Shown here in pieces: positions 1 through 64,000 of a DNA stretch of 64,000 bases. Below the pieces are notes generated by a model. The model did no database searches, had not been told where the DNA came from, and worked only from the letters and a program-made list of their open reading frames with translations. Made by a program: the position numbers and the translations under genes. Source of the DNA: Acidimicrobiales bacterium (GTDB taxonomy: Bacteria > Actinomycetota > Acidimicrobiia > Acidimicrobiales > Aldehydirespiratoraceae); assembly GCA_033344915.1 (NCBI GenBank), contig JAWPML010000001.1, forward strand, positions 1,174,369 through 1,238,368, written 5' to 3'. The number at the start of each line of letters is the position of its first letter. Position 1 is the first letter of the stretch.

Positions 1-1
1 C

Positions 2-313
2 TTCCTGCAGGAGCAGGACGCAGCGGCCGGCGGCGGGAAGATCCTCTTCAACGCCCAGGGCTACGGCACGAACGCAGCCGGCGACGAACTCGTGGTCGAC
101 CTCACCCGGTGGGACGAGGACAGCCAGTTCACCGGCGACGACATCATCGTCGACATCGGTGATCCGTTCTCCGACGACGCCGTCAGCTATTCGGCGACGG
201 GTGAGATCGGCATGATCACCGTCGACGGGTCCAACCTGAGCACCGGCGAGATCCTGTTCACCAACTTCGACCCGTTCGAGGAACTGCCGGGTTCGGTCCA
301 GCTCAGCTGCTGA
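2..313 (+). CDS. C-terminal end of an unknown protein (partial)
   Basis: The frame is open from the left edge and stops at TGA 311-313, so only about the last 103 residues are visible. The fragment is acidic and rich in Asp, Gly, Thr and Phe, with short beta-type stretches such as GEIGMITVDGS and GEILFTNFDPF, and it ends in a lone Cys. I recognise no family. The composition suggests an exported or cell-surface beta-rich protein, but the N-terminus that would show a signal peptide is outside the window. It is convergent with aroG, with only three bases between the stops. Confidence 0.6.
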   Translation, partial: FLQEQDAAAGGGKILFNAQGYGTNAAGDELVVDLTRWDEDSQFTGDDIIVDIGDPFSDDAVSYSATGEIGMITVDGSNLSTGEILFTNFDPFEELPGSVQLSC

Positions 314-316
314 CGG

Positions 317-1663
317 CTACGCCCGTTCGCGCAGGAGCTCGGCGACCCGGAAGGCGAGATCGACCGACTGGCGGCCGTTGAGCCGGGGGTCGCACATCGT
401 CTCGTAGGCGTGCTCGAGGTCGCCGTCGACGAGGTCGTCGCTGCCCCCGAGGCACTCGGTGACGGCGTCGCCGGTGAGTTCGACGTGGACGCCGCCGGGC
501 CAGGTGCCCTCCTGGGCATGGGCGGCGAAGAAGCCCGAGATCTCCTTGAGCACATCGTCGAAGTGGCGGGTCTTCACGCCCACTTCGGACGTGTACGTGT
601 TGCCGTGCATCGGATCACACGCCCAGACGACGGGATGGCCCGAGTCGCGCACGGCCGCCAGCAGCGGCGGCAGGCCTTCGGTCACCACATCGGCGCCCTG
701 GCGCACGATGAGGGTGAGGCGACCGGGGACCCGATCCGGGTTGAGCGCCTCGCACAAGCCGAGGACCTCGTCGGGCGTCGCGGTGGGCCCGACCTTGCAG
801 CCGAGCGGATTCTCCACGCCCCGGAGGAATTCGACGTGGGCGCCGTCGAGCTGGCGGGTGCGTTCGCCGATCCAGAGCATGTGGGCCGAGCAGTCGTACC
901 AGTCGCCGGTCAGCGAATCCTGGCGGGTGAGGGCCTCTTCGTAGTTGAGGAGCAGCGCCTCGTGGGACGTGAAGAAGTCGACCTCGTGCAGGGCCGGCAC
1001 CGTCTCGCCGGTGACGCCGCAGGCCGCCATGAACGTGAGCGCGCGGTCGATCTCGTCGGCCATCTGGGAGTAACGCTCACCGGCGGGGGAGGAGGCGACG
1101 AACTCACGGTTCCAGGTGGACACCTGGCGGAGATCGGCGTAGCCGCCGTGGGTGAAGGCACGGAGAAGGTTGAGCGTGGACGCGGCACGGTTGTAGGCGC
1201 CGAGCAGGCGCTGCGGGTCGGGACGACGTTCGGCCGCGGTGAACCCGACGTCGTTGACGCTCTGACCGAGGAAGGACGGCAGCTCTTCGCCGCCCTTGGT
1301 CTCGGTCGGGCTCGACCGCGGCTTGGCGAACTGGCCGGCGATGCGACCGATCTTCACGAGGGGGATGCCGCCGGAGTAGGTGAGCACGATGGCCATCTGC
1401 AGGATGACCCGGAGGCGGTCACGGATCGAGTCCGCGGAACTCTCGAACGACTCCGCACAGTCGCCGGCCTGGAGCAGGAACGCTTCGCCCTGGGCGACCT
1501 TGCCCAGTTTGGCGGTGAGGTCGCGGGCCTCGCCGGCGAAGACGAGCGGCGGTTGGTCACCGAGGGTCTTCAACGCCTGGTCGAGCTCGGCCTGATCCGG
1601 CCAGACAGGCTGGTGCTTCGCCTCGAGCGTTCGCCAGCTGTCGGGAGTCCACGTGGTGCTCAC
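317..1663 (-). CDS. aroG: Type II 3-deoxy-7-phosphoheptulonate (DAHP) synthase
   Basis: Condenses phosphoenolpyruvate with erythrose 4-phosphate, the first step of the shikimate pathway, in the cytoplasm. The roughly 448-residue protein has class II landmarks: LLQAGDCAESF near residue 65, RIAGQFAKPRSSPTE near 105 with the conserved Arg/Lys of the PEP site, and CDPMHGNTY near 350 with metal-binding residues. Length fits the actinobacterial AroG group. The GTG at 1663 is preferred over an in-frame ATG at 1711 because homologues begin near this point (TTWTPDSW) and a -10-like CAGACT lies six bases upstream, as for many genes here. It stands alone, downstream of the sigma factor gene and separated from it by two inverted repeats. 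Function is secure; the start is moderately sure. Confidence 0.93.
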   Translation of the reverse strand: MSTTWTPDSWRTLEAKHQPVWPDQAELDQALKTLGDQPPLVFAGEARDLTAKLGKVAQGEAFLLQAGDCAESFESSADSIRDRLRVILQMAIVLTYSGGIPLVKIGRIAGQFAKPRSSPTETKGGEELPSFLGQSVNDVGFTAAERRPDPQRLLGAYNRAASTLNLLRAFTHGGYADLRQVSTWNREFVASSPAGERYSQMADEIDRALTFMAACGVTGETVPALHEVDFFTSHEALLLNYEEALTRQDSLTGDWYDCSAHMLWIGERTRQLDGAHVEFLRGVENPLGCKVGPTATPDEVLGLCEALNPDRVPGRLTLIVRQGADVVTEGLPPLLAAVRDSGHPVVWACDPMHGNTYTSEVGVKTRHFDDVLKEISGFFAAHAQEGTWPGGVHVELTGDAVTECLGGSDDLVDGDLEHAYETMCDPRLNGRQSVDLAFRVAELLRERA

Positions 1664-1669
1664 CCGACA

Positions 1670-1675
1670 AGTCTG
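1670..1675 (-). promoter_or_regulatory. -10-like hexamer of aroG (possible leaderless start)
   Basis: CAGACT on the minus strand, six bases before the GTG start. It matches the TAnnnT pattern seen across the window except for the first base. Inferred only. Confidence 0.35.
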
Positions 1676-1716
1676 CTGCCGGAGAGGGGCTTGTTCCAAC
1701 CAGTTTCCCAAAACGG

Positions 1717-1748
1717 CCGAAGCCCCCGCCCGGAGGCAGAGGCTTCGG
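1717..1748 (-). terminator. Hairpin with T-rich tail between sigma factor gene and aroG
   Basis: An eight-base stem (CCGAAGCC 1717-1724 with GGCTTCGG 1741-1748) lies between the two minus-strand genes. On the minus strand the stem is followed by CCGTTTT, a weak intrinsic-terminator tail. Together with the longer palindrome at 1766-1812 it probably ends the sigma factor transcript before aroG. Confidence 0.45.
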
Positions 1749-1765
1749 TTCAGCGTTTCTGTTTG

Positions 1766-1812
1766 TTCTGTGAGTCTGAATCAGCACGAGGTGCTGATTC
1801 AGACTCACAGAA
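1766..1812. repeat. Perfect 22-base inverted repeat with three-base loop
   Basis: Arms 1766-1787 and 1791-1812 are exact reverse complements around the loop GAG. Each arm contains GAGTCTGAATCAGCAC or its complement. It lies eight bases beyond the sigma factor stop codon. Neither side has a clear T-tract, so it may be a bidirectional or L-shaped actinobacterial terminator, or a protein-binding or RNA-processing site. Confidence 0.85.
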
Positions 1813-1820
1813 CCGGAGAG

Positions 1821-2660
1821 TCAGGCGGCGTCGACGGTGTCGGCGATGCTGGCGGCGTGCTCGCGCACGGAGTTGATGGCTCGCTTGACGAGACGGCGGG
1901 CGGCTTCGGCGGTGACGCCGAGGTCTTCGCCGACCTCACGGTAGGAACGCTTGCGCCCGTCACCGAGGCCGAACCGCTGCTCGACGGCGTACTTGGCCCG
2001 CTCGTCGAGGATGTCGAGCAGGCCGGTGACCATCTCTTCCTCGGCCCGAGCCATGACCTCGACCTCGGGGCCGGGGTTGGAGTCGGGGAGGAGGTCGACG
2101 AGCTCGTTGGAGTCGTCGTCACCGATGGTGCGATCGAGGCTGGTGGGGGTGGTGAGACGGTGGAGGCGAGCATGCTCGTCGTCCAGTTCGTCGCCGTCGC
2201 CCGACACGGCCCGCAGCGCGGCCCGCAGCGAAGCGGAACGGTCGCCGGGGAGACGGACCAGCGAGGCCTTCTGATCGAGGGCACGACCGATGGCCTGGCG
2301 GATCCAGAAGGTGGCGTACGTGGAGAACTTGAAGCCCTTGCGCCAGTCGAACTTGTCGACCGCGTGCTCGAGGCCCAGGTTGCCTTCCTGGATCAGGTCC
2401 AGGAGTTCCATGCCGGGGGGAAGGGGGTAGCGGCGAGCAACGCTCACCACGAGGCGGAGGTTGGCCCGGATGAACCGGTCCTTGGCGGCCGCGGCATCGC
2501 GGATCGCCCGGTCGAGTTCACGACCCTTCTCGCCTGCTTCTTTGCGATCTCGGGCTTCGAAGCCCTTCTCGATGACCTGGGAGAGCTCGCGCTCCTCCTG
2601 GGCGTTGAGAAGTGCAACCGCACCGATCTCGTTCAGGTACTGTCCAACTGAATCGCTCAT
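1821..2660 (-). CDS. RNA polymerase sigma-70 family factor (group 2-like, short)
   Basis: A 279-residue sigma factor lacking region 1.1. Region 1.2 starts at the N-terminus (SVGQYLNEIGAVALLNAQEE). Region 2 contains RANLRLVVSVARRYP, LLDLIQEGNLGL and the promoter-melting stretch FSTYATFWIRQAIGRAL. Region 3 follows with its acidic linker, then region 4 (YAVEQRFGLGDG and the helix-turn-helix RSYREVGEDLGVTAEAARR). Region 4.2 departs from the housekeeping form: the usual RERIRQIE-type recognition helix is replaced by AEAARRLVKRAI, so -35 preference may differ. Alone in its transcript, with its own promoter upstream. It is too short to be the primary sigma factor; its regulon is unknown. Confidence 0.9.
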   Translation of the reverse strand: MSDSVGQYLNEIGAVALLNAQEERELSQVIEKGFEARDRKEAGEKGRELDRAIRDAAAAKDRFIRANLRLVVSVARRYPLPPGMELLDLIQEGNLGLEHAVDKFDWRKGFKFSTYATFWIRQAIGRALDQKASLVRLPGDRSASLRAALRAVSGDGDELDDEHARLHRLTTPTSLDRTIGDDDSNELVDLLPDSNPGPEVEVMARAEEEMVTGLLDILDERAKYAVEQRFGLGDGRKRSYREVGEDLGVTAEAARRLVKRAINSVREHAASIADTVDAA

Positions 2661-2816
2661 GACAACTCGCTCAACGGAAGTCGCAGACGCGATATTCCGA
2701 GTTTCGGTTTGGCATCCTCGCTTGTTCGTGAATGCCTTGGGTGGTTTTCGGGGGGAAGCAGGTACCGTGTGCTCGCGACTCAGCGAACGCGCGCCGCACT
2801 CCGGTCCAGCGGGAGT

Positions 2817-2846
2817 ATTTAAGCATTGTTGACGCGCCCTTGTCAG
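2817..2846 (-). promoter_or_regulatory. Predicted promoter of the sigma factor gene
   Basis: On the minus strand CTGACA (2846-2841) and TTAAAT (2822-2817) are separated by 18 bases, a good vegetative -35/-10 pair. It would give a leader of about 150 bases before the ATG at 2660. The leader contains no other gene. Confidence 0.5.
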
Positions 2847-2857
2847 CTCTGGCGTTG

Positions 2858-2871
2858 GTGACTTGTGTCAC
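2858..2871. promoter_or_regulatory. Small palindrome GTGAC-TTGT-GTCAC
   Basis: A five-base dyad with a four-base spacer, followed by another GGTGAC at 2875-2880. It lies just upstream of the predicted sigma-gene promoter and of nadD, as an operator might. No regulator can be named from sequence. Confidence 0.3.
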
Positions 2872-2926
2872 GTCGGTGACGCAGCGTGGTATTTCGGCCG
2901 ACATACGCAGGGTTCGGGACGAGTTC

Positions 2927-2932
2927 TATGCT
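2927..2932 (+). promoter_or_regulatory. -10 hexamer of nadD (leaderless)
   Basis: TATGCT, seven bases before the GTG at 2940. It overlaps the alternative ATG at 2928, which argues against that ATG being the start. Confidence 0.5.
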
Positions 2933-2939
2933 GCGAGCC

Positions 2940-3545
2940 GTGCAATCTGAGCGCATCGGGGTCTTCGGCGGCACCTTCGACCCACTCCACAACGGCCACC
3001 TCATGATCGCGCTCGAAGTGCGTGAGGCGCTCGACCTCGACCGCATGCTCCTCGTGGTGGCGAACGATCCGTGGCAGAAGACGGGCTCGACCGTCACGCC
3101 CGCCGCCATCAGACTCGAGATGGCGATCCACGCGGTGGCCGCGACGAACGACCTGTGCGGCGCCACCCTGCTCGAGGTGTCCGACGTGGAGGTCGCCCGC
3201 GGCGGCGAGACCTATTCCGCCGACACGCTGGAGCAGTTGCGGGCCGCTCATCCCTCCGCCGAGCTCTTCCTGGTCGTCGGGTCCGACGCGGCGGTCGGCC
3301 TCGACACCTGGAAGCGGCCCGACGACGTCCGTGAGCTCGCGTCCACCGTGGTGGTCGACCGTGGCGGGCGCGAGGGCGGTCGTCCGCCCGAAGGCTGGCC
3401 GCACGAGGTGGTGGACGTGCCCGTGATGGAGGTCTCGTCGAGCGACCTGCGGAACCGATTCGCCACGGGTCGCCCGGTTGCCGCGCTCGTTCCGCATACC
3501 GTCATCGGCGATGTTGCGATGCTTGGCCTCTACGGGACCGCCTGA
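2940..3545 (+). CDS. nadD: Nicotinate-nucleotide adenylyltransferase
   Basis: Transfers AMP from ATP to nicotinate mononucleotide to form deamido-NAD in NAD biosynthesis. The nucleotidyltransferase signature GTFDPLHNGHL is near the N-terminus, VVGSDAAVGLDTWKR is mid-protein, and the second ATP motif SSSDLRNR is near residue 165. At 201 residues it has normal length. The GTG at 2940 is chosen because the TATGCT -10 hexamer sits seven bases upstream and the Rossmann strand (IGVFGG) begins six residues in; ATG 2928 is possible. The next gene starts at the base after the stop, so nadD, the LytR_C protein and rsfS form an operon, a common actinobacterial order. Confidence 0.93.
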   Translation: MQSERIGVFGGTFDPLHNGHLMIALEVREALDLDRMLLVVANDPWQKTGSTVTPAAIRLEMAIHAVAATNDLCGATLLEVSDVEVARGGETYSADTLEQLRAAHPSAELFLVVGSDAAVGLDTWKRPDDVRELASTVVVDRGGREGGRPPEGWPHEVVDVPVMEVSSSDLRNRFATGRPVAALVPHTVIGDVAMLGLYGTA

Positions 3546-4766
3546 ATGACCGCGGTCGACGAGGCACCCACGGACGACGACGCGCCGCCGACCCGCCGGC
3601 CCCGCCGCCGACCGGCCCCGCCGGCGAACCCGTTCTTCCGCTTCGTCTTCCCCCTCCTGGTCGTGGGGGCCGGGCTCGTCGTCTTCCTGCTGTGGCGGGA
3701 GGGGACCAAGGCGGTCCTCGACACGACCGATGGTGAGGACGTCCCCGTCGTCACCGATCCGGATGCGCGTGGGTTCCTCGCGTTCGCCGTGCCCACGCCC
3801 ACACTGTTGATCGCCCACACCGACGACGCCGACCGACTCGTCGGTGTCTCCGTGCTGGCCCGCACCGCCGGCGACGACGGCGGCAGCCTCAGCATTCTGT
3901 CGCCCGACCTGCTCATCGACATCGAGGAGGACGTGATCCTCGACGTCGCCTACGCCGAGGGCGGTGTCGAGAGGCTCGAGGCGGCGGTGGCCGAGTGGAT
4001 GGGCATGGGTTTCACCGACGATCCGATGGTGATGACGGCGGAGCGACTCACCGGCTTCTTCGAGCTGGTCGAGCCGATCCCGTACGTGCTCGTCGACGAC
4101 CTGGTGGTGGACGACGGGGCCGGGGGCATCGAGGTGGTCATCGAGTCGGGAGGCCGAGGGTTCGACGCCGCCGAGCTCGCCGCCGTCTACGGCTGGCGCA
4201 ATCCGGGCGAGCCCGATGCGACGCGCTTCAACCGGCAGCTCGCCGTGTGGGACGCCTGGCTGGGAGAGATCCGGGCCGCGGAGGACCCGATCGCGGCGAC
4301 CCTGTTCTTCACCGATGGTTTGCCGCCCCACCTGCGGGCGATGGGGACCGGCACGGCCGACATCGAGCTGGCCCCGATGGCGCCGTTCTGGATCGATCCC
4401 GACGAACCGATCTACGCGCTCCGCGCCGAGGACAGCACGTGGCCGACCGATCGTCGGGTCGAGACGGTGCCCTTGCCCGTCGGTCACGAGCCGGGAGCCC
4501 TGCCGACGGTGCAGCTGCTGGACGGCACCGGCGACGCCGCCAACCGCAACGCCGCCCTTCCCAGAGTCGTCGCGGCCGGCGGTGAGGTGTTCATCATCGG
4601 CAACGCCTGGGAGTCCGACGTCGCCGAGACCTTCGTCAGCTATCACCTCGTCGAGAACGAGCCGATCGCCACGGCCTTCGCTGAGCGGATGGGCGTGCCG
4701 GTCGTGTTCGACGAGAATCCCAACGAAGTCGTCGACCTGACCGTTACCATCGGCCTCGACGCATGA
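3546..4766 (+). CDS. Membrane-anchored protein with LytR_C-type C-terminal domain
   Basis: 406 residues: an Arg/Pro-rich cytoplasmic N-terminus, one membrane segment at about residues 29-49 (FFRFVFPLLVVGAGLVVFLL), then a large extracytoplasmic part. Residues 70-270 resemble a reduced LytR-CpsA-Psr fold (LLIAHTDDADRLVGVSVLAR), but I do not see the Arg/Asp constellation needed for teichoic-acid-type phosphotransfer. The last 90 residues match the LytR_C pattern (VQLLDGTGDAANRNAALPRV). It sits between nadD and rsfS, where actinobacteria often carry such a protein. It overlaps rsfS by four bases (ATGA), implying translational coupling. A cell-wall role is inferred from family only. Confidence 0.75.
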   Translation: MTAVDEAPTDDDAPPTRRPRRRPAPPANPFFRFVFPLLVVGAGLVVFLLWREGTKAVLDTTDGEDVPVVTDPDARGFLAFAVPTPTLLIAHTDDADRLVGVSVLARTAGDDGGSLSILSPDLLIDIEEDVILDVAYAEGGVERLEAAVAEWMGMGFTDDPMVMTAERLTGFFELVEPIPYVLVDDLVVDDGAGGIEVVIESGGRGFDAAELAAVYGWRNPGEPDATRFNRQLAVWDAWLGEIRAAEDPIAATLFFTDGLPPHLRAMGTGTADIELAPMAPFWIDPDEPIYALRAEDSTWPTDRRVETVPLPVGHEPGALPTVQLLDGTGDAANRNAALPRVVAAGGEVFIIGNAWESDVAETFVSYHLVENEPIATAFAERMGVPVVFDENPNEVVDLTVTIGLDA

Positions 4767-5173
4767 CTGATTCTTCCCCTGCGGCCGAGCCCCTCGCCGC
4801 CGACGACATCGAGCGCTGGGCCCGTCTCGCGGCCGACGCGGCGGACGACAAGAAGGCCACCGATCCGCTTATCATCGACGTCGGCGACGTGTTCGCCGTG
4901 TCCGACTACTTCGTGATCACCAGCGGCTCGAACCCCCGTCTCGTCCACGCGATCGTGGACGGCATCGAGGAGAAGATCGCCGACGCCGGCGGCCCCAAGC
5001 CCGTGCGGGTCGAGGGCAAGGAAGAACGCGAGTGGGTGCTGATGGACTACGGCCCGTTCGTCGTCCACGTGTTCCTCCAGGAACAGCGCGACTTCTACCA
5101 ACTCGAGAAGCTGTGGGGCGACCGCCCCCGCCTCGACTGGCACCCGAGCGCCCCCGCCACCGAAGCGGGCTGA
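4763..5173 (+). CDS. rsfS: Ribosomal silencing factor RsfS
   Basis: A 136-residue RsfS/Iojap protein that binds ribosomal protein uL14 and blocks subunit joining when nutrients are short. Recognisable segments are DPLIIDVGDVFAVSDYFVI, TSGSNPRLVHAIVDGI, EGKEEREWVLMDYGPFVVHVF and the C-terminal YQLEKLWGDRP. The ATG overlaps the preceding stop by four bases. The N-terminus carries a short acidic extension (about 15 residues) before the domain. Third gene of the nadD operon. Confidence 0.94.
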   Translation: MTDSSPAAEPLAADDIERWARLAADAADDKKATDPLIIDVGDVFAVSDYFVITSGSNPRLVHAIVDGIEEKIADAGGPKPVRVEGKEEREWVLMDYGPFVVHVFLQEQRDFYQLEKLWGDRPRLDWHPSAPATEAG

Positions 5174-5254
5174 GACAACGATTTCGTCCGGCAGCCGCCG
5201 GTCATGCGATGCTGCCGTCGCAACGGCATGGTGTCGGTGGACGGGGGAGTTGTC

Positions 5255-5542
5255 GTGAGGAAGTGGGAACGAGCGGCGGAGTCGCTCGACGTCGCCGGCA
5301 TTGCGCTGGTGTTCGTGGGAACGATCGGCCTGATCTTCGCGGTGGTGGCGGGTATGTCGGTCCTGGCCAGAGCCGGCGAGGAAGGTGGCTTCGAGGGGTT
5401 CGCCGAGCACATCGTGCTTCTCAACGGCGGCGTCGGCGCGTTCGCGATCCTTGCCCTACTCGCGATCGGCGCGGGTCTCGCCGCTCGTGGGCTGGCACTC
5501 GTGGCCGAGCTCATGATGCTCGAGATCGAGGACGAGGCGTGA
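5255..5542 (+). CDS. Small two-span membrane protein, unknown
   Basis: A 95-residue protein with two hydrophobic segments (about residues 15-37 and 53-80) and an acidic C-terminus (LEIEDEA). I recognise no family. The GTG at 5255 is chosen because GGGGGAG lies five bases upstream and the resulting N-terminus (RKWERAAESLDV) is a normal cytoplasmic lead. In-frame starts at 5204 and 5228 have no such site. The last base pairs overlap the next GTG (GTGA), so it is coupled to the following lipoprotein gene. Confidence 0.65.
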   Translation: MRKWERAAESLDVAGIALVFVGTIGLIFAVVAGMSVLARAGEEGGFEGFAEHIVLLNGGVGAFAILALLAIGAGLAARGLALVAELMMLEIEDEA

Positions 5543-6495
5543 CGAGGGTGGAGACGAAGGTGTGGAGACGTGTGGGTGTGGTCGCGCTGGTCGCGTTGCT
5601 CGCGGCAGGATGCGGCGGAGACGGCAGCGACGCGGAGGCGGGGCCTGACATTGCGCAGGACGATGTCGTCGTGCCAACGGATGCCCAGCGTGATGACGGC
5701 GACATCCCTGAGGGATCCTGCCCGTACCTCGAGGATGCAGAGGTCGCCGCCATTGTGGGCGTGTCGAGCTTCGATCGCTCCGACGCGATTCAACTGTCGT
5801 CGACGGACGAGTGCTACTGGTATCAGGGCTCCGGATACCTGATGTACTTCGTGGTCAAGCCGATGACACCGGCGGAGCGCCGGTCGGACATCGACGCTCT
5901 CACCGGGGGAATCTCGAACGAGGGCTCGACCGGCGGGCTCCAATGGGAAGAGGGCGAGGGCAGCGGCTTCCAGGTCGTCGGCGTGGACCTCGGCGACCGC
6001 TCCATGCTCATGGTCGCGGAGGGCCAGTTCCAGCTGCACGAACTCCGTCAACTCGCGCTGACCGCATCGGCGCGGTGGGGTGGGTCAGACGAGATCGCCA
6101 CGCCGCCGGAGACGAGCGCGAGCGTCATCGTCGATGACGATGACGATGACGATGACAACGACGAAGGCGACGAATACACCGTCTGTGGCGACGGTGAGGC
6201 TACGGAGGCTCAGGTCGACGGAGGGCCCGCGCCGGCGACGTATCTCTACGACGGATTGTTCTTCTGCGTGCGGATACCGTCTGCCGGCACCTACACCGCG
6301 GTGGCAGAGGCGAGTTTCCCCTTCCTCGGCAAGATTCGATACGACAAGTCCAACGACGAATACTGGCCCGAGAACGACTCGACCTCTGACGAGTTCACCT
6401 TCCAGGTCGATGGGCCCCGCATCATCGAGATCAGCCTGAATGACTTCCAGGACATCGGCACCGGCTCGGGAACACTCACGGTCACATCCGGATGA
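5539..6495 (+). CDS. Lipoprotein with poly-Asp linker
   Basis: 318 residues. The N-terminus is a lipoprotein signal (VALVALLAAGC, Cys25). A first domain (about residues 45-175) contains CPYLEDAEVAAIVG and DECYWYQGSGYLMYFVV, a layout reminiscent of DUF3558-like actinobacterial lipoproteins. An uninterrupted run of eight Asp (6133-6156), from repeated GATGAC, forms a linker. The second domain (about 220-318) is beta-rich with two Cys (YTVCGDGEA, LFFCVRIP) and ends GSGTLTVTSG. The GTG start overlaps the previous stop. Function unknown; likely on the outer face of the membrane. The Asp run could bind divalent cations, which is speculation. Confidence 0.8.
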   Translation: MTRVETKVWRRVGVVALVALLAAGCGGDGSDAEAGPDIAQDDVVVPTDAQRDDGDIPEGSCPYLEDAEVAAIVGVSSFDRSDAIQLSSTDECYWYQGSGYLMYFVVKPMTPAERRSDIDALTGGISNEGSTGGLQWEEGEGSGFQVVGVDLGDRSMLMVAEGQFQLHELRQLALTASARWGGSDEIATPPETSASVIVDDDDDDDDNDEGDEYTVCGDGEATEAQVDGGPAPATYLYDGLFFCVRIPSAGTYTAVAEASFPFLGKIRYDKSNDEYWPENDSTSDEFTFQVDGPRIIEISLNDFQDIGTGSGTLTVTSG

Positions 6496-6533
6496 CACCC
6501 GGCCTCGCGCTCGCGGCTGGGAGATCGGGGTTG

Positions 6534-6606
6534 TGGAGCTAAGGGGAATTGAACCCCTGACCTCTTCCATGCCATGGAAGCGCTCTACCAACTGAGCTAT
6601 AGCCCC
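6534..6606 (-). tRNA. tRNA-Ala(GGC)
   Basis: Reading from 6606 down, the cloverleaf folds fully: acceptor GGGGCTA with TAGCTCC, D-arm GCTCAGTTGGTAGAGC, anticodon arm CTTCC-ATGGCAT-GGAAG with anticodon GGC, T-arm AGGGG-TTCAATT-CCCCT and discriminator A. The G3.U70 wobble that marks alanine tRNAs is present. CCA is not encoded. Confidence 0.97.
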
Positions 6607-6672
6607 GAGTTGTTCGGGGCAGAATCGTAGCACCGCGAGGTGAGGCTCCCACCCACGTTCGCGGCCGACGCC

Positions 6673-6678
6673 TAGCGT
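6673..6678 (+). promoter_or_regulatory. -10 hexamer (leaderless) of the GT-C-like gene
   Basis: TAGCGT, seven bases before the ATG at 6686; no Shine-Dalgarno sequence fits between. Confidence 0.45.
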
Positions 6679-6685
6679 CGCAGCG

Positions 6686-8257
6686 ATGTCTCCGACCGGC
6701 CGCCTCCTCGCTGCGTTCACGGTGCTCCACGCCGCCGTCGGCGCGTGGATCGCGACCTCCGTCGCGGGGCCGATGCTCGCCATCGACGACATCGCCTTCC
6801 TCTCGATGGGCCGCACGCTGGCGGGCGACGGGGCGGCCGCGATCGGGGCCCAACCGCCGTACGGCATCCTCTATCCGTTGCTCCTCGCCCCCGGCTGGTT
6901 TGTGGGGCTCGACGAGTCACAGATGGTCGTCTACGCCCAGGTCGGCAACGCGATCCTGGGCGCCCTGCTGATCCCGGTGCTCTACGCGCTGGTTCGCCGG
7001 TTGACGAGGGCCGCCCGGTCGACGGCGATCACCGGCGCCCTCGTCGGTGCGTCGTTGCCGGCGGCCCTGCTCACCGGATCGATCGTCTGGACCGAACGCC
7101 TCCTGCCCCTGCTGGTCGCGCTGGGCCTGCTCGGCGTGACGCTCCTCCACGAACGGGTGACGGGCGGACGGGTCGCGCTGGTCGTCGTCGTGGCCATCGC
7201 CCTGTTCGCCACTCATCCCCGCACCGGAGCCGCGGCGGTCGTCCTCATCGTCGCCGCCGTGGGGTTCGCCTTCCGAGCGGGCCAGATCCCGGCGAGCGTC
7301 ACGGCCGCGGCGCTGGGGATATCGGGGCTGCGGCTGGCCGAGGTGGCGCGCGCGTGGGTGGCCGACGCCGCGTTCGACAGCACCGGCACGTACGACGCCG
7401 GCGATCTGGTGTCCCGTCGCGGGATCGACGACATCCCGCACATGGCGATCCACGCCGGCGGCACGGTCGCCTATCTGGTGCTCGCGACCGCGGGGCTGGC
7501 GATCCTCGGCGCGCTGGTGATCACCGCGAAACCCCAGGTGGCGAAGGTTGTCGCGGGGATCGGCGTCGGGATCGTGGTGGTCGCCGGATGGTTCCTCACG
7601 GGCGTCGATCGCAGCGACGCGTGGCTCCACGGTCGCTACATCGAGATCCTGGCGCCGCCGCTGGTCGCCCTCGGCATCGTCGGCGCGAAACAGCTGCCGT
7701 GGCGGATCAGCGCGACGGTGATCGCCGCCGGGGGAGTGGTCGCCGGGTTCTACGGAGCCTGGGCCGGTCCGGGCAACAACTGGCAGACCCCCCGGTCGCC
7801 GGTGATGATGCTCGGCACCGAGGTCAGCGGCGCTCCGTTCGGCGGGAACTTCTTCGAGCCGGGGGCTGCGGCGAGCGCCGGCATCGTCGTCGGGCTGCTC
7901 CTGCTCGCCGCCCTCCAGTGGCGGAATCGGGCCGCGTTGGCGGTCGCCGGTACCGCGATCACGCTCGCCGTGTTCTCCGGCCTGGCCGCGCTGGACGATC
8001 TCCAGCAGAACTCCGTCGTGGGCCAGGTGCAGGCGTCGCCGGTCGCCGACGCCGACATCGACCTGCTCGTGATCGACGTCGACCGGGTGCCGCGCAACCT
8101 CGCCGCAGCCGTGGCCTACGAGGTCGGCCTCGACCGGGCGCAGGCCGACGCCGACCCGACCGCGACCCATCTGCTCCTCGAAGCCGACACCGCACCGCCG
8201 CCGGGCGCGACGCTCCTCGCCGAGTTCGAGTTCGGCTCGGTCTGGACGCTCGGCTAG
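6686..8257 (+). CDS. Multi-pass membrane protein, GT-C glycosyltransferase-like
   Basis: 523 residues with about eleven to twelve hydrophobic spans. The first extracytoplasmic loop carries IDDIAFLSMGRTLAGDG followed by PPYGILYPLLLAP, the acidic pair and Tyr-Pro arrangement typical of GT-C (PMT/ArnT-like) enzymes that use polyprenyl-phosphate sugars. A second acidic site GVDRSDAWLHGRYIEIL follows later, and the C-terminal 90 residues are a soluble extracytoplasmic domain. No close family could be named, so the transferase role is inferred from topology and motif. It is monocistronic, and its stop overlaps the convergent LLM gene's stop. Confidence 0.65.
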   Translation: MSPTGRLLAAFTVLHAAVGAWIATSVAGPMLAIDDIAFLSMGRTLAGDGAAAIGAQPPYGILYPLLLAPGWFVGLDESQMVVYAQVGNAILGALLIPVLYALVRRLTRAARSTAITGALVGASLPAALLTGSIVWTERLLPLLVALGLLGVTLLHERVTGGRVALVVVVAIALFATHPRTGAAAVVLIVAAVGFAFRAGQIPASVTAAALGISGLRLAEVARAWVADAAFDSTGTYDAGDLVSRRGIDDIPHMAIHAGGTVAYLVLATAGLAILGALVITAKPQVAKVVAGIGVGIVVVAGWFLTGVDRSDAWLHGRYIEILAPPLVALGIVGAKQLPWRISATVIAAGGVVAGFYGAWAGPGNNWQTPRSPVMMLGTEVSGAPFGGNFFEPGAAASAGIVVGLLLLAALQWRNRAALAVAGTAITLAVFSGLAALDDLQQNSVVGQVQASPVADADIDLLVIDVDRVPRNLAAAVAYEVGLDRAQADADPTATHLLLEADTAPPPGATLLAEFEFGSVWTLG

Positions 8258-9261
8258 ATCGCCCGGATCTCCTCGCCGACCGCGGCCCACTCCTCGTTGC
8301 CGCCGTCGTCGTAGGCGAACTGCACCCGGTCCACGAGACCGGCATAGCGCTCGGCCAGCTTCGGGGCGACGTCACCCGGCTCGCCGACGATCGAGAACGC
8401 GTCGAGGATCTCGTCGTCGATCACGTCGGCCATCTCGACCCACTTGCCCTCCTTGGACATGCGGTTGAGATCGGTGTGGGCGTCGCCCCAGCCGTGGTGG
8501 TCGAGCACCGGCTTGTAGGCCGGGGTCGACCCGTAGAACGCGATCTGCTGCTTGTTGCCCTGCTTGCGGCGCTCGAAGTCCTCCTCGTTGGTGCCGCTGG
8601 TGACGAACAGGGGCATCGAGATCTCGATGTCGCTCCGGCTGCGACCCCGCTCGGCGAGCCCCTCCTCGAGCGCGGGCATCGTCACGTCGCGGAAGTAGTC
8701 CGGCGTCTGGAACGCGTGGGAGATGAAGCCGTCGGCCACCCGGCCCGCGACCTTGGTCATGAGCGGGCCGACACCGGCGAGCGACACACGCGGGTTGCCG
8801 TAGGGGTTCGGGCCCGGGTCGAACATCGGGGTCATGAGCGTGTGGGTGTAGAACTCGCCGCGGTGCTGGAGCCGCTCCCCGTTGTTCCAGCTGTCCCAGA
8901 TGGCGTGCATCGCCTCGATCATGTCCTGCATGCGGGCGGCCGGCTTCGACCACGGCATCGAGAACCGCTTTGTGATGTGGGGCTTGATCTGGGATCCGAG
9001 GCCCATCGTGAACCGGCCCTGGGAGTACGCCTGGAGGTCCCAGCCGATGTTGGCGAGCAGCATCGGGTTGCGCGCGAACGCCACGGCGATCCCGGTCGCG
9101 AGCTGGACCGTCTCGGTGCGTCCGGCGGCCGCCACGAGCGGGAAGAACGGATCGTGGTTGATCTCGACCGACAGCAGGCCGTCGTAGCCCACCGCCTCCA
9201 TCTCGGCGGCGCGATCGCCGATCGTGTCGAGCGAGCCGATGAGCGCGGCGTCGAGTTTCAT
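8254..9261 (-). CDS. LLM class (luciferase-like) F420-dependent oxidoreductase
   Basis: 335 residues of the bacterial luciferase-like TIM-barrel superfamily. It begins MKLDAALIG; typical stretches are QLATGIAVAFARNPMLLAN, QGRFTMGLGSQIKPHI, LAGVGPLMTKVAGRVADGF and a C-terminal GEPGDVAPKLAERYAGLVDR. In actinobacteria most members of this class use coenzyme F420, but flavin use cannot be excluded and the substrate is unknown. The ATG overlaps the stop of the PAC2 gene by four bases (ATGA), so the two are co-translated. A longer upstream open frame exists but runs into the PAC2 gene. Confidence 0.88.
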   Translation of the reverse strand: MKLDAALIGSLDTIGDRAAEMEAVGYDGLLSVEINHDPFFPLVAAAGRTETVQLATGIAVAFARNPMLLANIGWDLQAYSQGRFTMGLGSQIKPHITKRFSMPWSKPAARMQDMIEAMHAIWDSWNNGERLQHRGEFYTHTLMTPMFDPGPNPYGNPRVSLAGVGPLMTKVAGRVADGFISHAFQTPDYFRDVTMPALEEGLAERGRSRSDIEISMPLFVTSGTNEEDFERRKQGNKQQIAFYGSTPAYKPVLDHHGWGDAHTDLNRMSKEGKWVEMADVIDDEILDAFSIVGEPGDVAPKLAERYAGLVDRVQFAYDDGGNEEWAAVGEEIRAI

Positions 9262-10157
9262 TCGTCGTCTCCTGATGGTTCGGGGTCGTCGTCCTGGGCC
9301 CGCAGGAAGTCCTCGACCTCGGCGGCGAGCTCGTCGGAGGTCGGCAGCGTCTCGCCGTCGTGGGCGAACTGGTCGTGCTGACGTTCGAGCTCGCCGAGCA
9401 TGGCCTGGTGCGACTCCTCGTCGGACACGAGCTCGTCGAGCCGGTTGCGGGTGCTGAGCGCCTGCTCCCCGAGCGACCCGACACCCACGCTGACCTGGGC
9501 GGACTCCGCGAGACCCTCCAGCAGCGCCTGGCTCGCGGCGGGGTACGGGCCGGCCGGGATGTAGTGGGGGACCTGGGCCCACATCGTGAGCGCTTCCATG
9601 CCGGCGGCGTCGAACGCCTGCTCGAGCACGGCGGCCATGCCGGCCGGCACGTCGAGCGTGGCCCGCGGCTCGTTGCTACGGGCGAGGTCGACGGTGGGGG
9701 ACGTGACGGTGAGCCGCGACGGTCGGGTGTGGGGTACCGCCGCCGGGTAGGCACCCAGGGCCACGACCCGACGGACTCCGAAGCCCTCGGCGAGCTCGAC
9801 CACCGCGTCGACGAAGCTGCGCCAGTTGTGATCCGGCTCGGCGCCACTCAGGACGAGGACGTCGCGGTCGTTCGCATCGCGCCCGCTCGTGATCTCGATC
9901 GTCGGCCAGTCGACGCCGGCGTTCACACCGTCGACGATGTGCATGATCGGCCGACGGGCCCGATGGTCGAGCAGGAACTCCGTGTCGAACTCGACGAGCG
10001 GCTCCGCGCCGGTGGTTTCGATCAGGTGACGTACCGCCTGACCTGCGGACATGCCCGCGTCGATCCATCCGTCGAAGTGCACGATCAGCACCGGATCGAT
10101 GAGATCCGGGGTGCGCAGGACGGTGTAGAGATCGCTGGGATCGGCGGGAACAGTCAT
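9258..10157 (-). CDS. PAC2 family protein (proteasome assembly chaperone-like)
   Basis: 299 residues of the PAC2/DUF75 family found in proteasome-bearing actinobacteria and archaea. Signature segments are LIVHFDGWIDAGMSAGQAV, TEFLLDHRARRPIM, LSGAEPDHNWRSFVDAVVELA and VVALGAYPAAVPHTRP. The role of the actinobacterial members is not settled; the relation to proteasome assembly rests on eukaryotic homologues. The C-terminal 40 residues are acidic and probably disordered (EVEDFLRAQDDDPEPSGDDE). Coupled to the downstream LLM oxidoreductase. Confidence 0.88.
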   Translation of the reverse strand: MTVPADPSDLYTVLRTPDLIDPVLIVHFDGWIDAGMSAGQAVRHLIETTGAEPLVEFDTEFLLDHRARRPIMHIVDGVNAGVDWPTIEITSGRDANDRDVLVLSGAEPDHNWRSFVDAVVELAEGFGVRRVVALGAYPAAVPHTRPSRLTVTSPTVDLARSNEPRATLDVPAGMAAVLEQAFDAAGMEALTMWAQVPHYIPAGPYPAASQALLEGLAESAQVSVGVGSLGEQALSTRNRLDELVSDEESHQAMLGELERQHDQFAHDGETLPTSDELAAEVEDFLRAQDDDPEPSGDDE

Positions 10158-10245
10158 CTGTTGCGCATCACATCACGTCCGGGGTGGAGGCGTCGACACG
10201 GCGGGGACGGGAATGCGGGGTCGGTCCGCTACGTTGCAACGCACG

Positions 10246-10944
10246 ATGGCTGATGTAACCGACGCAACATTCGAGACCGCGGTCGTGGAGCGGTCGAAGA
10301 CCGTCCCCGTCGTGGTCGACCTGTGGGCCGAGTGGTGCGGGCCGTGCAAGCAGCTCGGCCCGATCCTCGAGAAGGTGATCGCCGAGACGAACGGCCAGGT
10401 CGAGCTCGCGAAGGTCGACGTGGACGCCAACCCGGCCGTCTCCCAGGCCTTCAAGGTCCAGTCGATCCCGGCGGTCTACGCCATGAAGGACGGCCAGATC
10501 GTCGACGGCTTCATGGGGGCGCAGGGCGAAGCCCAGGTCCGCGAGTTCGTCGAGCGCCTCGTGCCCACCGCCGAACAGAGCGAGGTCGAGCGGCTGTTGG
10601 AGATCGGCGACGCCGAGTCGCTCAACGCCGCCTACGCCCTCGAACCGGACAACCCCGAGGTGCTCACCGCGCTCGCCGGCGCACTCATCGACGAGGGTCA
10701 GGTCGACGAGGGTCTGGCGTTGCTCGACAAGATCCCCGAGACCGCGGAGTCGCGGCGGCTCCGTGCCATCGCCCGCACCGGCGGCGACACGGACGATGTC
10801 GACGCGAAGCTCGCCGCGTTGCTTCCCACCGTGAAGACCGACGACGACGATCGTCAGAAGTTCGTCGACCTGCTCGAGGTGCTGGGTTCGGATGACCCTC
10901 GCACCGCCGAGTGGCGCCGCAAGCTCAGCGCCGCGCTCTTCTAG
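10246..10944 (+). CDS. Thioredoxin-domain protein with TPR-like C-terminus (CnoX/YbbN-like)
   Basis: 232 residues. Residues 1-110 form a thioredoxin fold with the WCGPC active site (VDLWAEWCGPCKQLGPIL) and the cis-Pro loop SIPAVYAM. Residues 115-232 are helical with TPR-like repeats (ALEPDNPEVLTALAGALIDEG), as in CnoX/YbbN co-chaperones that hand clients to GroEL or DnaK. The intact CxxC suggests it can also act in redox. ATG 10246 (ADVTDATFETAV) fits homologues; an in-frame upstream ATG at 10213 is less likely. Convergent with ppx. Confidence 0.9.
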   Translation: MADVTDATFETAVVERSKTVPVVVDLWAEWCGPCKQLGPILEKVIAETNGQVELAKVDVDANPAVSQAFKVQSIPAVYAMKDGQIVDGFMGAQGEAQVREFVERLVPTAEQSEVERLLEIGDAESLNAAYALEPDNPEVLTALAGALIDEGQVDEGLALLDKIPETAESRRLRAIARTGGDTDDVDAKLAALLPTVKTDDDDRQKFVDLLEVLGSDDPRTAEWRRKLSAALF

Positions 10945-10971
10945 GGCTCCTCGGCTCTAGGGCTCCTCGGC
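10940..10971. repeat. Perfect 16-base tandem duplication at convergent stops
   Basis: TCTAGGGCTCCTCGGC occurs at 10940-10955 and again at 10956-10971. The first copy contains the TAG stop of the thioredoxin gene, the second the TAG stop of ppx. The duplication leaves both protein ends intact. Confidence 0.9.
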
Positions 10972-12513
10972 CACATCGATCGACACCGCCCGGCCGAGCG
11001 CGTCGGCCAGCAAGGGTGACCGCTCGCGGGCGGCGTAGAGCTCGAGCTCCGCGTCCGCCCCTGGTTCGACGTCGAGCGTGATCCGCACTTGCTCGTCGTC
11101 GATGTCGGCGCGGGCAGCCGTGACCGCCCGGCGGTAGCTCCGATCGAGTCCGATTCCCACCCGCAGCAGTCCGGCGAGGACCTTCACCGTCCGCCGGTCG
11201 GGGGCCGAGAGTCGTGCGAACTCCGCGTGCGATGATCGAGGCGCCGACTTGCGGTGGTAGCGGGCGACGAGGGCCACCATCTCGAGCTCGTGTTCGGTGA
11301 ACCCGAGCAGCTGCTCGCTGTGGCGGATCAGGTAGTAGCTGTGCTTGTGGTGCGCGGCGTGGGCGATGAAGCGGCCGACATTGTGGAGCAGGCCGGCCGC
11401 CTCCAACACCTGCCGCTCCGCCTCGCCGAGGTCGTGGATGACCGCGGTTCGGTCGAACAGCTGGAGCGCGAGGTCCGTCGCGTGCTCGGCATGGGTCAGG
11501 TCCTCCTCGTAGCGCTCGGCCACGCCCATCACACTGCGGTGCCGGAGGTCGCTGAGGTGGTGCAGGGCGCGGGTGTCACCCGCCCGGCGACTGACGTGGT
11601 CGAGCACGACGCCCTCGCGGAGCGCGTTGGGTGACACGATCATCTCCGAGATCTCCAGGGACTTGAACAGCTGGCGCAGGAGCACGGCGCCGGCCACGAT
11701 CACGTCGGCCCGAGCCGGGTCGAGTCCCGGCACCGGCTCCCGGTCGGCGGGACGGTGGCGGCTGACGAGGTCGTCGACCACGGCCTCGAGCCCGTCGCGG
11801 GTCAGGACGAGGTTGTCGATCGTCCTGATCTTGTGACCGCCGAGCCGAGCGGCGATCGCGGCCACGTTCTCGATGGTGCCGGAGCAGCCGATCGCGGTGT
11901 CGTGGCCGATGGCCACGAACTCGGCCGCGGTGGGCGCGAGGAACGACTTCAGGTACTTGCGGAGCTTCTTGACGGCGCCGTCCTCGATCACGCCGCCCGG
12001 CAGGAAGCGGTCCGTGAGACGGACGTGACCGAGCTTCAGGGATCGGGTGAGGATCGGCTCGGTCCCGCTCCCGAGGATCAGCTCGGTCGAACCGCCGCCG
12101 ATGTCGATGATCAGGTGATTCGTCGGGCCGGCAGGTACGGCGCTGATCGCGCCGAGGTGGATGAGGCGAGCTTCCTCGGCGCCGGGGATGACGTCGACGA
12201 CGACCCCGGTCGCCTCCCGCACCGCGTCGAGGAACAGGCCCGGGTTCTCCGACTCCCGAACGGCGCTCGTCGCGACGGCCACCGTGTGCGCGCCGTACGC
12301 GGCGGCGATTCCCGCGAAGTAGCCGATCGCCTCGACCGCCCGTTCGACCGCGGCGGGGTCGAGTTGCTTCATGTCCGAGCCGCCGGACCCGAGGCGCACG
12401 CTCACCTTCTCCCGGGCGAGAATGTCGAGCGGCCCGTGGGGTGTGGGGCGGGCGACGACGAGGTGGACGCTGTTCGTCCCGACGTCGATCGCCGCGATGG
12501 TCTGCTCGTTCAC
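10957..12513 (-). CDS. ppx: Exopolyphosphatase / pppGpp phosphohydrolase (Ppx/GppA)
   Basis: 518 residues. The N-terminal 300 residues form the ASKHA ATPase-like domain: AAIDVGTNSVHLVVA phosphate loop, VIPGAEEARLIHLGAI, IDIGGGSTELILG and AIGCSGTIENVA. The C-terminal 200 residues are the HD-like helical domain (AGLLHNVGRFIAHAAHHKHSYYLI). The architecture matches long Ppx/GppA enzymes that hydrolyse polyphosphate or pppGpp; which activity dominates cannot be read here. It starts with GTG; the TAGGTT -10 hexamer seven bases before it suggests leaderless transcription. Confidence 0.93.
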   Translation of the reverse strand: MNEQTIAAIDVGTNSVHLVVARPTPHGPLDILAREKVSVRLGSGGSDMKQLDPAAVERAVEAIGYFAGIAAAYGAHTVAVATSAVRESENPGLFLDAVREATGVVVDVIPGAEEARLIHLGAISAVPAGPTNHLIIDIGGGSTELILGSGTEPILTRSLKLGHVRLTDRFLPGGVIEDGAVKKLRKYLKSFLAPTAAEFVAIGHDTAIGCSGTIENVAAIAARLGGHKIRTIDNLVLTRDGLEAVVDDLVSRHRPADREPVPGLDPARADVIVAGAVLLRQLFKSLEISEMIVSPNALREGVVLDHVSRRAGDTRALHHLSDLRHRSVMGVAERYEEDLTHAEHATDLALQLFDRTAVIHDLGEAERQVLEAAGLLHNVGRFIAHAAHHKHSYYLIRHSEQLLGFTEHELEMVALVARYHRKSAPRSSHAEFARLSAPDRRTVKVLAGLLRVGIGLDRSYRRAVTAARADIDDEQVRITLDVEPGADAELELYAARERSPLLADALGRAVSIDVAEEP

Positions 12514-12520
12514 GGTTCGG

Positions 12521-12526
12521 AACCTA
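12521..12526 (-). promoter_or_regulatory. -10 hexamer of ppx (leaderless)
   Basis: TAGGTT on the minus strand, seven bases before the GTG start codon at 12513. Confidence 0.45.
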
Positions 12527-12562
12527 CCCGGGGGCGGATCACGACAGTGTCACGGCGCCCAC

Positions 12563-12568
12563 TAGGGT
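12563..12568 (+). promoter_or_regulatory. -10 hexamer before the lipoprotein-MFS fusion gene
   Basis: TAGGGT. Transcription would start near 12575, giving a leader of about 27 bases containing GAAGGA before the TTG start. Confidence 0.4.
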
Positions 12569-12601
12569 CGCCCGGGGCGGGAATCGGATGAAGGACACGG
12601 G

Positions 12602-15600
12602 TTGAGACGATCTCGGCACCTCGTATGGCTGTTCTTCGGGCTGATGCTCGGGGCGGCCGCGTGCAGCGGGGGCGACGGTCTCGACGGGGAGCGGCTGGCC
12701 ACCGACCCGGCGTCCCTGATCCCGGCCGTCGCCGAGTCGATGGGCGACGTCGAGAGCGTGCGCTTCGACCTCGAGCGCCGGGGCGCGCCGATCTACATCG
12801 ATCCGGCGGAGAGCATCGCCGTCGATGCGGTCACGGGCACGGTCACCGTTCCCGACCAGGCCGAGGCACTGCTCACGGTCACGATCGACGGATCGATCAC
12901 CACCCAACTCGGCGCGATCGCCGAGGGCGGCGAGACGCTGCTGAGCAACCCGGTGACCGGTGTCTTCGAGCCGCTGCCCGCCGGCTACGACCTGGATCCG
13001 CGGGAGTTCTTCGATCCCGTGGGCGGCTGGATGCCGCTGATCGAGGGGCTCCGGGACGTCACGTTCGTCGACGAGGTGAACCGGGGTGGGCCCCGCTATC
13101 TGCTTCGGGCCGTCGCGCCGGCCGCGCGGATCGGGGCCGTCACCGCCGGCCTGATCGACGACGAGGACGTGGCGGTCGATCTCTGGGTCCATCCGGTGTC
13201 GGCCCGGGTGACGGCCGTGGAGTTCGACACCGGCCCCGCGTCGGCGCGCACGACGTGGATCGTGGAGTTCAGCGAGTACGACGGCGAGGTCGCGGACACG
13301 GGGCGGTCGGCGTGGTCGGTCGCCGGATGGGCGGTTGTCGTCCTTCTCGGCGTCGGCCTGCTCGTCGTGATCGTCCGGCCCCTGATCGGTGCCCGGCCGG
13401 CACCATCGGTCGCGTCCCGCGGCCCGGAACCGGACGGGCCGCGGACAGACAACCGGGTTTCGCCTCGAGCCGTGCTGATCACGGTCGCCTTCAGCGTGTT
13501 CGTCGCCGCCGACGACCTGACCGTCGTCTCCACGATGCTGCGCCCGATCATCGGGGACCTCGGGCTCGTGCTGCCCGACGGCCTCGACGACGCCGCGTGG
13601 ATCGTCAACGTCTATCTGATCGCCTTCGTCGCCGTGATGCCGATCGCCGGCCGACTCAGCGACGTGATCGGCCGGCGCAACACCTTCATCGGGGCGTACG
13701 CGATCTTCCTCTTGGGCACGACCCTGATCCCGCTGATGGACTCGCTGGGTCCGTTCCTGGCGGCCCGGGTGCTCACCGCGATCGGCGGCGGGGCGATGGT
13801 GCCGGTCGCGCTGGCCGTCGTGGGCGACGCGTATCCGGAAGCCAAACGGGCGCGGGCCCTCGGCACCCTTGCCGCGATCGAGACGCTGGGGTGGGTCTGG
13901 GGACCGATGTACGGGGCGATCCTCGTGCGGTTCCTGTCGTGGGAGTGGCAGTTCTGGCTCAACATCCCCCTCGCGCTCGGCGGCATGGCGGCGGTCTGGT
14001 GGGCGCTGTCCGGCCACGATCAGGGCCGTCGGGCGACGACCGTCGATTGGCGCGGTGCCGTGCTGCTCACGTCGGCCCTCGTGTCGCTCAACCTCGCCCT
14101 GCTCGGCGACGCCGAGGTGCAGTCGGTCACCGGGTTCGACCAGCTGACGGGCGGGGACGGTTTCGACTTCCGCTGGCTCTACGCACTCGCGTTGCTGACG
14201 GGCGGTCTGTTCGTCTGGCACCAGCGGGTGGTCGCCGATCCGCTCATCGATCGGTCGGTGTTCCGGGGCCGCAGTCTCCGCGTCGCCCTCGGCGTGAACT
14301 TCATCGTGGGCGCGGCGCTCGTGATCTCGATGGTCGACGTCCCCATCTTCATCAACGCGGTCGAGATCGACCTGGAGGACTCGGCCGTGGCGGCCGGCTG
14401 GGTGCTGTCCGCCCTCACCGCGGCGATGGCCCTGACCTCGTACCTGGGCGGTCGGCTGACCACGGCCTCCGGCTACCGGCTCCCGATCGTGCTGGGGATG
14501 GGCGCCGCGGTGCTCGCCTACCTCCTCATGGGGCTGACCTGGGAGGCGGACACGCCGTATTGGGTACTGGGCGCCCAGCTCGGCCTGCTCGGCGCCGGCC
14601 TCGGCCTCGTGAGTGCGCCCACGTCGGCTGCCGTGGTCGACACCGCGGCGCCGGACAAGAGAGGCGCGGCGGCGGCGACGTTGATGGTCGTGCGGCTGAT
14701 GGGCCTCAGCGTCGGCCTGTCCCTGCTCACCGCGTGGGGCCTCGCCCGGTTCAACGCCCTGCGCGACGACATCGACCTTCCCCCCATCGACGACCCGGCG
14801 TTCGAGGACGCCGTGATCACCGCCCAGGGCGACCTCACGGCCACGGCCATCGCCGAGACGTTCCTGGCCGCGGCCGTCGTCGCCGCCGTCGGCCTCGGCC
14901 TCGCCTTCGTCATGCGCAACCGGGCCGAAACGCCCGACGACGACCCGACCGATCCACCCCCACCCCCAGAGAACACAGATTCCCCGGAGAACACGGAGAC
15001 AGGAGTCCCCATGCCTGGACTGCAGCGTCATCTCGTCCCCCTCGTCGGTGCCCTCGGCGCCCTCGTGCTGCTCTGTCTCGTCCTGGTCGGCGTGGCCTAC
15101 GCGCGCCTCGGCGACACGGCGGACGAACTCGCCCAGACCCGCGAAGATCTCGAGCGGGTCGAGGCCGGGGCGGCGCTCTACGCCTCCCAGGTGACCGGTT
15201 TCCAGGAGCAGCTCCTCGAACTCGAGCCCACGATCACCGGTGGGCTGGACGAGGCGATCGCCGGACTCGAGGAGTTCGCCGCCTCGTCCATCGACTTCGA
15301 GGTCACCATCGACGAGGTGGTGCAGATCGACACCGAGATCGTGCTGGACGAGCAGCTCGAGGTGCCGATCAACGAGTCCCTTCCCATCCAGGAGACGTTC
15401 GACACCAGGATCGAGGTGGAGACGCCGCTGGGGTTCAGCGTGCCGCTCGACGTCACAGTGCCGGTCGACATCGAGGTGCCGGTCGAGCTCGACCTCGACA
15501 TCGACGTGAACCAGACGGTCCCTATCAGCGCGACGGTGCCGGTCCAGCTCGACATCCCGATCGTCATCGACGTGAGCGAGACCCAGCTCGCCGATCTGGC

Positions 15601-15664
15601 CGAGTCGCTGGCCGCCGGGCTGCGTTCGCTCGAGGGCGTGCTCGCGGGGCTCGGCGGGGAGTAG
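12602..15664 (+). CDS. Fusion: LprG-like lipoprotein + MFS transporter + anchored beta-repeat domain
   Basis: 1020 residues in one frame. Part 1 (1-235): lipoprotein signal with Cys21, then a domain laid out like LppX/LprA/LprG lipid carriers (YDLDPREFFDPVGGWMPLI, VDLWVHPVSARVTAVEF, TTWIVEFSEYDGEV). One membrane span follows (about 239-259). Part 2 (286-772): MFS transporter with AADDLTVVSTMLRPI and motif A AGRLSDVIGRRNT, similar in kind to P55 (Rv1410). Part 3 (804-1020): after a Pro-rich linker, a membrane span (812-832), a short coiled coil and about 110 residues of alternating hydrophobic strands with repeated VPV/IPI motifs (VTVPVDIEVPVELDLDIDV), then a final helix. In mycobacteria LprG and P55 are separate partners moving triacylglycerides outward, so lipid export is a fair inference. 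The start is TTG with AAGGA upstream. An internal ATG at 15011 has its own ribosome site, so part 3 may also be made separately. Confidence 0.85.
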   Translation: MRRSRHLVWLFFGLMLGAAACSGGDGLDGERLATDPASLIPAVAESMGDVESVRFDLERRGAPIYIDPAESIAVDAVTGTVTVPDQAEALLTVTIDGSITTQLGAIAEGGETLLSNPVTGVFEPLPAGYDLDPREFFDPVGGWMPLIEGLRDVTFVDEVNRGGPRYLLRAVAPAARIGAVTAGLIDDEDVAVDLWVHPVSARVTAVEFDTGPASARTTWIVEFSEYDGEVADTGRSAWSVAGWAVVVLLGVGLLVVIVRPLIGARPAPSVASRGPEPDGPRTDNRVSPRAVLITVAFSVFVAADDLTVVSTMLRPIIGDLGLVLPDGLDDAAWIVNVYLIAFVAVMPIAGRLSDVIGRRNTFIGAYAIFLLGTTLIPLMDSLGPFLAARVLTAIGGGAMVPVALAVVGDAYPEAKRARALGTLAAIETLGWVWGPMYGAILVRFLSWEWQFWLNIPLALGGMAAVWWALSGHDQGRRATTVDWRGAVLLTSALVSLNLALLGDAEVQSVTGFDQLTGGDGFDFRWLYALALLTGGLFVWHQRVVADPLIDRSVFRGRSLRVALGVNFIVGAALVISMVDVPIFINAVEIDLEDSAVAAGWVLSALTAAMALTSYLGGRLTTASGYRLPIVLGMGAAVLAYLLMGLTWEADTPYWVLGAQLGLLGAGLGLVSAPTSAAVVDTAAPDKRGAAAATLMVVRLMGLSVGLSLLTAWGLARFNALRDDIDLPPIDDPAFEDAVITAQGDLTATAIAETFLAAAVVAAVGLGLAFVMRNRAETPDDDPTDPPPPPENTDSPENTETGVPMPGLQRHLVPLVGALGALVLLCLVLVGVAYARLGDTADELAQTREDLERVEAGAALYASQVTGFQEQLLELEPTITGGLDEAIAGLEEFAASSIDFEVTIDEVVQIDTEIVLDEQLEVPINESLPIQETFDTRIEVETPLGFSVPLDVTVPVDIEVPVELDLDIDVNQTVPISATVPVQLDIPIVIDVSETQLADLAESLAAGLRSLEGVLAGLGGE
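15000..15013 (+). promoter_or_regulatory. Internal ribosome-binding site and ATG inside the fusion gene
   Basis: CAGGAG is followed by TCCCC and an in-frame ATG at 15011 (residue 804), just before the third domain's membrane span. It is a better initiation site than the TTG at 12602 and could yield a separate 217-residue membrane protein. Confidence 0.45.
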
Positions 15665-15690
15665 GGAGCCCGGACTGTCAGCGGCGTTCG

Positions 15691-15696
15691 GTAGGG
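15691..15696 (+). promoter_or_regulatory. -10 hexamer upstream of comEA
   Basis: TAGGGT in the 105-base gap after the fusion gene. A transcript from here would have a leader of about 67 bases before the comEA GTG. Confidence 0.35.
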
Positions 15697-15769
15697 TGAG
15701 CGCAGCCACCTCCCCGCTGCGCTTCCCCGCGACCCACTTCCCCGTGAGCGTGAGGCGAGAGGCGCGGAC

Positions 15770-16441
15770 GTGGACGTGCGCAGAAGAGTTGGCGAGTGGT
15801 TCGACGCGCTCGCGGATCGGCTCGGGATCACCCCGTGGGCGATCGCGGTCGGCTTCGCGGCCGTCGTCGCGGCGGGGCTCGGCGCGTGGTGGGCCTTCGC
15901 CCCGCCGGCGCCACCACCGGCCGAGGAGGTCCTGCCCTCGGTCGGTGACATCGCCGTGGTGGTGCCCACCACCGCCTCCGCCGCGCCGACCACGATGCTC
16001 GTCCATGTCGACGGCGCGGTCATGCGGCCCGGGGTCCACGAGCTGGATCTCGACAGCCGGGTGGTGGACGCGGTCGACGCCGCCGGTGGGCTTCGGGCCG
16101 ATGCCGACCGGGCCCGCCTCAATCTGGCCGCGATGCTCAGCGACGGCCAGCGGGTCTGGGTCCCCGTCATCGGCGAGTCCGAACCGGATGTGGTCGGGCC
16201 CACCGGCGGCGGTCCGGCCGGGACCGCCGACGGCGCCGGCCCGGCGGGTGGCGTGGTCAACCTCAACACGGCCGATGCCGCCGAGCTCGAGACGCTGCCG
16301 GGCGTCGGCCCGAGCATCGCGGCGGCGATCATCCGCCACCGCGAGACCGAGGGCGCGTTCCAACGGGTGGAGGACCTGCTCGAGGTGGCCGGGATCGGGC
16401 CGAGCCGGCTCGCCCAGATCGAGGGACTGGTCGCGGTGTGA
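15770..16441 (+). CDS. comEA: Competence protein ComEA (SLBB plus helix-hairpin-helix DNA receptor)
   Basis: 223 residues: a short cytoplasmic start, one membrane span (about 25-46), an Ala/Pro/Thr linker, an SLBB domain (about 75-135: MLVHVDGAVMRPGVHEL, DAVDAAGGL, DGQRVWVPV) and a C-terminal double helix-hairpin-helix (about 162-223: VNLNTADAAELETLPGVGPSIA, DLLEVAGIGPSRLAQIEG) that binds double-stranded DNA outside the membrane. Length and order are standard. The GTG start follows a weak GAGAGGCG. The stop overlaps the comEC start (GTGA). Confidence 0.93.
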   Translation: MDVRRRVGEWFDALADRLGITPWAIAVGFAAVVAAGLGAWWAFAPPAPPPAEEVLPSVGDIAVVVPTTASAAPTTMLVHVDGAVMRPGVHELDLDSRVVDAVDAAGGLRADADRARLNLAAMLSDGQRVWVPVIGESEPDVVGPTGGGPAGTADGAGPAGGVVNLNTADAAELETLPGVGPSIAAAIIRHRETEGAFQRVEDLLEVAGIGPSRLAQIEGLVAV

Positions 16442-18189
16442 GAACCCACGCCGCCTTGCTCGGCGCCGCCCTCGGGGCATGGTTCGCCCCGACCGTCGCG
16501 TGGCCGGTCGTCGTCCTGGCGCTCACGGTCCTGGCGGCCGGACGACGGCGCTCGCTCCTGGTCGCGGGCGCCGTGTTCCTCGTTGCGTCCGGGGCCGCCA
16601 CCCACGCCACCCGGGCGATGGACTTTCCCGAGGCGGACACCTTCGACGGTTGGGTGACCCTCGTCGACGACCCGCGGGCGAGCGGGCCGGTCGGCGTGCG
16701 GGTCACCGTGCGCAGCGGGCGGCGGCGCCTGGTCGCGTCGGCCCACGGACCGGCGGCGGGCCGGCTGGACGATCGACTGGCGGGGGAGCAGGTACGGCTG
16801 CGGGGCACCATCCGGCCGGTGTCGCGGACGGACCGCCGGTCTCTCGACCGCCATGTGGTCGGCCGCATCACGGTGGAGGAGGTCGTCGACGGCCGCGGCG
16901 CCCCGCCCCTGCTGGCCGGCACCAACGAGATCCGCCGCCGACTCGCCTCCGGCGCGGAGTCCCTGTCACGCGCCGATCAGGCGCTCTTCCTCGGCATGGT
17001 GATCGGTGACGACCGGGACCAGACCGCGGCGACGGCCGACGACTTCCGGGCCGCCGGCCTCGGCCATCTGCTCGTCGTGTCGGGACAGAACGTCGCGTTC
17101 GTTCTCGCGATCGCGATGCCCGTGGCGGGCCGACTGCGGCCGGCCGGGCGCGCCGTCGTGCTGTTCGCGGTGCTCGGCGCCTTCGCGACCCTGACGCGCT
17201 TCGAGCCCTCGGTCCTGCGGGCGGTGGCGATGGCCGGGGTCGGCATCGGGTCGACAGCGCTCGGCCGGCCCGTCGAGGGGCGCCGCGGTCTGTCGCTCGC
17301 CCTCGCCGGGCTCCTGCTGGTCGACCCGTTCCTCATCCAGGTCGTGGCCTTCCAGCTCTCGGCATCGGCGACGGCCGGCATCGTCTGGCTCTCGGCGCCG
17401 TTGGGCGACCGGTTGCCGGGCCCGGGATGGTTGACCGTGCCCGTCGCGACGACGGTGTCGGCCCAGCTCGCCGTGGCGCCGGTGCTGGTGGGCATCTTCG
17501 GCCCGATGCCGTTGGCCGCGCTGCCCGCCAACGTCCTGGCCGGGCCGGCAAGCGGCGTCGTCATGATCTGGGGATGCACGGGCGGCCTCGTGGCGGGCGT
17601 GCTCGGCGGCACCGCGGCGCGGGTGTTGCACCTGCCGACCCGAGCCCTTCTGTGGTGGATCGGCGGCGTCGCCCGCGTGTCGGCCGCGGCACCGCCGGCG
17701 ATGCTCGGCGCGGCCGCGCTCGCCGTGATCGGGTTCGCGGTGCTCGTCGCGGTCGTCCGGCGGGGGTGGGGAGCGGCGGCGGCGACGGTCGTTGCCCTCG
17801 TCTGCCTGCAGTCGGTGCGCTCGGCCGCGGTGCCTGCCCCCGGCATCACCTCGCTCGGCGACGGTGTGATCGTCGCCCACCACGACGGCTCGGTGGTCCT
17901 TCTCGACGATCCCGGGTCGCCCCGACGGGTGCTCGAACAGCTGCGCCTGGCCGGCGTGCGGCGACCGGTCCTCATCGTCGCCCGTGACGGTGACCGCGCC
18001 GACGCCGACGCGGTGCTGGCGCTGCACGATCGGTTCGGCCCCGTGCCCGTGGCCGCGCCACCGCTCCATCGAGTGCCGGGTGGGCGCACCGTGCAGCCCG
18101 AGCAGGCGATCGTGGCCGGTGGGCTCACGGTCATCGTCGTCGAGGTGGAGCCGCGCCTCGAGATCGCGTTCGGGGAGGCGGATCCGTGA
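16438..18189 (+). CDS. comEC: ComEC/Rec2 DNA-uptake channel, nuclease-like domain degenerate
   Basis: 583 residues. An N-terminal membrane segment pair and DUF4131-like soluble domain (about 60-150) precede the Competence membrane domain (about 180-440) with GLGHLLVVSGQNVAFVLAIA and FEPSVLRAVAMAGVG. ComEC moves one DNA strand through the membrane during transformation. The C-terminal 110 residues lie where a metallo-beta-lactamase nuclease domain is expected, but the zinc motif HxHxDH is absent (VARDGDRADADAVL stands there) and the domain is short. Strand degradation would then need another nuclease. The GTG start overlaps comEA; the stop overlaps the possible upstream folP2 GTG. Confidence 0.9.
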   Translation: MRTHAALLGAALGAWFAPTVAWPVVVLALTVLAAGRRRSLLVAGAVFLVASGAATHATRAMDFPEADTFDGWVTLVDDPRASGPVGVRVTVRSGRRRLVASAHGPAAGRLDDRLAGEQVRLRGTIRPVSRTDRRSLDRHVVGRITVEEVVDGRGAPPLLAGTNEIRRRLASGAESLSRADQALFLGMVIGDDRDQTAATADDFRAAGLGHLLVVSGQNVAFVLAIAMPVAGRLRPAGRAVVLFAVLGAFATLTRFEPSVLRAVAMAGVGIGSTALGRPVEGRRGLSLALAGLLLVDPFLIQVVAFQLSASATAGIVWLSAPLGDRLPGPGWLTVPVATTVSAQLAVAPVLVGIFGPMPLAALPANVLAGPASGVVMIWGCTGGLVAGVLGGTAARVLHLPTRALLWWIGGVARVSAAAPPAMLGAAALAVIGFAVLVAVVRRGWGAAAATVVALVCLQSVRSAAVPAPGITSLGDGVIVAHHDGSVVLLDDPGSPRRVLEQLRLAGVRRPVLIVARDGDRADADAVLALHDRFGPVPVAAPPLHRVPGGRTVQPEQAIVAGGLTVIVVEVEPRLEIAFGEADP

Positions 18190-18192
18190 CGG

Positions 18193-18198
18193 TAGGGT
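18193..18198 (+). promoter_or_regulatory. -10 hexamer just after comEC (folP2 leaderless promoter)
   Basis: TAGGGT, eight bases before ATG 18207. It would allow folP2 to be transcribed apart from comEC. Confidence 0.4.
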
Positions 18199-18206
18199 CG
18201 GCGCCG

Positions 18207-19043
18207 ATGTTCCTCGAGCTCGGCGACACCCGCTTCGACATCACCACCCGGGCGCTGGTCATGGGCATTCTCAATCGCACGCCGGACTCCTTCTACGACG
18301 GCGGGCAGTACTGGGCCTTCGACGAGTTCCTCCGCAAGGCCGAGCAACTGGTCGACGAAGGGGCCGACTTTCTCGACGTCGGCGGTTCGAAGGCGGGACC
18401 CGGCCCCGAGGTCACGCCGGCCGAGGAGATGGAGCGGGTCGTTCCCGCGATCGCGGCGCTGCACGAACGCTTCGACCTCCCGATCTCCGTCGACACGTTC
18501 CGGGCGTCGGTGCTCGACGAGGCGTGCAAGGCCGGCGCCTGCATCGGCAACGACATCAGCGGGTTCGCCGATCCGCAGTTCGTCCACGTCGCCGCTGCCC
18601 ACGGCGCGTCCGTGGTGGCGACCCAGGTGCGCATCGGTCCGCGCATCGCGGACCCCGAGCCGATCTACGACGACGTCCGCACCGACGTCACGGAGTTCCT
18701 GCGGGTCCGGGCGGAGATGGCGCTCGCTGCCGGCATCCCCCGCGAACGGATCATGGTCGACGCCGGACTCGACCTCGGCAAGAACCAGGTGATGTCGACC
18801 GAACTGCTGCGCCACAGCGACGATCTCGTGGCCCTCGGCTTCCCGGTGTTCCTCTCGGCCAGCAACAAGGGGTTCCTCGGGGAGATCGCGGGCACCGAGG
18901 TCGACGACCGGCGCGACGCCACGTTCGGCGCCCACGCGCTCGGCATCGCCCTCGGATGCCGGATCCTGCGGGCCCATGACGTCAAGGGCAATCGCCGTCT
19001 CGCGGACACGATGAGCGCCGTCCTCCAGCATCGGCGAAGCTGA
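18207..19043 (+). CDS. folP2: FolP2-type dihydropteroate synthase homologue
   Basis: A pterin-binding TIM-barrel protein of 278 residues. It resembles mycobacterial FolP2 more than the folate enzyme: MGILNRTPDSFYDGG, DVGGSKAGPGPEV instead of the GGESTRPG loop, SVDTFRASV, LDLGKNQVMSTELLRH and SASNKGFLGEIAG instead of the usual SRK loop. FolP2 of mycobacteria was reported not to replace folate-pathway DHPS, so the real substrate is uncertain. ATG 18207 with a -10 hexamer eight bases upstream is preferred; GTG 18186, which overlaps the comEC stop, would add seven residues. holA follows after five bases. Confidence 0.85.
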   Translation: MFLELGDTRFDITTRALVMGILNRTPDSFYDGGQYWAFDEFLRKAEQLVDEGADFLDVGGSKAGPGPEVTPAEEMERVVPAIAALHERFDLPISVDTFRASVLDEACKAGACIGNDISGFADPQFVHVAAAHGASVVATQVRIGPRIADPEPIYDDVRTDVTEFLRVRAEMALAAGIPRERIMVDAGLDLGKNQVMSTELLRHSDDLVALGFPVFLSASNKGFLGEIAGTEVDDRRDATFGAHALGIALGCRILRAHDVKGNRRLADTMSAVLQHRRS

Positions 19044-19048
19044 CGGCG

Positions 19049-20089
19049 ATGGGCATCCACCTCATTCTCGGCGACGATCCCGTACTCATCAGCGAGGCCG
19101 TCACCACGACCGTCGACGAACTCGTGGGAGACGGCGACCGCGGCCTGATGCTCGAGACCCTCAGTGAGGCCGAGTACCAGACCGACGATGGTCGCTACGA
19201 CCCGCTCCGGCTGGTCGATGCTGCCCGGACGCCGCCCTTCCTCACCGACAAGCGGGTGGTCGTCGGCCGCCACGTCTCCCGATTCTCCCGCAAGGACGAC
19301 TACGGGCCGCTCGTCGCGATGCTCGGCGAGTCCCTCGACACCACCGACCTCGTGCTCGTGTGGGAGAAGGGGGTCGACCCGAAGGTCGACAAGATGCCGA
19401 CGCTGCCCAAGGCGCTCAAGGAGGCCATCGAGGTCGCCGGCGGCGTCATCGTGAAGACCGCCGCGGGTCGGGGCAAGGACGCCGGCGTGTGGCTGCGTGA
19501 TCAGATCGGCGCCGCCGACCTCGAGTTCGACCGTGGCGCGGTGCTGGCGCTCGAGGACCTGATCGGTGACGACTCCGGCCGCGTCGTCGGCATCCTGCGC
19601 ACGCTGGAAGGAGCGCTCGGCGCGGGGTCGCCCGTCACCGCGGATGACATCGCCACCTATGCCGGCTCGGAGAAGGGGGGTACCGTCCCGTGGGCGCTCG
19701 ACGACGCGATCGACAAGGGCGACGTCGCCGGGAGCCTCGAGGTGCTGACGCGGCTGATTCCCTACGACGGCTCGCCCAACGATCGCAACGGGGCGGCGTT
19801 CCGACTCATGGGGTCACTGTCCAAGCGCTACGGCAACATGCTCCGCCTCGACGGGGCCGGCGTCGGTTCCGACAAGCAGGCGGCTGCGCTGCTCGGCATC
19901 AAGGGGTCCCCGTACCCCGCCAAGAAGGCGATGCAGCAGAGCCGGGCCCTGGGCACGGACAAGCTGGCCCGCGCGATCGAGCTGCTCGCGGATGCGGACA
20001 TGCAGCTGCGGGGCACGGTGGACTGGCCACCGGAACTCGTGATGGAGGTGCTGGTCGCGAGACTGGCGAGCCTGAGCGGCCGCCGCTGA
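19049..20089 (+). CDS. holA: DNA polymerase III subunit delta
   Basis: 346 residues, the clamp-loader subunit that opens the sliding clamp. The N-terminal AAA+-like fold starts HLILGDDPVLISEAV; TPPFLTDKRVVVGRHVSRF and LVLVWEKGVD are typical early strands, and the C-terminal collar region contains AAALLGIKGSPYPAKKAMQQSR. As usual for delta, no P-loop is present. comEC-holA-rpsT is a common actinobacterial order. It starts five bases after folP2 and is convergent with rpsT. Confidence 0.93.
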   Translation: MGIHLILGDDPVLISEAVTTTVDELVGDGDRGLMLETLSEAEYQTDDGRYDPLRLVDAARTPPFLTDKRVVVGRHVSRFSRKDDYGPLVAMLGESLDTTDLVLVWEKGVDPKVDKMPTLPKALKEAIEVAGGVIVKTAAGRGKDAGVWLRDQIGAADLEFDRGAVLALEDLIGDDSGRVVGILRTLEGALGAGSPVTADDIATYAGSEKGGTVPWALDDAIDKGDVAGSLEVLTRLIPYDGSPNDRNGAAFRLMGSLSKRYGNMLRLDGAGVGSDKQAAALLGIKGSPYPAKKAMQQSRALGTDKLARAIELLADADMQLRGTVDWPPELVMEVLVARLASLSGRR

Positions 20090-20098
20090 CGCCAGCGT

Positions 20099-20368
20099 TC
20101 AGCCGGCGTTGAGCTTGCGCTGGAGGCGGCTCTTGCGCCGGGCGGCCGTGTTCTTCTTGATGACGCCCTTCTGGGCGGCCTTGTCGATCCGCTTGATGGC
20201 GGCGTCGACGGCCTCTTCGGCACTCTGGCCATCCGCACTGCCACCCTCGTCGAGCGCGGCGAGCGCGTTCCTCGTGCGGGTGTGGAGCTCCGACCGAACC
20301 TTGCGGTTGCGGAGATTGCGCTTCTCGGTCTGGCGGTTGCGCTTGATCTGCGACTTGATGTTTGCCAC
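20099..20368 (-). CDS. rpsT: 30S ribosomal protein S20
   Basis: 89 residues, very basic: [20 protein letters not shown] at the start and [19 protein letters not shown] at the end. It binds 16S rRNA helices at the base of the small subunit. The start is GTG at 20368 with GAGAAGG about ten bases upstream. The frame stays open far upstream, but that extension is the antisense of lepA and has no support. Translated alone from the strand opposite to holA and lepA. Confidence 0.95.
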
Positions 20369-20485
20369 GGAAAACCTTCTCGGTGGTTCGTCGCCCCAGC
20401 TGGGGACGACGGGAAAGAACAGTCCACAAGCGTATCGGGAGCGCGGACGGGAACGCACCCACGCATCGGTATCGTCGCGGGTGAG

Positions 20486-22267
20486 ATGGAGCTCGAGCGG
20501 ATTCGCAACACGTCGATCATCGCCCACATCGATCACGGCAAGTCCACGCTCGCCGATCGCATGCTGGAGCTGACCGGGGCGGTCGACGCCCGGGACATGC
20601 GCGCCCAGTATCTCGACTCGATGGACCTCGAGCGCGAGCGGGGCATCACCATCAAGCTCCAGTCGGTCCGGCTCGAGTGGGACGACCACATCATCAACCT
20701 GATCGACACCCCCGGCCACGTCGACTTCGGCTACGAGGTCAGCCGCTCGCTGGCCGCGTGCGAGAGCGTGATCCTCGTGGTCGACGCGGCGCAGGGGATC
20801 GAGGCCCAGACCCTGGCCAACTGCTATCTCGCGATGGAGAACGAGCTCGAGATCGTCGCCTGTCTGAACAAGATCGACCTCCCGGCCGCCGAGCCGGACC
20901 GGTACGCGGCCGAGATCGAGAACGTCCTCGGCATCCCGGCCCAGGACATCCTGCGCATCTCGGCGAAGACCGGGGAGGGCGTCGGCGAACTCCTCGACGC
21001 GGTCGTCGCCACGACGCCGGCCCCCGTCGGTGACCCCGACGAGCCCCTCCAGGCGCTGATCTTCGATTCGCACTTCGACCAGTACCGCGGTGTCGTCTCG
21101 TCCATCCGGGTCGTCAACGGGGTGATGCGCAGCACCGACAAGCTGCGGTTCCTCCATGCCGGCACGGCCCACGACGTCGACGAGATCGGCGTGCGGACGC
21201 CCGACAACATGCCGGTCGACCAGCTCGGACCCGGCGAGACCGGCTACCTGATCGCCGGGATCAAGGACGTGGGCGAAGCCCGTTCCGGTGAGACCGTCAC
21301 GGTCGACCGCAAGGGTGCGACCGAGCCGCTCGACGGCTACAAGGAACCCAAGCCGATGGTGTTCTCGGGGCTCTACCCGATCGACGGCGACGAGTTCACC
21401 GACCTGCGCGAGGCCCTCGAGAAGCTCCGGCTCAACGACTCGTCGTTCACCTTCGAGCCCGAGACCTCCGGCGCCCTCGGCTTCGGCTTCCGCTGCGGCT
21501 TCCTCGGGCTGCTGCACATGGAGATCGTGCGCGAGCGACTCGAGCGGGAATTCGACCTCACGCTCATCTCCACCGCCCCGTCGGTGGAGTACCACATCAC
21601 CAAGGGCGACGGCTCCGAGCACGTCGTGTCGAACCCGTCCGACCTGCCGCCCGCCGCCGAGATCGTCAGCATCGCCGAGCCCTACCTGAAGGCGTCGATC
21701 CTGACGCCGACCGACTACACGGGCACGATCATGGATCTCTGCCAGACCCGGCGGGGCGAGATGATCAAGATGGAGTACCTGTCGCCCGAGCGGGTCGAGC
21801 TGCACTACCGGCTCCCGCTGGCCGAGGTCGTCATCGACTTCTTCGACCAGCTGAAGAGTCGGACCCAGGGCTACGCGAGCCTCGACTACGAGCCCGCCGA
21901 CTACGCGGTCGACAGTCTCGTGCGGGTCGACATCCTGCTGCACGGCGATCCGGTCGATGCGTTCAGCGCGATCGTCCACAAGGACAAGGCCTACGACTAC
22001 GGCAAGAAGATGGCCGACAAGCTGAAGGAACTGATTCCCCGTCAGCAGTTCGAGGTGCCGATCCAGGCTGCGATCGGCGGCAAGATCATCGCCCGCACCA
22101 CGGTGCGGGCGTTCCGCAAGGACGTCACCGAGAAGCTCTACGGCGGCGACGTCACCCGGAAGAACAAGCTGTTGAAGAAGCAGAAGGAGGGCAAGAAGCG
22201 GATGAAGTCGATCGGCCGGGTCGACATCCCGCAGGAAGCCTTCATCTCCGCCCTCCAACTCGATTAA
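20486..22267 (+). CDS. lepA: Elongation factor 4 (back-translocating GTPase LepA)
   Basis: 593 residues. The GTPase domain has [15 protein letters not shown] (G1), RGITIK (switch), [12 protein letters not shown] (G3) and NKIDLP (G4). Domains II and III follow, then the LepA-specific C-terminus ([43 protein letters not shown] cited in two overlapping parts). It remodels stalled ribosomes or aids 30S assembly. ATG 20486 ([13 protein letters not shown]) agrees with family length; the upstream open frame lacks a plausible start. Monocistronic, with a TATCGT hexamer ten bases before the ATG. Confidence 0.96.
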
Positions 22268-22287
22268 TCGCACGGGGTCGGTCCGGA

Positions 22288-22293
22288 TAGCCT
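22288..22293 (+). promoter_or_regulatory. -10 hexamer of hrcA (leaderless)
   Basis: TAGCCT, six bases before the hrcA ATG. No CIRCE inverted repeat (TTAGCACTC-type) is visible around it, so I see no evidence of autoregulation through CIRCE here. Confidence 0.45.
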
Positions 22294-22299
22294 GACCCC

Positions 22300-23289
22300 A
22301 TGCTCGACGACCGGAAAGCTGCGATCCTCTCGGCTGTCGTCCGGGAGTACATCGAGACGGCCCAACCCGTCGGTTCGGGTCGGATCGCCGACTCACCCAC
22401 GGTGGCCGTCTCGTCCGCGACCGTGCGCAACGAGATGGCGGCGCTCGAGGAGCTCGGCTATCTCGTGCAGCCCCACACGAGCGCGGGTCGCATACCCACT
22501 GACCAGGGCTATCGCTTCTTCGTGGATCGCATCCGCCAGCTCGAACCCGCCCTCGTGCCCCAGGACCGGGGCCGGGTGAAGGACTTCTTCGCGACGGCGA
22601 GCGGCGAGATGGAATCAACCCTGGCCCGCACCTCCGAGCTGCTGACCTCGCTCACCGACTGCGCCGCGGTCGTCGTCGGACCGTCCGGGTCGGCGGCGAC
22701 GATCCGCTCGACCCAGCTCGTCGACCTGTCCACCCACGTCGCGATGGTCGTCGCCGTCATGAGCAACGGGGTGATCGAGAAGCGCACCGTGGAGGTCGCC
22801 ACCGAGCTGACGCCGGAGATCGTGGCGGACGCCGGACGGCGGCTGGCGGCCGCGGTCGACGGCCGAACGCTCGCCGAGCTCGAGGTCGACATGGTCGGCG
22901 ACACCGATCCGCTGCTCACGGCCGCGTTGGCGGCGCTCAGCGCGGCGGGCCGCGAAGCCGAGGTGTTCGTCGGGGGCGCCTCGCGGGTCGCTTCGGCGTT
23001 CGAGGCCGTCGAGCAGATCCGCGACATCCTGACGATCCTCGAACAGCAGATCGTGGTGGTCTCCCTGATCAGCGATGTCCTGGAGCGGGGCCAGCGGGTC
23101 GCGATCGGCGAGGAGACCGGCGTCGAACCGCTCGCGGAGTGCTCCCTGGTCGTGGCGCCGTACACGATCGAGGGGGAGCCGGCCGGCACGATCGGCGTGC
23201 TCGGGCCCACCCGCATGAACTACAGCCAGGCCCTCGCGGCTGTCGCGGTTGTGAGTCGACGCCTGGGTAACGTGCTCAGCGAGGGCTGA
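22300..23289 (+). CDS. hrcA: Heat-inducible transcription repressor HrcA
   Basis: 329 residues. The N-terminal winged helix contains VVREYIETAQPVGSGRIA and VSSATVRNEMAALEELGYL, followed by PHTSAGRIPTDQGYRFFVD; the GAF-like dimer domain ends with IGVLGPTRMNYSQALAAV. HrcA binds CIRCE operators of groE/dnaK operons and needs GroEL for activity. Its stop shares one base with the dnaJ ATG, so hrcA-dnaJ-rsmE form an operon. Targets are presumably elsewhere, since no CIRCE element was seen in this region. Confidence 0.95.
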   Translation: MLDDRKAAILSAVVREYIETAQPVGSGRIADSPTVAVSSATVRNEMAALEELGYLVQPHTSAGRIPTDQGYRFFVDRIRQLEPALVPQDRGRVKDFFATASGEMESTLARTSELLTSLTDCAAVVVGPSGSAATIRSTQLVDLSTHVAMVVAVMSNGVIEKRTVEVATELTPEIVADAGRRLAAAVDGRTLAELEVDMVGDTDPLLTAALAALSAAGREAEVFVGGASRVASAFEAVEQIRDILTILEQQIVVVSLISDVLERGQRVAIGEETGVEPLAECSLVVAPYTIEGEPAGTIGVLGPTRMNYSQALAAVAVVSRRLGNVLSEG

Positions 23290-24389
23290 TGGCTGATCAT
23301 TACGAAACGTTGGGGGTCGAGCGGAACGCGACCCAGGAAGAGATCAAGCGCGCGTACAAGAAGCTCGCGCGCCAGAACCATCCCGACCTGAACCCCGATG
23401 ATCCGACGGCCGAGAGCCGTTTCAAGGAGGTCACGAACGCCTACGAGGTGCTGTCGGACCCCCAGCGCCGCGACCGTTTCGACCGGTTCGGCACCGATCA
23501 GCCGCAGGGCGCCGACTTCGGTGCGGGCCTCGGCGACATCTTCGAGGCGTTCTTCGGCGGCAACATGGGTTTCGGCGGTGGCGGTGGCGGCCGGAGCGGC
23601 CCGCCCCGGGGCGAGGACCTCGAAGCCCAGGTCGACCTGGATCTCGAGGACGTCGTGTTCGGCGGCGAACGCGAGGTCACCATCCGCACCGCGGTGCGGT
23701 GCGAGCCGTGTGACGGGTCCGGGGCCGCCGTCGGCACCTCGCCGGCGACCTGCGATGAATGCGGGGGCGCCGGCCAGGTCCGCCGGGTCCGCCAGTCCGT
23801 GCTCGGCCAGATGGTCACCGCCAGCGCGTGCCCGAGCTGTGGCGGAATCGGGCAGACGATCGAGACGCCGTGCGGCATGTGCGACGGTCAGGGCCGCACG
23901 ATCGAGAACCGCACGTACAGCGTCGAGGTCCCCGCCGGAGTCGACGATGGCTCCACCCTGCGGCTGACCGGGCGTGGCGCGGCCGGGCCCCGGGGCGGCA
24001 GCAACGGCGATCTCTACGTCCACGTCCGGGTGCGACCCCATCCGGTCTTCAAGCGCGACGGCGGCGACCTCGTGCACGACTTCCACATCCCGTTCGTGCA
24101 GGCTGCCCTCGGCGCCCACATCGAATACGAGACGCTCGACGGGGTCGAGGATCTGGTGATCCCCCGGGCGACGATGACCGGCACGGTCTTCCGCCTGCGC
24201 GGCCGCGGCATCCCCCACGTGCGGGGGAGGGGACGCGGTGACCTGCGGGTCCGTGTCCTGATCGACGTGCCCGACGATCTCACCGACGAGCAGGAGGAGG
24301 TCCTGCGCCGCTTCGCCGAGCTCCGGGGCACCGACGTCGCGGAGCCGGGGCAGGGACTGTTCTCCCGGATCAAGTCGGCCTTCTCGTGA
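23289..24389 (+). CDS. dnaJ: Chaperone protein DnaJ (type I Hsp40)
   Basis: 366 residues with full type I architecture: J domain (HPD in RQNHPDLNPDD, about residue 37), Gly/Phe-rich stretch (GNMGFGGGGGGRSG), four zinc-binding CxxCxGxG repeats (CEPCDGSG, CDECGGAG, CPSCGGIG, CGMCDGQG), and C-terminal substrate domains ending in a dimer region. It stimulates DnaK ATPase and binds unfolded proteins. This is probably the hrcA-linked DnaJ copy; actinobacteria often have a second one in the dnaK operon. Translation is coupled to hrcA. Confidence 0.96.
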   Translation: MADHYETLGVERNATQEEIKRAYKKLARQNHPDLNPDDPTAESRFKEVTNAYEVLSDPQRRDRFDRFGTDQPQGADFGAGLGDIFEAFFGGNMGFGGGGGGRSGPPRGEDLEAQVDLDLEDVVFGGEREVTIRTAVRCEPCDGSGAAVGTSPATCDECGGAGQVRRVRQSVLGQMVTASACPSCGGIGQTIETPCGMCDGQGRTIENRTYSVEVPAGVDDGSTLRLTGRGAAGPRGGSNGDLYVHVRVRPHPVFKRDGGDLVHDFHIPFVQAALGAHIEYETLDGVEDLVIPRATMTGTVFRLRGRGIPHVRGRGRGDLRVRVLIDVPDDLTDEQEEVLRRFAELRGTDVAEPGQGLFSRIKSAFS

Positions 24390-24399
24390 GGTCGCGGTC

Positions 24400-25098
24400 G
24401 TGACCGCGACCGACCAGGCGCCCGATGGACGCCACGGCCCGCACGTGCTGGTCACCGACGTCGACACGCCCCGGCTCGCCGACGACGACCGTCACCATCT
24501 CGAACGCGTGCTGCGGCTCCGCGCCGGGGACCCGCTCACCGTGGGCGACGGCGCCGGGGCCTGGCGGCCGTGCCGGCTCGGGACCGAGCCGGAGCCGCTC
24601 GACCGCGTGCACCACGTCCCCCGGCCGCAACCGGCGATCGGTGTCGGCTTCGCCCTGATCAAGGGCGGACGCCCGGAACTCGTCGTGCAGAAGCTCACCG
24701 AGCTCGGGGTCGACCGGATCATGCCGTTCACCGCGGCCCGCTCCGTCGTGCGCTGGGATGCGGCCAAGGCGACGAAGAACGCCGAACGTCTCCGGCGGGT
24801 CGCTCGCGAGGCCGTCATGCAGTCCCGCCGGGCGTGGCTGCCGACGGTCGAGGAGATCGTCGACTTCGCGACCATCGCGGCCGGGCCTGTCGCTCTGGCC
24901 GAACGCGACGGTGGACAGGTGTCGCTCGCGCAGCCGGTCGTCCTCGTCGGGCCCGAGGGGGGCTGGGCCGACGAGGAACGCGACCGCGGGTTGCCGACGG
25001 TCCGTCTCGGGGACGGCGTGCTCCGGGCGGAAACCGCGGCGATCGCCGCCGGGACGCTGCTCGCGGATGCCCGGCTGCGGGCCGCCGCCCCGAACTGA
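24400..25098 (+). CDS. rsmE: 16S rRNA (uracil-1498-N3)-methyltransferase RsmE
   Basis: 232 residues of the SPOUT knot family. The N-terminal PUA-like part has DDDRHHLERVLRLRAGDPLTVGDG; the C-terminal trefoil knot carries LVGPEGGWADEE and LGDGVLRAETAAIAA, the SAM-binding loops. It methylates U1498 of 16S rRNA in the assembled 30S subunit. GTG start ten bases after dnaJ; the dnaJ-rsmE pairing is frequent in bacteria. Confidence 0.93.
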   Translation: MTATDQAPDGRHGPHVLVTDVDTPRLADDDRHHLERVLRLRAGDPLTVGDGAGAWRPCRLGTEPEPLDRVHHVPRPQPAIGVGFALIKGGRPELVVQKLTELGVDRIMPFTAARSVVRWDAAKATKNAERLRRVAREAVMQSRRAWLPTVEEIVDFATIAAGPVALAERDGGQVSLAQPVVLVGPEGGWADEERDRGLPTVRLGDGVLRAETAAIAAGTLLADARLRAAAPN

Positions 25099-25160
25099 AT
25101 CCGGTTCGGGGGATGCACGGTTTCGTGCGAACTCACCGAGGATTGCGTGGCATGAGTCGG

Positions 25161-25175
25161 ATGACCTAGTGTCCG
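25161..25175 (+). promoter_or_regulatory. Candidate BldD operator overlapping a -10 hexamer
   Basis: ATGACCTAGTGTCCG matches the published BldD half-palindrome pattern nTnACnC(A/T)GnGTnAn at seven of nine defined positions and includes TAGTGT (25167-25172), a good -10 hexamer. A regulator bound here would block the promoter of the gene at 25258, giving autorepression as in Streptomyces. Inferred. Confidence 0.45.
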
Positions 25176-25257
25176 AGCACGGTGCGTCACCGCGCGGTCT
25201 CTAGACGTGGGATCACCGTCCTTCGGGGAAGGCCTTGCGGGGAAGGGTTGAGGCGAG

Positions 25258-25794
25258 ATGTCGGAATCGAACATGGCGCAGGAATACAGCAAGCGCGTCG
25301 GCGACCGCCTACGGGCGATACGTCGCCAGAAGCGGCTGAGCCTCCAGGAGGTCGAGGCGGCGTCGACCCAGGAGTTCAAGGCATCGGTTCTCGGTGCCTA
25401 TGAACGCGGTGAGCGGGCGATCTCGGTTCCCCGCCTGCAGCGACTGGCGCGCTTCTACAACGTGCCGGTCGACCAGCTGTTGCCCGCCGACATCGGGCCG
25501 AGCTTCGGCCTCGCGCCGGCAACCGAGTCCGTCATCGATCTCACGGACCGGCCGACCCGCCGCGAGGGCGAGTCGATCACCATCGACCTCACCCGGCTCG
25601 AGAAGCTCTCCGGGCCCGAGGCCGAGATGCTGAACCGCTATCTCACGATGATCCAGGTGCAACGCCAGGACTTCAACGGCCGGGTGCTCACCATCCGGGC
25701 GAACGATCTCCAGGCGCTGGCCGCGATCCTCGGCACGGGCATCGACGGCGCCGGTCCCCGCCTCGACGACCTCGGTCTCAGCTACTCGTCCTGA
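25258..25794 (+). CDS. bldD: BldD-like transcriptional regulator with c-di-GMP signature
   Basis: 178 residues. The N-terminal Xre-type helix-turn-helix (KRVGDRLRAIRRQKRLSLQEVE, VLGAYERGERAISVPRLQRLARFY) closely follows Streptomyces BldD. The C-terminal domain contains RQD-FNGRVLTI-RAND, an exact RxD-x8-RxxD motif, which in BldD binds a cyclic di-GMP tetramer that joins two monomers. The ligand residues are all present, so c-di-GMP control is likely. A candidate operator lies about 90 bases upstream. Start ATG 25258 has GAGGCGAG just before it; M6 is an alternative. Confidence 0.9.
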   Translation: MSESNMAQEYSKRVGDRLRAIRRQKRLSLQEVEAASTQEFKASVLGAYERGERAISVPRLQRLARFYNVPVDQLLPADIGPSFGLAPATESVIDLTDRPTRREGESITIDLTRLEKLSGPEAEMLNRYLTMIQVQRQDFNGRVLTIRANDLQALAAILGTGIDGAGPRLDDLGLSYSS

Positions 25795-25806
25795 CCCGCC
25801 GCCGGC

Positions 25807-26562
25807 TCACGCCGGCAGCACCAGAACGAGCCCGGGATGGACGAGGTCCTCGTCCGCCCCGATCGCGGTGCGGTTCTCGTCGATGAGCCGTCGCCAGTAG
25901 CGCGCCACCGCGGAGGTGTCGGTCGTGGCGCCGCGGTCCCGCAGCGTCTGCTCGGCGATCGCCCAGAGATGATCGCCCGGCGCCACCGTCCACACCTCGG
26001 CGCCTGATTCGACCCGAGCCGGTGCGGGATCCGGCGCGGTCTCGATGTCGCGGGTCTCGATGTCGCGGGTCTCGATGTCGTGGGTCTCGGTGCCGGCGGG
26101 GTCGGCGGCGCCGAGATCGACGAGCGCGGGCGCGGTGTCCGTGGCTGTCGCGGGACCGAGGTCGACGAGGGCGGGACCTGACGGCCCGGTGTCCTGGGCA
26201 CCGGCGGGCAACGCAGCGGACGCGGCGAGCCCGGCCGTGACACCGACGGCCATGAGGCGTTGCGCGACCCGTGGGGTGACCACGCGCCACAGCCGTCGCA
26301 CCGGCGTCGATGTGGTGGAGGACGAGAGCAGCCCGAGCGCGGCGACGAATACGAGCGACGCCCCGGCAGTGAGGCCGACGAGGCGGAGCAGCGCCATGAC
26401 CGCCGCGCCGGGACCGATTGTCTCCCACCAGGGGAGCACGGCGGCGGGATCGAGGGGCGGCGCGGCGACCGGCATCGCCAGGAGCGCAACGGTCGCGCCG
26501 GCGCCGACGGTCAGCAGACCGAGCGACGGCAGGGTGCGAGGGGTCGGGGCAGGTGGATTCAC
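25807..26562 (-). CDS. Membrane protein with C-terminal LysM domain
   Basis: 251 residues. The N-terminal half has hydrophobic segments (about 14-34, 55-80 and 100-123). A Pro/Ala/Asp-rich linker contains the repeat ETRDI x3, and the last 60 residues are a LysM module (VWTVAPGDHLWAIAEQTL ... HPGLVLVLP) with an insertion of about 15 residues before its second helix, a form common in actinobacterial wall proteins. LysM binds peptidoglycan sugars. It overlaps the upstream pseudokinase gene by four bases, so the pair is translated together and may act together at the wall. Confidence 0.8.
   Translation of the reverse strand: MNPPAPTPRTLPSLGLLTVGAGATVALLAMPVAAPPLDPAAVLPWWETIGPGAAVMALLRLVGLTAGASLVFVAALGLLSSSTTSTPVRRLWRVVTPRVAQRLMAVGVTAGLAASAALPAGAQDTGPSGPALVDLGPATATDTAPALVDLGAADPAGTETHDIETRDIETRDIETAPDPAPARVESGAEVWTVAPGDHLWAIAEQTLRDRGATTDTSAVARYWRRLIDENRTAIGADEDLVHPGLVLVLPA
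26039..26083. repeat. Three tandem copies of a 15-base unit within the LysM protein gene
   Basis: GGTCTCGATGTCGCG repeats at 26039, 26054 and 26069 (the last with one change), with a decayed fourth copy after it. It encodes the repeated Glu-Thr-Arg/His-Asp-Ile linker. Copy number may vary between strains. Confidence 0.9.
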
Positions 26563-27629
26563 GAGTCCTCCGGGAAGAACGAGGATCCGGCGGACCGGAT
26601 GATACGGAGACGGTCACAGGCGTCACCGTCGACCGACGCACCCGCGACCACCTCCAGGGCGATGGCGTCGGCGTCGGAGATGAGATCGTCGGCGAAGACG
26701 GATCCGCCCGGTGCGGGCCAGGAAGCGAAGCGGGCGATCTCGCCGGTGGCGCGTACGAGCACCGCGGGCGTGGGTTCGCCGTCGCAGTCCCAGTCGCCCA
26801 TCACGACCTGGTCGTCCGCCGAGCCGAGGGCGAATCGGCGGCCGTCGTGCACCAGCACGGTCGGCTCCGCGGCGGGCACCGTGGGCGGGGTTGTCAGGGC
26901 GACGGTGGACGTCGTCGCGGGCACGGTGTCGACGGTCGTCGCCGTCGCGACCGGTGGAGGGGCCGCGCCGCTCGGCCACACGGCGACCGCGAGCGCGCCG
27001 AGGGCCACCGCGGCGACGCCGAGCCCGGCAGCCACGCGGGTGGTGATACGGGGGCGGCGCGCCAGCGCCCGGACGTTGCCGCCCGGGCGGAGACGATTCA
27101 GCTCCGCCGTGAGTCGACGGGCGGAGAGTCCGTTCTGGCGGGCCGCAGCTGCCGCCGCGGTGAGCCCGGACCGCAGCTCGTCCGGCGCCCCGGCGGCGAC
27201 GGTGTCGATCAGGTCGCCGAGCGCCTCGAGGTCCTCCGACTGCGTGGCCGCGTCGGCCGGTGCGGCGTCGGCGAGCCCGCAGAGCACGGGCCGGCGGTCC
27301 GGTCCGACGATCACGTGGTCGGGGACAAGGGCGCGGTGGGCGGTGCCCATCTCGTGGAGGTCGGCGATCGTCGAGGCGAGGGCGGCGAGGCCTTCGACGA
27401 TCGCATCCGCGGTGGTCGGTGGGGTGCGGGCCCACGTGTCGGTGCCGGCGTAGTCGAGGCGCAGCTCGATCTCCGGATCGTCGACGAGTTCCACGAACTG
27501 CACGACGCCCGGATGGTCGAGCCGTTCGAGCAGGGCTGCCTCGTTTCGTCGCCGGTCCTCGTCGCCGGGGGAGGCGCGCTTGACCGCGAGCAGCCGTTCG
27601 CCCACGCGCGTGACGGTGATCCCGCTCAT
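26559..27629 (-). CDS. Membrane-anchored Ser/Thr pseudokinase-like protein
   Basis: 356 residues. The first 180 look like a protein-kinase fold: a retained Lys (LAVKRAS), helix-C-like ALLERLDHPGVVQFVELV, and a catalytic-loop remnant HRALVPDHVIVG where HRDxKxxN is expected. The Asp is Ala and the Asn is missing, and the DFG site reads CGLAD. It should not phosphorylate. One membrane span (about 203-222) and a Thr/Pro linker lead to an extracytoplasmic domain of about 95 residues (VVMGDWDCDGEPTPAVLV) resembling FG-GAP or repeat-type beta structure. Coupled to the LysM gene, it may be a wall sensor or scaffold. Kinase ancestry is inferred from pattern only. Confidence 0.7.
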   Translation of the reverse strand: MSGITVTRVGERLLAVKRASPGDEDRRRNEAALLERLDHPGVVQFVELVDDPEIELRLDYAGTDTWARTPPTTADAIVEGLAALASTIADLHEMGTAHRALVPDHVIVGPDRRPVLCGLADAAPADAATQSEDLEALGDLIDTVAAGAPDELRSGLTAAAAAARQNGLSARRLTAELNRLRPGGNVRALARRPRITTRVAAGLGVAAVALGALAVAVWPSGAAPPPVATATTVDTVPATTSTVALTTPPTVPAAEPTVLVHDGRRFALGSADDQVVMGDWDCDGEPTPAVLVRATGEIARFASWPAPGGSVFADDLISDADAIALEVVAGASVDGDACDRLRIIRSAGSSFFPEDS

Positions 27630-27753
27630 GGCGGTCCGCCGGCGCCGGGCCCGGTCGCGTGGTTGCGGAAACAGTCCACAGAGAATGAATTAGCAGGAAA
27701 AGACGCGAAACTCAACCACAGACACGGCGAACGGGGGGAGGAAGGCGGACCGG

Positions 27754-27759
27754 TAGCCT
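27754..27759 (+). promoter_or_regulatory. -10 hexamer of the DUF512 gene (leaderless)
   Basis: TAGCCT, six bases before ATG 27766. The 130-base gap before it contains no other feature I recognise. Confidence 0.45.
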
Positions 27760-27765
27760 GTGCCG

Positions 27766-29163
27766 ATGTCGTCCCCCCGAATCGTCGCGGTCGAGCCGGG
27801 TTCCCCGGCGGCCCGGGCCGGCCTGCTCGCGGGCGACGAGATCCGGGCCATCGACGGGGAGGTCCCGCGGGACGTCATTCGCTGGCAGATCCTGACGAGT
27901 GACGCCGAGGTCCATCTCGCGATCGACCGTGACGGCGATCGCTTCGATGCCGTGGTCCACAAGGCCGACGGCGAGCCCCTCGGCGCGGATGTGCACGCCG
28001 CGGTCTTCGACAAGGTGCAGACCTGCGACAACCATTGCGAGTTCTGCTTCATCCATCAGCTGCCCAAGGGCATGCGCCGGTCGCTCTACCTGAAGGACGA
28101 CGACTACCGGCTCTCGTTCCTCTACGGGAACTTCACCACCCTCACGCGGTTCACCGAGCTCGATCTGGAGCGGGTGATCACGGAGCGTCTGTCGCCCCTG
28201 CACGTGTCGATCCACGCCACCGACCCGGAGATCCGGGCGGACATCCTGCGCAACCGGCGCGGTGCGGTTTCGCTGCGCTGGCTGCGGGAACTGCTCGATG
28301 CCGACATCGAGATCCACGGCCAGGTCGTCGTCTGCCCCGGGCTGAACGACGGTGACGTGCTGGACGACACGCTCGCCGGCGTACTCGAACGCTTCCCGGA
28401 GCTCGCCTCCGTGTGCGTCGTCCCGCTCGGGATCTCGCAGTTCAACACCCAGGAGCGGATGCGAGCCCACACGCTGGACGAGGCGCGACGCGTCGTCGAC
28501 ATCGTCGACTCGTGGCAGGAGACCTTCCTGGCCACCGTCGGACACCGGATGGTGTTCGCGGCCGACGAGTACTACCTGCTCGCCGATCGCCCCTTTCCGC
28601 CGGCCGAGGTCTACGGCGACTTCCCGATGCACGAGGACGGCATCGGCATGGCCCGCACGCTCGAACTCGAATTCCACGATCCCGCCAGCGAGCCGACCGG
28701 CACGCAGTCGGGGTTCTTCGCCTGGGTCGACGGCGCGCCGGCCGACGGCTATCGCGCCCCCCGCCAGGACTCGCCGGCGATGGCGGTCGCCGGGGCCGCC
28801 GCGTCGACGCCGGTCTCGCTGTCGCCCCGCCGGAACGCGCCCGTCGGCATCCTGACGGGCACCCTCGGCGCCCCGATCCTCGAACCGCTGGTGGCCGCCT
28901 CCGGCAACCCCGACGCCCGGGTGATTCCGGTGCCGAACGACTTCTTCGGCGGCAACATCGGTGTGACCGGCCTGATGGTGGGGGAGGACCTCACCCGGGT
29001 GCTCGCCGCCGAGCCGGAGGGCCACCGCTATCTCCTCCCCGACGTGTGCCTCAGCCGAGGCGTGTTCCTGGACGGCACCCGTCCCGAAGACCTGCCTCGC
29101 GCCGTCGAGGTCGTTCCCACAGACGGTGCGGCCCTCCGTCGAGCCCTGGAGCCCGCGCGATGA
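27766..29163 (+). CDS. DUF512 protein: PDZ domain plus radical-SAM-type Cys motif
   Basis: 465 residues. An N-terminal PDZ-like domain (IVAVEPGSPAARAGLLAGDEIRAIDG written as overlapping short motifs: VEPGSPAARAGL, GDEIRAIDG) is followed by the cluster CDNHCEFCF, a CxxxCxxC radical-SAM signature, at about residues 87-94. HVSIHATDPEIRADILRN and VVVCPGLNDG fit the radical SAM barrel, and the C-terminal DUF512 domain has GILTGTLGAPILEPLV and the VPNDFFGGNIGVTGLMVGED core. The family is widely conserved but its reaction is unknown. It overlaps der by four bases (ATGA), so it is probably linked to ribosome assembly or rRNA/tRNA work; that is inference. Confidence 0.88.
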   Translation: MSSPRIVAVEPGSPAARAGLLAGDEIRAIDGEVPRDVIRWQILTSDAEVHLAIDRDGDRFDAVVHKADGEPLGADVHAAVFDKVQTCDNHCEFCFIHQLPKGMRRSLYLKDDDYRLSFLYGNFTTLTRFTELDLERVITERLSPLHVSIHATDPEIRADILRNRRGAVSLRWLRELLDADIEIHGQVVVCPGLNDGDVLDDTLAGVLERFPELASVCVVPLGISQFNTQERMRAHTLDEARRVVDIVDSWQETFLATVGHRMVFAADEYYLLADRPFPPAEVYGDFPMHEDGIGMARTLELEFHDPASEPTGTQSGFFAWVDGAPADGYRAPRQDSPAMAVAGAAASTPVSLSPRRNAPVGILTGTLGAPILEPLVAASGNPDARVIPVPNDFFGGNIGVTGLMVGEDLTRVLAAEPEGHRYLLPDVCLSRGVFLDGTRPEDLPRAVEVVPTDGAALRRALEPAR

Positions 29164-30470
29164 GCCGTCCCACCGTGGCCATCGTCGGCCGGCCCAACGT
29201 CGGCAAGTCCACCCTGGTCAACCGCATCCTCGGCCGCCGCGAGGCGATCGTCGAGGAGCGACCCGGCGTCACCCGGGACCGCAAGGAGGTCGACGCCGAA
29301 TGGCTCGGCCACCACTTCCGGTTGCTCGACACCGGCGGCTGGATGGCGGGCGGCGACGCGCTCGACGGCAAGGTGTCGGCCCAGTCCGAACAGGCGATGG
29401 CGGACAGTGACGTGATCCTGCTCGTCCTCGATGCCACGGTCGGGGTGACCCCTGACGACGAACAGGTCGCCCAGCTGCTCCGCCGGGGTGACACGCCGGT
29501 CCTCGTCGTCGCCAACAAGGTCGACGACGTCAGCCACGAGGCCGCCGTCTGGGAACTGCTCGGCCTCGGCATGGGCGACCCGTTCCCGGTGAGCGCCCTG
29601 CACGGCAAGGGCACGGGTGACCTGCTCGACGCGGTGGTGGCGCTGCTGCCCGAGGGTTCGGACGACCCGATCATCGACGACGAGGAGGCGGAGGACGACG
29701 GCATGTTCGCCGTCACCCTTGTCGGCCGCCCCAACGTCGGGAAGTCGACGCTCTTCAACCGGCTCATCGGGGAGGAGCGGGCCGTCGTCCACGACCGCCC
29801 GGGTACCACCCGCGACGCGATCGACACGATCGTCGAGACCGCCGACGGTCCGATCAAGTTCATCGACACCGCGGGGATGCGCCGCAAGGCCCGCATCGAC
29901 GAGGACACCGAGTACTACTCGCTGGTTCGGGCGCTCAAGGCCGTCGACAAATCCGACGTTGCCCTCCTGGTGATCGACGCGACGATCGGCATCACCCATC
30001 AGGACCAGCGGCTGGCCGAGCGCGTGGACGGGGCCGGCTGCCCGATCGTCGTCCTGCTCAACAAGTGGGAGCTCCTCGACACCGACGCGCGGGAGAAGAT
30101 CGGCGAGGACGTCGAACGCAAGCTGGCGTTCCTGGCCGACCCGCCGGTCCTGCGGATCAGCGCGTTGAGCGGCAAGGGCGTCAACCGCCTCTGGCCGGCA
30201 CTGCAGGCCGCGGTCGGCGCCTATCGCACCCGGATCCCGACGCGTGAGGTGAACAAGGTGATCCGGGCCGCCCAGGCGTCACAACCCGCTCCGCACGGTG
30301 CTCGCGTGCTCTACGCGACCCAGGGAGCGACGGACCCGCCGACGTTCACCTTGTTTGCGAACCGTGAAGTGCCGACGACATACCTGCGATACCTCGAACG
30401 CTCACTCCGAGAGGCATTTTCGCTCGGATCCACCCCGATCAAGCTGCGCGTCCGGAAGCGCAGTGATTGA
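29160..30470 (+). CDS. der: Ribosome-assembly GTPase Der (EngA)
   Basis: 436 residues with two tandem GTPase domains and a KH-like end. Domain 1: VGRPNVGKSTLVNRI, DTGGW, NKVD. Domain 2: VGRPNVGKSTLFNRLIG, DTAGMRRK, NKWE. The C-terminal KH-like domain (about 350-436) contains NKVIRAAQASQPAP and the FANREVPTTYLRYLERSLRE region. Der is needed for late 50S assembly. The second domain has the typical DTAGMRRK, the first DTGG. Translationally coupled to the DUF512 gene. Confidence 0.96.
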   Translation: MSRPTVAIVGRPNVGKSTLVNRILGRREAIVEERPGVTRDRKEVDAEWLGHHFRLLDTGGWMAGGDALDGKVSAQSEQAMADSDVILLVLDATVGVTPDDEQVAQLLRRGDTPVLVVANKVDDVSHEAAVWELLGLGMGDPFPVSALHGKGTGDLLDAVVALLPEGSDDPIIDDEEAEDDGMFAVTLVGRPNVGKSTLFNRLIGEERAVVHDRPGTTRDAIDTIVETADGPIKFIDTAGMRRKARIDEDTEYYSLVRALKAVDKSDVALLVIDATIGITHQDQRLAERVDGAGCPIVVLLNKWELLDTDAREKIGEDVERKLAFLADPPVLRISALSGKGVNRLWPALQAAVGAYRTRIPTREVNKVIRAAQASQPAPHGARVLYATQGATDPPTFTLFANREVPTTYLRYLERSLREAFSLGSTPIKLRVRKRSD

Positions 30471-30515
30471 CCGCTACCATTCTGTGACCCTTCCGTCGTC
30501 CCCCGAGGAGGCCCG

Positions 30516-31595
30516 ATGAGCACGATCGTCTTGGGCGCTCTCGCCCTCATCGCACTCGTCACCGCCGCTGCCTACGCCCATTCGGCGCGTCTGCGACTCC
30601 GACTCGTCAATCTCGTCGACAACGACCCATCGGTCGACATCGAGGCGCACTCGCTCGCCTTCGCCGCGTTCCGCAAGGAGGCGCACACCTCGATCGTCTA
30701 CGGCGTCATCGCGGTGGCGGCGGCGATCGTGGCGATCGTGGACACCCCCGACATCGCGGCCGCGTTCGGCGCGCTGGCCGTGCCGGCGATCACCGCGCTC
30801 TGGTGGTCCCGTTCCGCCAGCCGTGAGGCCCGGATGGCCCGCAACCGATACGACATCGAGCGCCGCGCCGGCGAGGCACTCGAGCAGGAGCAGCTCGCGC
30901 CGAAGGCCTGGGCCGCCCGTCTCGCGCCCGAGGAGGTGCCGGACTTCAGCGGCTTCGAGATCGGGCGCGTCTACCAGGCCGGTTCCGGTCTGATGGCCGG
31001 CGACTTCTTCGACGTCCACCGCGTCGGCCCCACCCGCGTCGCCGCGGTCATCGGCGACGTCGCCGGTCACGGTATCGAGTCCTCGATCACCGCGTTCCAG
31101 GCGAAGTACCTCCTCCGGGTGTTCCTGCGCCAGTTCCGGGACCCGGCCCAGGCGTTCGAGGAGCTCAACGCCCAGCTCGCGGCGGGCGACCGTCACGAAG
31201 AGTTCATCTCCGCCGCGGTCATCGTGTTCGACACCGAGGCCGGCACCCTGCGCTACGCATCCGCGGGTCACCCCGCCGTCTTCCTGTTCCAGGAGGACGG
31301 CACGGCGCCGCTGCGTTCGACGGGCCCGTTGCTGATGCTCGACCCGAAAGCGCAGTACTTCTCGCGGGAGATCCCGATGGAGTCGGGCGACCTCGTGGTG
31401 ATGTACACCGACGGCCTCGCCGAGGCCCGGGCCGGCGTCGGACTGTTCGGTGAGGAACGCATCATCAAGACCGCGGAGCGCGAGCTCAACGCGCCGCCGG
31501 ACGTGCTCTGCAAGGCGTTGCTCGACGCCGCCAAGGACCATGCCGGTGGGGTCATCGACGACGACACCGCGATCATGGCGATCCGCCGCGACTGA
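30516..31595 (+). CDS. Membrane-bound SpoIIE/RsbU-type PP2C phosphatase
   Basis: 359 residues. An N-terminal membrane span (about 1-20), a cytoplasmic or loop stretch, two more spans (about 58-75 and 80-97), and then a SpoIIE PP2C domain (about 150-359) with AGDFFDV, GDVAGHGIESSI, SAGHPAVFLF, VMYTDGLAEA and DDDTAIMAI, containing the acidic metal ligands. Such phosphatases dephosphorylate anti-anti-sigma factors in partner-switching systems. No anti-sigma or STAS partner is adjacent; the sigma factor at 1821 is distant. The ATG follows GAGGAGG with five-base spacing, a strong ribosome site. Confidence 0.9.
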   Translation: MSTIVLGALALIALVTAAAYAHSARLRLRLVNLVDNDPSVDIEAHSLAFAAFRKEAHTSIVYGVIAVAAAIVAIVDTPDIAAAFGALAVPAITALWWSRSASREARMARNRYDIERRAGEALEQEQLAPKAWAARLAPEEVPDFSGFEIGRVYQAGSGLMAGDFFDVHRVGPTRVAAVIGDVAGHGIESSITAFQAKYLLRVFLRQFRDPAQAFEELNAQLAAGDRHEEFISAAVIVFDTEAGTLRYASAGHPAVFLFQEDGTAPLRSTGPLLMLDPKAQYFSREIPMESGDLVVMYTDGLAEARAGVGLFGEERIIKTAERELNAPPDVLCKALLDAAKDHAGGVIDDDTAIMAIRRD

Positions 31596-31612
31596 CGGCT
31601 ACACCGACCCCA

Positions 31613-31618
31613 TACCCT
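31613..31618 (+). promoter_or_regulatory. -10 hexamer of the small zinc-ribbon gene (leaderless)
   Basis: TACCCT, seven bases before ATG 31626. Confidence 0.4.
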
Positions 31619-31625
31619 CGAACCG

Positions 31626-31835
31626 ATGCCCTGGTGTGACTCGTGCGCGAAGAACTGGACGCCGACGTCGGTCACCACTGACGGCACCTGTCCGGACTGT
31701 GGCGAACCGGTCGAGGGCACGCCCGGGGTCAGCCACGAGCCGCACAAGACACCGTGGCACTTCTGGGTCGGCGTCGGCGCCGCGGCCATCTATCTCGGCT
31801 GGCGCGCCTTCCAGGGCCTGATGCTGCTCTTCTGA
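31626..31835 (+). CDS. Small zinc-ribbon protein with C-terminal membrane anchor
   Basis: 69 residues. Two CxxC pairs (CDSC at 4-7 and CPDCGEP at 22-25) form a zinc ribbon, followed by a His-rich stretch (VSHEPHKTPWHFW) and one membrane span (about 47-66). Function unknown. It lies between the PP2C phosphatase and aldolase with its own -10 hexamer. Size and Cys spacing are typical of small actinobacterial zinc-ribbon proteins. Confidence 0.75.
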   Translation: MPWCDSCAKNWTPTSVTTDGTCPDCGEPVEGTPGVSHEPHKTPWHFWVGVGAAAIYLGWRAFQGLMLLF

Positions 31836-31879
31836 TGAAACCGGGTCGCTCGACCCACGCCTCGCGGCCGTGGCTCGCA

Positions 31880-31885
31880 TATCCT
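31880..31885 (+). promoter_or_regulatory. -10 hexamer of the aldolase gene
   Basis: TATCCT, eight bases before ATG 31894, supporting that start over an in-frame GTG at 31870. Confidence 0.4.
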
Positions 31886-31893
31886 CGTCACTC

Positions 31894-32781
31894 ATGAACG
31901 CGGACATGCTCCAGAAGATCACGAACGAGAACGGCTTCATCGCCGCCCTCGACCAGAGCGGTGGCAGCAGCCCCAAGGCGCTGAAGCTCTACGGCATCGA
32001 GGAGGACGCCTACGACGGCGACGACGAGATGTTCGACCTGATCCATGCGATGCGCACCCGGATCGTCACCAGCCCGAGCTTCGACGGCGACCGCGTCCTC
32101 GGCGCGATCCTCTTCGAGATGACGATGGACCGTGAGTTCGCGGGCGTCGGTGCGGCCGAGTACCTGTGGAACGAGAAGCGCGTCGTGCCCTTCCTGAAGG
32201 TCGACAAGGGCCTGGCCGACGAGGAGAACGGCGTCCAGATCATGAAGCCGATGCCGGATCTCGACGCGCTGTGTGCGCGTGCGGTTGCCAAGGGCGTGTT
32301 CGGCACCAAGATGCGGTCGGTCATCAACGAGGCGAACCCGGCTGGTGTCGACGCCGTGGTGGATCAGCAGTTCGCCGTGGGCAAGCAGATCCTCGGGCAT
32401 GGCCTCATGCCGATCATCGAGCCCGAGGTGAACATCAACTCCTCGAGCAAGGCCGAGGCAGAAGTGCTGTTGCGTGACTCGATCCTGCGCAATCTCGACG
32501 GGCTCCCCGACGGTCAGCAGGTGATGCTGAAGCTCACCCTCCCCGAGGAGGATGGCTTCTACGCCGATGTCATCGTCCACCCGAAGGTGCTGAAGGTCGT
32601 GGCCCTGTCCGGCGGCTACAGCCGCGAAGAGTCCAACGCCCGCCTGAGCCGTCAGCCCGGCATGATCGCCAGCTTCTCCCGAGCGCTCACCGAGGGCCTG
32701 TCCGCCCAGCAGAGCGACGACGAGTTCAACGCGATGCTGGACGGGGCCGTCGGCTCGATCGCCGCAGCCTCCGCCACCTGA
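31894..32781 (+). CDS. fda: Class I fructose-bisphosphate aldolase
   Basis: Splits fructose 1,6-bisphosphate into dihydroxyacetone phosphate and glyceraldehyde 3-phosphate through a Schiff base. The 295-residue protein follows the staphylococcal FdaB pattern: GFIAALDQSGGSSPKALKLYG, MRTRIVTSPSF, PFLKVDKGLADE, FGTKMRS, IIEPEVNIN, VMLKLT and ALSGGYSREESNARL, then IASFSRALTEGLSAQQSD. The Schiff-base Lys is expected in the KLT segment. It overlaps the convergent RND gene by 56 bases at the 3' end, an unusually long tail-to-tail overlap. Confidence 0.94.
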   Translation: MNADMLQKITNENGFIAALDQSGGSSPKALKLYGIEEDAYDGDDEMFDLIHAMRTRIVTSPSFDGDRVLGAILFEMTMDREFAGVGAAEYLWNEKRVVPFLKVDKGLADEENGVQIMKPMPDLDALCARAVAKGVFGTKMRSVINEANPAGVDAVVDQQFAVGKQILGHGLMPIIEPEVNINSSSKAEAEVLLRDSILRNLDGLPDGQQVMLKLTLPEEDGFYADVIVHPKVLKVVALSGGYSREESNARLSRQPGMIASFSRALTEGLSAQQSDDEFNAMLDGAVGSIAAASAT

Positions 32782-35452
32782 GCCGCACCGCGTCGCGCGA
32801 GGTCTCGACCGCGAGGTAGAGCGGCGGGAACGAGACCAGCACGAGCACCGTCGAGCTCACCAGCCCGCCGATCAGCACGAAGCAGAGCGCCTCCCAGAAC
32901 GGGTCGCTGAGCGCGAGCGGCAGCAGGCCGGCGACCGTCGTCGCCGTCGTCACCACGAGTGGCCGGAACCGCATCTCGATGGCCTGTCCGATCGCCTCGG
33001 CTCGCGAGGCGCCGGCCCGCCGGGCCTGGTTGGCCGCGTCGACGAGCAGGATCGTGTTGTTGACCGCCACGCCGACCAGGGCGATGAAGCCGACCATCAC
33101 GAAGAAGCTCAGCGGGTTGTCGGTGCGTTCGAGGAGCGTGAACACGCCGAAGAACGAGAAGGGGACGGCGAGGAACACCAGCACCGGCTGTATCGCCGAG
33201 CGGAACTGGATGACGAGGAACGCGAGCATCAGCACGATCGCGAACAGCAGCGCCACGACCAGGCTGGCGAAGTCATCCTGGTTGTCCGACTCGAACCCGA
33301 AGTCGAACGACAACGCGTCGGCGCTGAGACCACGGGCCTCGAGATCGTCCGCCGGCCAGAGCGATGCGACCAGATCCTCGGCGGCCGCGAGGTTGGCGGA
33401 CGTGTCGTCGTTGTCGAAGTTGGCCCGCACCTCCAGGATTCGCTCGCCGTCGGTGCGGCGCACCTGCCCGTCCGTCGCCACGAACGCGGTGACGAAATGC
33501 GTCGTGTCGCCCGTGCTCTTGTCGAGCTCCTGGCCCGGCAGCGTCGCCGCGACGTCGGAGGCGAGCGCCTGGGCCGCGTCCAGATCCTCGGGGGCGAACA
33601 ACACCTGCACCTGGAACGGGAACTCGTCGGGCGGTGGCCCGATGTCGACCGGGTTGGCCGAGATCCGCGCTCCCGCCATGTCGGCGGTCGCGGCCTCGAC
33701 CCGGTCGACATAGCCGGGCGAGGTGACCGACCGCCCGTCCATCGGCACGAGATCGATGATCGCGAACGAGCTGCGCTCCGTGCCGAAGACGACCTGGTAG
33801 AGGGTGGCGTCCTCGCCGAGGGTAGCGAGAACGATGCGGTCGATCTCGGCCTGGAGCTCCTGCGCCTCGGCGACGCTGGTCCCGGTGTCGAAGTCGACAC
33901 TGATCTGCATGCCGTTCGAGTCCTTGGTCGGCGGGAAGATGTTGAAACCGACCCGCGCCGCGGTGCCGAACGACATGACCACGAAAACGAGGGCGATCAT
34001 CCCGACGCCGGCGCCGGCGAGCCAGCCCCGCCACCCCTTGCCCGCGGGATAGGCGGCGAGCCGACCGAGCGCGGCCGCCAGGCGTCGTTGCCCCCGCACG
34101 ACCGGGCTCCGTGACTCGCCGCCGCGCAGGATGAACACGCGGCCGAGCACGGGGATCAGCGTGACGGAGAGGAGGAACGAGAGCGCGAGCGTGATGATCA
34201 CCGTGATCGGGATCGGGCGGATGAACTCGCCGAGCACCCCGCCGACGAAGGCCATCGGCGCGAAGACGGTCAGCGTGCTGAGCGTGCCGGCGAACGACGC
34301 GGCGCCGACCCGGTCGACGGCGCGGCGGATGATGCCGAGTTCCGAGCCGGCCGCCTCGGGATCGTCGCGGCTCGCATCGATCGATTCGCTGATGACGATC
34401 GCGTCGTCGACCAGGAGGCCGAGCGTGAGGATGAGTCCGAACAGGGTGATCGTGTTGAGCGAGTAGCCGATGAGCCACAGGCCCACGAGGGCGGTGAGCA
34501 TGACGGTGCCCATGAAGACCGCGGTGAGGACGGCGGTTCGCCATCCGATGAGCACCAGGCTGACGACCGCGACGGCGATGAGGCCGAAGAGGAGGTTGCT
34601 CGTCAGCGAGCTGAGCTGCGATCGGATGTCGTCCGCGAAGTCGGCGCCGATCAAGGCGACCCAGCCGTCGGGGAGATCGAGGCCGTCGTCGATGCGGCTC
34701 TGGATCCGGTCGCTGAACTCGAGGAGGTCGGCGTCGGCGCCGTCGGTCCGAACGACGCCCACGCCGATGGAGCGGACCGATTCGGTGTCGCCGCCCCGGG
34801 CGAAACGGGTGAAGCTCGTCTGGCGGGTCTCGGGCTCGCCGGTCGCCGGATCGATCGCCTCGCTGAACAGATTGAGCGGGGCCGCCTCCTCGACTTCGTC
34901 CACCTGGGCGAACAGGTCGGCGATGCGGTCGGCCTCGGCCTGCAGTTCCTCGGCCGGGGTGTCGGCCGGCCCGGCGATCGTGACGATCAGGTCGTAGGTG
35001 TCGGCGAACTTCGTGAAGTCGACCGGCTCGAACGTGAGGTCGACGATGGCGGGCACGTCGGGCGGGGGAGCGGCCAGCAGAGCATCGAGACCGTCGGCGG
35101 AGCTGAACGACGACTCGAACTCGACGACGCCGAAGAAGAAGTTGTTCTGGGCGAAGGTGCGAATCTCCGCGACTCCGTCGAGGTCGGCATAGGCCTCTTG
35201 GAACGGGACGGCGACATCGCGGTCGACCACCTCCGGGTCGTCGACGAAGTACGTGGCCTCGCCGATCGCGATCGGCACGTTGACCGGAGGAAACCCTTCA
35301 CGGGCGAGGGCCCCGGCGTAGGCGTAGATGCCGACCGCGAGCAGCACGCCCCACAGGGCGAGCGACCATCGGGGACGACCGGCGGCGAGGAGGGCAGGGC
35401 GGGTGATGAGGCCCGGGCGCGGGCCGGAGGTCGGGGGCTCTGCGGCGGGCAC
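32726..35452 (-). CDS. RND superfamily (AcrB-like) efflux permease
   Basis: 908 residues. N-terminal span (about 23-43), then a periplasmic-type loop, six spans with LLVDDAIVISESID (motif carrying the proton-relay acidic residues), a second large loop with QISVDFDTGTSVAEAQELQ, and six more spans ending WEALCFVLIGGLVSSTVLVL. Layout fits the HAE/AcrB class but is about 130 residues shorter than AcrB. No membrane-fusion or outer-membrane partner is in the window, as expected in a monoderm. It starts at GTG 35452, with TACGGT seven bases upstream; the open frame extends further but overlaps the preceding gene. Twenty-five bases after the heparinase-like gene. Substrate unknown. Confidence 0.85.
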   Translation of the reverse strand: MPAAEPPTSGPRPGLITRPALLAAGRPRWSLALWGVLLAVGIYAYAGALAREGFPPVNVPIAIGEATYFVDDPEVVDRDVAVPFQEAYADLDGVAEIRTFAQNNFFFGVVEFESSFSSADGLDALLAAPPPDVPAIVDLTFEPVDFTKFADTYDLIVTIAGPADTPAEELQAEADRIADLFAQVDEVEEAAPLNLFSEAIDPATGEPETRQTSFTRFARGGDTESVRSIGVGVVRTDGADADLLEFSDRIQSRIDDGLDLPDGWVALIGADFADDIRSQLSSLTSNLLFGLIAVAVVSLVLIGWRTAVLTAVFMGTVMLTALVGLWLIGYSLNTITLFGLILTLGLLVDDAIVISESIDASRDDPEAAGSELGIIRRAVDRVGAASFAGTLSTLTVFAPMAFVGGVLGEFIRPIPITVIITLALSFLLSVTLIPVLGRVFILRGGESRSPVVRGQRRLAAALGRLAAYPAGKGWRGWLAGAGVGMIALVFVVMSFGTAARVGFNIFPPTKDSNGMQISVDFDTGTSVAEAQELQAEIDRIVLATLGEDATLYQVVFGTERSSFAIIDLVPMDGRSVTSPGYVDRVEAATADMAGARISANPVDIGPPPDEFPFQVQVLFAPEDLDAAQALASDVAATLPGQELDKSTGDTTHFVTAFVATDGQVRRTDGERILEVRANFDNDDTSANLAAAEDLVASLWPADDLEARGLSADALSFDFGFESDNQDDFASLVVALLFAIVLMLAFLVIQFRSAIQPVLVFLAVPFSFFGVFTLLERTDNPLSFFVMVGFIALVGVAVNNTILLVDAANQARRAGASRAEAIGQAIEMRFRPLVVTTATTVAGLLPLALSDPFWEALCFVLIGGLVSSTVLVLVSFPPLYLAVETSRDAVRLRWRRLRRSSRRPRPASR

Positions 35453-35459
35453 GGCGACG

Positions 35460-35465
35460 ACCGTA
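35460..35465 (-). promoter_or_regulatory. -10 hexamer of the RND permease gene (leaderless)
   Basis: TACGGT on the minus strand, seven bases before the GTG at 35452, within the 25-base gap after the heparinase-like gene. Confidence 0.4.
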
Positions 35466-35477
35466 GCGGACCGGGAA

Positions 35478-38400
35478 TCAGCTGCCGCTGAGCGGTCGGT
35501 CGACGACGATCCAGTGCGTGCTCGACTCGTCATCGACACCGACGAGCACGCCCGGACGCGGTTCGACGATCCGGCCCGACCAGATGCCGGTCCGGAAGAC
35601 GCCGGCCTCGAGGTCGACGACCACGACCACGCCGTCGGCCGAGTCGCCGTCGATCCGGGCGACGACCGCGAGGATCTTGCCGTCGTCGATCCCGAAGCCC
35701 CGGACGGTGTCGACCGCACCATCCGGATGGCGCCCCACCTCGACGCCGTCGAGACCGCTGGTGACCGAGTCGAGATAGCCGATGTCGGTGAGGACGAAGC
35801 CCGTGGCGTCGGCGGTCGGCGCCGGCTCGGTCCCGTCGCAGTCGGGGTCGGCCCCGTCGAACCGGCCGTCGAGATCGTCGTCGCGTTCGTCGAAGCAGCG
35901 GTCGCCGGCCGCGATCTCGACGTCGGCCGTCGAGGTCGCGCCGGATGAGTCCCTCACGGTCAGGGTGAGCCGGTAGGTGCCGGTGGCGTCGACGTCGAGC
36001 ACCGGGCGCCACGGATCGGAGGGGTCGAGGGACCACGACGACCCCCGGGGCGCGCTCGTCATCGTCCACTCGGCCGAGAGCGCATCGCCGTCGGGGTCGC
36101 AGGACCCGGAGGCGTCGAGCACGAGCGCCGTGCCGAGTTCGGCGCGCTGGTAGCGGTGGACGAGGAGGGCGGACGGGCCGTTGTTTCCGGTCGCGGGACG
36201 GAGGCTCACCGTGCCGTTCGTGCCCGGTTCGAGCCGCCGGGTGCCCGCGCCGTCGTCGTCGCTCGCGCAGGCGCCGTCGGCGGTCCAGGCCGGGTCGACG
36301 TCGGCGACGACGATCGAGTGGGCAGGCCGGTCGGCCGCGACGGTGCGACGGTCGTCCTGCCCGTCGACGACCAGCTGGCGGGCGCCGGGCGCGCTGACGG
36401 ATCCGTCGGCCAGCGCGTCGCCCGTGGTCCACGCCACGGCATCGTTGGGGTCCGCGTCGTCGGCGTCGACGAGTCGAAGCCCGTCGTCGTCCCAGACCAC
36501 GGTGCCGACCCGGCCGGCGGCGGAGTCGTCGATCGTGGCGGTCAGGCCGTCCGGCCCCCAGCTGGTGGTCACCGCGGCCGGCGTCGCCCCGGTCGCCGTC
36601 GGCACCAGCACCTGGATGGCCCGCACCGGCTCGGCGGAGTCGACGGTGGCGTGGAGTGTCTCGTGGGTGAGCTCGTTGCGCCGACGGGTCGGGTCCTCGT
36701 GCTCCTGGATCTCGGTCGTGAACGCGGGAAGCCCCTGGTCGGTCACGATCGCCGCTTCGAGCGCGGCGTCGGCGCGGCTCCAGATTCCGCCGGTGGCGGT
36801 AGGGGTGAACGTTCCGCCGCTCGTGCCGCCGCCGTTGCCCTGCACGACCCACGTCAGGTCGACGGGATCGGCCGGTGTCGTGTCGGCCGGGGTCAGCGGC
36901 GTGATCTCGTCCGCGATCACCAGGTAGCGGTCGTCGACGAACAGGAAGCGCCGGTCCAGCTCGATGTCCGTACCCGACTCGTGGGCTCCGTAGCGGGTCG
37001 TGACGACCGCGGTGTCGAGCCGCTCGGTGTCGAGGGTCGAGTGGATGGTGGCGAACCCGTCCTGGGGTGGAGTGCCGTAGGGGTCGGTCGAGCCCCACTC
37101 AAAGCTCGTGGGCAGCGGCTCCCGCGGCCCTTCGCCGTCGACGAGCACGATGCTGTGGTCGCCCGGCGTGGCCACCCGGCTCCGCTCGAGGAAGCTGAGG
37201 TAGCCGGGGTCGAGCACGAGGGTCTCGCCGTGGGCGGCGAGGATGTAGGAGCCGGGTTCGGCGTGTTCGTGGGACTGGGGTGTGCGGCCCAGCCCGCTCG
37301 CGTCGCGACCGAACAGTGACGCGGTGGGGCCTTCGCCCTGGGCGATCACGACCATGGCCTCGGGGTCCCAGTCGGACCGGAAGATCGCGTTGCCACCCTC
37401 GTACCAGAACGACGTCGGCGACCCGTCGGGCGGTGCCGGCACGATCGCGTCGTCGTAGGCGACGATCGAGTCGAGGGCGAGGTCGGTCGACGACTCGTTG
37501 ACGTAGGGCGTCGGGGCGTTGGCCCACCGCCACGCGTAGGCGGCCGCGTTGGGCAGCGGCGGGAGGGCGCCGAAGAAGTACGACTCGGCGGTGTTGGCAT
37601 CGTCGACCGGTGCCTGCGAGCCGTCGGGCAGCGTCATGGCCAGCATCCAGTCGGCGCTGCGGGCGAAGAGTTCGGTGTGGTGCAGCGCCGGGATCTCCCG
37701 GCCCGCCGAGTTCGTCCAGGCACCGTCGCCGAGGAGCCGTTCCCACATGCCGACGTAGACGGCGACCGACTCCGTGGTGAACCGGTAGTAGTGGGTCCCC
37801 TCCGAGTAGGCCCCGTCGCCGGCGAGGAGCACATGGCGCAACGTGTCGTCCACCAGCGTGACGCCGAGGTCCCACCACTCGACGGGGTCACGGGAGCCGT
37901 CCGGGTCGTCGGCCGGGTCCGGCGCGTATTCGGCCAGGGTCGCGGCCGCCATGGCGAAGGCGATCCCCGACTTCGTGCGGTGATTGTTCTGGTGAAGATC
38001 GGTGAAGCCGTTGGCGGTCGCCGGGTCGGTGTAGTTGCGGTACAGCTCCGCCGTCAGCTCGGTCAGCCGAGCCGCGATCGTGGCGTCGCTCCCGTCGGCG
38101 AACTCGTAGCCGGCACCGAGCATCAGGTCGAAGGCGCTGGTCCACTGGACGATCTCGCCCGCCGTGTCGATGTCGCGGTCCCATCCCCCGAGTGGTGGCG
38201 GCACGGCGATACGGGAACGCTCATAGGCACCGAGCAGCAATTCCTCGACGATTGCGCCCGTCGCCTCACGAGCCTCGTCGTCGGGGAACGGCACGATCTC
38301 CCCGTCGATCACCGTGCGGTCGAGGGCGTATTCGAAGGCGAACCATCGCGCCGACCGGGCCATGTCCTTCTGGGCGTGCCGATCCGGGTCGCCCGGCGTG

Positions 38401-38645
38401 CGGGACAGCCGCCTGGCCTCGTGGAGGGCGTGGGCGTCGAGGAAGATCTGCCGGTACGGCTCACGGGTGAGCCGATCCACGAGCATCGCCTCCGTGCCGG
38501 GGGTGTACGACGTGCGAGGTCGCTCCACGCCGACCCAGGGCTGCTCCTCGGACGCTTCGGACGCGTCCGCAGTCGCGCTCGCCGCCCCGGTCATCACCGA
38601 CGCCACGACCGCCAGCCCAACGATGATCACCCACACCCGACGCAT
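35478..38645 (-). CDS. Secreted heparinase II/III-fold protein with PKD-like domain
   Basis: 1055 residues. A signal peptide (VIIVGLAVVASVMTGAASA) leads to an alpha-toroid domain (about 70-400) with DLHQNNHRTKSG and SEGTHYYRF, positions where polysaccharide lyases of this fold hold catalytic Asn/His and Tyr. A beta-sandwich Heparinase_II/III domain (about 420-700) includes IFRSDWDP and SHEHAEPGSYILAAHGETLVLDPG. Then come a PKD-like region (about 840-905: DASGSCDPDGDALSAEW) and an Asp-rich CFDERDDDLDGRFDGADPDCDG that looks calcium-binding. It likely cleaves an extracellular uronic-acid polysaccharide; the substrate is unknown. A -10-like CACCAT sits seven bases before the ATG. Confidence 0.85.
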   Translation of the reverse strand: MRRVWVIIVGLAVVASVMTGAASATADASEASEEQPWVGVERPRTSYTPGTEAMLVDRLTREPYRQIFLDAHALHEARRLSRTPGDPDRHAQKDMARSARWFAFEYALDRTVIDGEIVPFPDDEAREATGAIVEELLLGAYERSRIAVPPPLGGWDRDIDTAGEIVQWTSAFDLMLGAGYEFADGSDATIAARLTELTAELYRNYTDPATANGFTDLHQNNHRTKSGIAFAMAAATLAEYAPDPADDPDGSRDPVEWWDLGVTLVDDTLRHVLLAGDGAYSEGTHYYRFTTESVAVYVGMWERLLGDGAWTNSAGREIPALHHTELFARSADWMLAMTLPDGSQAPVDDANTAESYFFGALPPLPNAAAYAWRWANAPTPYVNESSTDLALDSIVAYDDAIVPAPPDGSPTSFWYEGGNAIFRSDWDPEAMVVIAQGEGPTASLFGRDASGLGRTPQSHEHAEPGSYILAAHGETLVLDPGYLSFLERSRVATPGDHSIVLVDGEGPREPLPTSFEWGSTDPYGTPPQDGFATIHSTLDTERLDTAVVTTRYGAHESGTDIELDRRFLFVDDRYLVIADEITPLTPADTTPADPVDLTWVVQGNGGGTSGGTFTPTATGGIWSRADAALEAAIVTDQGLPAFTTEIQEHEDPTRRRNELTHETLHATVDSAEPVRAIQVLVPTATGATPAAVTTSWGPDGLTATIDDSAAGRVGTVVWDDDGLRLVDADDADPNDAVAWTTGDALADGSVSAPGARQLVVDGQDDRRTVAADRPAHSIVVADVDPAWTADGACASDDDGAGTRRLEPGTNGTVSLRPATGNNGPSALLVHRYQRAELGTALVLDASGSCDPDGDALSAEWTMTSAPRGSSWSLDPSDPWRPVLDVDATGTYRLTLTVRDSSGATSTADVEIAAGDRCFDERDDDLDGRFDGADPDCDGTEPAPTADATGFVLTDIGYLDSVTSGLDGVEVGRHPDGAVDTVRGFGIDDGKILAVVARIDGDSADGVVVVVDLEAGVFRTGIWSGRIVEPRPGVLVGVDDESSTHWIVVDRPLSGS

Positions 38646-38652
38646 CGCACCG

Positions 38653-38658
38653 ATGGTG
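38653..38658 (-). promoter_or_regulatory. -10-like hexamer of the heparinase-like gene
   Basis: CACCAT on the minus strand, seven bases before the ATG at 38645; first base deviates from TAnnnT. Confidence 0.3.
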
Positions 38659-38740
38659 CCAGGCCCTCTCGGCGCCGTCGAAATCGCCTGGCCGATTCCC
38701 GGTGGCGCCGACGGCCACCCGCGGTATCGTCATGCCCTCA

Positions 38741-38818
38741 CGGGCTGTGGCGCAGCTTGGTTAGCGCGTCGGTCTGGGGGACCGAAGGTCGGAGGTTCAA
38801 ATCCTCTCAGCCCGACCA
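38741..38818 (+). tRNA. tRNA-Pro(GGG)
   Basis: Full cloverleaf: acceptor CGGGCTG with CAGCCCG, D-arm GCGCAGCTTGGTTAGCGC, anticodon arm TCGGT-CTGGGGG-ACCGA with anticodon GGG, T-arm GGAGG-TTCAAAT-CCTCT. Discriminator A and an encoded CCA end it, unlike the tRNA-Ala at 6534. Confidence 0.97.
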
Positions 38819-38831
38819 GACATGGTGAACG

Positions 38832-38855
38832 ACTCCCGCACTCTGGTGCGGGAGT
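38832..38855 (+). terminator. Hairpin downstream of tRNA-Pro
   Basis: A ten-base perfect stem (ACTCCCGCAC / GTGCGGGAGT) with a four-base TCTG loop, followed by TCGCC. Its position 14 bases after the tRNA 3' end suggests transcript termination or processing. There is no long T-tract. Confidence 0.65.
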
Positions 38856-38874
38856 TCGCCGTCCGGCCGCTGCC

Positions 38875-38880
38875 TACCAT
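38875..38880 (+). promoter_or_regulatory. -10 hexamer of the VOC gene (leaderless)
   Basis: TACCAT, six bases before ATG 38887. Between the tRNA and this site lies ACTCCCGCACTCTGGTGCGGGAGT (38831-38854, written here as arms ACTCCCGCAC and GTGCGGGAGT), a strong hairpin that probably terminates the tRNA transcript. Confidence 0.45.
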
Positions 38881-38886
38881 GCAGCC

Positions 38887-39276
38887 ATGTCCGTCACCCA
38901 TCTCCGCCAGGTGGCCCTCCACGTCGACGACATGGAGCGCGCTGTCGCCTTCTACCGGGACGTCGTGGGTCTGGGGCTCATCGCCCGGTTCGATCCGCCC
39001 GGTCTCGCCTTCTTCGACATCGGGGGCACTCGGCTGCTTCTCGAGGCCGGCGCGCCCTCGTCCCTGATCTACCTCGGCGTCGACGATGTCGCAGCGACGA
39101 CGGACCGCCTCCGTGGCGCCGGAGTCACGATCGAGTCGGAACCCCACGTCATCCTCGTGGACGAGGCTGGACAGTTCGGGCCCCCGGGCGAGGCCGAGGA
39201 GATGGCCTTCTTCCGAGACTCGGAAGGCAACCTGGTGGGCTTGGCCGGACGCCGGCAACCGAGTTCTGACGCGTGA
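38887..39276 (+). CDS. VOC (glyoxalase-fold) family protein
   Basis: 129 residues forming two beta-alpha-beta-beta-beta modules: HLRQVALHVDDMERAVAFYRD with the first metal-ligand His, FFDIGGTRLLLEAG with a Glu, LGVDDVAATTDRLRGAGV, and the C-terminal FFRDSEGNLVGLAGR. Members include glyoxalase I and epimerases; methylmalonyl-CoA epimerase or small-molecule modification are possible but the substrate cannot be read. Start ATG 38887 is fixed by the TACCAT hexamer six bases upstream. Confidence 0.85.
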   Translation: MSVTHLRQVALHVDDMERAVAFYRDVVGLGLIARFDPPGLAFFDIGGTRLLLEAGAPSSLIYLGVDDVAATTDRLRGAGVTIESEPHVILVDEAGQFGPPGEAEEMAFFRDSEGNLVGLAGRRQPSSDA

Positions 39277-39314
39277 TCGCCAGCCCGATTTCCGTCGCGG
39301 CGCGTCGAGCTGAT

Positions 39315-39320
39315 TAGCCT
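39315..39320 (+). promoter_or_regulatory. -10 hexamer of the epimerase-like gene (leaderless)
   Basis: TAGCCT, seven bases before ATG 39328 (the same hexamer precedes hrcA and the DUF512 gene). Confidence 0.45.
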
Positions 39321-39327
39321 TGCGGGG

Positions 39328-39855
39328 ATGAAGGCGGAGATCGACGGCGTCGACGTGTATCCGATGGAGACCCGACGCGACGAACGAGGGGCGCTCACCG
39401 AGGTGTTCCGGCAGACCTGGGCACCCGAGACGACGGCGGTGCAGTGGAACCATGTCGTCTCCGAGCCGAACGTGTTGCGCGGTGTCCACGCCCACCTCGT
39501 CCACGACGACATGCTGACCGTCGTCGCCGGCACCATGATCCTCGGCCTGGTCGACCTCCGACCGCACTCGCCGACGCACGGCGTGCGCGCGTGTCTGGAG
39601 CTGCGCCAGACCGAGTCGATGGTGCGCATTCCCGTCGGTGTCGGTCACGGCTTCTACTTCCCCGACCACGCCGCCATCCTCTACGCCGTGACGGCGTACT
39701 GGGACACGAATGACGAACTCGGCTGTCGATGGGACGATCCCGACCTCGGTATCGACTTCCCCTGCACCGATCCGCTGCTGTCGGACCGCGATGTCCACGC
39801 GGGCACCCTCGCCGAACTCCAGTCGGCCGTGGCCGCGCGGTTCGTCACTTTCTGA
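39328..39855 (+). CDS. dTDP-4-dehydrorhamnose 3,5-epimerase-like cupin
   Basis: 175 residues of the RmlC family. VYPMETRRDERGALTEVFRQ is the opening strand and NHVVSEPNVLRGVHAH holds the catalytic-site His. PVGVGHGFYFPDHAAILYAVTAYWD carries the Tyr/substrate region, shown here in parts (PVGVGHGF, YAVTAYWD). The C-terminus WDDPDLGIDFPCTDPLLSDRD (in parts DPDLGIDF, PLLSDRD) is family-typical. It probably epimerises a nucleotide-linked 4-keto sugar. Other rml genes are absent nearby, but a GT2 and a sugar-type oxidoreductase are convergent next to it, suggesting a small glycan locus. Confidence 0.85.
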   Translation: MKAEIDGVDVYPMETRRDERGALTEVFRQTWAPETTAVQWNHVVSEPNVLRGVHAHLVHDDMLTVVAGTMILGLVDLRPHSPTHGVRACLELRQTESMVRIPVGVGHGFYFPDHAAILYAVTAYWDTNDELGCRWDDPDLGIDFPCTDPLLSDRDVHAGTLAELQSAVAARFVTF

Positions 39856-39866
39856 GGCAGCACTGT

Positions 39867-39891
39867 CTGACTCTCCAGCCTGGAGACTCAG
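39867..39891. terminator. Bidirectional hairpin between convergent genes
   Basis: CTGACTCTCC (39867-39876) pairs with GGAGACTCAG (39882-39891) with one mismatch. The stop codon of the GT2 gene (39888-39890) is inside the right arm. No T-tract on either side. Confidence 0.5.
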
Positions 39892-40670
39892 CGCTGGTCG
39901 AGTTCGATCTCGGCCCGATTGCCCCGTTCCCGAGCCGCCGTGAAGATGGCGCGGCGGATCGCCTCCAGTTCGGCCGGGTCGCTGACCCGCCGCCACAGAT
40001 CGGCGAGTTCGTCGCGGCGGGCGTCCATGGTCACCTCGGCGCGGGCAGTGGAGGGAAGGCGCAGCACCGTCGGCCAGTCGCCGTGCCCGCAGCGGCACCA
40101 TGACTGCTCGAGGAACTGGAGGATCATGTACTGATCGGTGAAGAAGCCCTCCGGGGTCGTGCGCCAGCCGTGGGGGAGGCGCCGGTACGAGTCCGTGGTG
40201 TGACTCATCCCCGACAGGCTGAAGAGCGACGTGCCTTCGAGGGCCCGATCCCGCCAGTGGCGCTGCTCGAACGAATGCAGCAGACACCGGAACCCGCCGT
40301 TGCGGGTGATGACGGCCGGAGGCGGAAAGGCGAGATCGGCGTCGGCGAGCGCGGCGAGCATCCGATCGACATGGTCGGGCAGCATCAGGTCGTCGTCGCC
40401 GAGGTAGGTGACGATCTGCGCGTCGCTCGCGGAGACGATCGGGTGCCGGTGGGGCTCGCCGGTGCGCCCTGCCTTGGGCACGTCGTGAAACCGCACCCGA
40501 GGGTCGTCGTCGATGAGTTCCCGGACCACGCGGCGGGTGTCGTCGCCGACACCGTCGCCGATGATGTGGAGTCGGATGTCGGCCACGGTCTGGGCGAGAA
40601 CACTGCGGGCGCTGATGGCGAGCAGCGGCGCGTGGTCGTGGGTCGGGATCACGACGTCGGCTCGGGTCAT
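39888..40670 (-). CDS. Glycosyltransferase family 2
   Basis: 260 residues with a GT-A fold: DVVIPTHDHAPLLAISARSVLAQ at the N-terminus (in parts VVIPTHDHAP, ARSVLAQ), IIGDGVGDDTR and the metal motif YLGDDDLMLPDH. The remainder is helical with a Trp/Arg-rich acceptor region (GWRTTPEGFFTDQYMILQFLEQ, in parts GWRTTPEGFF, QYMILQFLEQ). The acceptor is unknown. Its ATG overlaps the Gfo/Idh/MocA stop by four bases, so they form a two-gene operon. Confidence 0.85.
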   Translation of the reverse strand: MTRADVVIPTHDHAPLLAISARSVLAQTVADIRLHIIGDGVGDDTRRVVRELIDDDPRVRFHDVPKAGRTGEPHRHPIVSASDAQIVTYLGDDDLMLPDHVDRMLAALADADLAFPPPAVITRNGGFRCLLHSFEQRHWRDRALEGTSLFSLSGMSHTTDSYRRLPHGWRTTPEGFFTDQYMILQFLEQSWCRCGHGDWPTVLRLPSTARAEVTMDARRDELADLWRRVSDPAELEAIRRAIFTAARERGNRAEIELDQR

Positions 40671-41596
40671 GTCGACGGCAATCCGGCCAGATCACGGGCG
40701 GCGGCGATGCAGCCGACGATCGCCGCGCCGGTCGCGGCGCTGCTCAGCGGCGGTGGCCCCCCGGCGAGGTGGTCGACGAAGGTCCGCAGCTCGGCCAGGA
40801 GCGGCAGCTCGCCGGCGGCGGGGATCGTGCGCACGTCCGCCTCCGCCCCGCTCGTGCGGGTCAGGACGATCTCCTCGTCCCACCCGCCACCGAGGACGAG
40901 CGATCCGTCATCGCCGACCACCTCGATCCGGCGATCGTGCTCCGGTGAGGTGATGCCGACCCGGAAGTGCATCCAGACGCCGTCCGGCAGCTCGGCGGCG
41001 CCCTCGAGCCCGAGCGGCCGGTCTGCGGGCCCGAAGGCCCGCGCCCAGACGGGCTCGGGAATCGACCCGAGCACCTCGTAGGCGATCGAGATGTCGTGGG
41101 GGAGCAGGATCCAGGTGCAGTCGACGTCGTCGTGCGGCGACCCCCACTGCACTCGCCGGGTGCGGATCGCCTGAGGCGTGCCGATGTCGCCGGCCGCCAC
41201 CCGGTCGCGGATCGCGAGGACGCCCGCGTGGTAGCGCCACTTGTCCATCACGAAGAGCCGATCCGGGGCGCGGGCGGCGAGATCGGCGGCGCGGGCCGCG
41301 TCGCAGGTCATCGGCTTCTCGACGAAAACCGGCACGCCGAAGTCGACCACCGTGTCGAGCACGTCGGCATGGGTCACGGTCGGTGATGCCACCACGATCC
41401 CGTCGGCGGTCTGCAGCTCGTCGAGCTTCGTGACGACCCGACTGGCACCGGCGGCGAGCAGCTCCTCGCGATTGCGATCGGACGGCACCATCACGTCGAC
41501 GCGGGCGCCCAGCGACCGCAGATCCCGCAGGATGAGCGAGCCCCAGCGGCCGCAGCCGACCAGGCCGATCGAGGGGGAGTCGGAGCGGTCGGTCAT
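40667..41596 (-). CDS. Gfo/Idh/MocA family NAD(P)-dependent oxidoreductase
   Basis: 309 residues. Rossmann start IGLVGCGRWGSLILRDL, then ADGIVVASPTVTHADVL and the signature VPVFVEKPMTCDAARA with the catalytic-type EKP. DKWRYHAGVLAIRDRVAAGDIG and the later HDISIAYEVLG belong to the C-terminal domain. Many members oxidise or reduce nucleotide or free sugars, consistent with the downstream GT2 and the neighbouring epimerase-like gene. ATG 41596 is chosen; TACCTT lies six bases upstream. Confidence 0.87.
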   Translation of the reverse strand: MTDRSDSPSIGLVGCGRWGSLILRDLRSLGARVDVMVPSDRNREELLAAGASRVVTKLDELQTADGIVVASPTVTHADVLDTVVDFGVPVFVEKPMTCDAARAADLAARAPDRLFVMDKWRYHAGVLAIRDRVAAGDIGTPQAIRTRRVQWGSPHDDVDCTWILLPHDISIAYEVLGSIPEPVWARAFGPADRPLGLEGAAELPDGVWMHFRVGITSPEHDRRIEVVGDDGSLVLGGGWDEEIVLTRTSGAEADVRTIPAAGELPLLAELRTFVDHLAGGPPPLSSAATGAAIVGCIAAARDLAGLPST

Positions 41597-41602
41597 GGCC
41601 CG

Positions 41603-41608
41603 AAGGTA
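41603..41608 (-). promoter_or_regulatory. -10 hexamer of the Gfo/Idh/MocA gene (leaderless)
   Basis: TACCTT on the minus strand, six bases before ATG 41596. Confidence 0.45.
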
Positions 41609-41635
41609 GTCGGGCGCCCTGTGGCCCACGGGGTA

Positions 41636-42919
41636 TCAGGCCGCGTCGCGGTGGGTGTCCGCCGAAGGGTCGGGCCAGTGGGTGAGGTGATCGGGGACCG
41701 GGGAGCCGTCCGGTCGGGAGATGCGCCATTCGCCGGTGGGGGTGCGCCAGGCGTGGAAGCCCTGTTGCTTGATGCGATTGTGCGTGCCGCAAGCGGGTGC
41801 CCCGTTGCCGGGGTTGGTTTTCCCCAGGCCCTCCCACGGCACCAGATGGTCGACCTGGCACGAGGAGCTCGGGACCCAACAGCCCGTCCAGTAGCAGGCG
41901 AGCTCCGAGAGCAGAGCGGCGTCGCGAGCGTTGCCGGTGAAGAGGCGGGATCGGCGCCCGAGATCGATGACCACGCCCCCCGCGTCGAACACCACGCGTC
42001 GCACATTGCTCACCAACGACCGGGCGACGATCTCCGCCGGGTTCACATACGTGCCGTCGGCGGTGCGCGAGAACCGATGCCGGTCGGTCGGCTCTAGCGG
42101 CGGCGGCTCGGCCCCGACCAGGAGCGCTGCTTGCTGCTCGTAGGTGTCGCCGTCGATGCAGTAGTCGATCGTGATGTCGAGCTTCTCGCCGTCGGGGCCG
42201 ACCATCGCGCCCCGGCGGACCAGCTCGACGAACGCGTCGTAGCGGAGCTGGGGAAGGGTGCGGGGAAGGTGTTGGCGCCAGTTGTCGCCGTGCTCGGCCT
42301 TCGCGACTTCGATGTCGCCGAGCCGCAGCGCGTCCACCAGTCGATCCAGGACCTCCTTCAGGTCGGCGCCGTCGGCCGACATCAGACGCCCATCGAGCGA
42401 CCAGAAGCCGTTGAAGTCCGCGCTGAGTTGGATGCGCCGGCGCCGCCAGCGACGGTTGGCCTTCTCGTGGGCGCCTTCCATGTCGACCGCATTGACCCAC
42501 TGGACGCAGAAGGCATCGAAGTCGACGTATTCCAGCTCACGGGCGGCCAGGAGGAACTCGTCCTCACAGACCGACAGGTACTCGCGGACCCGCGGGTTGG
42601 CCCACACTGCGGCGATCCGCCGCACCTGGTCGCTCCCGACGAGCCCGTCGCCGTAGCAGGCGGCCACCGCCGGAAGGTCTCGCAGGGCCTTCATGACCCG
42701 ATCACGTTGGGCCGCCTCCGACCCGGACAGGTGGCCGTGGAGCCGCATCATGACCCGGGCCGAGAAGTGGCCGTCGGTGCGGAACACGCCGGACCAGTCG
42801 ATCCGATCGAGCAGGGCGACCGCTTCGGCATCGAGCCGCCGACGCTCTCGTTCGACCCGCGCGATCTCCGCCGCTGCCTCGTCCGCCGTCAGTTGCTCGA
42901 ACCTCGGATCGCCGTTCAT
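41636..42919 (-). CDS. DUF222 domain protein with C-terminal HNH nuclease
   Basis: 427 residues. The long helical DUF222 domain (about 1-290) precedes an HNH motif: CQVDHLVPWEGLGKTNPGNG followed by ACGTHNRIKQQGFHAWRTP (quoted in short parts: CQVDHLVPW, GNGAPACGTHNR). Such proteins are highly multiplied in actinobacteria, with unclear roles; mobile-element, inteins-like and DNA-repair links have been suggested. No repeats, att sites or integrases flank it here. ATG 42919 has GGGGG nearby; a GTG at 42931 is less likely because it overlaps the predicted TAGTGT hexamer at 42930-42935. Confidence 0.85.
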   Translation of the reverse strand: MNGDPRFEQLTADEAAAEIARVERERRRLDAEAVALLDRIDWSGVFRTDGHFSARVMMRLHGHLSGSEAAQRDRVMKALRDLPAVAACYGDGLVGSDQVRRIAAVWANPRVREYLSVCEDEFLLAARELEYVDFDAFCVQWVNAVDMEGAHEKANRRWRRRRIQLSADFNGFWSLDGRLMSADGADLKEVLDRLVDALRLGDIEVAKAEHGDNWRQHLPRTLPQLRYDAFVELVRRGAMVGPDGEKLDITIDYCIDGDTYEQQAALLVGAEPPPLEPTDRHRFSRTADGTYVNPAEIVARSLVSNVRRVVFDAGGVVIDLGRRSRLFTGNARDAALLSELACYWTGCWVPSSSCQVDHLVPWEGLGKTNPGNGAPACGTHNRIKQQGFHAWRTPTGEWRISRPDGSPVPDHLTHWPDPSADTHRDAA

Positions 42920-42929
42920 GATCACCCCC

Positions 42930-42935
42930 ACACTA
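42930..42935 (-). promoter_or_regulatory. -10 hexamer of the DUF222/HNH gene
   Basis: TAGTGT on the minus strand, ten bases before ATG 42919. Confidence 0.35.
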
Positions 42936-43022
42936 CGAAGGGGGTATGACAGCCACGGGCCGGTCGTCGACGGCCCATCGGGGCTTCACGTTTCGCTCAC
43001 ATTCACGCGCCAGGATGGATTC

Positions 43023-44063
43023 ATGCGCGTGATTGCAGGCCTCCTCGTCGGTTCTCTCCTGGTGGCCGCCTGCGCCGACGACAGCACCACGTCGGACACC
43101 GCCCCGGTCGTGGACGAGACGACGACCGCCCCGACGACCACCGCCCCGCCGACCACCGCCGCGCCGACGACCACCGCCGCCCCGGCCACGCCGCTCACCC
43201 CGGCCCAGTCGGTCGTCGAGCTCGACGGCGAGATCGTCGACGACACCCGGGGCCGCTCCATCCCGTACCGCGCCTACGCCCCGGTCGGCGTGGAGGGCGC
43301 GGTTCCCGTCGTGCTCGTGAGCCACGGCGGCTTCGGTTCCGACACCGGCTACACCCGGGGAACCCATCTGGGCGGCACGTTCGCAGCCGACGGCTTCCTG
43401 GCGATCCATGTCGGCCACCGGCGTTCGGCGGCGGGGGACCGGCAGGTGTTCGACCGCCCGGCGGACGTGACCGCGCTGCTCGACGCGCTTGGCGCCGGGG
43501 AACTGGAGCTGCCACCGGCGTTCACGGGCACGCCGGACCTCGAGCGGGTCGGTCACGTCGGCCACTCGTACGGTGCCTACACGAGCCACGCCGTCGGTGG
43601 GGCGGTCTTCGACCGCGACCTGACCGATCCGCGGATCGACGCGATCGTGCCGATCTCGCCGGCCGGTCACGACCAGTTCGGCGCCTTCGACGACGGTGCC
43701 GGCAACACGACATGGTCGACGGTGACGATCCCGGCGTTCAACCTGATCGGCGGTGAGGAGATGGACATCAACGCCGTCGGCACGATCGAGCGGCCCGGCT
43801 GGCGGCGGGTGCCGTTCGACAACTATCCCGACGAGGGCGACAAGTATCTCGTCGTGATCGACGGCCAGACCCACTCCGACATGTGGCGCACCGGCGCGAG
43901 CGAGGTCGCCGGTTTCATCGCCGCTGAGATCAGCGACTTCCTCGCGGTGTACGTCGCCGGCGACACGAGCGTCGACGCGTGTGACATCGGGATCGGGGAC
44001 CTCGGGTACACGACCCTCGAGCGCTCGCCCGCCGCGGACGCCGATTGCCGCGGTGCTGAATGA
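43023..44063 (+). CDS. Lipoprotein alpha/beta hydrolase
   Basis: 346 residues. Lipoprotein signal with LLVAAC (Cys17), then a Thr/Pro/Ala linker of about 35 residues encoded by ACC/GCC/CCG repeats. The hydrolase domain has VPVVLVSHGGFG (oxyanion loop), GHVGHSYGAYTSHAVG with nucleophile Ser near 181, PISPAGHDQFG and QTHSDM with a likely catalytic His near 282. The layout resembles dienelactone hydrolase or PAF-acetylhydrolase-type enzymes that act outside the membrane on small esters or lipids. Substrate unknown. Followed closely by a small helix-turn-helix gene. Confidence 0.83.
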   Translation: MRVIAGLLVGSLLVAACADDSTTSDTAPVVDETTTAPTTTAPPTTAAPTTTAAPATPLTPAQSVVELDGEIVDDTRGRSIPYRAYAPVGVEGAVPVVLVSHGGFGSDTGYTRGTHLGGTFAADGFLAIHVGHRRSAAGDRQVFDRPADVTALLDALGAGELELPPAFTGTPDLERVGHVGHSYGAYTSHAVGGAVFDRDLTDPRIDAIVPISPAGHDQFGAFDDGAGNTTWSTVTIPAFNLIGGEEMDINAVGTIERPGWRRVPFDNYPDEGDKYLVVIDGQTHSDMWRTGASEVAGFIAAEISDFLAVYVAGDTSVDACDIGIGDLGYTTLERSPAADADCRGAE

Positions 44064-44107
44064 CGACTGCCCCCGGTATGGTCGAAGGTCGACTCCGGAA
44101 GGAACCA

Positions 44108-44524
44108 ATGAGCAGCGATTCCCCGACCGACCTGGGTGAGTACCTGGCCGCTCGAGAGCAGAACGCCGCCGCCGAGATCGACGATTCGCTCGTCGACATC
44201 GGCCGCCGCATGGCCGAAGCGCGGGTGAACGCCGGGCTGTCGCAGGCCGAGCTCGGCGCTCAGCTCGGGGTGCTCGAGGACACCGTGGCGGGTTGGGAGG
44301 ACGGCACCCTCGCCGCCCGCAGCAACATGTTGACCCGCGCCGCCGGGGTGCTCGGCGTGAGCCTGAGCTGGCTCGTGATGAGCCACGGCGTCGGTCCCGC
44401 GACCGACGAGCCGTCCCGGCTGGAGGACCTCCGCCAGACGGTGCTCGACGTGCAGGCGCAGATCTCGATCCTGTCGCGTGGCCTCCAGCGGGTGGCCGCC
44501 GAGCTCGCGGAGATTGCCAGCTGA
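44108..44524 (+). CDS. Xre-type helix-turn-helix regulator with coiled-coil tail
   Basis: 138 residues. The central HTH (IGRRMAEARVNAGLSQAELGAQLGVLEDTVAGWEDG, in parts ARVNAGLSQAELGAQLGV and DTVAGWEDG) is preceded by an acidic helix and followed by a C-terminal helix suited to a coiled coil (LEDLRQTVLDVQAQISILSR). Start ATG 44108 has GGAAGGAA six bases upstream. An earlier ATG (44060) overlaps the hydrolase stop but would place the ribosome site inside the gene. TATGGT lies just upstream. Targets unknown; it may control the neighbouring lipoproteins. Confidence 0.78.
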   Translation: MSSDSPTDLGEYLAAREQNAAAEIDDSLVDIGRRMAEARVNAGLSQAELGAQLGVLEDTVAGWEDGTLAARSNMLTRAAGVLGVSLSWLVMSHGVGPATDEPSRLEDLRQTVLDVQAQISILSRGLQRVAAELAEIAS

Positions 44525-44538
44525 GCGAGGCGTTCTCC

Positions 44539-44544
44539 TAGTCT
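44539..44544 (+). promoter_or_regulatory. -10 hexamer of the Tat lipoprotein gene (leaderless)
   Basis: TAGTCT, six bases before ATG 44551. Confidence 0.45.
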
Positions 44545-44550
44545 CCTCCG

Positions 44551-46800
44551 ATGGCTGAGATCGGGCGTCGGGAGTTCATCGTCGGAGCAACGGGGCTGGT
44601 GGCGGCCGCGTGCAGCGGAGGCGGCGGTGGCGACGCGGCGCCGACTTCGACCACGACGACTACGACCGCTCCCGGGTCGTCGACGACGACGCTCGCGCCG
44701 ACCACCGCCGCGCCCGGCGCCGTGGGCGGGCTTCCCGCGCCCGGCGCAACGGGCTTGGTGGACGAGGCGTTCTTCCAGGGCCAGATCGACGCGTACCTCG
44801 CCCACGCGGCGCCGAACCTCCGCGCCGGCAGTCCGTCCGGCGTGGCCGTGCAGCTCGCCGCGGCCCGCCGCGACCCCGACTACACGTGGGACATCGACGC
44901 GGTCACGGTGGACGCGTTCGAGAGCAGGTGGACCCAGCTCGACGAGTGGCGCGACACCCGCGACTTCGTGTTCATGTACTTCAACTGGATGCTCGCCCAC
45001 GGCCAGGGCGACACGCCGATGACGGCGCTCGATCCGGGTGTGATCGAGGCGATCACCCAGCGGATGCTCGACAACCGTTACCGCTGGGACGACCCGCTGC
45101 CCGAGGGTCGGATCGACCATCTCTGGTACTGGTCGGAGAACCACCGCATCATCACGCTCCACAACGAGTACCTGGCGGGACAGTTCTTTCCCGACGAGAC
45201 CTTCACGATCACGGGCCTCACCGGCGCCGAGCAGCGGGAGCGGGCCCGGCCCGAGATCCTCGAGTGGATCCACGAGCGGGCGGAGTTCGGCTTCTTCGAG
45301 TGGCACAGCAACGTCTACATGGCGAAGAACATCACGCCGCTGCTGTCGCTCGTCGAGCTCACCGAGGACGACGACGAGATCGTGCGGGCCGCCGCGATGG
45401 CCCTCGATCTCTGCCTCGTCGACATGGCGACCCACTACCACCAGGGCGCCTATGTCGCCCCCATGGGCCGGACGTACAAGAAGGACAAGATGTCCGCCCT
45501 CGACGAAGACGTCTACGACGTCGCCAAGTTCCTGTTCGACGAGACCCCCACGCCGCACCAGTCGGTCGACAGCACGACGACCACGTTCTTCTGCCTGGCC
45601 GAGCGGTACCGGCCGCCGGCGGTGATGCTGGAGATCGCCAGGGACGACTCGGTCACGGTCACCCGGGAACGCCACGGCATCCACATCAACACCCAGGAGC
45701 CGATCTCCGACTCGCCCGAGGCCCCGTTCGGCTACGACTTCAAGGACAAGAACAACCTCCCGTTCTGGTGGTCCGCCGGTGCGATCGGCGTTTGGCAGAT
45801 CACCGAGGTCAGCGTGGCGGCCGGCAACGAGCACAACCTCTGGGACGGCGACGTGTTCACCCAGATCAAGCTGCTGGCCGACCTGCACGGGCGCGACGTC
45901 GGAGCGATCGAACAGTGGCTCGTCGACAACTGGATGATCCTCAACCTCGGCGGACTCGACGAGGCGAACACCTACGCGTGGCGGAGCCCGGAGGTGAGCC
46001 TGGCCAGCGTGCTCGACCACCGCAAGGGCGAGATGCGCGACCAGATCCACGCCTGGCAGGCGACGATCGACCCGTACTGCCGGGTGTTCACCCAGCACCC
46101 GATGACCGGGTTGCCGGAGTCGACCGACTGGAGCGACGACGACGCCCCGGGGTACTGGACCGGCGAGGCGTCGATCCCCCGGGCCGCCCAGCACGAGAAG
46201 ACCGCGATCCTCGTCTACTCGCCGCTCTACGACGAGACGACCGATCCGATCCTGGCCAGCGTGTTCGGCTACCGCGACTACACCCACGCCTTCTTCCCCC
46301 AGGAGCACTTCGACGAGGTGCGCCAGGTCGGCAACTGGACGTTCGGGGCCCGCAACGGTGGCTACATCGCCCTGTGGTCCTGGCGGGCGCCCCGCTGGCG
46401 CGAGTACGACCCGGACGTCCACGCCACCAACGGCATGACCCAGCCGTTCGATCTCCTGGCCGAGGGCGGGCCGACCAACGTGTGGATCTGCGAGGTGGGT
46501 CGCGAAGCCGACGACGGGTCGTTCGACGAGTTCGTCGCGGCAGTCACCGCGAGCGAGCCGGTGGTCGCCGAGGGGAACGAGCTGGCGGTCACGTGGGACT
46601 CCCCGTCCTCGGGCGAGGTGGGCTTCGGCTTCGACTCGCCGTTCACGGTTGCGGGCGCCGAGGTCGCGATCGGCGACTTCCCCCGCCACGACTCGCCGTG
46701 GGGCACCGTCGACCGCCTGCAGACCCATCACCGCTTCGAGACCGGCGGTGCCGTGCTCGACCTCGACTTCGACAATCTGGAACGGTCCCTCGAGGCCTGA
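44551..46800 (+). CDS. Large Tat-exported lipoprotein, unknown
   Basis: 749 residues. The Tat motif RREFIVG (6-12) and lipobox VAAAC (Cys21) are followed by a Thr-rich linker (TTTTTTAPGSSTTT). The rest is largely alpha-helical to about 500: YWSENHRIITLHNEYLAGQ, WIHERAEFGFFEWHSNVYM, ALDLCLVDMATHYHQGAYV; these conserved-looking His, Glu and Tyr clusters recall alpha-toroid glycan lyases but no catalytic set is certain. A beta-rich end (about 520-749) has HEKTAILVYSPLYDETTDP and the VGNWTFGARNGGYIALWSW region (parts FGARNGGYIALWSW). The layout is similar in kind to heparinase-fold proteins, so a polysaccharide-active role is possible. I do not recognise a named family. Confidence 0.75.
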   Translation: MAEIGRREFIVGATGLVAAACSGGGGGDAAPTSTTTTTTAPGSSTTTLAPTTAAPGAVGGLPAPGATGLVDEAFFQGQIDAYLAHAAPNLRAGSPSGVAVQLAAARRDPDYTWDIDAVTVDAFESRWTQLDEWRDTRDFVFMYFNWMLAHGQGDTPMTALDPGVIEAITQRMLDNRYRWDDPLPEGRIDHLWYWSENHRIITLHNEYLAGQFFPDETFTITGLTGAEQRERARPEILEWIHERAEFGFFEWHSNVYMAKNITPLLSLVELTEDDDEIVRAAAMALDLCLVDMATHYHQGAYVAPMGRTYKKDKMSALDEDVYDVAKFLFDETPTPHQSVDSTTTTFFCLAERYRPPAVMLEIARDDSVTVTRERHGIHINTQEPISDSPEAPFGYDFKDKNNLPFWWSAGAIGVWQITEVSVAAGNEHNLWDGDVFTQIKLLADLHGRDVGAIEQWLVDNWMILNLGGLDEANTYAWRSPEVSLASVLDHRKGEMRDQIHAWQATIDPYCRVFTQHPMTGLPESTDWSDDDAPGYWTGEASIPRAAQHEKTAILVYSPLYDETTDPILASVFGYRDYTHAFFPQEHFDEVRQVGNWTFGARNGGYIALWSWRAPRWREYDPDVHATNGMTQPFDLLAEGGPTNVWICEVGREADDGSFDEFVAAVTASEPVVAEGNELAVTWDSPSSGEVGFGFDSPFTVAGAEVAIGDFPRHDSPWGTVDRLQTHHRFETGGAVLDLDFDNLERSLEA

Positions 46801-46836
46801 TCCCGCGGCGCGCCGCGGCAGTGTCATGCTCTGCCC

Positions 46837-47235
46837 ATGCGATTCGGCGGTACGTGGGTGCGGGGCTCGGCCCTCGTGGTCGGTCTGCTGGCCGCAGTGC
46901 CGGCGTCCGGCGGGTGTAGTGACGACGCGTGCGCGTTGAGCTGCGGCGCGCCGGTCAACGTGCAGTGGGAGGCGGGCGCCTTCGAGGAGCCCGACGGGTA
47001 TCGCCTCTGCACCCAGGACGGGTGCACCGACGTGTCGCCGTACCCCGCGGGCGACGAGGGCCAGCAGGCGGTATCGAGGGGTGGAGCCGGCGAGGTGCGG
47101 GTGCGGCTCGATCTCCTCGATGCGAACGGCGAGGTCATCGACTTCTACTGGGGCTCGGGCACCGTCGAAGGGGAGTGCTGCGGCTTCGTGCTCTTCGAGG
47201 TGCAGGGCGATGCGCTCGTCGAGGTGGAGCGCTGA
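46837..47235 (+). CDS. Small Cys-rich exported protein, unknown
   Basis: 132 residues. An N-terminal hydrophobic segment ending VPASGGC suggests a signal peptide or weak lipobox at Cys27. The mature part has six further Cys (ACALSCG, LCTQDGCT, ECCGF), giving possible disulfides, and a beta-sandwich-like pattern (VRVRLDLLDANGEVIDFYW). Function unknown. Convergent with the tandem-DUF1330-like lipoprotein gene, six bases apart. Confidence 0.7.
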   Translation: MRFGGTWVRGSALVVGLLAAVPASGGCSDDACALSCGAPVNVQWEAGAFEEPDGYRLCTQDGCTDVSPYPAGDEGQQAVSRGGAGEVRVRLDLLDANGEVIDFYWGSGTVEGECCGFVLFEVQGDALVEVER

Positions 47236-47241
47236 CCGCCG

Positions 47242-48228
47242 TCAGCCGAACGTGTTGATCTCCGGCGCGGTCATGATCGCGTAGGTCTCGGCGAGGCCGG
47301 CGGTGCGATGGTGCGCGCCCGACTCCCATTGCGGGTCGGACGTGAGCACCTCGAACGCGGCGTGGCTGGGGAACCAGTTGATCCGCACCTCGTCCCACGT
47401 GTCGGCCGGTCCGATGATCGTCTGCTCGACCTCGAACCAGGCGAGCGCCCGCACGCCGAGCGGCAGTGCCACCGCGCCGGCGTTGTTCGAGTAGAGATCC
47501 ACGGCGTCGCGCCCGGAACGGGTGTCGTCGGCGTTCTCGTCGCCGGCCGCGTAGACCGCGGTGTCGCGATAGTCGAGGACGTGGACGAACGCGAACGGGG
47601 CGTCGTCCTCGGTCGCCGGGTACGGGTAGGTCTCGAGAACCGGGAGGTCGGGGGCGACCAGGAGGTTCGTCGCCATGACGACGGTGTCGGCGACGCCGGC
47701 CTGCTTGTGGACATTCATCTCCTGGAAGTCCGCACTCGTGATCATCGCCTGGAAGGCCGTGCGACTCGGGTAGCGCACGACGCCGACCCGATCGAACTGG
47801 GTTCCGCCGATGAGGTCCTGTTCGACGACGGCCGAGTAGACGATCTCGGCGCCGATCTCGGGCAGCTTGGTGTTGCGCATGAACTCGCCGTAGATGGCGT
47901 CGGCCTCCTCACCCGTGAGGTCGGTCTCGCGCCCGTCGACGTACTCGGCGTGCTCGCGATAGCGGATGAGGTTCACCATGTAGAACGGCTCGTCCGCCGG
48001 TCCCGAGGCGAGGAACGCCTGGAGTGCCTCGACGTCGGCGTCGCCGGCCTCGCCGCCGACGATCGGCGGGGGCGTGGTCGTGCTCGTCGTGGTCTCGGGT
48101 GCGCTGGTGGTCGTCGTGGTCTCGGGCGTTGTGGACGTCGGTGATGCCTCGGTCTCGGTGTCGTCGCTGCAGGACGTGGCGATCAGGGCGAGCACGAGGG
48201 CGAGGAAGAGGGGTGAGCGGTGGAGCAT
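47242..48228 (-). CDS. Lipoprotein with two DUF1330-like dimeric alpha-beta barrel domains
   Basis: 328 residues. Signal segment ALVLALIATSC (Cys20), a Thr/Pro-rich linker (residues 22-55), then two similar halves: FYMVNLIRYREHAEY with FDRVGVVRYPSRTAFQAMIT, and FAFVHVLDYRDTAVY with WDEVRINWFPSHAAFEVLT. Each is a ferredoxin-like dimeric barrel pattern as in DUF1330. Two in tandem would form the dimer within one chain, an unusual arrangement for a surface lipoprotein. Binding of a small ligand is inferred. Divergent from a TetR gene, which probably regulates it. Confidence 0.8.
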   Translation of the reverse strand: MLHRSPLFLALVLALIATSCSDDTETEASPTSTTPETTTTTSAPETTTSTTTPPPIVGGEAGDADVEALQAFLASGPADEPFYMVNLIRYREHAEYVDGRETDLTGEEADAIYGEFMRNTKLPEIGAEIVYSAVVEQDLIGGTQFDRVGVVRYPSRTAFQAMITSADFQEMNVHKQAGVADTVVMATNLLVAPDLPVLETYPYPATEDDAPFAFVHVLDYRDTAVYAAGDENADDTRSGRDAVDLYSNNAGAVALPLGVRALAWFEVEQTIIGPADTWDEVRINWFPSHAAFEVLTSDPQWESGAHHRTAGLAETYAIMTAPEINTFG

Positions 48229-48234
48229 GCGAGC

Positions 48235-48263
48235 ATCCTCTCGGCGTGGAAATATTCTGTCAA
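48235..48263 (-). promoter_or_regulatory. Promoter of the DUF1330-like lipoprotein gene
   Basis: TTGACA (48263-48258) and GAGGAT (48240-48235) on the minus strand with 17-base spacing; the ATG begins six bases after the hexamer. GAGGAT could instead act as a ribosome site. Confidence 0.6.
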
Positions 48264-48269
48264 GCGACC

Positions 48270-48275
48270 TATTAT
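48270..48275 (+). promoter_or_regulatory. -10 hexamer of the TetR gene (leaderless)
   Basis: TATTAT, six bases before ATG 48282. The two divergent promoters are back to back, so one operator in 48241-48281 could control both genes. Confidence 0.55.
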
Positions 48276-48281
48276 TGCCGG

Positions 48282-48887
48282 ATGACGAATCGACGCCCGG
48301 GTCGGCCCCGCGGGGCCGGCGTGTTCGACGAGGAGCAGCTGCTCGACCTGGCGCTGGACGCCCTCGCGAGCGGGGGCTACCGCTCGTTGTCGATGCGAGG
48401 GGTCGCCCGCGAGCTGGGGGTGTCGCTCGCCAGTGTCCAGCACCGGCATCCGACGAAGGACCATCTGTGGCGGGCTGCGGTGGACCGCATCCTGGACGGC
48501 GCGGCGGTGTCCGTGATCGACGGTCCGTTCGCGGACGTCGTCCGGCGCCGTCTGGCGACGTCGGCCGACCGTCCGAGCCTGCTGTTCGCCCTGCTCACCG
48601 ATGACGCGCCGGGCGCAGCGGAGCGGCTGGCGTACCTCGCGGACCGACTCCGGCCCGCGGTGGAGGAGGCGCGGTCGACGTTCTCGGACGCGCACGACGC
48701 CGGCATCATCCGTCCGATCGACATCGAGGTCTTCGTCGCCCTGATGATGGTGGGGGTCGGCGCGCTGGCCGCGATGCCGAAGGCGGTGACGGACGTGCTC
48801 GGGCTTGGCGCGGATCCGCACGGACGCCTCGCCGAGGGATTCGCGGACATCGTGCTCCAGGGCGTCGTGGCTCGCGCCGACTGGTGA
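48282..48887 (+). CDS. TetR family transcriptional regulator
   Basis: 201 residues. The N-terminal HTH shows LLDLALDALASGGYRSLSMRGVARELGVSLASVQHRHPTKDHLWR, quoted in parts: GGYRSLSMRGVARELGVS and ASVQHRHPTKDHLW. The basic start (TNRRPGRPRG) is common to the family. The C-terminal ligand/dimer domain is helical. Start ATG 48282 is set by the TATTAT -10 hexamer six bases upstream and HTH position. It is divergent from the tandem-barrel lipoprotein gene and likely represses it and itself. Effector unknown. Confidence 0.9.
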   Translation: MTNRRPGRPRGAGVFDEEQLLDLALDALASGGYRSLSMRGVARELGVSLASVQHRHPTKDHLWRAAVDRILDGAAVSVIDGPFADVVRRRLATSADRPSLLFALLTDDAPGAAERLAYLADRLRPAVEEARSTFSDAHDAGIIRPIDIEVFVALMMVGVGALAAMPKAVTDVLGLGADPHGRLAEGFADIVLQGVVARADW

Positions 48888-48896
48888 CGACGAGGC

Positions 48897-50036
48897 TCAG
48901 TGGGCGGGCGTCAGCGGTCCGTCGAGCCCGGGCCGGTCGGGCGCGAGCTCCGCGGGGTCCAACCCCGACTCGCGGAGATCGGCCGGCAACTCGTCGTGCA
49001 GCAGCAGACCGGCCGCGGCGCGGGCGAGCCCCGGGCTCATCTGGATCCCGTACCCGCCGTGGCCGGCGACCCAGAAGAAGCCGGGCTGGTCGGGCGCGGA
49101 GCCGACGACGGGATTGCGATCGGCCGCGAACGTGCGCAACCCCGCCCACGACCCGCGGACATGGCGTCCTGTCAGCGTCGTCCACGAGGTCAGGCCGTCG
49201 AGGGCGCGGGCGATGTCCAGCTCCTCGGGGCGGGCGTCGCACGGCTCGGACGGCGTTTCGTCCGCCGGGGACACCATGAGGCCCCCCGGTTCGGGCTTGC
49301 AGTAGGCGTCCATCCCGCCGTCGCCCCGCTCGAAGCCGACGAGGGGCCACTCCCGGGCATCGACGTCGTCCGGCACGCCGACGACCGCGATCGTGCGGCG
49401 GAGGGGATGGAGCCCGACGGGACCCACGCCGGCCATGTGCGCGACGTCGTCGGCCCAGGCCCCCGCCGCGTTCACGACGATGTCGGCCTCGTGACGGGTG
49501 CCGTCGGCGAGGGTGACGCGCCACGGAGGACCGGGCGTGAGGTCGACGACCGGCGCGGACGGGACGATCGTGCCTCCCGCGGCGCGGATCATGCGGACGT
49601 AGGCCTGGTGGATCGCAGCGACGTCGAGCTCCATGGCGGTCGGCTCGTGGAGCGCCGCCACCACGTCCTCCCGCATGACCGGCACCAGATCGCGGATGGC
49701 GGGGCCGTCGAGGAACTCGGTCTCGGGCGCGAGTCGTTGCCCCTTCAGGACGTCGGCTCGCAGCGTCGCCTCGTGGTCGGCCCGCCCGACGCGCAGGAAC
49801 GCACGCGGTGACCACAGGTTCTCGCCTGCTTCGAAGAACGAGTGGCTCGCGGCGGTGAGGAGCCGGACGGGCGGGTCCCCGTAGTTGATCAGGTACTGGG
49901 CGGCCGACCGCCCGGTCGTGTGATAGGCGAGCGTCGGTTCGGCCTCGACGACGGTGACGTCGACACCGGCCGCGGCGAGCTCGCCGGCGACGGAGACCCC
50001 GGCGATCCCACCCCCGATGACCAGCACGTCGAACAT
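48897..50036 (-). CDS. FAD-dependent amino acid oxidase/dehydrogenase (DAO family)
   Basis: 379 residues. Dinucleotide fold DVLVIGGGIAGVSVAGELAAAG (parts VIGGGIAGVSVAGEL) with EAEPTLAYHTTGRSAAQYL after it, AADIVVNAAGAWADDVA mid-chain and GFFWVAGHGGYGIQMSPGLA near the C-terminus where FAD binds. The HTTGRSAA motif is close to D-arginine dehydrogenase-like (DauA) enzymes. It oxidises an amine substrate, probably a D- or cyclic amino acid; identity uncertain. ATG 50036 has TAGTCT six bases upstream. Confidence 0.88.
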   Translation of the reverse strand: MFDVLVIGGGIAGVSVAGELAAAGVDVTVVEAEPTLAYHTTGRSAAQYLINYGDPPVRLLTAASHSFFEAGENLWSPRAFLRVGRADHEATLRADVLKGQRLAPETEFLDGPAIRDLVPVMREDVVAALHEPTAMELDVAAIHQAYVRMIRAAGGTIVPSAPVVDLTPGPPWRVTLADGTRHEADIVVNAAGAWADDVAHMAGVGPVGLHPLRRTIAVVGVPDDVDAREWPLVGFERGDGGMDAYCKPEPGGLMVSPADETPSEPCDARPEELDIARALDGLTSWTTLTGRHVRGSWAGLRTFAADRNPVVGSAPDQPGFFWVAGHGGYGIQMSPGLARAAAGLLLHDELPADLRESGLDPAELAPDRPGLDGPLTPAH

Positions 50037-50042
50037 CGCCGG

Positions 50043-50048
50043 AGACTA
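50043..50048 (-). promoter_or_regulatory. -10 hexamer of the FAD oxidase gene (leaderless)
   Basis: TAGTCT on the minus strand, six bases before ATG 50036. The divergent HD gene has TACTGT at 50079-50084 and a conventional AGGAGG ribosome site. Confidence 0.45.
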
Positions 50049-50111
50049 TGGCGTGCGGCCTCGCGGCCGCAGACTCGGTACTGTGGAGGGCGAGCCGCAG
50101 GAGGAACCGCC

Positions 50112-50690
50112 ATGGCCATCACCGAACCGATCGAGACCGACGCCAGCCCCGACAGCTTCCGCCGCATGGACGAGTCCACCGCCGAGCAGTGGGCCGTGAT
50201 CGGCGAGCGCACCCGCGAGAACCAGGGCCGCGTCGCCGACCGCATGATCATGTTGCTCGAGTCGCTCGCCCACATCAGTGACGGGTTCATCACCGACCAG
50301 CTCACCCACTGCCTCCAGACGGCCACGATGGCCGAGCGGGCCGGGGCCGACGACGAGATGATCTTCGGCGCCCTCTGCCACGACATCGGCAAGGCGATCT
50401 CGGTGCCGAACCATGGCGCCATCTCCGCCGAGATGATCAAGCCGTACGTGCGAGACGACGTCTACCAGGCGATCCGGAACCACCAGGACTTCCAGGGCAA
50501 GCACTACTACCACCACTTCGGTGTGCCCACGGATCTGCGGGATCAGTTCAAGGACGAGTCGTGGTACGCCCTCTGCGAGGAGTTCACCGACGACTGGGAC
50601 CAGCAGGCGTTCGACCCGGACTACGACACCCTGCCGCTCGAACACTTCGAGCCGCTGATCCGCGAGATCACCGCCGCCGCCAAGTTCTGA
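50112..50690 (+). CDS. HD domain phosphohydrolase-like protein
   Basis: 192 residues. After a helical lead the HD metal motif appears: THCLQTATMAERAGADDEMIFGALCHDIGKAIS (parts THCLQTATMA, ALCHDIGKA), followed by HGAISAEMIKPYV and RNHQDFQG, where further His are found. This matches small HD phosphohydrolases of the MIOX/HDIG type that act on phosphorylated or inositol-like substrates; a C-terminal helix bundle follows. The ATG has AGGAGG at spacing eight, one of the better ribosome sites here. Divergent from the FAD oxidase. Confidence 0.82.
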   Translation: MAITEPIETDASPDSFRRMDESTAEQWAVIGERTRENQGRVADRMIMLLESLAHISDGFITDQLTHCLQTATMAERAGADDEMIFGALCHDIGKAISVPNHGAISAEMIKPYVRDDVYQAIRNHQDFQGKHYYHHFGVPTDLRDQFKDESWYALCEEFTDDWDQQAFDPDYDTLPLEHFEPLIREITAAAKF

Positions 50691-50719
50691 GCCGCCCGCG
50701 TCCGCGACGTACGGCGAGA

Positions 50720-50756
50720 AAGTATGGGGGTCTGACCCCAGAAGGTATGGGTCAGA
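50720..50756. repeat. Palindromic element with GGGGTCTGACCCC core and diverged half-copy
   Basis: A core GGGGTCTGACCCC (50726-50738), flanked by AAGTATG, is followed after AGAA by a second partial copy GGTATGGGTCAGAC (50743-50756). The GT2 stop codon (50752-50754) lies inside the second copy. It looks like a REP-type element or processed terminator; related GGGGTCAGACCCC palindromes occur as dispersed repeats in bacterial genomes. Confidence 0.65.
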
Positions 50757-51477
50757 CGTTGCGGCGGAGGCGCCACTTGACGAGGGTCTTGACGGCCTGG
50801 ATGCCGTCGCGCCAGCCGATCTTCTTGCCGTCGTCGTGGGTGCGGGCCTCGTAGGAGATCGGCATCTCGTGGATCTCGACGCCGCGGCGCAGGAGCCGGG
50901 CGGTGATCTCGGGCTCGATGTCGAACCGGTTGGCCTCGAGTTCGAGGCCGTCCAGCACCGACAGGCGGATCAGCTTGTAGCACGTCTCCATGTCGGTGAT
51001 GCCGGTGCCGAAGAGGATCCGGGTCATCGCGGTGAGGCCCTTGTTCGCCCAGCGGTTCTGCCAGCGCATCCCGGCCGCATCCCCGAGGAACCGACTGCCG
51101 TAGACCACGTCGGCCTCGCCGGACAGGATCGGCTTCAGGAGGTCGGCCCACTGGGCGGGGTCGTACTCGAGGTCGGCGTCCTGGATGACGACGACCTCAC
51201 CCTTCGCCGCGTCCAGGCCACTGCGGATCGCGGCGCCCTTGCCCCGGTTCTGCGGGTGGGCGACGACGCGCAGCCGGGGGTCGTCGATCGAGTGGAGGAT
51301 GGCGACCGAGGTGTCGGCGGACCCGTCGTCGATCGCGATGAGGTCGATCTCGACGCCGAGATCGAGCGAGAGCACGCGGTCGATCACCTCGGCCAGCGTC
51401 CCCTCCTCGTTGTACACGGGCATGATCACCGACAGCACCTGGAGCGGGTCGGCAGCGGCGGGGTTCTGGTCGTTCAT
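50752..51477 (-). CDS. Glycosyltransferase family 2 (DPM1/DPG-synthase-like)
   Basis: 241 residues. GT-A motifs: LSVIMPVYNEEGTLAEVIDR, LIAIDDGSADTSVAIL, NRGKGAAIRSGL, QDADLEYDP (metal DxD type) and GSRFLG. It resembles dolichyl/polyprenyl-phosphate mannose or glucose synthases in order and length; the C-terminus has no membrane span, so it may act with membrane GT-C enzymes. Start ATG 51477 lies 23 bases after selD. The TGA stop is embedded in a repeat element, which suggests insertion next to or into the original end. Confidence 0.86.
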   Translation of the reverse strand: MNDQNPAAADPLQVLSVIMPVYNEEGTLAEVIDRVLSLDLGVEIDLIAIDDGSADTSVAILHSIDDPRLRVVAHPQNRGKGAAIRSGLDAAKGEVVVIQDADLEYDPAQWADLLKPILSGEADVVYGSRFLGDAAGMRWQNRWANKGLTAMTRILFGTGITDMETCYKLIRLSVLDGLELEANRFDIEPEITARLLRRGVEIHEMPISYEARTHDDGKKIGWRDGIQAVKTLVKWRLRRNV

Positions 51478-51500
51478 CGGCTTCTTGCGTCGAGGGATCG

Positions 51501-52541
51501 TCAGGCGGACCGGAGACGGATCCGACCAGCGCCGGGCACGACGGTACCGATTGCCGCGGCGTGATGGCCGGATGCCACGAGGTTGGCGACGACGGCGTCG
51601 GCCTGCGCGGCGTGGACCCCGAACAACAGACCACCGCTCGTCTGCGCATCCGCCAGCACGGTGATGTCGAGCTCGCTCACGCCGTCGCCGATGTCGAGGC
51701 GGTCGTGGACCCACCCGAGGTTGCGGCCGGTGCCTCCGGGGACGACTCCGGCCTCGGCCAGGTCACGGGCGCCCGCGATGACCGGCACGGCCGAGGTGAC
51801 GATGTCGAGGTCGACCGACGACTCCTCGGCCATGCGGCCGCCGTGGCCGAGGAGACCGAACCCGGTGACGTCAGTTGCCCCCGTCGCGCCGGCGTCGACC
51901 GCCACGCGGGCTGCCTCGGCGTTGGTGGCGGTCATCGACGCGATCGCCGCGTCGACGGATGCCGCCGGCGACGCGTCGCGCTTGATGCCAGTGGTGATGA
52001 TGCCGATACCCAGCGGCTTGGTGAGCACGAGGGTCTGGCCCGCCTGCAACCCGGCGTTGGTCAGCATCTTCGCGGGATCGACCTCGCCGACGACCGCCAT
52101 GCCGTACTTCGGCTCGGGATCGTCCACCGTGTGTCCGCCGGCAACGACGAAACCGCCCTCGGTTGCGATGTCGTGGCCGCCGGCGAGGACCTCGCCGAGC
52201 AGCTCGTTGGTCAGCTCCTCGGTGTTCCAACAGACGAGGTTGAGCGCGAGCAGGGGTCGTCCGCCCATGGCGTAGACGTCGGACACGGCGTTCGCCGCCG
52301 CGACGCGGCCCCAGGTGCGCGCGTCGTCGACCACCGGCGTGATGAAATCCGCGGTGAAGACGAGGGCCCGATCGTCGTCGAGACGCCAGACGGCGGCGTC
52401 GTCGCCCGTGAGGGCACCGACGAGGAGATCGGGGCTGTCGGTGGGTGAGAGGCGGCGCACGACCTGCGCCAGTTCGCCGGGGGCGAGCTTGCAGCCTCAA
52501 CCAGCGCCGTGGCTGAACTCCGTGAGTCGACGGGTCGTCAT
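51501..52541 (-). CDS. selD: Selenide, water dikinase containing selenocysteine (UGA at residue 15)
   Basis: Makes selenophosphate from selenide and ATP, the selenium donor for selenocysteine and 2-selenouridine. From ATG 52541 the frame reads MTTRRLTEFSHGAG, an in-frame TGA (52499-52497), then GCKLAPGEL. The TGA falls precisely on the catalytic Cys/Sec of SelD (GAG-U-GCK), so it is most likely selenocysteine rather than a stop. Downstream are GDDAAVWRL, TADFITPVVDD, MGGRPLLALNLV, GGHTVDDPEPKYG, TKPLGIGIITTG, TDVTGFGLLGH and ADAQTSGGLLFGV. With the UGA read through it has 346 residues, the normal length. A GC-rich hairpin follows the UGA. TAGTGT (52581-52576) and GGGAGGCGAG precede the start. 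Confidence 0.9.
52465..52493 (-). promoter_or_regulatory. Candidate bacterial SECIS hairpin in selD
   Basis: Starting four bases after the UGA on the minus strand: TCGCC (52486-52482) pairs with GGCGA (52478-52474) around the loop CCC, with TGC (52493-52491) and GCA (52467-52465) closing outside imperfect pairs. Position suits a SelB-binding element, but the loop lacks the usual conserved G, so support is moderate. Confidence 0.4.
52497..52499 (-). other. In-frame UGA codon, predicted selenocysteine-15 of SelD
   Basis: TCA on the plus strand is UGA in the selD message, flanked by GGT and GGC TGC. The protein context is HGAG-U-GCKL, the SelD active-site motif. Confidence 0.85.
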
Positions 52542-52586
52542 GTCTCGCCTCCCTTCCTCGCTGTCTTGGTGTCGAACACTAGGCCG

Positions 52587-52592
52587 TAGGGT
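52587..52592 (+). promoter_or_regulatory. -10 hexamer of the nitronate monooxygenase gene (leaderless)
   Basis: TAGGGT, six bases before ATG 52599, in the 57-base gap divergent from selD. Confidence 0.45.
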
Positions 52593-52598
52593 TGGACG

Positions 52599-53669
52599 AT
52601 GAGCACGTCCGAGACCGTCGACCGCCGACTCCAGACCAGAGCGACCGAGCTGTTCGGCGTCCGCTATCCGATCGTGCAGACGGGCATGGGATGGGTCGCC
52701 GGTCCGTCGCTGGTGAGCGGCACCGCCAACGCCGGGGGACTCGGGATCCTCGCCGCGGCGACGATGACCTACGACGAGATGGTCGCGGCCATCGCCGAGG
52801 TCCGCTCCCGCACCGACCAGCCCTTCGGTGTGAACCTCCGCACCGACGCGCCGGACGTCGAACGACGGGTCGACCATCTCATCGCCTCCGGCGTGCGCGT
52901 CGCCTCGTTCGCCCAGGCGCCCCGACCTGACATGGTGAAGAAGCTGAAGGACAACGGTCTGGTCGTCGTGCCGACCGTGGGCGCCCGTCGCCACGCCGAG
53001 AAGGTCGCCGAATGGGGAGTCGACGCCGTCCTTTGTCAGGGCGGTGAGGGCGGCGGCCACACCGGCACGGTGCCGACATCGCTGCTGCTCCCGGAGGTGA
53101 TCGACGCCGTCGACATCCCCGTCATCGCGGCCGGCGGATTCCACGACGGTCGCGGCCTCGCCGCGGCGCTGGCGTGGGGGGCCGACGGCATCGCGATGGG
53201 GACCCGCTTCCTGCTGACCGCCGACAGCAAGGTGCCCGACGAGGTGAAGGCCGTCTATCTCGACACGCCGGTGACCGGCACGGTGGTCTCCACCGCGATC
53301 GACGGCGCGCCCCAGCGGGTCATCCGCACCGAGGTGATCGACAATCTCGAACGCACGGGCATCCTGAGCCTGCCCCGAGCCGGGATCAATGCGCTGAAGT
53401 TCCGCAAGCTGACCGACACCTCGCTGCGCGACCTCCTGCGCGAGGGCGTCAACATGAAGAAGAACCAGGACCTCAGCTGGTCGCAGGTCGCGATGGCCGC
53501 CAACGCCGCCATGCTCACCCGGGCGACCATGGTCGAGGGCAAGCTCGAGGTCGGCATCCTGCCGACGGGCCAGTGCGTGGGCGTCGTGGACGACCTGCCC
53601 ACGTGCGAGGAGCTCATCTCCCGCATCGTGGACGAGGCGGTTGCTCGCTTCGACGCCGTTTGCTCCTAG
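52599..53669 (+). CDS. Nitronate monooxygenase family protein
   Basis: 356-residue FMN-binding TIM barrel of the 2-nitropropane dioxygenase family. Motifs: RYPIVQTGMGWVAGPSLVSG, NAGGLGILAAATMT, PFGVNLRTDAP, VLCQGGEGGGHTG with the His expected near the FMN, IPVIAAGGFHDGRGLAAALAWGADGIAMGTRF (parts VIAAGGFHDGRGL, GADGIAMGTRF). Members oxidise nitronates or act as enoyl-type reductases; substrate unassigned. Its stop codon coincides with the predicted -10 hexamer of the B12 operon (53667-53672). Confidence 0.88.
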   Translation: MSTSETVDRRLQTRATELFGVRYPIVQTGMGWVAGPSLVSGTANAGGLGILAAATMTYDEMVAAIAEVRSRTDQPFGVNLRTDAPDVERRVDHLIASGVRVASFAQAPRPDMVKKLKDNGLVVVPTVGARRHAEKVAEWGVDAVLCQGGEGGGHTGTVPTSLLLPEVIDAVDIPVIAAGGFHDGRGLAAALAWGADGIAMGTRFLLTADSKVPDEVKAVYLDTPVTGTVVSTAIDGAPQRVIRTEVIDNLERTGILSLPRAGINALKFRKLTDTSLRDLLREGVNMKKNQDLSWSQVAMAANAAMLTRATMVEGKLEVGILPTGQCVGVVDDLPTCEELISRIVDEAVARFDAVCS

Positions 53670-53672
53670 ACT
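53667..53672 (+). promoter_or_regulatory. -10 hexamer of the cobalamin-uptake operon
   Basis: TAGACT, overlapping the preceding stop codon. Transcription would begin at about 53678, the exact 5' base of riboswitch stem P1. Confidence 0.5.
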
Positions 53673-53677
53673 CACTC

Positions 53678-53783
53678 TGTTCGTCAGAGCGAAGTCCGGT
53701 GTGATTCCGGCGCTGTCCCGCAACGGTGATGTCCCTCCGCCTCGGTAGGGGGAACAAGTCCGGTCGCCTCCGCCGAACGAACA
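53678..53783 (+). ncRNA. Cobalamin riboswitch (B12 aptamer)
   Basis: Stem P1 is TGTTCGT (53678-53684) with ACGAACA (53777-53783). Inside are the conserved GAAGTCCGGTGTGATTCCGG, the GCTGTCCCGCAACGG core near 53713-53726, and the B12-box-like AAGTCCGGTCGCCTCCGCC (53756-53774). It binds adenosylcobalamin or a related cobamide and turns off the following transporter operon when B12 is sufficient. Confidence 0.93.
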
Positions 53784-53793
53784 CGAACCGACC

Positions 53794-53864
53794 CTCGAGG
53801 AAGGGGACGGCTCGTGCGACCGGATCACCCTGTCGCTCGTGCCTGACCTCGAGCCACAAGGAGG
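53794..53864 (+). promoter_or_regulatory. Riboswitch expression platform and btuF ribosome site
   Basis: CCTCGAG (53847-53853) can pair with CTCGAGG (53794-53800), or CGAGCC (53850-53855) with GGCTCG (53809-53814). These pairings share bases and exclude each other. Both end a few bases before the strong ribosome site AAGGAGG (53858-53864), so translation control is likely. No T-tract for termination is present. Confidence 0.5.
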
Positions 53865-53870
53865 AATCCG

Positions 53871-54734
53871 ATGAAAAGACTGTTGGCCCTACTGCTGGTG
53901 TCCGCGTTGTTCGCGGTCGCCTGCGGCGAAGACGACGCGCCCGTCGAGAACACGACGAGCGAGGCTCCCGAGCGGATCGTCTCGCTCTCACCGACCGCGA
54001 CGGAGATCCTCTTCGCGATCGGGGCCGGCGATCAGGTGGTCGCCGTGGACCAGTTCTCCAACTACCCCGAGAACGCGCCGTTCTCGGACCTGGACGGGTT
54101 CCAGGTGAACGTCGAGGCGGTTGCTGCGTACGACCCGCAGGTCGTCGTGATGCAGTCGACCGGCGGCGAGGAGGGGCTGGAGGCGCTGGGCATCACCGTG
54201 CTCGTGCAGGACTCACCCGCCGATCTCGAGGGCATCTACGCCCAGATCGAGGAGATCGGCGCGGCGACCGGGAACGAGGCGGGGGCCGCCGATCTCGTGG
54301 CGGAAATGCGTGACCGGATCGACGAACTCGTCGCCGACGCGCCCGACGCGTCCGGCCTGCGCTACTACCACGAGCTCGGTGAGGACTACTACAGCCTCAA
54401 CAGCGACTCGTTCGTCGCCCAAGTCTACGGCCTGTTCGGTCTCGTGAGCATCGGCGACGACGCAGCCGGCGAGGCCTTCGACGGCTATCTGCCGCTGGCC
54501 GAGGAGTTCATCCTGGAGGCCGACCCGGACCTGATCTTCCTGGCCGACACGATCTGGGCCGGCCAGACGGCCGAGACCGTCGCCGCCCGGCCGGGATGGG
54601 CCGACCTCACCGCAGTGCAGACTGGCGCCGTCGTCGAACTGAACGACGACGTTGCCTCCCGCTGGGGCCCGCGCGTCGTGGAGTTCGTCGAAGCCATCGC
54701 GGCGGTGCTCGACGAGGTTTCCGTCCCGGCCTGA
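53871..54734 (+). CDS. btuF: Vitamin B12 ABC transporter, substrate-binding lipoprotein
   Basis: 287 residues. Lipoprotein signal with Cys18 (FAVAC), then a class III periplasmic binding fold: RIVSLSPTATEILFAIGAGDQVVAVDQFS, in parts RIVSLSPTATEIL and GDQVVAVD, is the hallmark BtuF start. YDPQVVVMQSTG, YYHELGEDYYSLNSDSFV and ADPDLIFLADTIW follow, with a central helix linker. It captures cobalamin outside the membrane and delivers it to BtuC. The operon is under the B12 riboswitch. Heme or iron specificity is possible within the family but unlikely given the riboswitch and cobO. Confidence 0.92.
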   Translation: MKRLLALLLVSALFAVACGEDDAPVENTTSEAPERIVSLSPTATEILFAIGAGDQVVAVDQFSNYPENAPFSDLDGFQVNVEAVAAYDPQVVVMQSTGGEEGLEALGITVLVQDSPADLEGIYAQIEEIGAATGNEAGAADLVAEMRDRIDELVADAPDASGLRYYHELGEDYYSLNSDSFVAQVYGLFGLVSIGDDAAGEAFDGYLPLAEEFILEADPDLIFLADTIWAGQTAETVAARPGWADLTAVQTGAVVELNDDVASRWGPRVVEFVEAIAAVLDEVSVPA

Positions 54735-54737
54735 CCC

Positions 54738-55808
54738 ATGACCGACGCGCGACCCGTCGAGGCAGGCGCCGAGTCCCTGCGGGGCACTCGACTCGGCTTC
54801 GGCGCGGTCGCGGCGGGTCTGTTCGCCGTCGTCGTGGCGGCCTTCGCCGGACTCGTCATCGGCCCGTTCGACATCCCGGTCGGCGACGTCGTGGCGGAGC
54901 TGCTCGACGGCATCCCCGGGATCTCCGTCGACTCGGGGCTGTCCCGCACCGAGGAAGCCGTCATCGACGACCTCCGCCTGCCCCGGGTCGCCCTGGGCCT
55001 CATGGTCGGCGCAACGCTGTCGCTCAGCGGGGCGGCGTATCAGGGAGCGTTCCGCAATCCGCTGGCCGACCCGTACCTGCTCGGCATCGCCGCGGGGGCC
55101 GGTCTCGGCGCGACGATCGCGATCACCGAGGGGCTCGGCGACGGGTCCGGGCTGCTCGACCCGATACCGCTCGCCGCGTTCGCCGGCGGCCTCGGCGCGG
55201 TGTGGATCTCGTATCTCGCCGGGCACATCGGCGGCCGCTCGACGGTCACCCTGATCCTGGCCGGCGTCGCCGTCGCGAGCTTCCTGACGGCGTGCCAGAC
55301 CTACGTGCTGCAGGCCAACAGCGACGTGATCCGGGAGGTCTTCAACTGGATCCTCGGCCGCCTCTCGACGTCTGGTTGGGACGAACCGAAACTGCTGGCT
55401 CCCTACTTCGTCATCACGGTCGTCGTCGTGCTGCGCTACGCCCGCGCCCTCGACGTGCTCGCGGTCGGCGACGAGGAGGCCGCATCGCTCGGCGTCAACC
55501 CCCAGCGCGTCCGGCTGATCGTGGTGGTCGCGGCATCGCTCGGTGCCGCCGCGGCCGTCTCCGTCTCCGGCCTGATCGGGTTCGTCGGCATCATCGTCCC
55601 CCACACCGTGCGGCTGGTCTTCGGAGCGAGCAATCGAGTGGTGCTGCCCCTGTCCGTCCTCTTCGGTGGCGCCTTCATGGTCGCCGCCGACCTCGTGGCG
55701 AGGAGCGTGCTCGACGGGGCGGAGCTCCCGATCGGCGTCGTGACGGCGTTCATCGGTGCGCCGTTCTTCGCGGTCGTGCTGCGTTCGAGCCGCCGGGAGG
55801 TCTGGTGA
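54738..55808 (+). CDS. btuC: Vitamin B12 ABC transporter, permease
   Basis: 356 residues of the FecCD/BtuC family with about ten membrane spans. Motifs: LRLPRVALGLMVGATLSLSGAAYQGAFRNPLADPYLLGI (parts RLPRVALGLMVGATLSLSG, FRNPLADPYLLGI), GVAVASFLTA, and the ATPase-contact region SLGVNPQRVR. SGLIGFVGIIVPHTVRLVFG is near the C-terminus. A normal-length dimeric permease. Starts three bases after btuF and overlaps the btuD GTG by four bases. Confidence 0.94.
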   Translation: MTDARPVEAGAESLRGTRLGFGAVAAGLFAVVVAAFAGLVIGPFDIPVGDVVAELLDGIPGISVDSGLSRTEEAVIDDLRLPRVALGLMVGATLSLSGAAYQGAFRNPLADPYLLGIAAGAGLGATIAITEGLGDGSGLLDPIPLAAFAGGLGAVWISYLAGHIGGRSTVTLILAGVAVASFLTACQTYVLQANSDVIREVFNWILGRLSTSGWDEPKLLAPYFVITVVVVLRYARALDVLAVGDEEAASLGVNPQRVRLIVVVAASLGAAAAVSVSGLIGFVGIIVPHTVRLVFGASNRVVLPLSVLFGGAFMVAADLVARSVLDGAELPIGVVTAFIGAPFFAVVLRSSRREVW

Positions 55809-56596
55809 CCGGTCGCCTGCGCATCCGCGAGGTGAGCGTCGAGTTCGGGGGCGCGCCCGTGCTGCGTGACGTGGACCTCTCGCTCGATCCGGGGTCCTGG
55901 GTCAACGTGATCGGACCGAACGGGGCCGGCAAGACCACCCTGCTCCGGGCCATCCTCGGTGCCGTCGAGCACACCGGTGAGATCGAGTTGGACGACGGCA
56001 CGGATCGGCGGGATGCGATGAGTCGGGCCCGGGCCCTCGCGTATCTGCCCCAGACGCCGGTGATTCCTCCCGGCGTGCCGGTGATCGACTACGTGCTGCT
56101 CGGCCGCACGCCCCATCGCGGGATCTTCGCCGCCGATTCGCGCCGCGATCTGACCCTCGCGGCAGACGTGCTCGACCGACTCGACCTGGCGGGTTTCGCC
56201 GAGCGCGAGGTCGGCAGTCTCTCCGGGGGTGAGCGTCAGCGGGTCGTCCTCGCCCGCGCCCTCGTGCAGGAGTCGGCGATCCTGCTGCTCGACGAACCGA
56301 CGACGGCGCTCGATCTCGGCCACCAACAGGACGTGCTCGATCTCGTGGACGAGCTGCGACTCGAGCGCGGGCTCACCGTCCTCGCCACGTTGCACGATCT
56401 CACGCTGGCGGCCCGTTATGGCGACCGTGTCGCCGCGCTGTCCGGCGGCCGTATCGTCGCCCACGGCCCGCCCCGTGAGGTGGTGACCGAGGAGTTGATC
56501 CTCACCCACTTCAACGCGAGCGTCAGGATCATCGATGATGTGGACGGTCCGGTGATCGTCCCCGTCGCCGGCCGTACCAACCAGGAGCCGACATGA
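55805..56596 (+). CDS. btuD: Vitamin B12 ABC transporter, ATP-binding protein
   Basis: 263 residues: Walker A GPNGAGKTTLLRAI, Q-loop YLPQTP, signature LSGGERQRVVLARAL, Walker B ILLLDEPTTALD and H-loop TLHDL. It drives cobalamin uptake through BtuC. GTG start overlaps the btuC stop (GTGA); the stop overlaps the cobO ATG. Some proteins of this set move ferric siderophores, but the riboswitch points to B12. Confidence 0.94.
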   Translation: MTGRLRIREVSVEFGGAPVLRDVDLSLDPGSWVNVIGPNGAGKTTLLRAILGAVEHTGEIELDDGTDRRDAMSRARALAYLPQTPVIPPGVPVIDYVLLGRTPHRGIFAADSRRDLTLAADVLDRLDLAGFAEREVGSLSGGERQRVVLARALVQESAILLLDEPTTALDLGHQQDVLDLVDELRLERGLTVLATLHDLTLAARYGDRVAALSGGRIVAHGPPREVVTEELILTHFNASVRIIDDVDGPVIVPVAGRTNQEPT

Positions 56597-57165
56597 CCGA
56601 GTCCCAGGAGCCGCCCACGGACGACCCCCGCCCCGACGGACTCCGGGTCGCCAAGAGTCTCGTCCTCGTCCACACGGGCGACGGAAAGGGCAAGTCCTCG
56701 GCGGCGTTCGGCGTGGCGCTGCGGGCCCGCGCCCGCGACTGGCCGGTCGCGGTGGTGCAGTTCCTGAAGTCGGACGACTGGGTGACGGGGGAGCAGCTGA
56801 TGGCCGAACCGCTCGGCATCGACTTCTGGTCCCTCGGCGAGGGGTTCACCTGGGACAGCGACGATCTTTCCAAGGACCAGGCAGAGGCGCAGGAGGCGTG
56901 GCGTCACGGGAAGGCGATCGTCGAGGCGGGGGAGCACCGGCTCGTGGTGTTCGACGAGATCACCTACCCGCTGAACTGGGGCTGGATCGACGCCGCGGAG
57001 GTGGAGGCGACGTTTCGGAACCGGCCCGCGTCGGTGTCGCTCGTGCTGACCGGTCGGGATGCGCCCCAGTGGATGATCGACATGGCGGACACCGTGACCG
57101 AGATGGTCAAGACGAAGCACGCCTACGACGACGGCATCGCCGCCAAGAAGGGCATCGACTTCTAG
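56593..57165 (+). CDS. cobO: Cob(I)yrinic acid a,c-diamide / corrinoid adenosyltransferase
   Basis: 190 residues of the CobA/CobO/BtuR family. The P-loop is HTGDGKGKSSAAFGVALRA; VVQFLKSDDWVTGE, LVVFDEITYPLNWGW and LVLTGRDAPQWMIDMADTVTEM follow, and the C-terminus AKKGIDF is characteristic. It adds the adenosyl group to cobalt of imported corrinoid, turning vitamin B12 into coenzyme form. Fourth gene of the riboswitch operon, ATGA-coupled to btuD. The rest of the cobalamin pathway is absent from the window, so salvage is implied. Confidence 0.94.
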   Translation: MTESQEPPTDDPRPDGLRVAKSLVLVHTGDGKGKSSAAFGVALRARARDWPVAVVQFLKSDDWVTGEQLMAEPLGIDFWSLGEGFTWDSDDLSKDQAEAQEAWRHGKAIVEAGEHRLVVFDEITYPLNWGWIDAAEVEATFRNRPASVSLVLTGRDAPQWMIDMADTVTEMVKTKHAYDDGIAAKKGIDF

Positions 57166-58334
57166 CCGCCGCTGACGAGCTGCTCCGCGCCCTTCGGCAG
57201 CGCCACCGCTCCGTCGCGGTCGTCGAGCCAACCCTCGGGGAGGTGGACGTCCTTCGGGGAGCCGTGGTGGCCCCGCACCATGCGCATGCCGCCTTCCGGG
57301 AACGGCAACGTGCGGTCGAGACCGGCGATGACCTCGCGCATCTCGGCGAGCGAGCCGACCCGGTTGAGCACGCGGCGAACCTCGTTGCCGGTCGGGAAGC
57401 CCTTCAGGTACCAGCCCGTGTGCTTGCGGAAGTCGCGGATGCCGTGCGGTTCGCCCATCCACTCGCACAACAGTTCGGCGTGTTCGACCATGCCGTCGAG
57501 GACCTCGCCGAGGTCCGGGCGCGGGGCGACCGGACGACCGTCGAAGACGTCCGCCAAGTCGCGGAAGATCCACGGGCGACCGAGACAGCCACGACCGACG
57601 ACGACGCCGTCCGCGCCCGTCTCGCGCATCATCCGGAGCGCGTCGTCGGCCTCCCAGATGTCACCGTTGCCGAGGACGGGTATCGAGGTGACGGCGGCCT
57701 TCAGCTCACCGATGCGGCTCCAGTCGGCCGACCCGCTGTAGAGCTGGTTGGCGGTGCGGGCGTGGAGGGCGACGGCGCGGCAGCCCTCGTCCTCGGCGAT
57801 GCGGCCGGCGTCGAGGAACGTGATGGCGTCGTCATCGATCCCGACGCGGAACTTCACGGTGACGGGCACGTCGCCGGCGGCGGCGACCGCGGCCTGCACG
57901 ATCGACCGGTAGAGCGACCGCTTCCAGGGGAGTGCCGCCCCGCCGCCGTGGCGGGTGACCTTCTTCATCGGGCAGCCGAAGTTCATGTCGATGTGATCGA
58001 CCCCCTGCCCGTCGACGAGACGCCGGGTGGCCTCCCCGATCGAGTAGGGCTCGGTGCCGTAGAGCTGGATGCTGCGGGGTGACTCGCCGGGCGCGAACGC
58101 CGCCAGCTCGAGGCTCTTGCGGTGGCCCTCGACGATCGCGCGCGCGGTGATCATCTGGTTGACGTAGAGCCCGGCGCCGTATCGGCGACACAGGGTGCGG
58201 AAGGGGGCGTTCGTGACGCCGGCCATCGGCGCGAGCACCACCGGCGGCCAGACCTCGAGCGGGCCGATGTCGACGGGTGCGAACTCGCCGGGGCGCGCCG
58301 GGGGCTGCGCAGCGGGGGCGAGGGTGTCGGTCAC
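57162..58334 (-). CDS. dusB: tRNA-dihydrouridine synthase (DusB-type)
   Basis: 390-residue FMN TIM barrel that reduces uridines in the tRNA D-loop. Motifs: VVLAPMAGVTNAPFRTLCRRYGA, IQLYGTEPYSIGEA, HIDMNFGCPMKKVTRHGGGAALP with the catalytic Cys, VTVKFRVGIDDD, HARTANQLYSGSADW and IPVLGNGDIWEADDAL, GADGVVVGRGCLGRPW. The C-terminal helical domain is present. The GTG at 58334 overlaps the maf stop by four bases (GTGA), which fixes the start over the longer upstream frame. Its stop overlaps that of the convergent cobO. Confidence 0.94.
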   Translation of the reverse strand: MTDTLAPAAQPPARPGEFAPVDIGPLEVWPPVVLAPMAGVTNAPFRTLCRRYGAGLYVNQMITARAIVEGHRKSLELAAFAPGESPRSIQLYGTEPYSIGEATRRLVDGQGVDHIDMNFGCPMKKVTRHGGGAALPWKRSLYRSIVQAAVAAAGDVPVTVKFRVGIDDDAITFLDAGRIAEDEGCRAVALHARTANQLYSGSADWSRIGELKAAVTSIPVLGNGDIWEADDALRMMRETGADGVVVGRGCLGRPWIFRDLADVFDGRPVAPRPDLGEVLDGMVEHAELLCEWMGEPHGIRDFRKHTGWYLKGFPTGNEVRRVLNRVGSLAEMREVIAGLDRTLPFPEGGMRMVRGHHGSPKDVHLPEGWLDDRDGAVALPKGAEQLVSGG

Positions 58335-58930
58335 GTCCTCCAGGCTAGGAGGTCGACACCCACCTCCCGGCACAGTCGGTCGAGCAGCGGCAGGGGAAGC
58401 CCGATCACGTTGGTCACACTGCCCCGGACGTCGTCGGCGAAGACCGCGGCGGCGCCCTGGAGGCCGTAGCTCCCGGCCTTGTCGTCGGCCTCACCGGTGG
58501 CGAGGTACGCGGCGATGCGGTCCTCGGTCAGGTCGGCGAAGCGCACCTCCGTCCGCTCCACCGCCAGAGCCCGGCGAACGTCGTCGTCCCCGCGGTCGGC
58601 CGACACCCACACCGCGGTGATGGCCTGGTGGGTCCGCCCGGACAGCCGTCGCAGCATGTCGGCGGCGTCGGCCCGATCGCGTGGCTTGCCGAGAATCTCG
58701 TCGTCGAGCACGACGATCGTGTCAGCCGCGATCGTCACGGTGTCGGCCGCGGCCGCGGCGAGTCCCTTCGCGCTGGCGATCCGCTGGACGTAGTCGAGCG
58801 GATCCTCGCCCTCGTGCGGCGTCTCGTCGACGTCCTCTGGAACCCGCACCTCGAAGGCATCGGTGAGCCGGCCGAGCAGTTCGCGCCGCCGGGGAGACGA
58901 GGAAGCGAGCACGAGCGTCGGGGTGGACAT
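58331..58930 (-). CDS. maf: Maf-type nucleoside triphosphate pyrophosphatase
   Basis: 199 residues. LVLASSSPRRRELLGRL opens the protein; VDETPHEGEDPLDYVQRIASAKG, ADTIVVLDDEILGKPRDRADAADMLRRLSG (parts ADTIVVLDDEILGKP) and DDKAGSYGLQGAAAVFADDVRG are Maf signatures. It hydrolyses dTTP/UTP or modified nucleotides, with roles in septum control. ATG 58930 has CAGACT six bases upstream. Operon with dusB. Confidence 0.93.
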   Translation of the reverse strand: MSTPTLVLASSSPRRRELLGRLTDAFEVRVPEDVDETPHEGEDPLDYVQRIASAKGLAAAAADTVTIAADTIVVLDDEILGKPRDRADAADMLRRLSGRTHQAITAVWVSADRGDDDVRRALAVERTEVRFADLTEDRIAAYLATGEADDKAGSYGLQGAAAVFADDVRGSVTNVIGLPLPLLDRLCREVGVDLLAWRT

Positions 58931-58936
58931 GGCCGG

Positions 58937-58942
58937 AGTCTG
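58937..58942 (-). promoter_or_regulatory. -10-like hexamer of maf
   Basis: CAGACT on the minus strand, six bases before ATG 58930; the same hexamer precedes aroG. Confidence 0.35.
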
Positions 58943-58984
58943 GTGTGTGCGGCGAACCGCCACCAACCAGCGTTTCGATCGGCG

Positions 58985-58990
58985 TACCCT
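58985..58990 (+). promoter_or_regulatory. -10 hexamer upstream of the 59042 gene
   Basis: TACCCT. Six bases later, in frame with the gene, is ATC (58997), where other genes in this window have their start codon. Confidence 0.35.
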
Positions 58991-59041
58991 CTGCGAATCG
59001 ACGATGACCTCCTGGCCGATGATGGCGACGCGTTCGAAGCG

Positions 59042-60226
59042 GTGAGTCTGCCTTCCGAGGACACCACGCTCGAGATCCGATCGGATCCGTTCGTGGTGAC
59101 CTCCGGCTTCCTGCGCGCCGGTGACCAGGCGACGGTGCCGCCGATCGCCGAGGCGGGGCCACCGTGGACGTACGACGAGGCGGACGAGGAGGCGCATCGG
59201 TTCCTCGTCCACCTCGCCGGCGAGCGGACGATGCCGGAGTTCCACGACGACCCGGTCGAACACGCCCGGGCCAACGGACTCATGCTCCTCTTCAGCGAGG
59301 AGGTGCAGGACTCGTTCCAGACCTATCTCGCCCGGATGCCCGAGCCCCGCGCCGACGCGTGGCGGGATCTGATCGCCGGCGGGGCCAGCTCCGAGGCGTT
59401 CGGTCCGCTGACGCTGCAGGAGAAGCTGACGGAGGAACAGGTGGGGGAGGCGCTCGCGGTGGGCCGCCGCCAGCGGATCGTCAATCTGCTCGTCGGCACG
59501 GTCGTGATGGTGGTGCTCGTCGTCGGCGGGGTCCTGCTCTACAACACGTTCCTGGTCGAGGACGGCCGGACCGAGGGCTCGTTCCAGTTCGACGACGACA
59601 GTGAACCGCCCGCCGTGGCCGCGCTGTCGGGCGGCGCGCCGGTCGCGGCGCCGGAGCTCACCGCCGCGCTCACGGTGACCGTCGCCGTCGAGGCCGGTAG
59701 CGGGGCCGAGGCGGACCGCGTGACCGTGGCGCCCTTCTCGGTCTACCCGCATCCCCCCGGCTCGATCCGGGCCTCGCTGTTCCAGTACGCCGGCAGCGGG
59801 CACGTCGTGATCGTCGGACCGGACGGGTTCACCGAGGACAGCTGTCTGCGGGCCAGCGTGGTCACGGACCAGTTGCGTCCGCTCGACACCGTCACGTTCG
59901 GCCCGTGCGGCCAGCCGGTCGGGCGGATCCCGACGGTCGGCTGTCTCGGCCCGTCGGCCGTGCTGCTCGATCTCGACGTGCCGACCGGCGGCGTCGACCT
60001 GCCGGAGGGTGGCACGGGCTTCGCCGATGCCGTTCGCGTCCAGCTCGTCGGCGACGATCCGGCCTACGAGGTGCTCACGATCCGGGGCACCATCGAGGTC
60101 GCGGAGGACGACGCCGTCGCAGTTCCCCGCTTCGGCGGCGCCGAGGGGGACGAGCTCACCTTCGACCTCGGCGCCGATCGCATCGGCACGTGTACGTTGA
60201 CCGGAGACCTGCCGGGAGGGAGCTGA
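59042..60226 (+). CDS. Single-span membrane protein, unknown
   Basis: About 394 residues from GTG 59042. A cytoplasmic acidic and helical part (about 1-140: EEAHRFLVHLAGERTMPEF, LMLLFSEEVQDSFQTYLARM) precedes one membrane span (about 146-170: IVNLLVGTVVMVVLVVGGVLLY) and an extracytoplasmic beta-rich domain (about 190-394) with four Cys (DSCLRA, FGPCGQP, VGCLGP, GTCTL). I recognise no family. The start is uncertain: the frame is open upstream, GTG 59042 has no clear ribosome site, and the TACCCT hexamer predicts initiation at an ATC, 58997. It ends one base before the SRAP gene. Confidence 0.7.
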   Translation: MSLPSEDTTLEIRSDPFVVTSGFLRAGDQATVPPIAEAGPPWTYDEADEEAHRFLVHLAGERTMPEFHDDPVEHARANGLMLLFSEEVQDSFQTYLARMPEPRADAWRDLIAGGASSEAFGPLTLQEKLTEEQVGEALAVGRRQRIVNLLVGTVVMVVLVVGGVLLYNTFLVEDGRTEGSFQFDDDSEPPAVAALSGGAPVAAPELTAALTVTVAVEAGSGAEADRVTVAPFSVYPHPPGSIRASLFQYAGSGHVVIVGPDGFTEDSCLRASVVTDQLRPLDTVTFGPCGQPVGRIPTVGCLGPSAVLLDLDVPTGGVDLPEGGTGFADAVRVQLVGDDPAYEVLTIRGTIEVAEDDAVAVPRFGGAEGDELTFDLGADRIGTCTLTGDLPGGS

Positions 60227-60227
60227 G

Positions 60228-60950
60228 ATGTGCGGACGATTCGCCTCGACGACGCCGCCGGACCAGCTCGCCAACTACTTCGGTGCCTCGCTCGCCGAGC
60301 ATCTGATCGAGGACGAGGAGGGTCCAAACTTCAACGTGGCGCCGACCCAGGGCGTCTACACGGTGTTCGAGGACGGTGGGGTCCGCCGGCTCGACACGTT
60401 CCACTGGGGGCTCGTGCCGTTCTGGGCCAAGGATCCCAAGATCGGCAACCGCATGATCAACGCCCGCGCCGAGACCATCGCGGAGAAGAACTCCTTCAAG
60501 CGGCCGTTCGCCCGCAAGCGCTGCATCATCCCCGCCGACGGCTTCTACGAGTGGATGAAGGTCGAGGGCCAGAAGCGAAAGCAGCCGATGTACATGAGCC
60601 GTGCCGACGGTGAGCCCTTCGCCTTCGCCGGTCTCTGGGAGGTGTGGAAGGACAAGAACCACACCGACGACGACGGCGATCCGCTGGAGCTCTACAGCTG
60701 CACGATCATCACCGGGGAACCGAACGACAAGGTCGCCGAGGTCCACGACCGGATGCCGGTGATGCTTCCGCCCGACGTGTGGGACCAGTGGCTCGACCGC
60801 GACAACGACGACGTCGCGTCGCTCCAGACCCTCCTGGTGCCCGCCCCGTCGCAGCTCATCCGCCTCCATCCGGTCTCCACGGACGTCAACAACGTCCGCA
60901 ACAACGGCCCCGAGCTGATCGAGGAAGCCGAGCCGATCAGCGCCGAGTGA
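60228..60950 (+). CDS. yedK: SRAP (HMCES/YedK-type) abasic-site shielding protein
   Basis: 240 residues of the SOS-response-associated peptidase family. Cys2 (MCGRF) forms a thiazolidine link with abasic sites in single-stranded DNA. The active-site Asn is in NFNVAPTQG, WGLVPFWAKD follows, then NARAETIAEK, CIIPADGFYEWMK with the Glu, and the later His in VAEVHDRMPVMLP. Length is normal. Start ATG 60228 is fixed because Cys2 must be exposed at the N-terminus. No LexA-type box could be placed upstream because the preceding gene abuts. Confidence 0.94.
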   Translation: MCGRFASTTPPDQLANYFGASLAEHLIEDEEGPNFNVAPTQGVYTVFEDGGVRRLDTFHWGLVPFWAKDPKIGNRMINARAETIAEKNSFKRPFARKRCIIPADGFYEWMKVEGQKRKQPMYMSRADGEPFAFAGLWEVWKDKNHTDDDGDPLELYSCTIITGEPNDKVAEVHDRMPVMLPPDVWDQWLDRDNDDVASLQTLLVPAPSQLIRLHPVSTDVNNVRNNGPELIEEAEPISAE

Positions 60951-61338
60951 GCTCCGCCTCGAGGTCAGCCTGGAGCTGATCGAGATCGGCCTGGTCGGGG
61001 TTCGTGTCGGCCTGACTGAAGTCGAGCGCCGCCATCGAGTTCATCGGTACGACATGGATGTGGACGTGAGGTACCTCGAAGCCGGCGATCATGAGCCCCA
61101 CGCGGGCCGGCTGGAGCAGCGCCTTCTGCGCTCGACCGACCCGTTGGGCCACGCCCATCAGGTGCGTCGCGGTCTCGGCGGGGAGCTCGGTCCACTGGTC
61201 GACCTCGGCGCGCGGGACGACGAGCGCGTGACCGCGGGCGAGCGGTCGGATGTCGAGGAACGACACGCACACGTCGTCCTGCCAGATGAAACGGCCCGGG
61301 ATGTCGCCGTCGATGATGCGGGTGTAGATGGTTGCCAC
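60937..61338 (-). CDS. HIT family nucleotide-binding protein
   Basis: 133 residues. ATIYTRIIDGDIPGRFIWQDDVCVSFLDIRPLARGHALVVPR is the usual start (parts IIDGDIPGRFIW, DIRPLARGHALVVP), and the histidine triad HVHIHVVP is near residue 93. HIT proteins hydrolyse nucleoside phosphoramidates or adenosine dinucleotides. GTG start with TACCAT seven bases upstream. Its last 14 bases overlap the convergent SRAP gene. Confidence 0.92.
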   Translation of the reverse strand: MATIYTRIIDGDIPGRFIWQDDVCVSFLDIRPLARGHALVVPRAEVDQWTELPAETATHLMGVAQRVGRAQKALLQPARVGLMIAGFEVPHVHIHVVPMNSMAALDFSQADTNPDQADLDQLQADLEAELTRR

Positions 61339-61345
61339 GAAGCGG

Positions 61346-61351
61346 ATGGTA
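61346..61351 (-). promoter_or_regulatory. -10 hexamer of the HIT gene (leaderless)
   Basis: TACCAT on the minus strand, seven bases before the GTG at 61338. Confidence 0.45.
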
Positions 61352-61391
61352 GGCCGCGCCGGTCGTGGTTCGGTCGACGCCTCGTCGGTCC

Positions 61392-61397
61392 TATGGT
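61392..61397 (+). promoter_or_regulatory. -10 hexamer of the phosphatidyltransferase gene (leaderless)
   Basis: TATGGT, six bases before ATG 61404, supporting it over in-frame ATG 61365's longer form. Confidence 0.45.
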
Positions 61398-61403
61398 GAA
61401 CCC

Positions 61404-62075
61404 ATGACCGATGAGGCGACCGCGGGTCGAGAGCGCCAGCTCGGGATCTTCGAGGACCGGATCCTCACCGTCCCGAACGTCATCTCGCTCGTGCGGCTCG
61501 GCTGCATCCCGGTGTTCCTCTGGTTGCTGTTCAGCCAGGACGACCGCTACGGCGCGGCGTGGCTGTGGGCCGTCGTCGGCGCGACGGACTGGGTCGACGG
61601 CTGGTGGGCCCGCCGGTTCGACGTCGTCAGCGAGTTCGGGAAGGTGATCGATCCCGTCACCGACCGGGCCGTGTTGATCGTGGGTGTCGTCGCCGTGGGT
61701 ATCGACGGCTCGGTGCCGTGGTGGCTCGTCGGTCTCACCGCGGTGCGCGAGGTCCTGGTGTCCGCCGTCGTGGTCACCATCACCGCGCTGGGGGCGCGGC
61801 GCATGGACGTCACCTGGTGGGGCAAGTGCGCGACGTTCGGGCTGTACTTCGCCTTCCCGCTGCTGCTGGCCGGCGCGTCGGACACCGCCGGGGCCGACTG
61901 GTACCGATGGGCGGGTTGGGCCTGTGCCATCCCGTCGCTGGTCTACAGCTATCTGTCCGCCGCCCAGTACGTGCCGATGGGGGTGCGGGCGCTGCGCGAG
62001 GGGCGCCTGGACCGTCAGGACGCCGCGGCCGACGGCGCGCCGACCCGGTCGCGACGCGGCGAGCGAGAGGACTAG
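61404..62075 (+). CDS. pgsA: CDP-alcohol phosphatidyltransferase (PgsA-like)
   Basis: 223 residues with about six membrane spans. The catalytic motif DG-xx-AR-x8-G-xxx-D-xxx-D is complete (DWVDGWWARRFDVV then GKVIDPVTDRA). VPNVISLVRLGCIPVFLWLL and VGLTAVREVLVSAVVV match glycerophosphate phosphatidyltransferases, so phosphatidylglycerophosphate or cardiolipin synthesis is likely; phosphatidylinositol-type activity cannot be excluded. The following gene's -10 hexamer coincides with its stop. Confidence 0.88.
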   Translation: MTDEATAGRERQLGIFEDRILTVPNVISLVRLGCIPVFLWLLFSQDDRYGAAWLWAVVGATDWVDGWWARRFDVVSEFGKVIDPVTDRAVLIVGVVAVGIDGSVPWWLVGLTAVREVLVSAVVVTITALGARRMDVTWWGKCATFGLYFAFPLLLAGASDTAGADWYRWAGWACAIPSLVYSYLSAAQYVPMGVRALREGRLDRQDAAADGAPTRSRRGERED

Positions 62076-62078
62076 GTT
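62073..62078 (+). promoter_or_regulatory. -10 hexamer overlapping the pgsA stop
   Basis: TAGGTT, seven bases before the GTG at 62086. Confidence 0.45.
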
Positions 62079-62085
62079 CGCTGCC

Positions 62086-64000
62086 GTGAAAGCCGTGATC
62101 ATGGCGGGCGGCGAGGGCACTCGACTCCGACCGCTCACCTCCAACGTCCCGAAACCGATGATGCCGTTGGCCAACCGGCCGATGATGGAGCACATCCTCG
62201 ACCTGTTGAAGCGCCACGGCTTCGACGAGATCGTGGTCACCGTCGCCTTCATGGCGAACCACATCCGAGACTGGTTCGGCGACGGCTCCGAGTTCGGGGT
62301 GCGGATGGTCTACGCGGTGGAGGAGACGCCGCTCGGCACCGCCGGTTCGGTCCGCAACGCGATGGACGAGCTCACCGAGCCGTTCCTCGTGATCTCCGGC
62401 GACGTCCTGACCGACATCGACCTGACCAAGATCGTCGAGGAGCACCGGGCCAAGCAGGCGATGGCCACGATCGGGCTCATCCGCGTCGAGAACCCGCTCG
62501 AGTTCGGCATCGTGATCACCCGCGAGGACGGATCGGTCGAGCGGTTCCTCGAGAAGCCGGGATGGGGTCAGGTGTTCAGTGACACCGTCAACTCCGGCAT
62601 CTTCGTGCTCGAACCCGAGATCTTCGACTACATCGACGCCGACGGGCCGGTCGACTTCTCGTCCGAGGTGTTCCCGGCCCTGCTGGCGGACGGCAAGCCG
62701 CTCTACGGCGCGGTGGCGGAGGGCTACTGGGAGGACGTCGGCACGCTCGAGAGCTATGTCGCCGCCCACGCCGACATCCTCGACGGCAAGGTGACGGTCG
62801 ACATCGACGGCTTCGAGCAGGACGAGGGGCTCTTCGTCGGCGAGAACGTGTCGGTGCATCCCGAGGCGGTCCTGTCCGGCCCCGCGGTCATCGGTGACAA
62901 CTGTCGCATCGAGGCCGGCGCCCACATCGGCCCCTACTCGGTGCTCGGCGCGAACGTGCGCGTGCGGTCGGAGGTGGACATCGAACGGTCGGTGATCGCC
63001 GAGAACACCTATCTCGGCGAGGGCGTGAACCTGCGCGGCGCGGTGATCGGTCGTTCGTGCGACCTCCGCGCCGGGGTCAAGGTGGACGAGGGCGCCGTCA
63101 TCGGCGACGAGTGTTTCGTGGGGGAGTGGGCGACGGTCGGCGCCGACGTGAAGGTCTATCCCTTCAAGACCATCGAGGCCGGGGCGGCGGTCAACGCCTC
63201 GATCGTCTGGGAGACCCGCGGCGCCCGCAGCCTCTTCGGACGGGGCGGGGTGAGCGGTCTGGCGAACGTCGACATCACCCCCGAGCTCGTCACGCGGCTC
63301 GCCATGGCCTACGGCTCCACGCTCAAGCCGGGCGACGTCGTGATCACGGCCCGGGACTCCTCCCGTTCGGCGCGCATGCTCAAGCGGGCGGTCCACGCGG
63401 GGCTGAACGCCACCGGCGTCTCCGTGCAGGATCTCGAGGTGGTCCCGATGCCGGTCACCCGCTTCATCACCCGCCGCCCGGCGATCGTCGGCGCGGTCGA
63501 CCTGCGCCTCGACGGAACCGATCCGAACCGGATCGTCATCAAGTTCATGGACACCGACGGTGCCGATCTGTCGGAGAACGGGCATCGCAAGATCGAGCGC
63601 CTCTTCAACCGGGAGGACTACCGCCGCGTCTTCCCCAGCGAGATCGGCGACATCGACTACGCCCCCCGCGCCCTCGAGCACTACGCGACGGCGATCGAGT
63701 CAACCGTCGACCTCGCCGCCGTCCGCGAGTTCGGTCCGAAGGTCGTCACGGACTACGGCCTCGGCGCCGTGTCGTTCATCATGCCGAACCTGCTCGCGAA
63801 GCTCGGCGCCGACGTGCTCTCGGTCAACCCGTATGCGTCCACGTCGGGCGCCGCCGCGTTCGACCGGGAACGCAACGCCGCGGTCGTCGCCGACTTCGTC
63901 CGTTCGTCGGGCGCGGGTCTCGGCGTGATCTTCAGCCCCGGTGGGCAACAGTTGAGCGTCGTGGACGACAGTGGCCGCCTGCTCGACCACGATCAGTTGC
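62086..64000 (+). CDS. Sugar-1-phosphate nucleotidyltransferase fused to phosphomannomutase-like domain (partial, runs off the window)
   Basis: At least 638 codons, open to the right edge. Residues 1-230: nucleotidyltransferase with MAGGEGTRLRPLTSNVPKPM, ISGDVLTDIDL and FLEKPGWGQVFSDTVNSG (parts FLEKP, NSGIFVLEP), the pattern of GDP-mannose or glucose-1-phosphate enzymes. Residues 250-375: left-handed beta-helix hexapeptide repeats (VIGDNCRIEAGAHIGPYSVLG in parts). From about 400: an alpha-D-phosphohexomutase-like fold (GDVVITARDSSRSARMLKRA). Where mutases carry the TASHNP phosphoserine loop, this reads VDLRLDGTDPNRIVIKF, without the Ser, so mutase activity is doubtful. GTG start with TAGGTT seven bases upstream. 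Likely feeds nucleotide sugars to glycan genes. Confidence 0.87.
   Translation, partial: MKAVIMAGGEGTRLRPLTSNVPKPMMPLANRPMMEHILDLLKRHGFDEIVVTVAFMANHIRDWFGDGSEFGVRMVYAVEETPLGTAGSVRNAMDELTEPFLVISGDVLTDIDLTKIVEEHRAKQAMATIGLIRVENPLEFGIVITREDGSVERFLEKPGWGQVFSDTVNSGIFVLEPEIFDYIDADGPVDFSSEVFPALLADGKPLYGAVAEGYWEDVGTLESYVAAHADILDGKVTVDIDGFEQDEGLFVGENVSVHPEAVLSGPAVIGDNCRIEAGAHIGPYSVLGANVRVRSEVDIERSVIAENTYLGEGVNLRGAVIGRSCDLRAGVKVDEGAVIGDECFVGEWATVGADVKVYPFKTIEAGAAVNASIVWETRGARSLFGRGGVSGLANVDITPELVTRLAMAYGSTLKPGDVVITARDSSRSARMLKRAVHAGLNATGVSVQDLEVVPMPVTRFITRRPAIVGAVDLRLDGTDPNRIVIKFMDTDGADLSENGHRKIERLFNREDYRRVFPSEIGDIDYAPRALEHYATAIESTVDLAAVREFGPKVVTDYGLGAVSFIMPNLLAKLGADVLSVNPYASTSGAAAFDRERNAAVVADFVRSSGAGLGVIFSPGGQQLSVVDDSGRLLDHDQL

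What the first reader, a model, noticed from the sequence alone, without database searches (positions are those of the whole stretch)
12602..15664. Single-chain lipid exporter: LprG-like lipoprotein, P55-like MFS transporter and anchored beta-repeat domain
In mycobacteria the lipid-carrier lipoprotein LprG and the MFS transporter P55 (Rv1410) are encoded by neighbouring genes and cooperate in triacylglyceride and lipoglycan export. Here the equivalent parts are one polypeptide in an organism that probably lacks mycolic acids. A third part, a membrane-anchored coiled coil plus about 110 residues of repeated VPV/IPI strands with alternating hydrophobic residues, is unlike anything in the LprG-P55 system and could form an elongated beta structure that bridges membrane and wall or shields lipid. 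This looks like a self-contained, previously undescribed lipid-moving machine.
Basis: partly seen in the sequence, partly recalled or inferred. Interest (0 to 1): 0.82.

Follow-up and report, generated by a model that had tools for sequence, protein, structure and literature searches.

The report
Single-chain lipid exporter with beta stalk
One bacterial gene fuses a lipid-carrier protein, its membrane pump and a third, unnamed rod-like domain that are mostly separate genes in relatives, which points to a possible extra part of a lipid export system studied so far in mycobacteria.

Summary
Window 12602-15664(+) encodes 1020 residues: LprG-type lipoprotein, an added transmembrane helix, a 14-helix MFS transporter, then a second anchor with coiled coil and 95 residues of strictly alternating VPV strands. 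It is no sequencing error: the same chain occurs in two other genomes (93% and about 70% identical), forms one clade (100/100) and shows purifying selection. The first two parts pass tests for LprG and Rv1410/MHAS2168; the ion-lock acid is present in 87 of 87 distinct family transporters and 0 of 29 controls. The third part is an unnamed family of Acidimicrobiia and Chloroflexota, often fused to or beside the transporter, sometimes far away or without it; the two co-occur in both groups (not corrected for phylogeny). AlphaFold predicts a stem carrying one 45-residue-long beta-hairpin with a hydrophobic face; confidence is moderate alone and low in the full chain. No solved relative was found. 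Best reading: a tethered LprG-P55 lipid exporter with a third envelope component that receives, shields or positions lipid beyond LprG. Exporter kind is well supported; substrate and hairpin role are inferred. New variant of a known kind.

The parts
12602..15664 (+). fused gene, 1020 aa, TTG start
   Evidence: same chain in L107 and L108
12602..12664 (+). signal peptide ending in a lipobox-like LGAAAC, Cys21
   Evidence: sequence; Cys in at least 90% of 26 LprG rows
12665..13297 (+). LprG-type lipid-carrier domain, residues 22-232
   Evidence: PF07161; profile hits LprG structure 3mh9 E 1.5e-12; pLDDT mostly above 90
13310..13387 (+). extra hydrophobic helix TM0, residues 237-262, read as turning the chain back into the cytoplasm
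   Evidence: hydrophobic segment in 3 of 3 triple fusions, 0 of 61 separate LprG tails; helix in the model but with pLDDT only 45-51
13463..14911 (+). 14-helix MFS transporter of Rv1410/MHAS2168 type, residues 288-770; TM11 684-721 and TM12 734-770 are long
   Evidence: best PDB match 8pnl E 2.6e-39, Z 43.2, helices
13880..13882 (+). ion-lock acid E427 (MHAS2168 E157)
   Evidence: alignment; acidic in 87 of 87 distinct family rows, 0 of 29 controls
14693..14695 (+). ion-lock arginine R698 (MHAS2168 R426)
   Evidence: R in 84 of 84 distinct family rows not cut there, but also in 25 of 29 controls
14912..15013 (+). Pro/Asp-rich linker, residues 771-804, cytoplasmic by inference
   Evidence: sequence and mostly low pLDDT
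15014..15280 (+). second anchor: transmembrane helix plus coiled-coil-like stem, residues 805-893
   Evidence: hydropathy 2.9 at 811-829; one helix in models
15287..15571 (+). VPV module: alternating strands, predicted 45+45 residue beta-hairpin, residues 896-990
   Evidence: alternation; model of the part alone, pLDDT 70-93 by blocks; in the full-chain model 41-55 in all blocks of residues 901-990
15584..15655 (+). C-terminal helix, residues 995-1018

Best explanation
The gene encodes a single-chain version of the LprG-Rv1410 (P55) lipid exporter with a third module. Shown by sequence: the LprG domain, the Rv1410-type transporter with its ion-lock pair, an added hydrophobic helix that lets LprG sit outside and the transporter start inside, and a second anchor carrying a helical stem and a strictly amphipathic beta region. 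Inferred: the proton-driven transporter lifts a triacylated neutral or glycolipid (triacylglycerol being the best guess) out of the inner membrane; the tethered LprG takes it from the TM11-TM12 extension; the beta ribbon, standing on its stem and probably paired or trimerised through the coiled coil, presents a hydrophobic face that receives or shields the lipid on its way into the cell wall, or holds LprG at the exit. The fusion replaces the transient LprG-transporter encounter of mycobacteria by a fixed 1:1:1 assembly.
For: MFS: best solved relative is MHAS2168 8pnl, E 2.6e-39, next EfpA 1.1e-16; E or D at 427 in 87 of 87 distinct family rows against 0 of 29 other MFS, 7 of the window's genome and 22 of relatives. 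LprG: PF07161 and LprG structures top of the profile search. Linkage: 63 of 80 fetched loci have LprG in the locus, 42 of 80 have VPV. Topology: TM0 in 3 of 3 fusions, 0 of 61 separate LprG tails. Third module goes with the pair: in Acidimicrobiia VPV in 30, MFS in 41, both in 21 of 395 genomes, Fisher 6e-17; in the class around a Chloroflexota genome 50, 15 and 12 of 150, 1.3e-4. Six of the 20 Chloroflexota genomes behind the loci were searched: 6 of 6 carry one LprG-family and one VPV-like gene, in 5 of 6 on different contigs; in L181 VPV lies upstream of LprG-MFS. The window's genome has at least four matches to the TAG/wax-ester synthase family; 35 of 41 MFS-bearing genomes have the family against 231 of 354 others, p 0.008. 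Remm et al. 2023 leave open whether LprG passes TAG to further periplasmic proteins (section 13).
Against: VPV also occurs without the transporter by my threshold (9 of 30 Acidimicrobiia, 38 of 50 in the Chloroflexota class), so its task is not tied to LprG-Rv1410 alone; and 20 of 41 Acidimicrobiia with the transporter have no detected VPV. Of the 9 VPV-only Acidimicrobiia genomes 7 gave no PF07161 match. Co-occurrence counts are not corrected for phylogeny, genome size or incompleteness. The hairpin model has pTM 0.37, and in the full-chain model the beta region falls to pLDDT 41-55; TM0 is also low there. Regular prolines on the polar positions argue against simple extension into a wider sheet (my reading). 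No lipid cavity was measured. A whole-genome PF07161 search did not find the window's own LprG part, and the full-chain Pfam scan did not list it.
Confidence: 0.6

Rival explanations
1. The chain is an LprG-Rv1410 exporter, and the VPV module is only a structural stalk or oligomerisation rod (a coiled coil plus a beta-prism) that spaces or clusters exporters and touches no lipid.
For: A helical stem and a one-sided hydrophobic ribbon are what a two- or three-fold rod would need; the window's prolines all lie on the other face; homologues occur in genomes without this transporter.
Against: Does not by itself explain why this rod is fused to, or co-occurs with, this transporter in two phyla.
Confidence: 0.3
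2. The exporter carries a different triacylated lipid (an acylated phosphatidylinositol mannoside or lipoglycan type) rather than triacylglycerol.
For: LprG of mycobacteria binds PIM and LAM as well as TAG (PMC4709180, passages seen). TAG-synthase association is modest: 6 of 41 transporter-bearing genomes show no match to the family.
Against: The ion-lock residues of the TAG transporter are kept; genes for glycolipids were not looked for here.
Confidence: 0.3
3. It is an ordinary DHA2 drug exporter with unrelated fused domains.
For: The NCBIfam hits shown are DHA2 or other efflux families, none of them over its cut-off (25 of 48 shown).
Against: Far closer to MHAS2168 than to any other solved transporter; the ion-lock acid is absent from 29 of 29 control MFS; LprG lies in 63 of 80 loci.
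Confidence: 0.07
4. The fusion is an assembly or sequencing artefact.
For: L107 and L108 come from metagenome assemblies by their titles.
Against: Same fusion in three genomes, one clade 100/100; low Ka/Ks in the folded parts and a matching extra helix.
Confidence: 0.01

Closest known systems
LprG (Rv1411c) - Rv1410 (P55) of mycobacteria; MHAS2168 structure 8PNL
   Same: LprG-type lipoprotein and DHA2 MFS with 14 predicted helices, long TM11/TM12, and D35/R118 and E157/R426 equivalents
   Different: One polypeptide with an added hydrophobic helix; a third membrane-anchored beta module; host outside the mycolate bacteria (the latter recalled, not tested)
EfpA (8UFD, 8UFE, 8X6X)
   Same: Next-best MFS match by sequence and fold; 14-helix efflux transporter
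   Different: E 1e-16 against 3e-39; partners of EfpA were not examined here
LppX and LprF (PF07161 lipoproteins)
   Same: Same lipoprotein family in the profile search
   Different: Weaker match (5.4e-6 and 4.4e-5 against 1.5e-12 for LprG)
Long beta-hairpins of oligomeric pores and rings (lysenin, aerolysin, FliF RBM3, SpoIIIAG)
   Same: Listed by Foldseek for the hairpin model; that they are oligomers with long hairpins is recalled
   Different: All matches non-significant (best E 4.2e-3, to a phage tail protein; Z at most 6.2); no membership claimed

Membership tests
LprG (LppX_LprAFG, PF07161) | Match to the family profile above cut-off | tested here: met
   32.1 bits, cut-off 24, on residues 1-273 alone; not listed for the full chain in the same call, nor found for G000 in the whole-genome search
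LprG (LppX_LprAFG, PF07161) | Closer to LprG than to LppX/LprF | tested here: met
   profile of 26 relatives including the window: LprG 1.5e-12, LppX 5.4e-6, LprF 4.4e-5
LprG (LppX_LprAFG, PF07161) | Lipidation cysteine after the signal peptide | tested here: met
   Cys21 in LGAAAC; 3 of the 8 rows lack it, by reading the alignment
LprG (LppX_LprAFG, PF07161) | Hydrophobic lipid cavity | not testable with these tools
   model coordinates not available to me; domain modelled with pLDDT mostly above 90
Rv1410/MHAS2168 lipid transporter | Nearest solved relative is MHAS2168 | tested here: met
   fold second look Z 43.2, rmsd 3.4, 459 aligned, EfpA 40.3
Rv1410/MHAS2168 lipid transporter | Ion lock E157-R426, stated in Remm et al. 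to be absent from 46 other MFS | tested here: met
   E427 and R698; acid in 87/87 distinct rows (47 E, 40 D), R in 84/84 (3 cut); controls acid 0/29 though R 25/29 (one search counted 105 rows with duplicates)
Rv1410/MHAS2168 lipid transporter | D35 and R118 equivalents | tested here: met
   D305 and R389 in 87/87; not discriminating, D in 24/29 and R in 29/29 controls
Rv1410/MHAS2168 lipid transporter | 14 helices and extended TM11/TM12 | tested here: met
   predicted helices incl. 684-721 and 734-770; residue count of this stretch did not discriminate from controls
Rv1410/MHAS2168 lipid transporter | TAG transport | not testable with these tools
   needs experiment
A named sequence family for the VPV module | Convincing match to Pfam, NCBIfam, PHROG or a PDB sequence | tested here: not met
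   none over a cut-off; three Pfam families, each in 1 of 40 members, best 1.4e-4; best PDB hit E 0.0043, stretch starting in the helical stem
A known fold for the VPV module | Match to a solved structure | tested here: inconclusive
   best Foldseek E 4.2e-3, best Z 6.2

The most novel reading that the evidence does not exclude
The VPV hairpins pair or trimerise through their coiled coils into a roughly 150 angstrom tube or groove with a hydrophobic interior, which carries lipid from LprG outward through the cell wall: a dedicated trans-wall lipid bridge in bacteria without an outer membrane, used by the LprG-Rv1410 exporter and, in other lineages, by other exporters.
Probability: 0.2. Interest if true: 0.87.

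Novelty: new variant of a known kind. Interest (0 to 1): 0.62.

Why it matters
LprG-Rv1410 has, to my knowledge, been studied only in mycobacteria. Remm et al. 2023 say that it is unclear whether LprG hands its lipid to further proteins, and that earlier experiments failed to show physical interaction of purified Rv1410 and LprG. These genomes show the pair in another class and in a second phylum, give a natural tethered construct for structural work, and name a candidate third component, an unnamed protein family with a testable hydrophobic ribbon.

Tried and rejected
Sequencing error or missing stops: rejected. Drug exporter: rejected as main reading. VPV as a known fold: no significant Foldseek or VIA-align match, which does not exclude one; the viral fusion-protein sequence hits (best E 0.0043) start in the helical stem and are taken as chance. 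Shared partners beyond the cassette: in a rough gene call the next most frequent cluster is in 14 of 81 loci. VPV elsewhere in Actinomycetota: 396 genomes, 3 strong hits, all of the window's own order; three weaker ones (2.6e-7, 5.6e-4, 8.9e-4) were read as chance, the first lying in a repetitive frame opposite a called gene. Two full-chain alignments misaligned the separate LprG rows and were dropped (A4, A6); A7 (35 rows) was used. Comparison of A10 with A11 is circular because both hold the L181 protein; A8 against A11 (probability 97.4, E 9e-12) is the independent one, with the caveat of a repetitive pattern. In 16 of 80 loci, all Chloroflexota, my Acidimicrobiia-based LprG profile finds none in the fetched flank; the two of these genomes searched carry a family member. 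Three weak VPV hits (G315, G346, G384) were dropped before the count of 30. L145, L159, L185 and L186, counted as without VPV, are cut by the contig end. An earlier count of 105 family transporters held duplicates and was replaced by 87 distinct ones.
Full report
Observation. The reading frame at 12602-15664(+) is intact, 1020 residues from a TTG start, and lies in a 4.48 Mb one-contig genome. A second long frame at 12625-15699 and an antisense frame at 12539-16480 look like high-GC shadows: their translations are arginine-rich (my reading).

Parts. Residues 1-21 are a lipoprotein signal with Cys21. Residues 22-232 match the LppX_LprAFG family when residues 1-273 are scanned alone (E 1.3e-7; the full-chain scan in the same call did not list it), and a profile of 26 relatives finds LprG structures first (3mh9 1.5e-12; LppX 5.4e-6; LprF 4.4e-5). 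Residues 288-770 are an MFS transporter whose nearest solved relative is MHAS2168, the Rv1410 homologue (2.6e-39, next EfpA 1.1e-16; Z 43.2 against 40.3). Residues 805-1018 are a transmembrane and coiled-coil-like helix, a beta region and a closing helix.

Membership. From the printed alignment, MHAS2168 E157, R426, D35 and R118 correspond to E427, R698, D305 and R389. Position 427 is acidic in 87 of 87 distinct family members (47 E, 40 D) and in 0 of 29 other transporters, 7 from the window's genome and 22 from relatives; position 698 is R in 84 of 84 not cut there, but also in 25 of 29 controls; D305 and R389 do not discriminate. Remm et al. 2023 (PMC10576003; [quoted passage not shown] This supports membership in the Rv1410 kind; transport itself was not tested.

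Topology. Between LprG and the transporter lies a hydrophobic stretch (240-258, mean hydropathy 2.9). It is present in all three triple fusions and in 0 of 61 tails of separate LprG proteins. By inference it takes the chain from the outside, where a lipidated LprG must be, back to the inside, where the MFS starts; the model gives it as a helix with low confidence. The fusion thus seems to have come with a topological repair.

History. Of 80 named loci (the best 80 of 120), 2 (L107, L108) hold the triple fusion besides the window; 35 hold MFS fused to VPV, 34 of them with LprG as a separate gene in the locus; 4 hold MFS and VPV as separate neighbouring genes; L181, a Chloroflexota locus, has a VPV-like gene (weak, 28 bits) upstream of LprG-MFS; and 38 show no VPV nearby, four of them cut by the contig end. 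In a tree of 79 transporter rows the triple fusion is one clade (100/100), inside a starred 33-row clade with 25 MFS-VPV fusions, 3 triple, 3 separate and 2 without VPV, one of these two being a contig end. Other fused lineages branch near it in an unresolved part together with rows lacking VPV, so one or several origins of the MFS-VPV fusion remain open; all but one of the 20 Chloroflexota rows and a basal group of 6 Acidimicrobiia rows lack an adjacent VPV. Ka/Ks between the window and L107 is 0.04 to 0.22 in the folded parts and 0.5 in the TM0/linker stretch.

The third module. Over 40 sequences residues 896-990 alternate almost perfectly: most odd positions hydrophobic in every sequence, even positions mostly polar, acidic or proline; the exceptions at odd positions (905, 911, 917, 925, 931, 935, 941, 971, 977) are mainly in strand 1, and two even positions (906, 914) are hydrophobic in 35% and 62%. 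In the window this stretch has 23 acidic and 1 basic residue, and all its prolines sit at even positions. AlphaFold on 40 rows gives one helix, strands of 45 and 45 residues consistent with a single hairpin, and a closing helix (pLDDT 81.7, pTM 0.37); in the full-chain model, with a shallower alignment, the same elements appear, but residues 901-990 have pLDDT 41-55. At about 3.3 angstrom per residue the hairpin would be near 150 angstrom long (my arithmetic). No significant fold match was found, and no named sequence family.

Distribution. In 395 Acidimicrobiia genomes VPV was found in 33 (30 after dropping three weak hits), the transporter in 41 at E 1e-60, both in 21; about 3 expected. In 150 genomes of the class of a Chloroflexota genome: VPV 50, transporter 15, both 12, p 1.3e-4; without the two genomes already linked to my loci, 10 of 13, p 8e-4. 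Six of the 20 Chloroflexota genomes behind one search were searched, and 6 of 6 carry one LprG-family gene and one VPV-like gene, on different contigs in 5. The Chloroflexota and Acidimicrobiia VPV profiles match at 97.4% probability. Against a strict bond: 9 of 30 and 38 of 50 VPV genomes lack the transporter by my threshold, and 20 of 41 transporter genomes in Acidimicrobiia lack a detected VPV. None of these counts is corrected for phylogeny.

Substrate. The window's genome has at least four matches to the TAG/wax-ester synthase family (best 3.6e-136), and the family is somewhat commoner in transporter-bearing genomes (35 of 41 against 231 of 354, p 0.008). This is compatible with TAG but not decisive: mycobacterial LprG binds several triacylated lipids (PMC4709180, passages seen).

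Mechanism. Shown: identity of the first two parts, their order, the added hydrophobic helix, the amphipathic pattern, the linkage. Inferred: proton-driven lifting of a lipid from the membrane, capture by the tethered LprG, and reception, shielding or spacing by the VPV ribbon. I rate the exporter identity at about 0.9 and an active lipid role of VPV at about 0.4; the combined statement at 0.6 allows for either a lipid-handling or a holding role.

Literature. In the open-access library, searches for LprG with Chloroflex and LprG with Acidimicrobi returned no paper, and searches on Rv1410/P55/LprG operons (3 papers listed) and on LprG, MFS and fusion proteins (10 of 46 listed) showed no title or opening abstract that describes this arrangement (listings only). 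Remm et al. do not mention a natural fusion in the nine passages found by my terms. Papers outside that library were not searched.

Noticed in passing
L085, L086, L087, L088 (genus g129 of family f59): Stand-alone VPV genes lie near a gene for an ABC exporter (ABC_membrane + ABC_tran, tested for L087; the others by like start of the protein), so the module may serve more than one exporter type; a gene on the other strand lies between, so no operon is shown.
   Followed up: partly
L194, L196, L197, L198: In these Chloroflexota loci the stand-alone VPV-like gene is followed by a methyltransferase-like gene of one kind (Methyltransf_11, tested for L196; the others by like start).
   Followed up: partly
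L164:5723-5998, L168, L177 and others (cluster in 14 of 81 loci): A small gene with MSEYIE near its start sits directly before the Rv1410-type transporter in Anaerolineae loci where LprG is not adjacent.
   Followed up: no
L011, L012, L013 LprG genes: These LprG homologues lack the lipobox cysteine and keep a hydrophobic N-terminus, as if membrane-anchored rather than lipidated.
   Followed up: no
L142, L143, L184: Inside the mainly fused clade one lineage has MFS and VPV as separate genes, which suggests a secondary split.
   Followed up: no
G373 (L074 and L075): One genome carries two copies of the LprG / MFS-VPV cassette.
   Followed up: no
window 15770-18189: Two genes that look like ComEA and ComEC (DNA uptake), by reading the translations only, follow the fused gene.
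   Followed up: no
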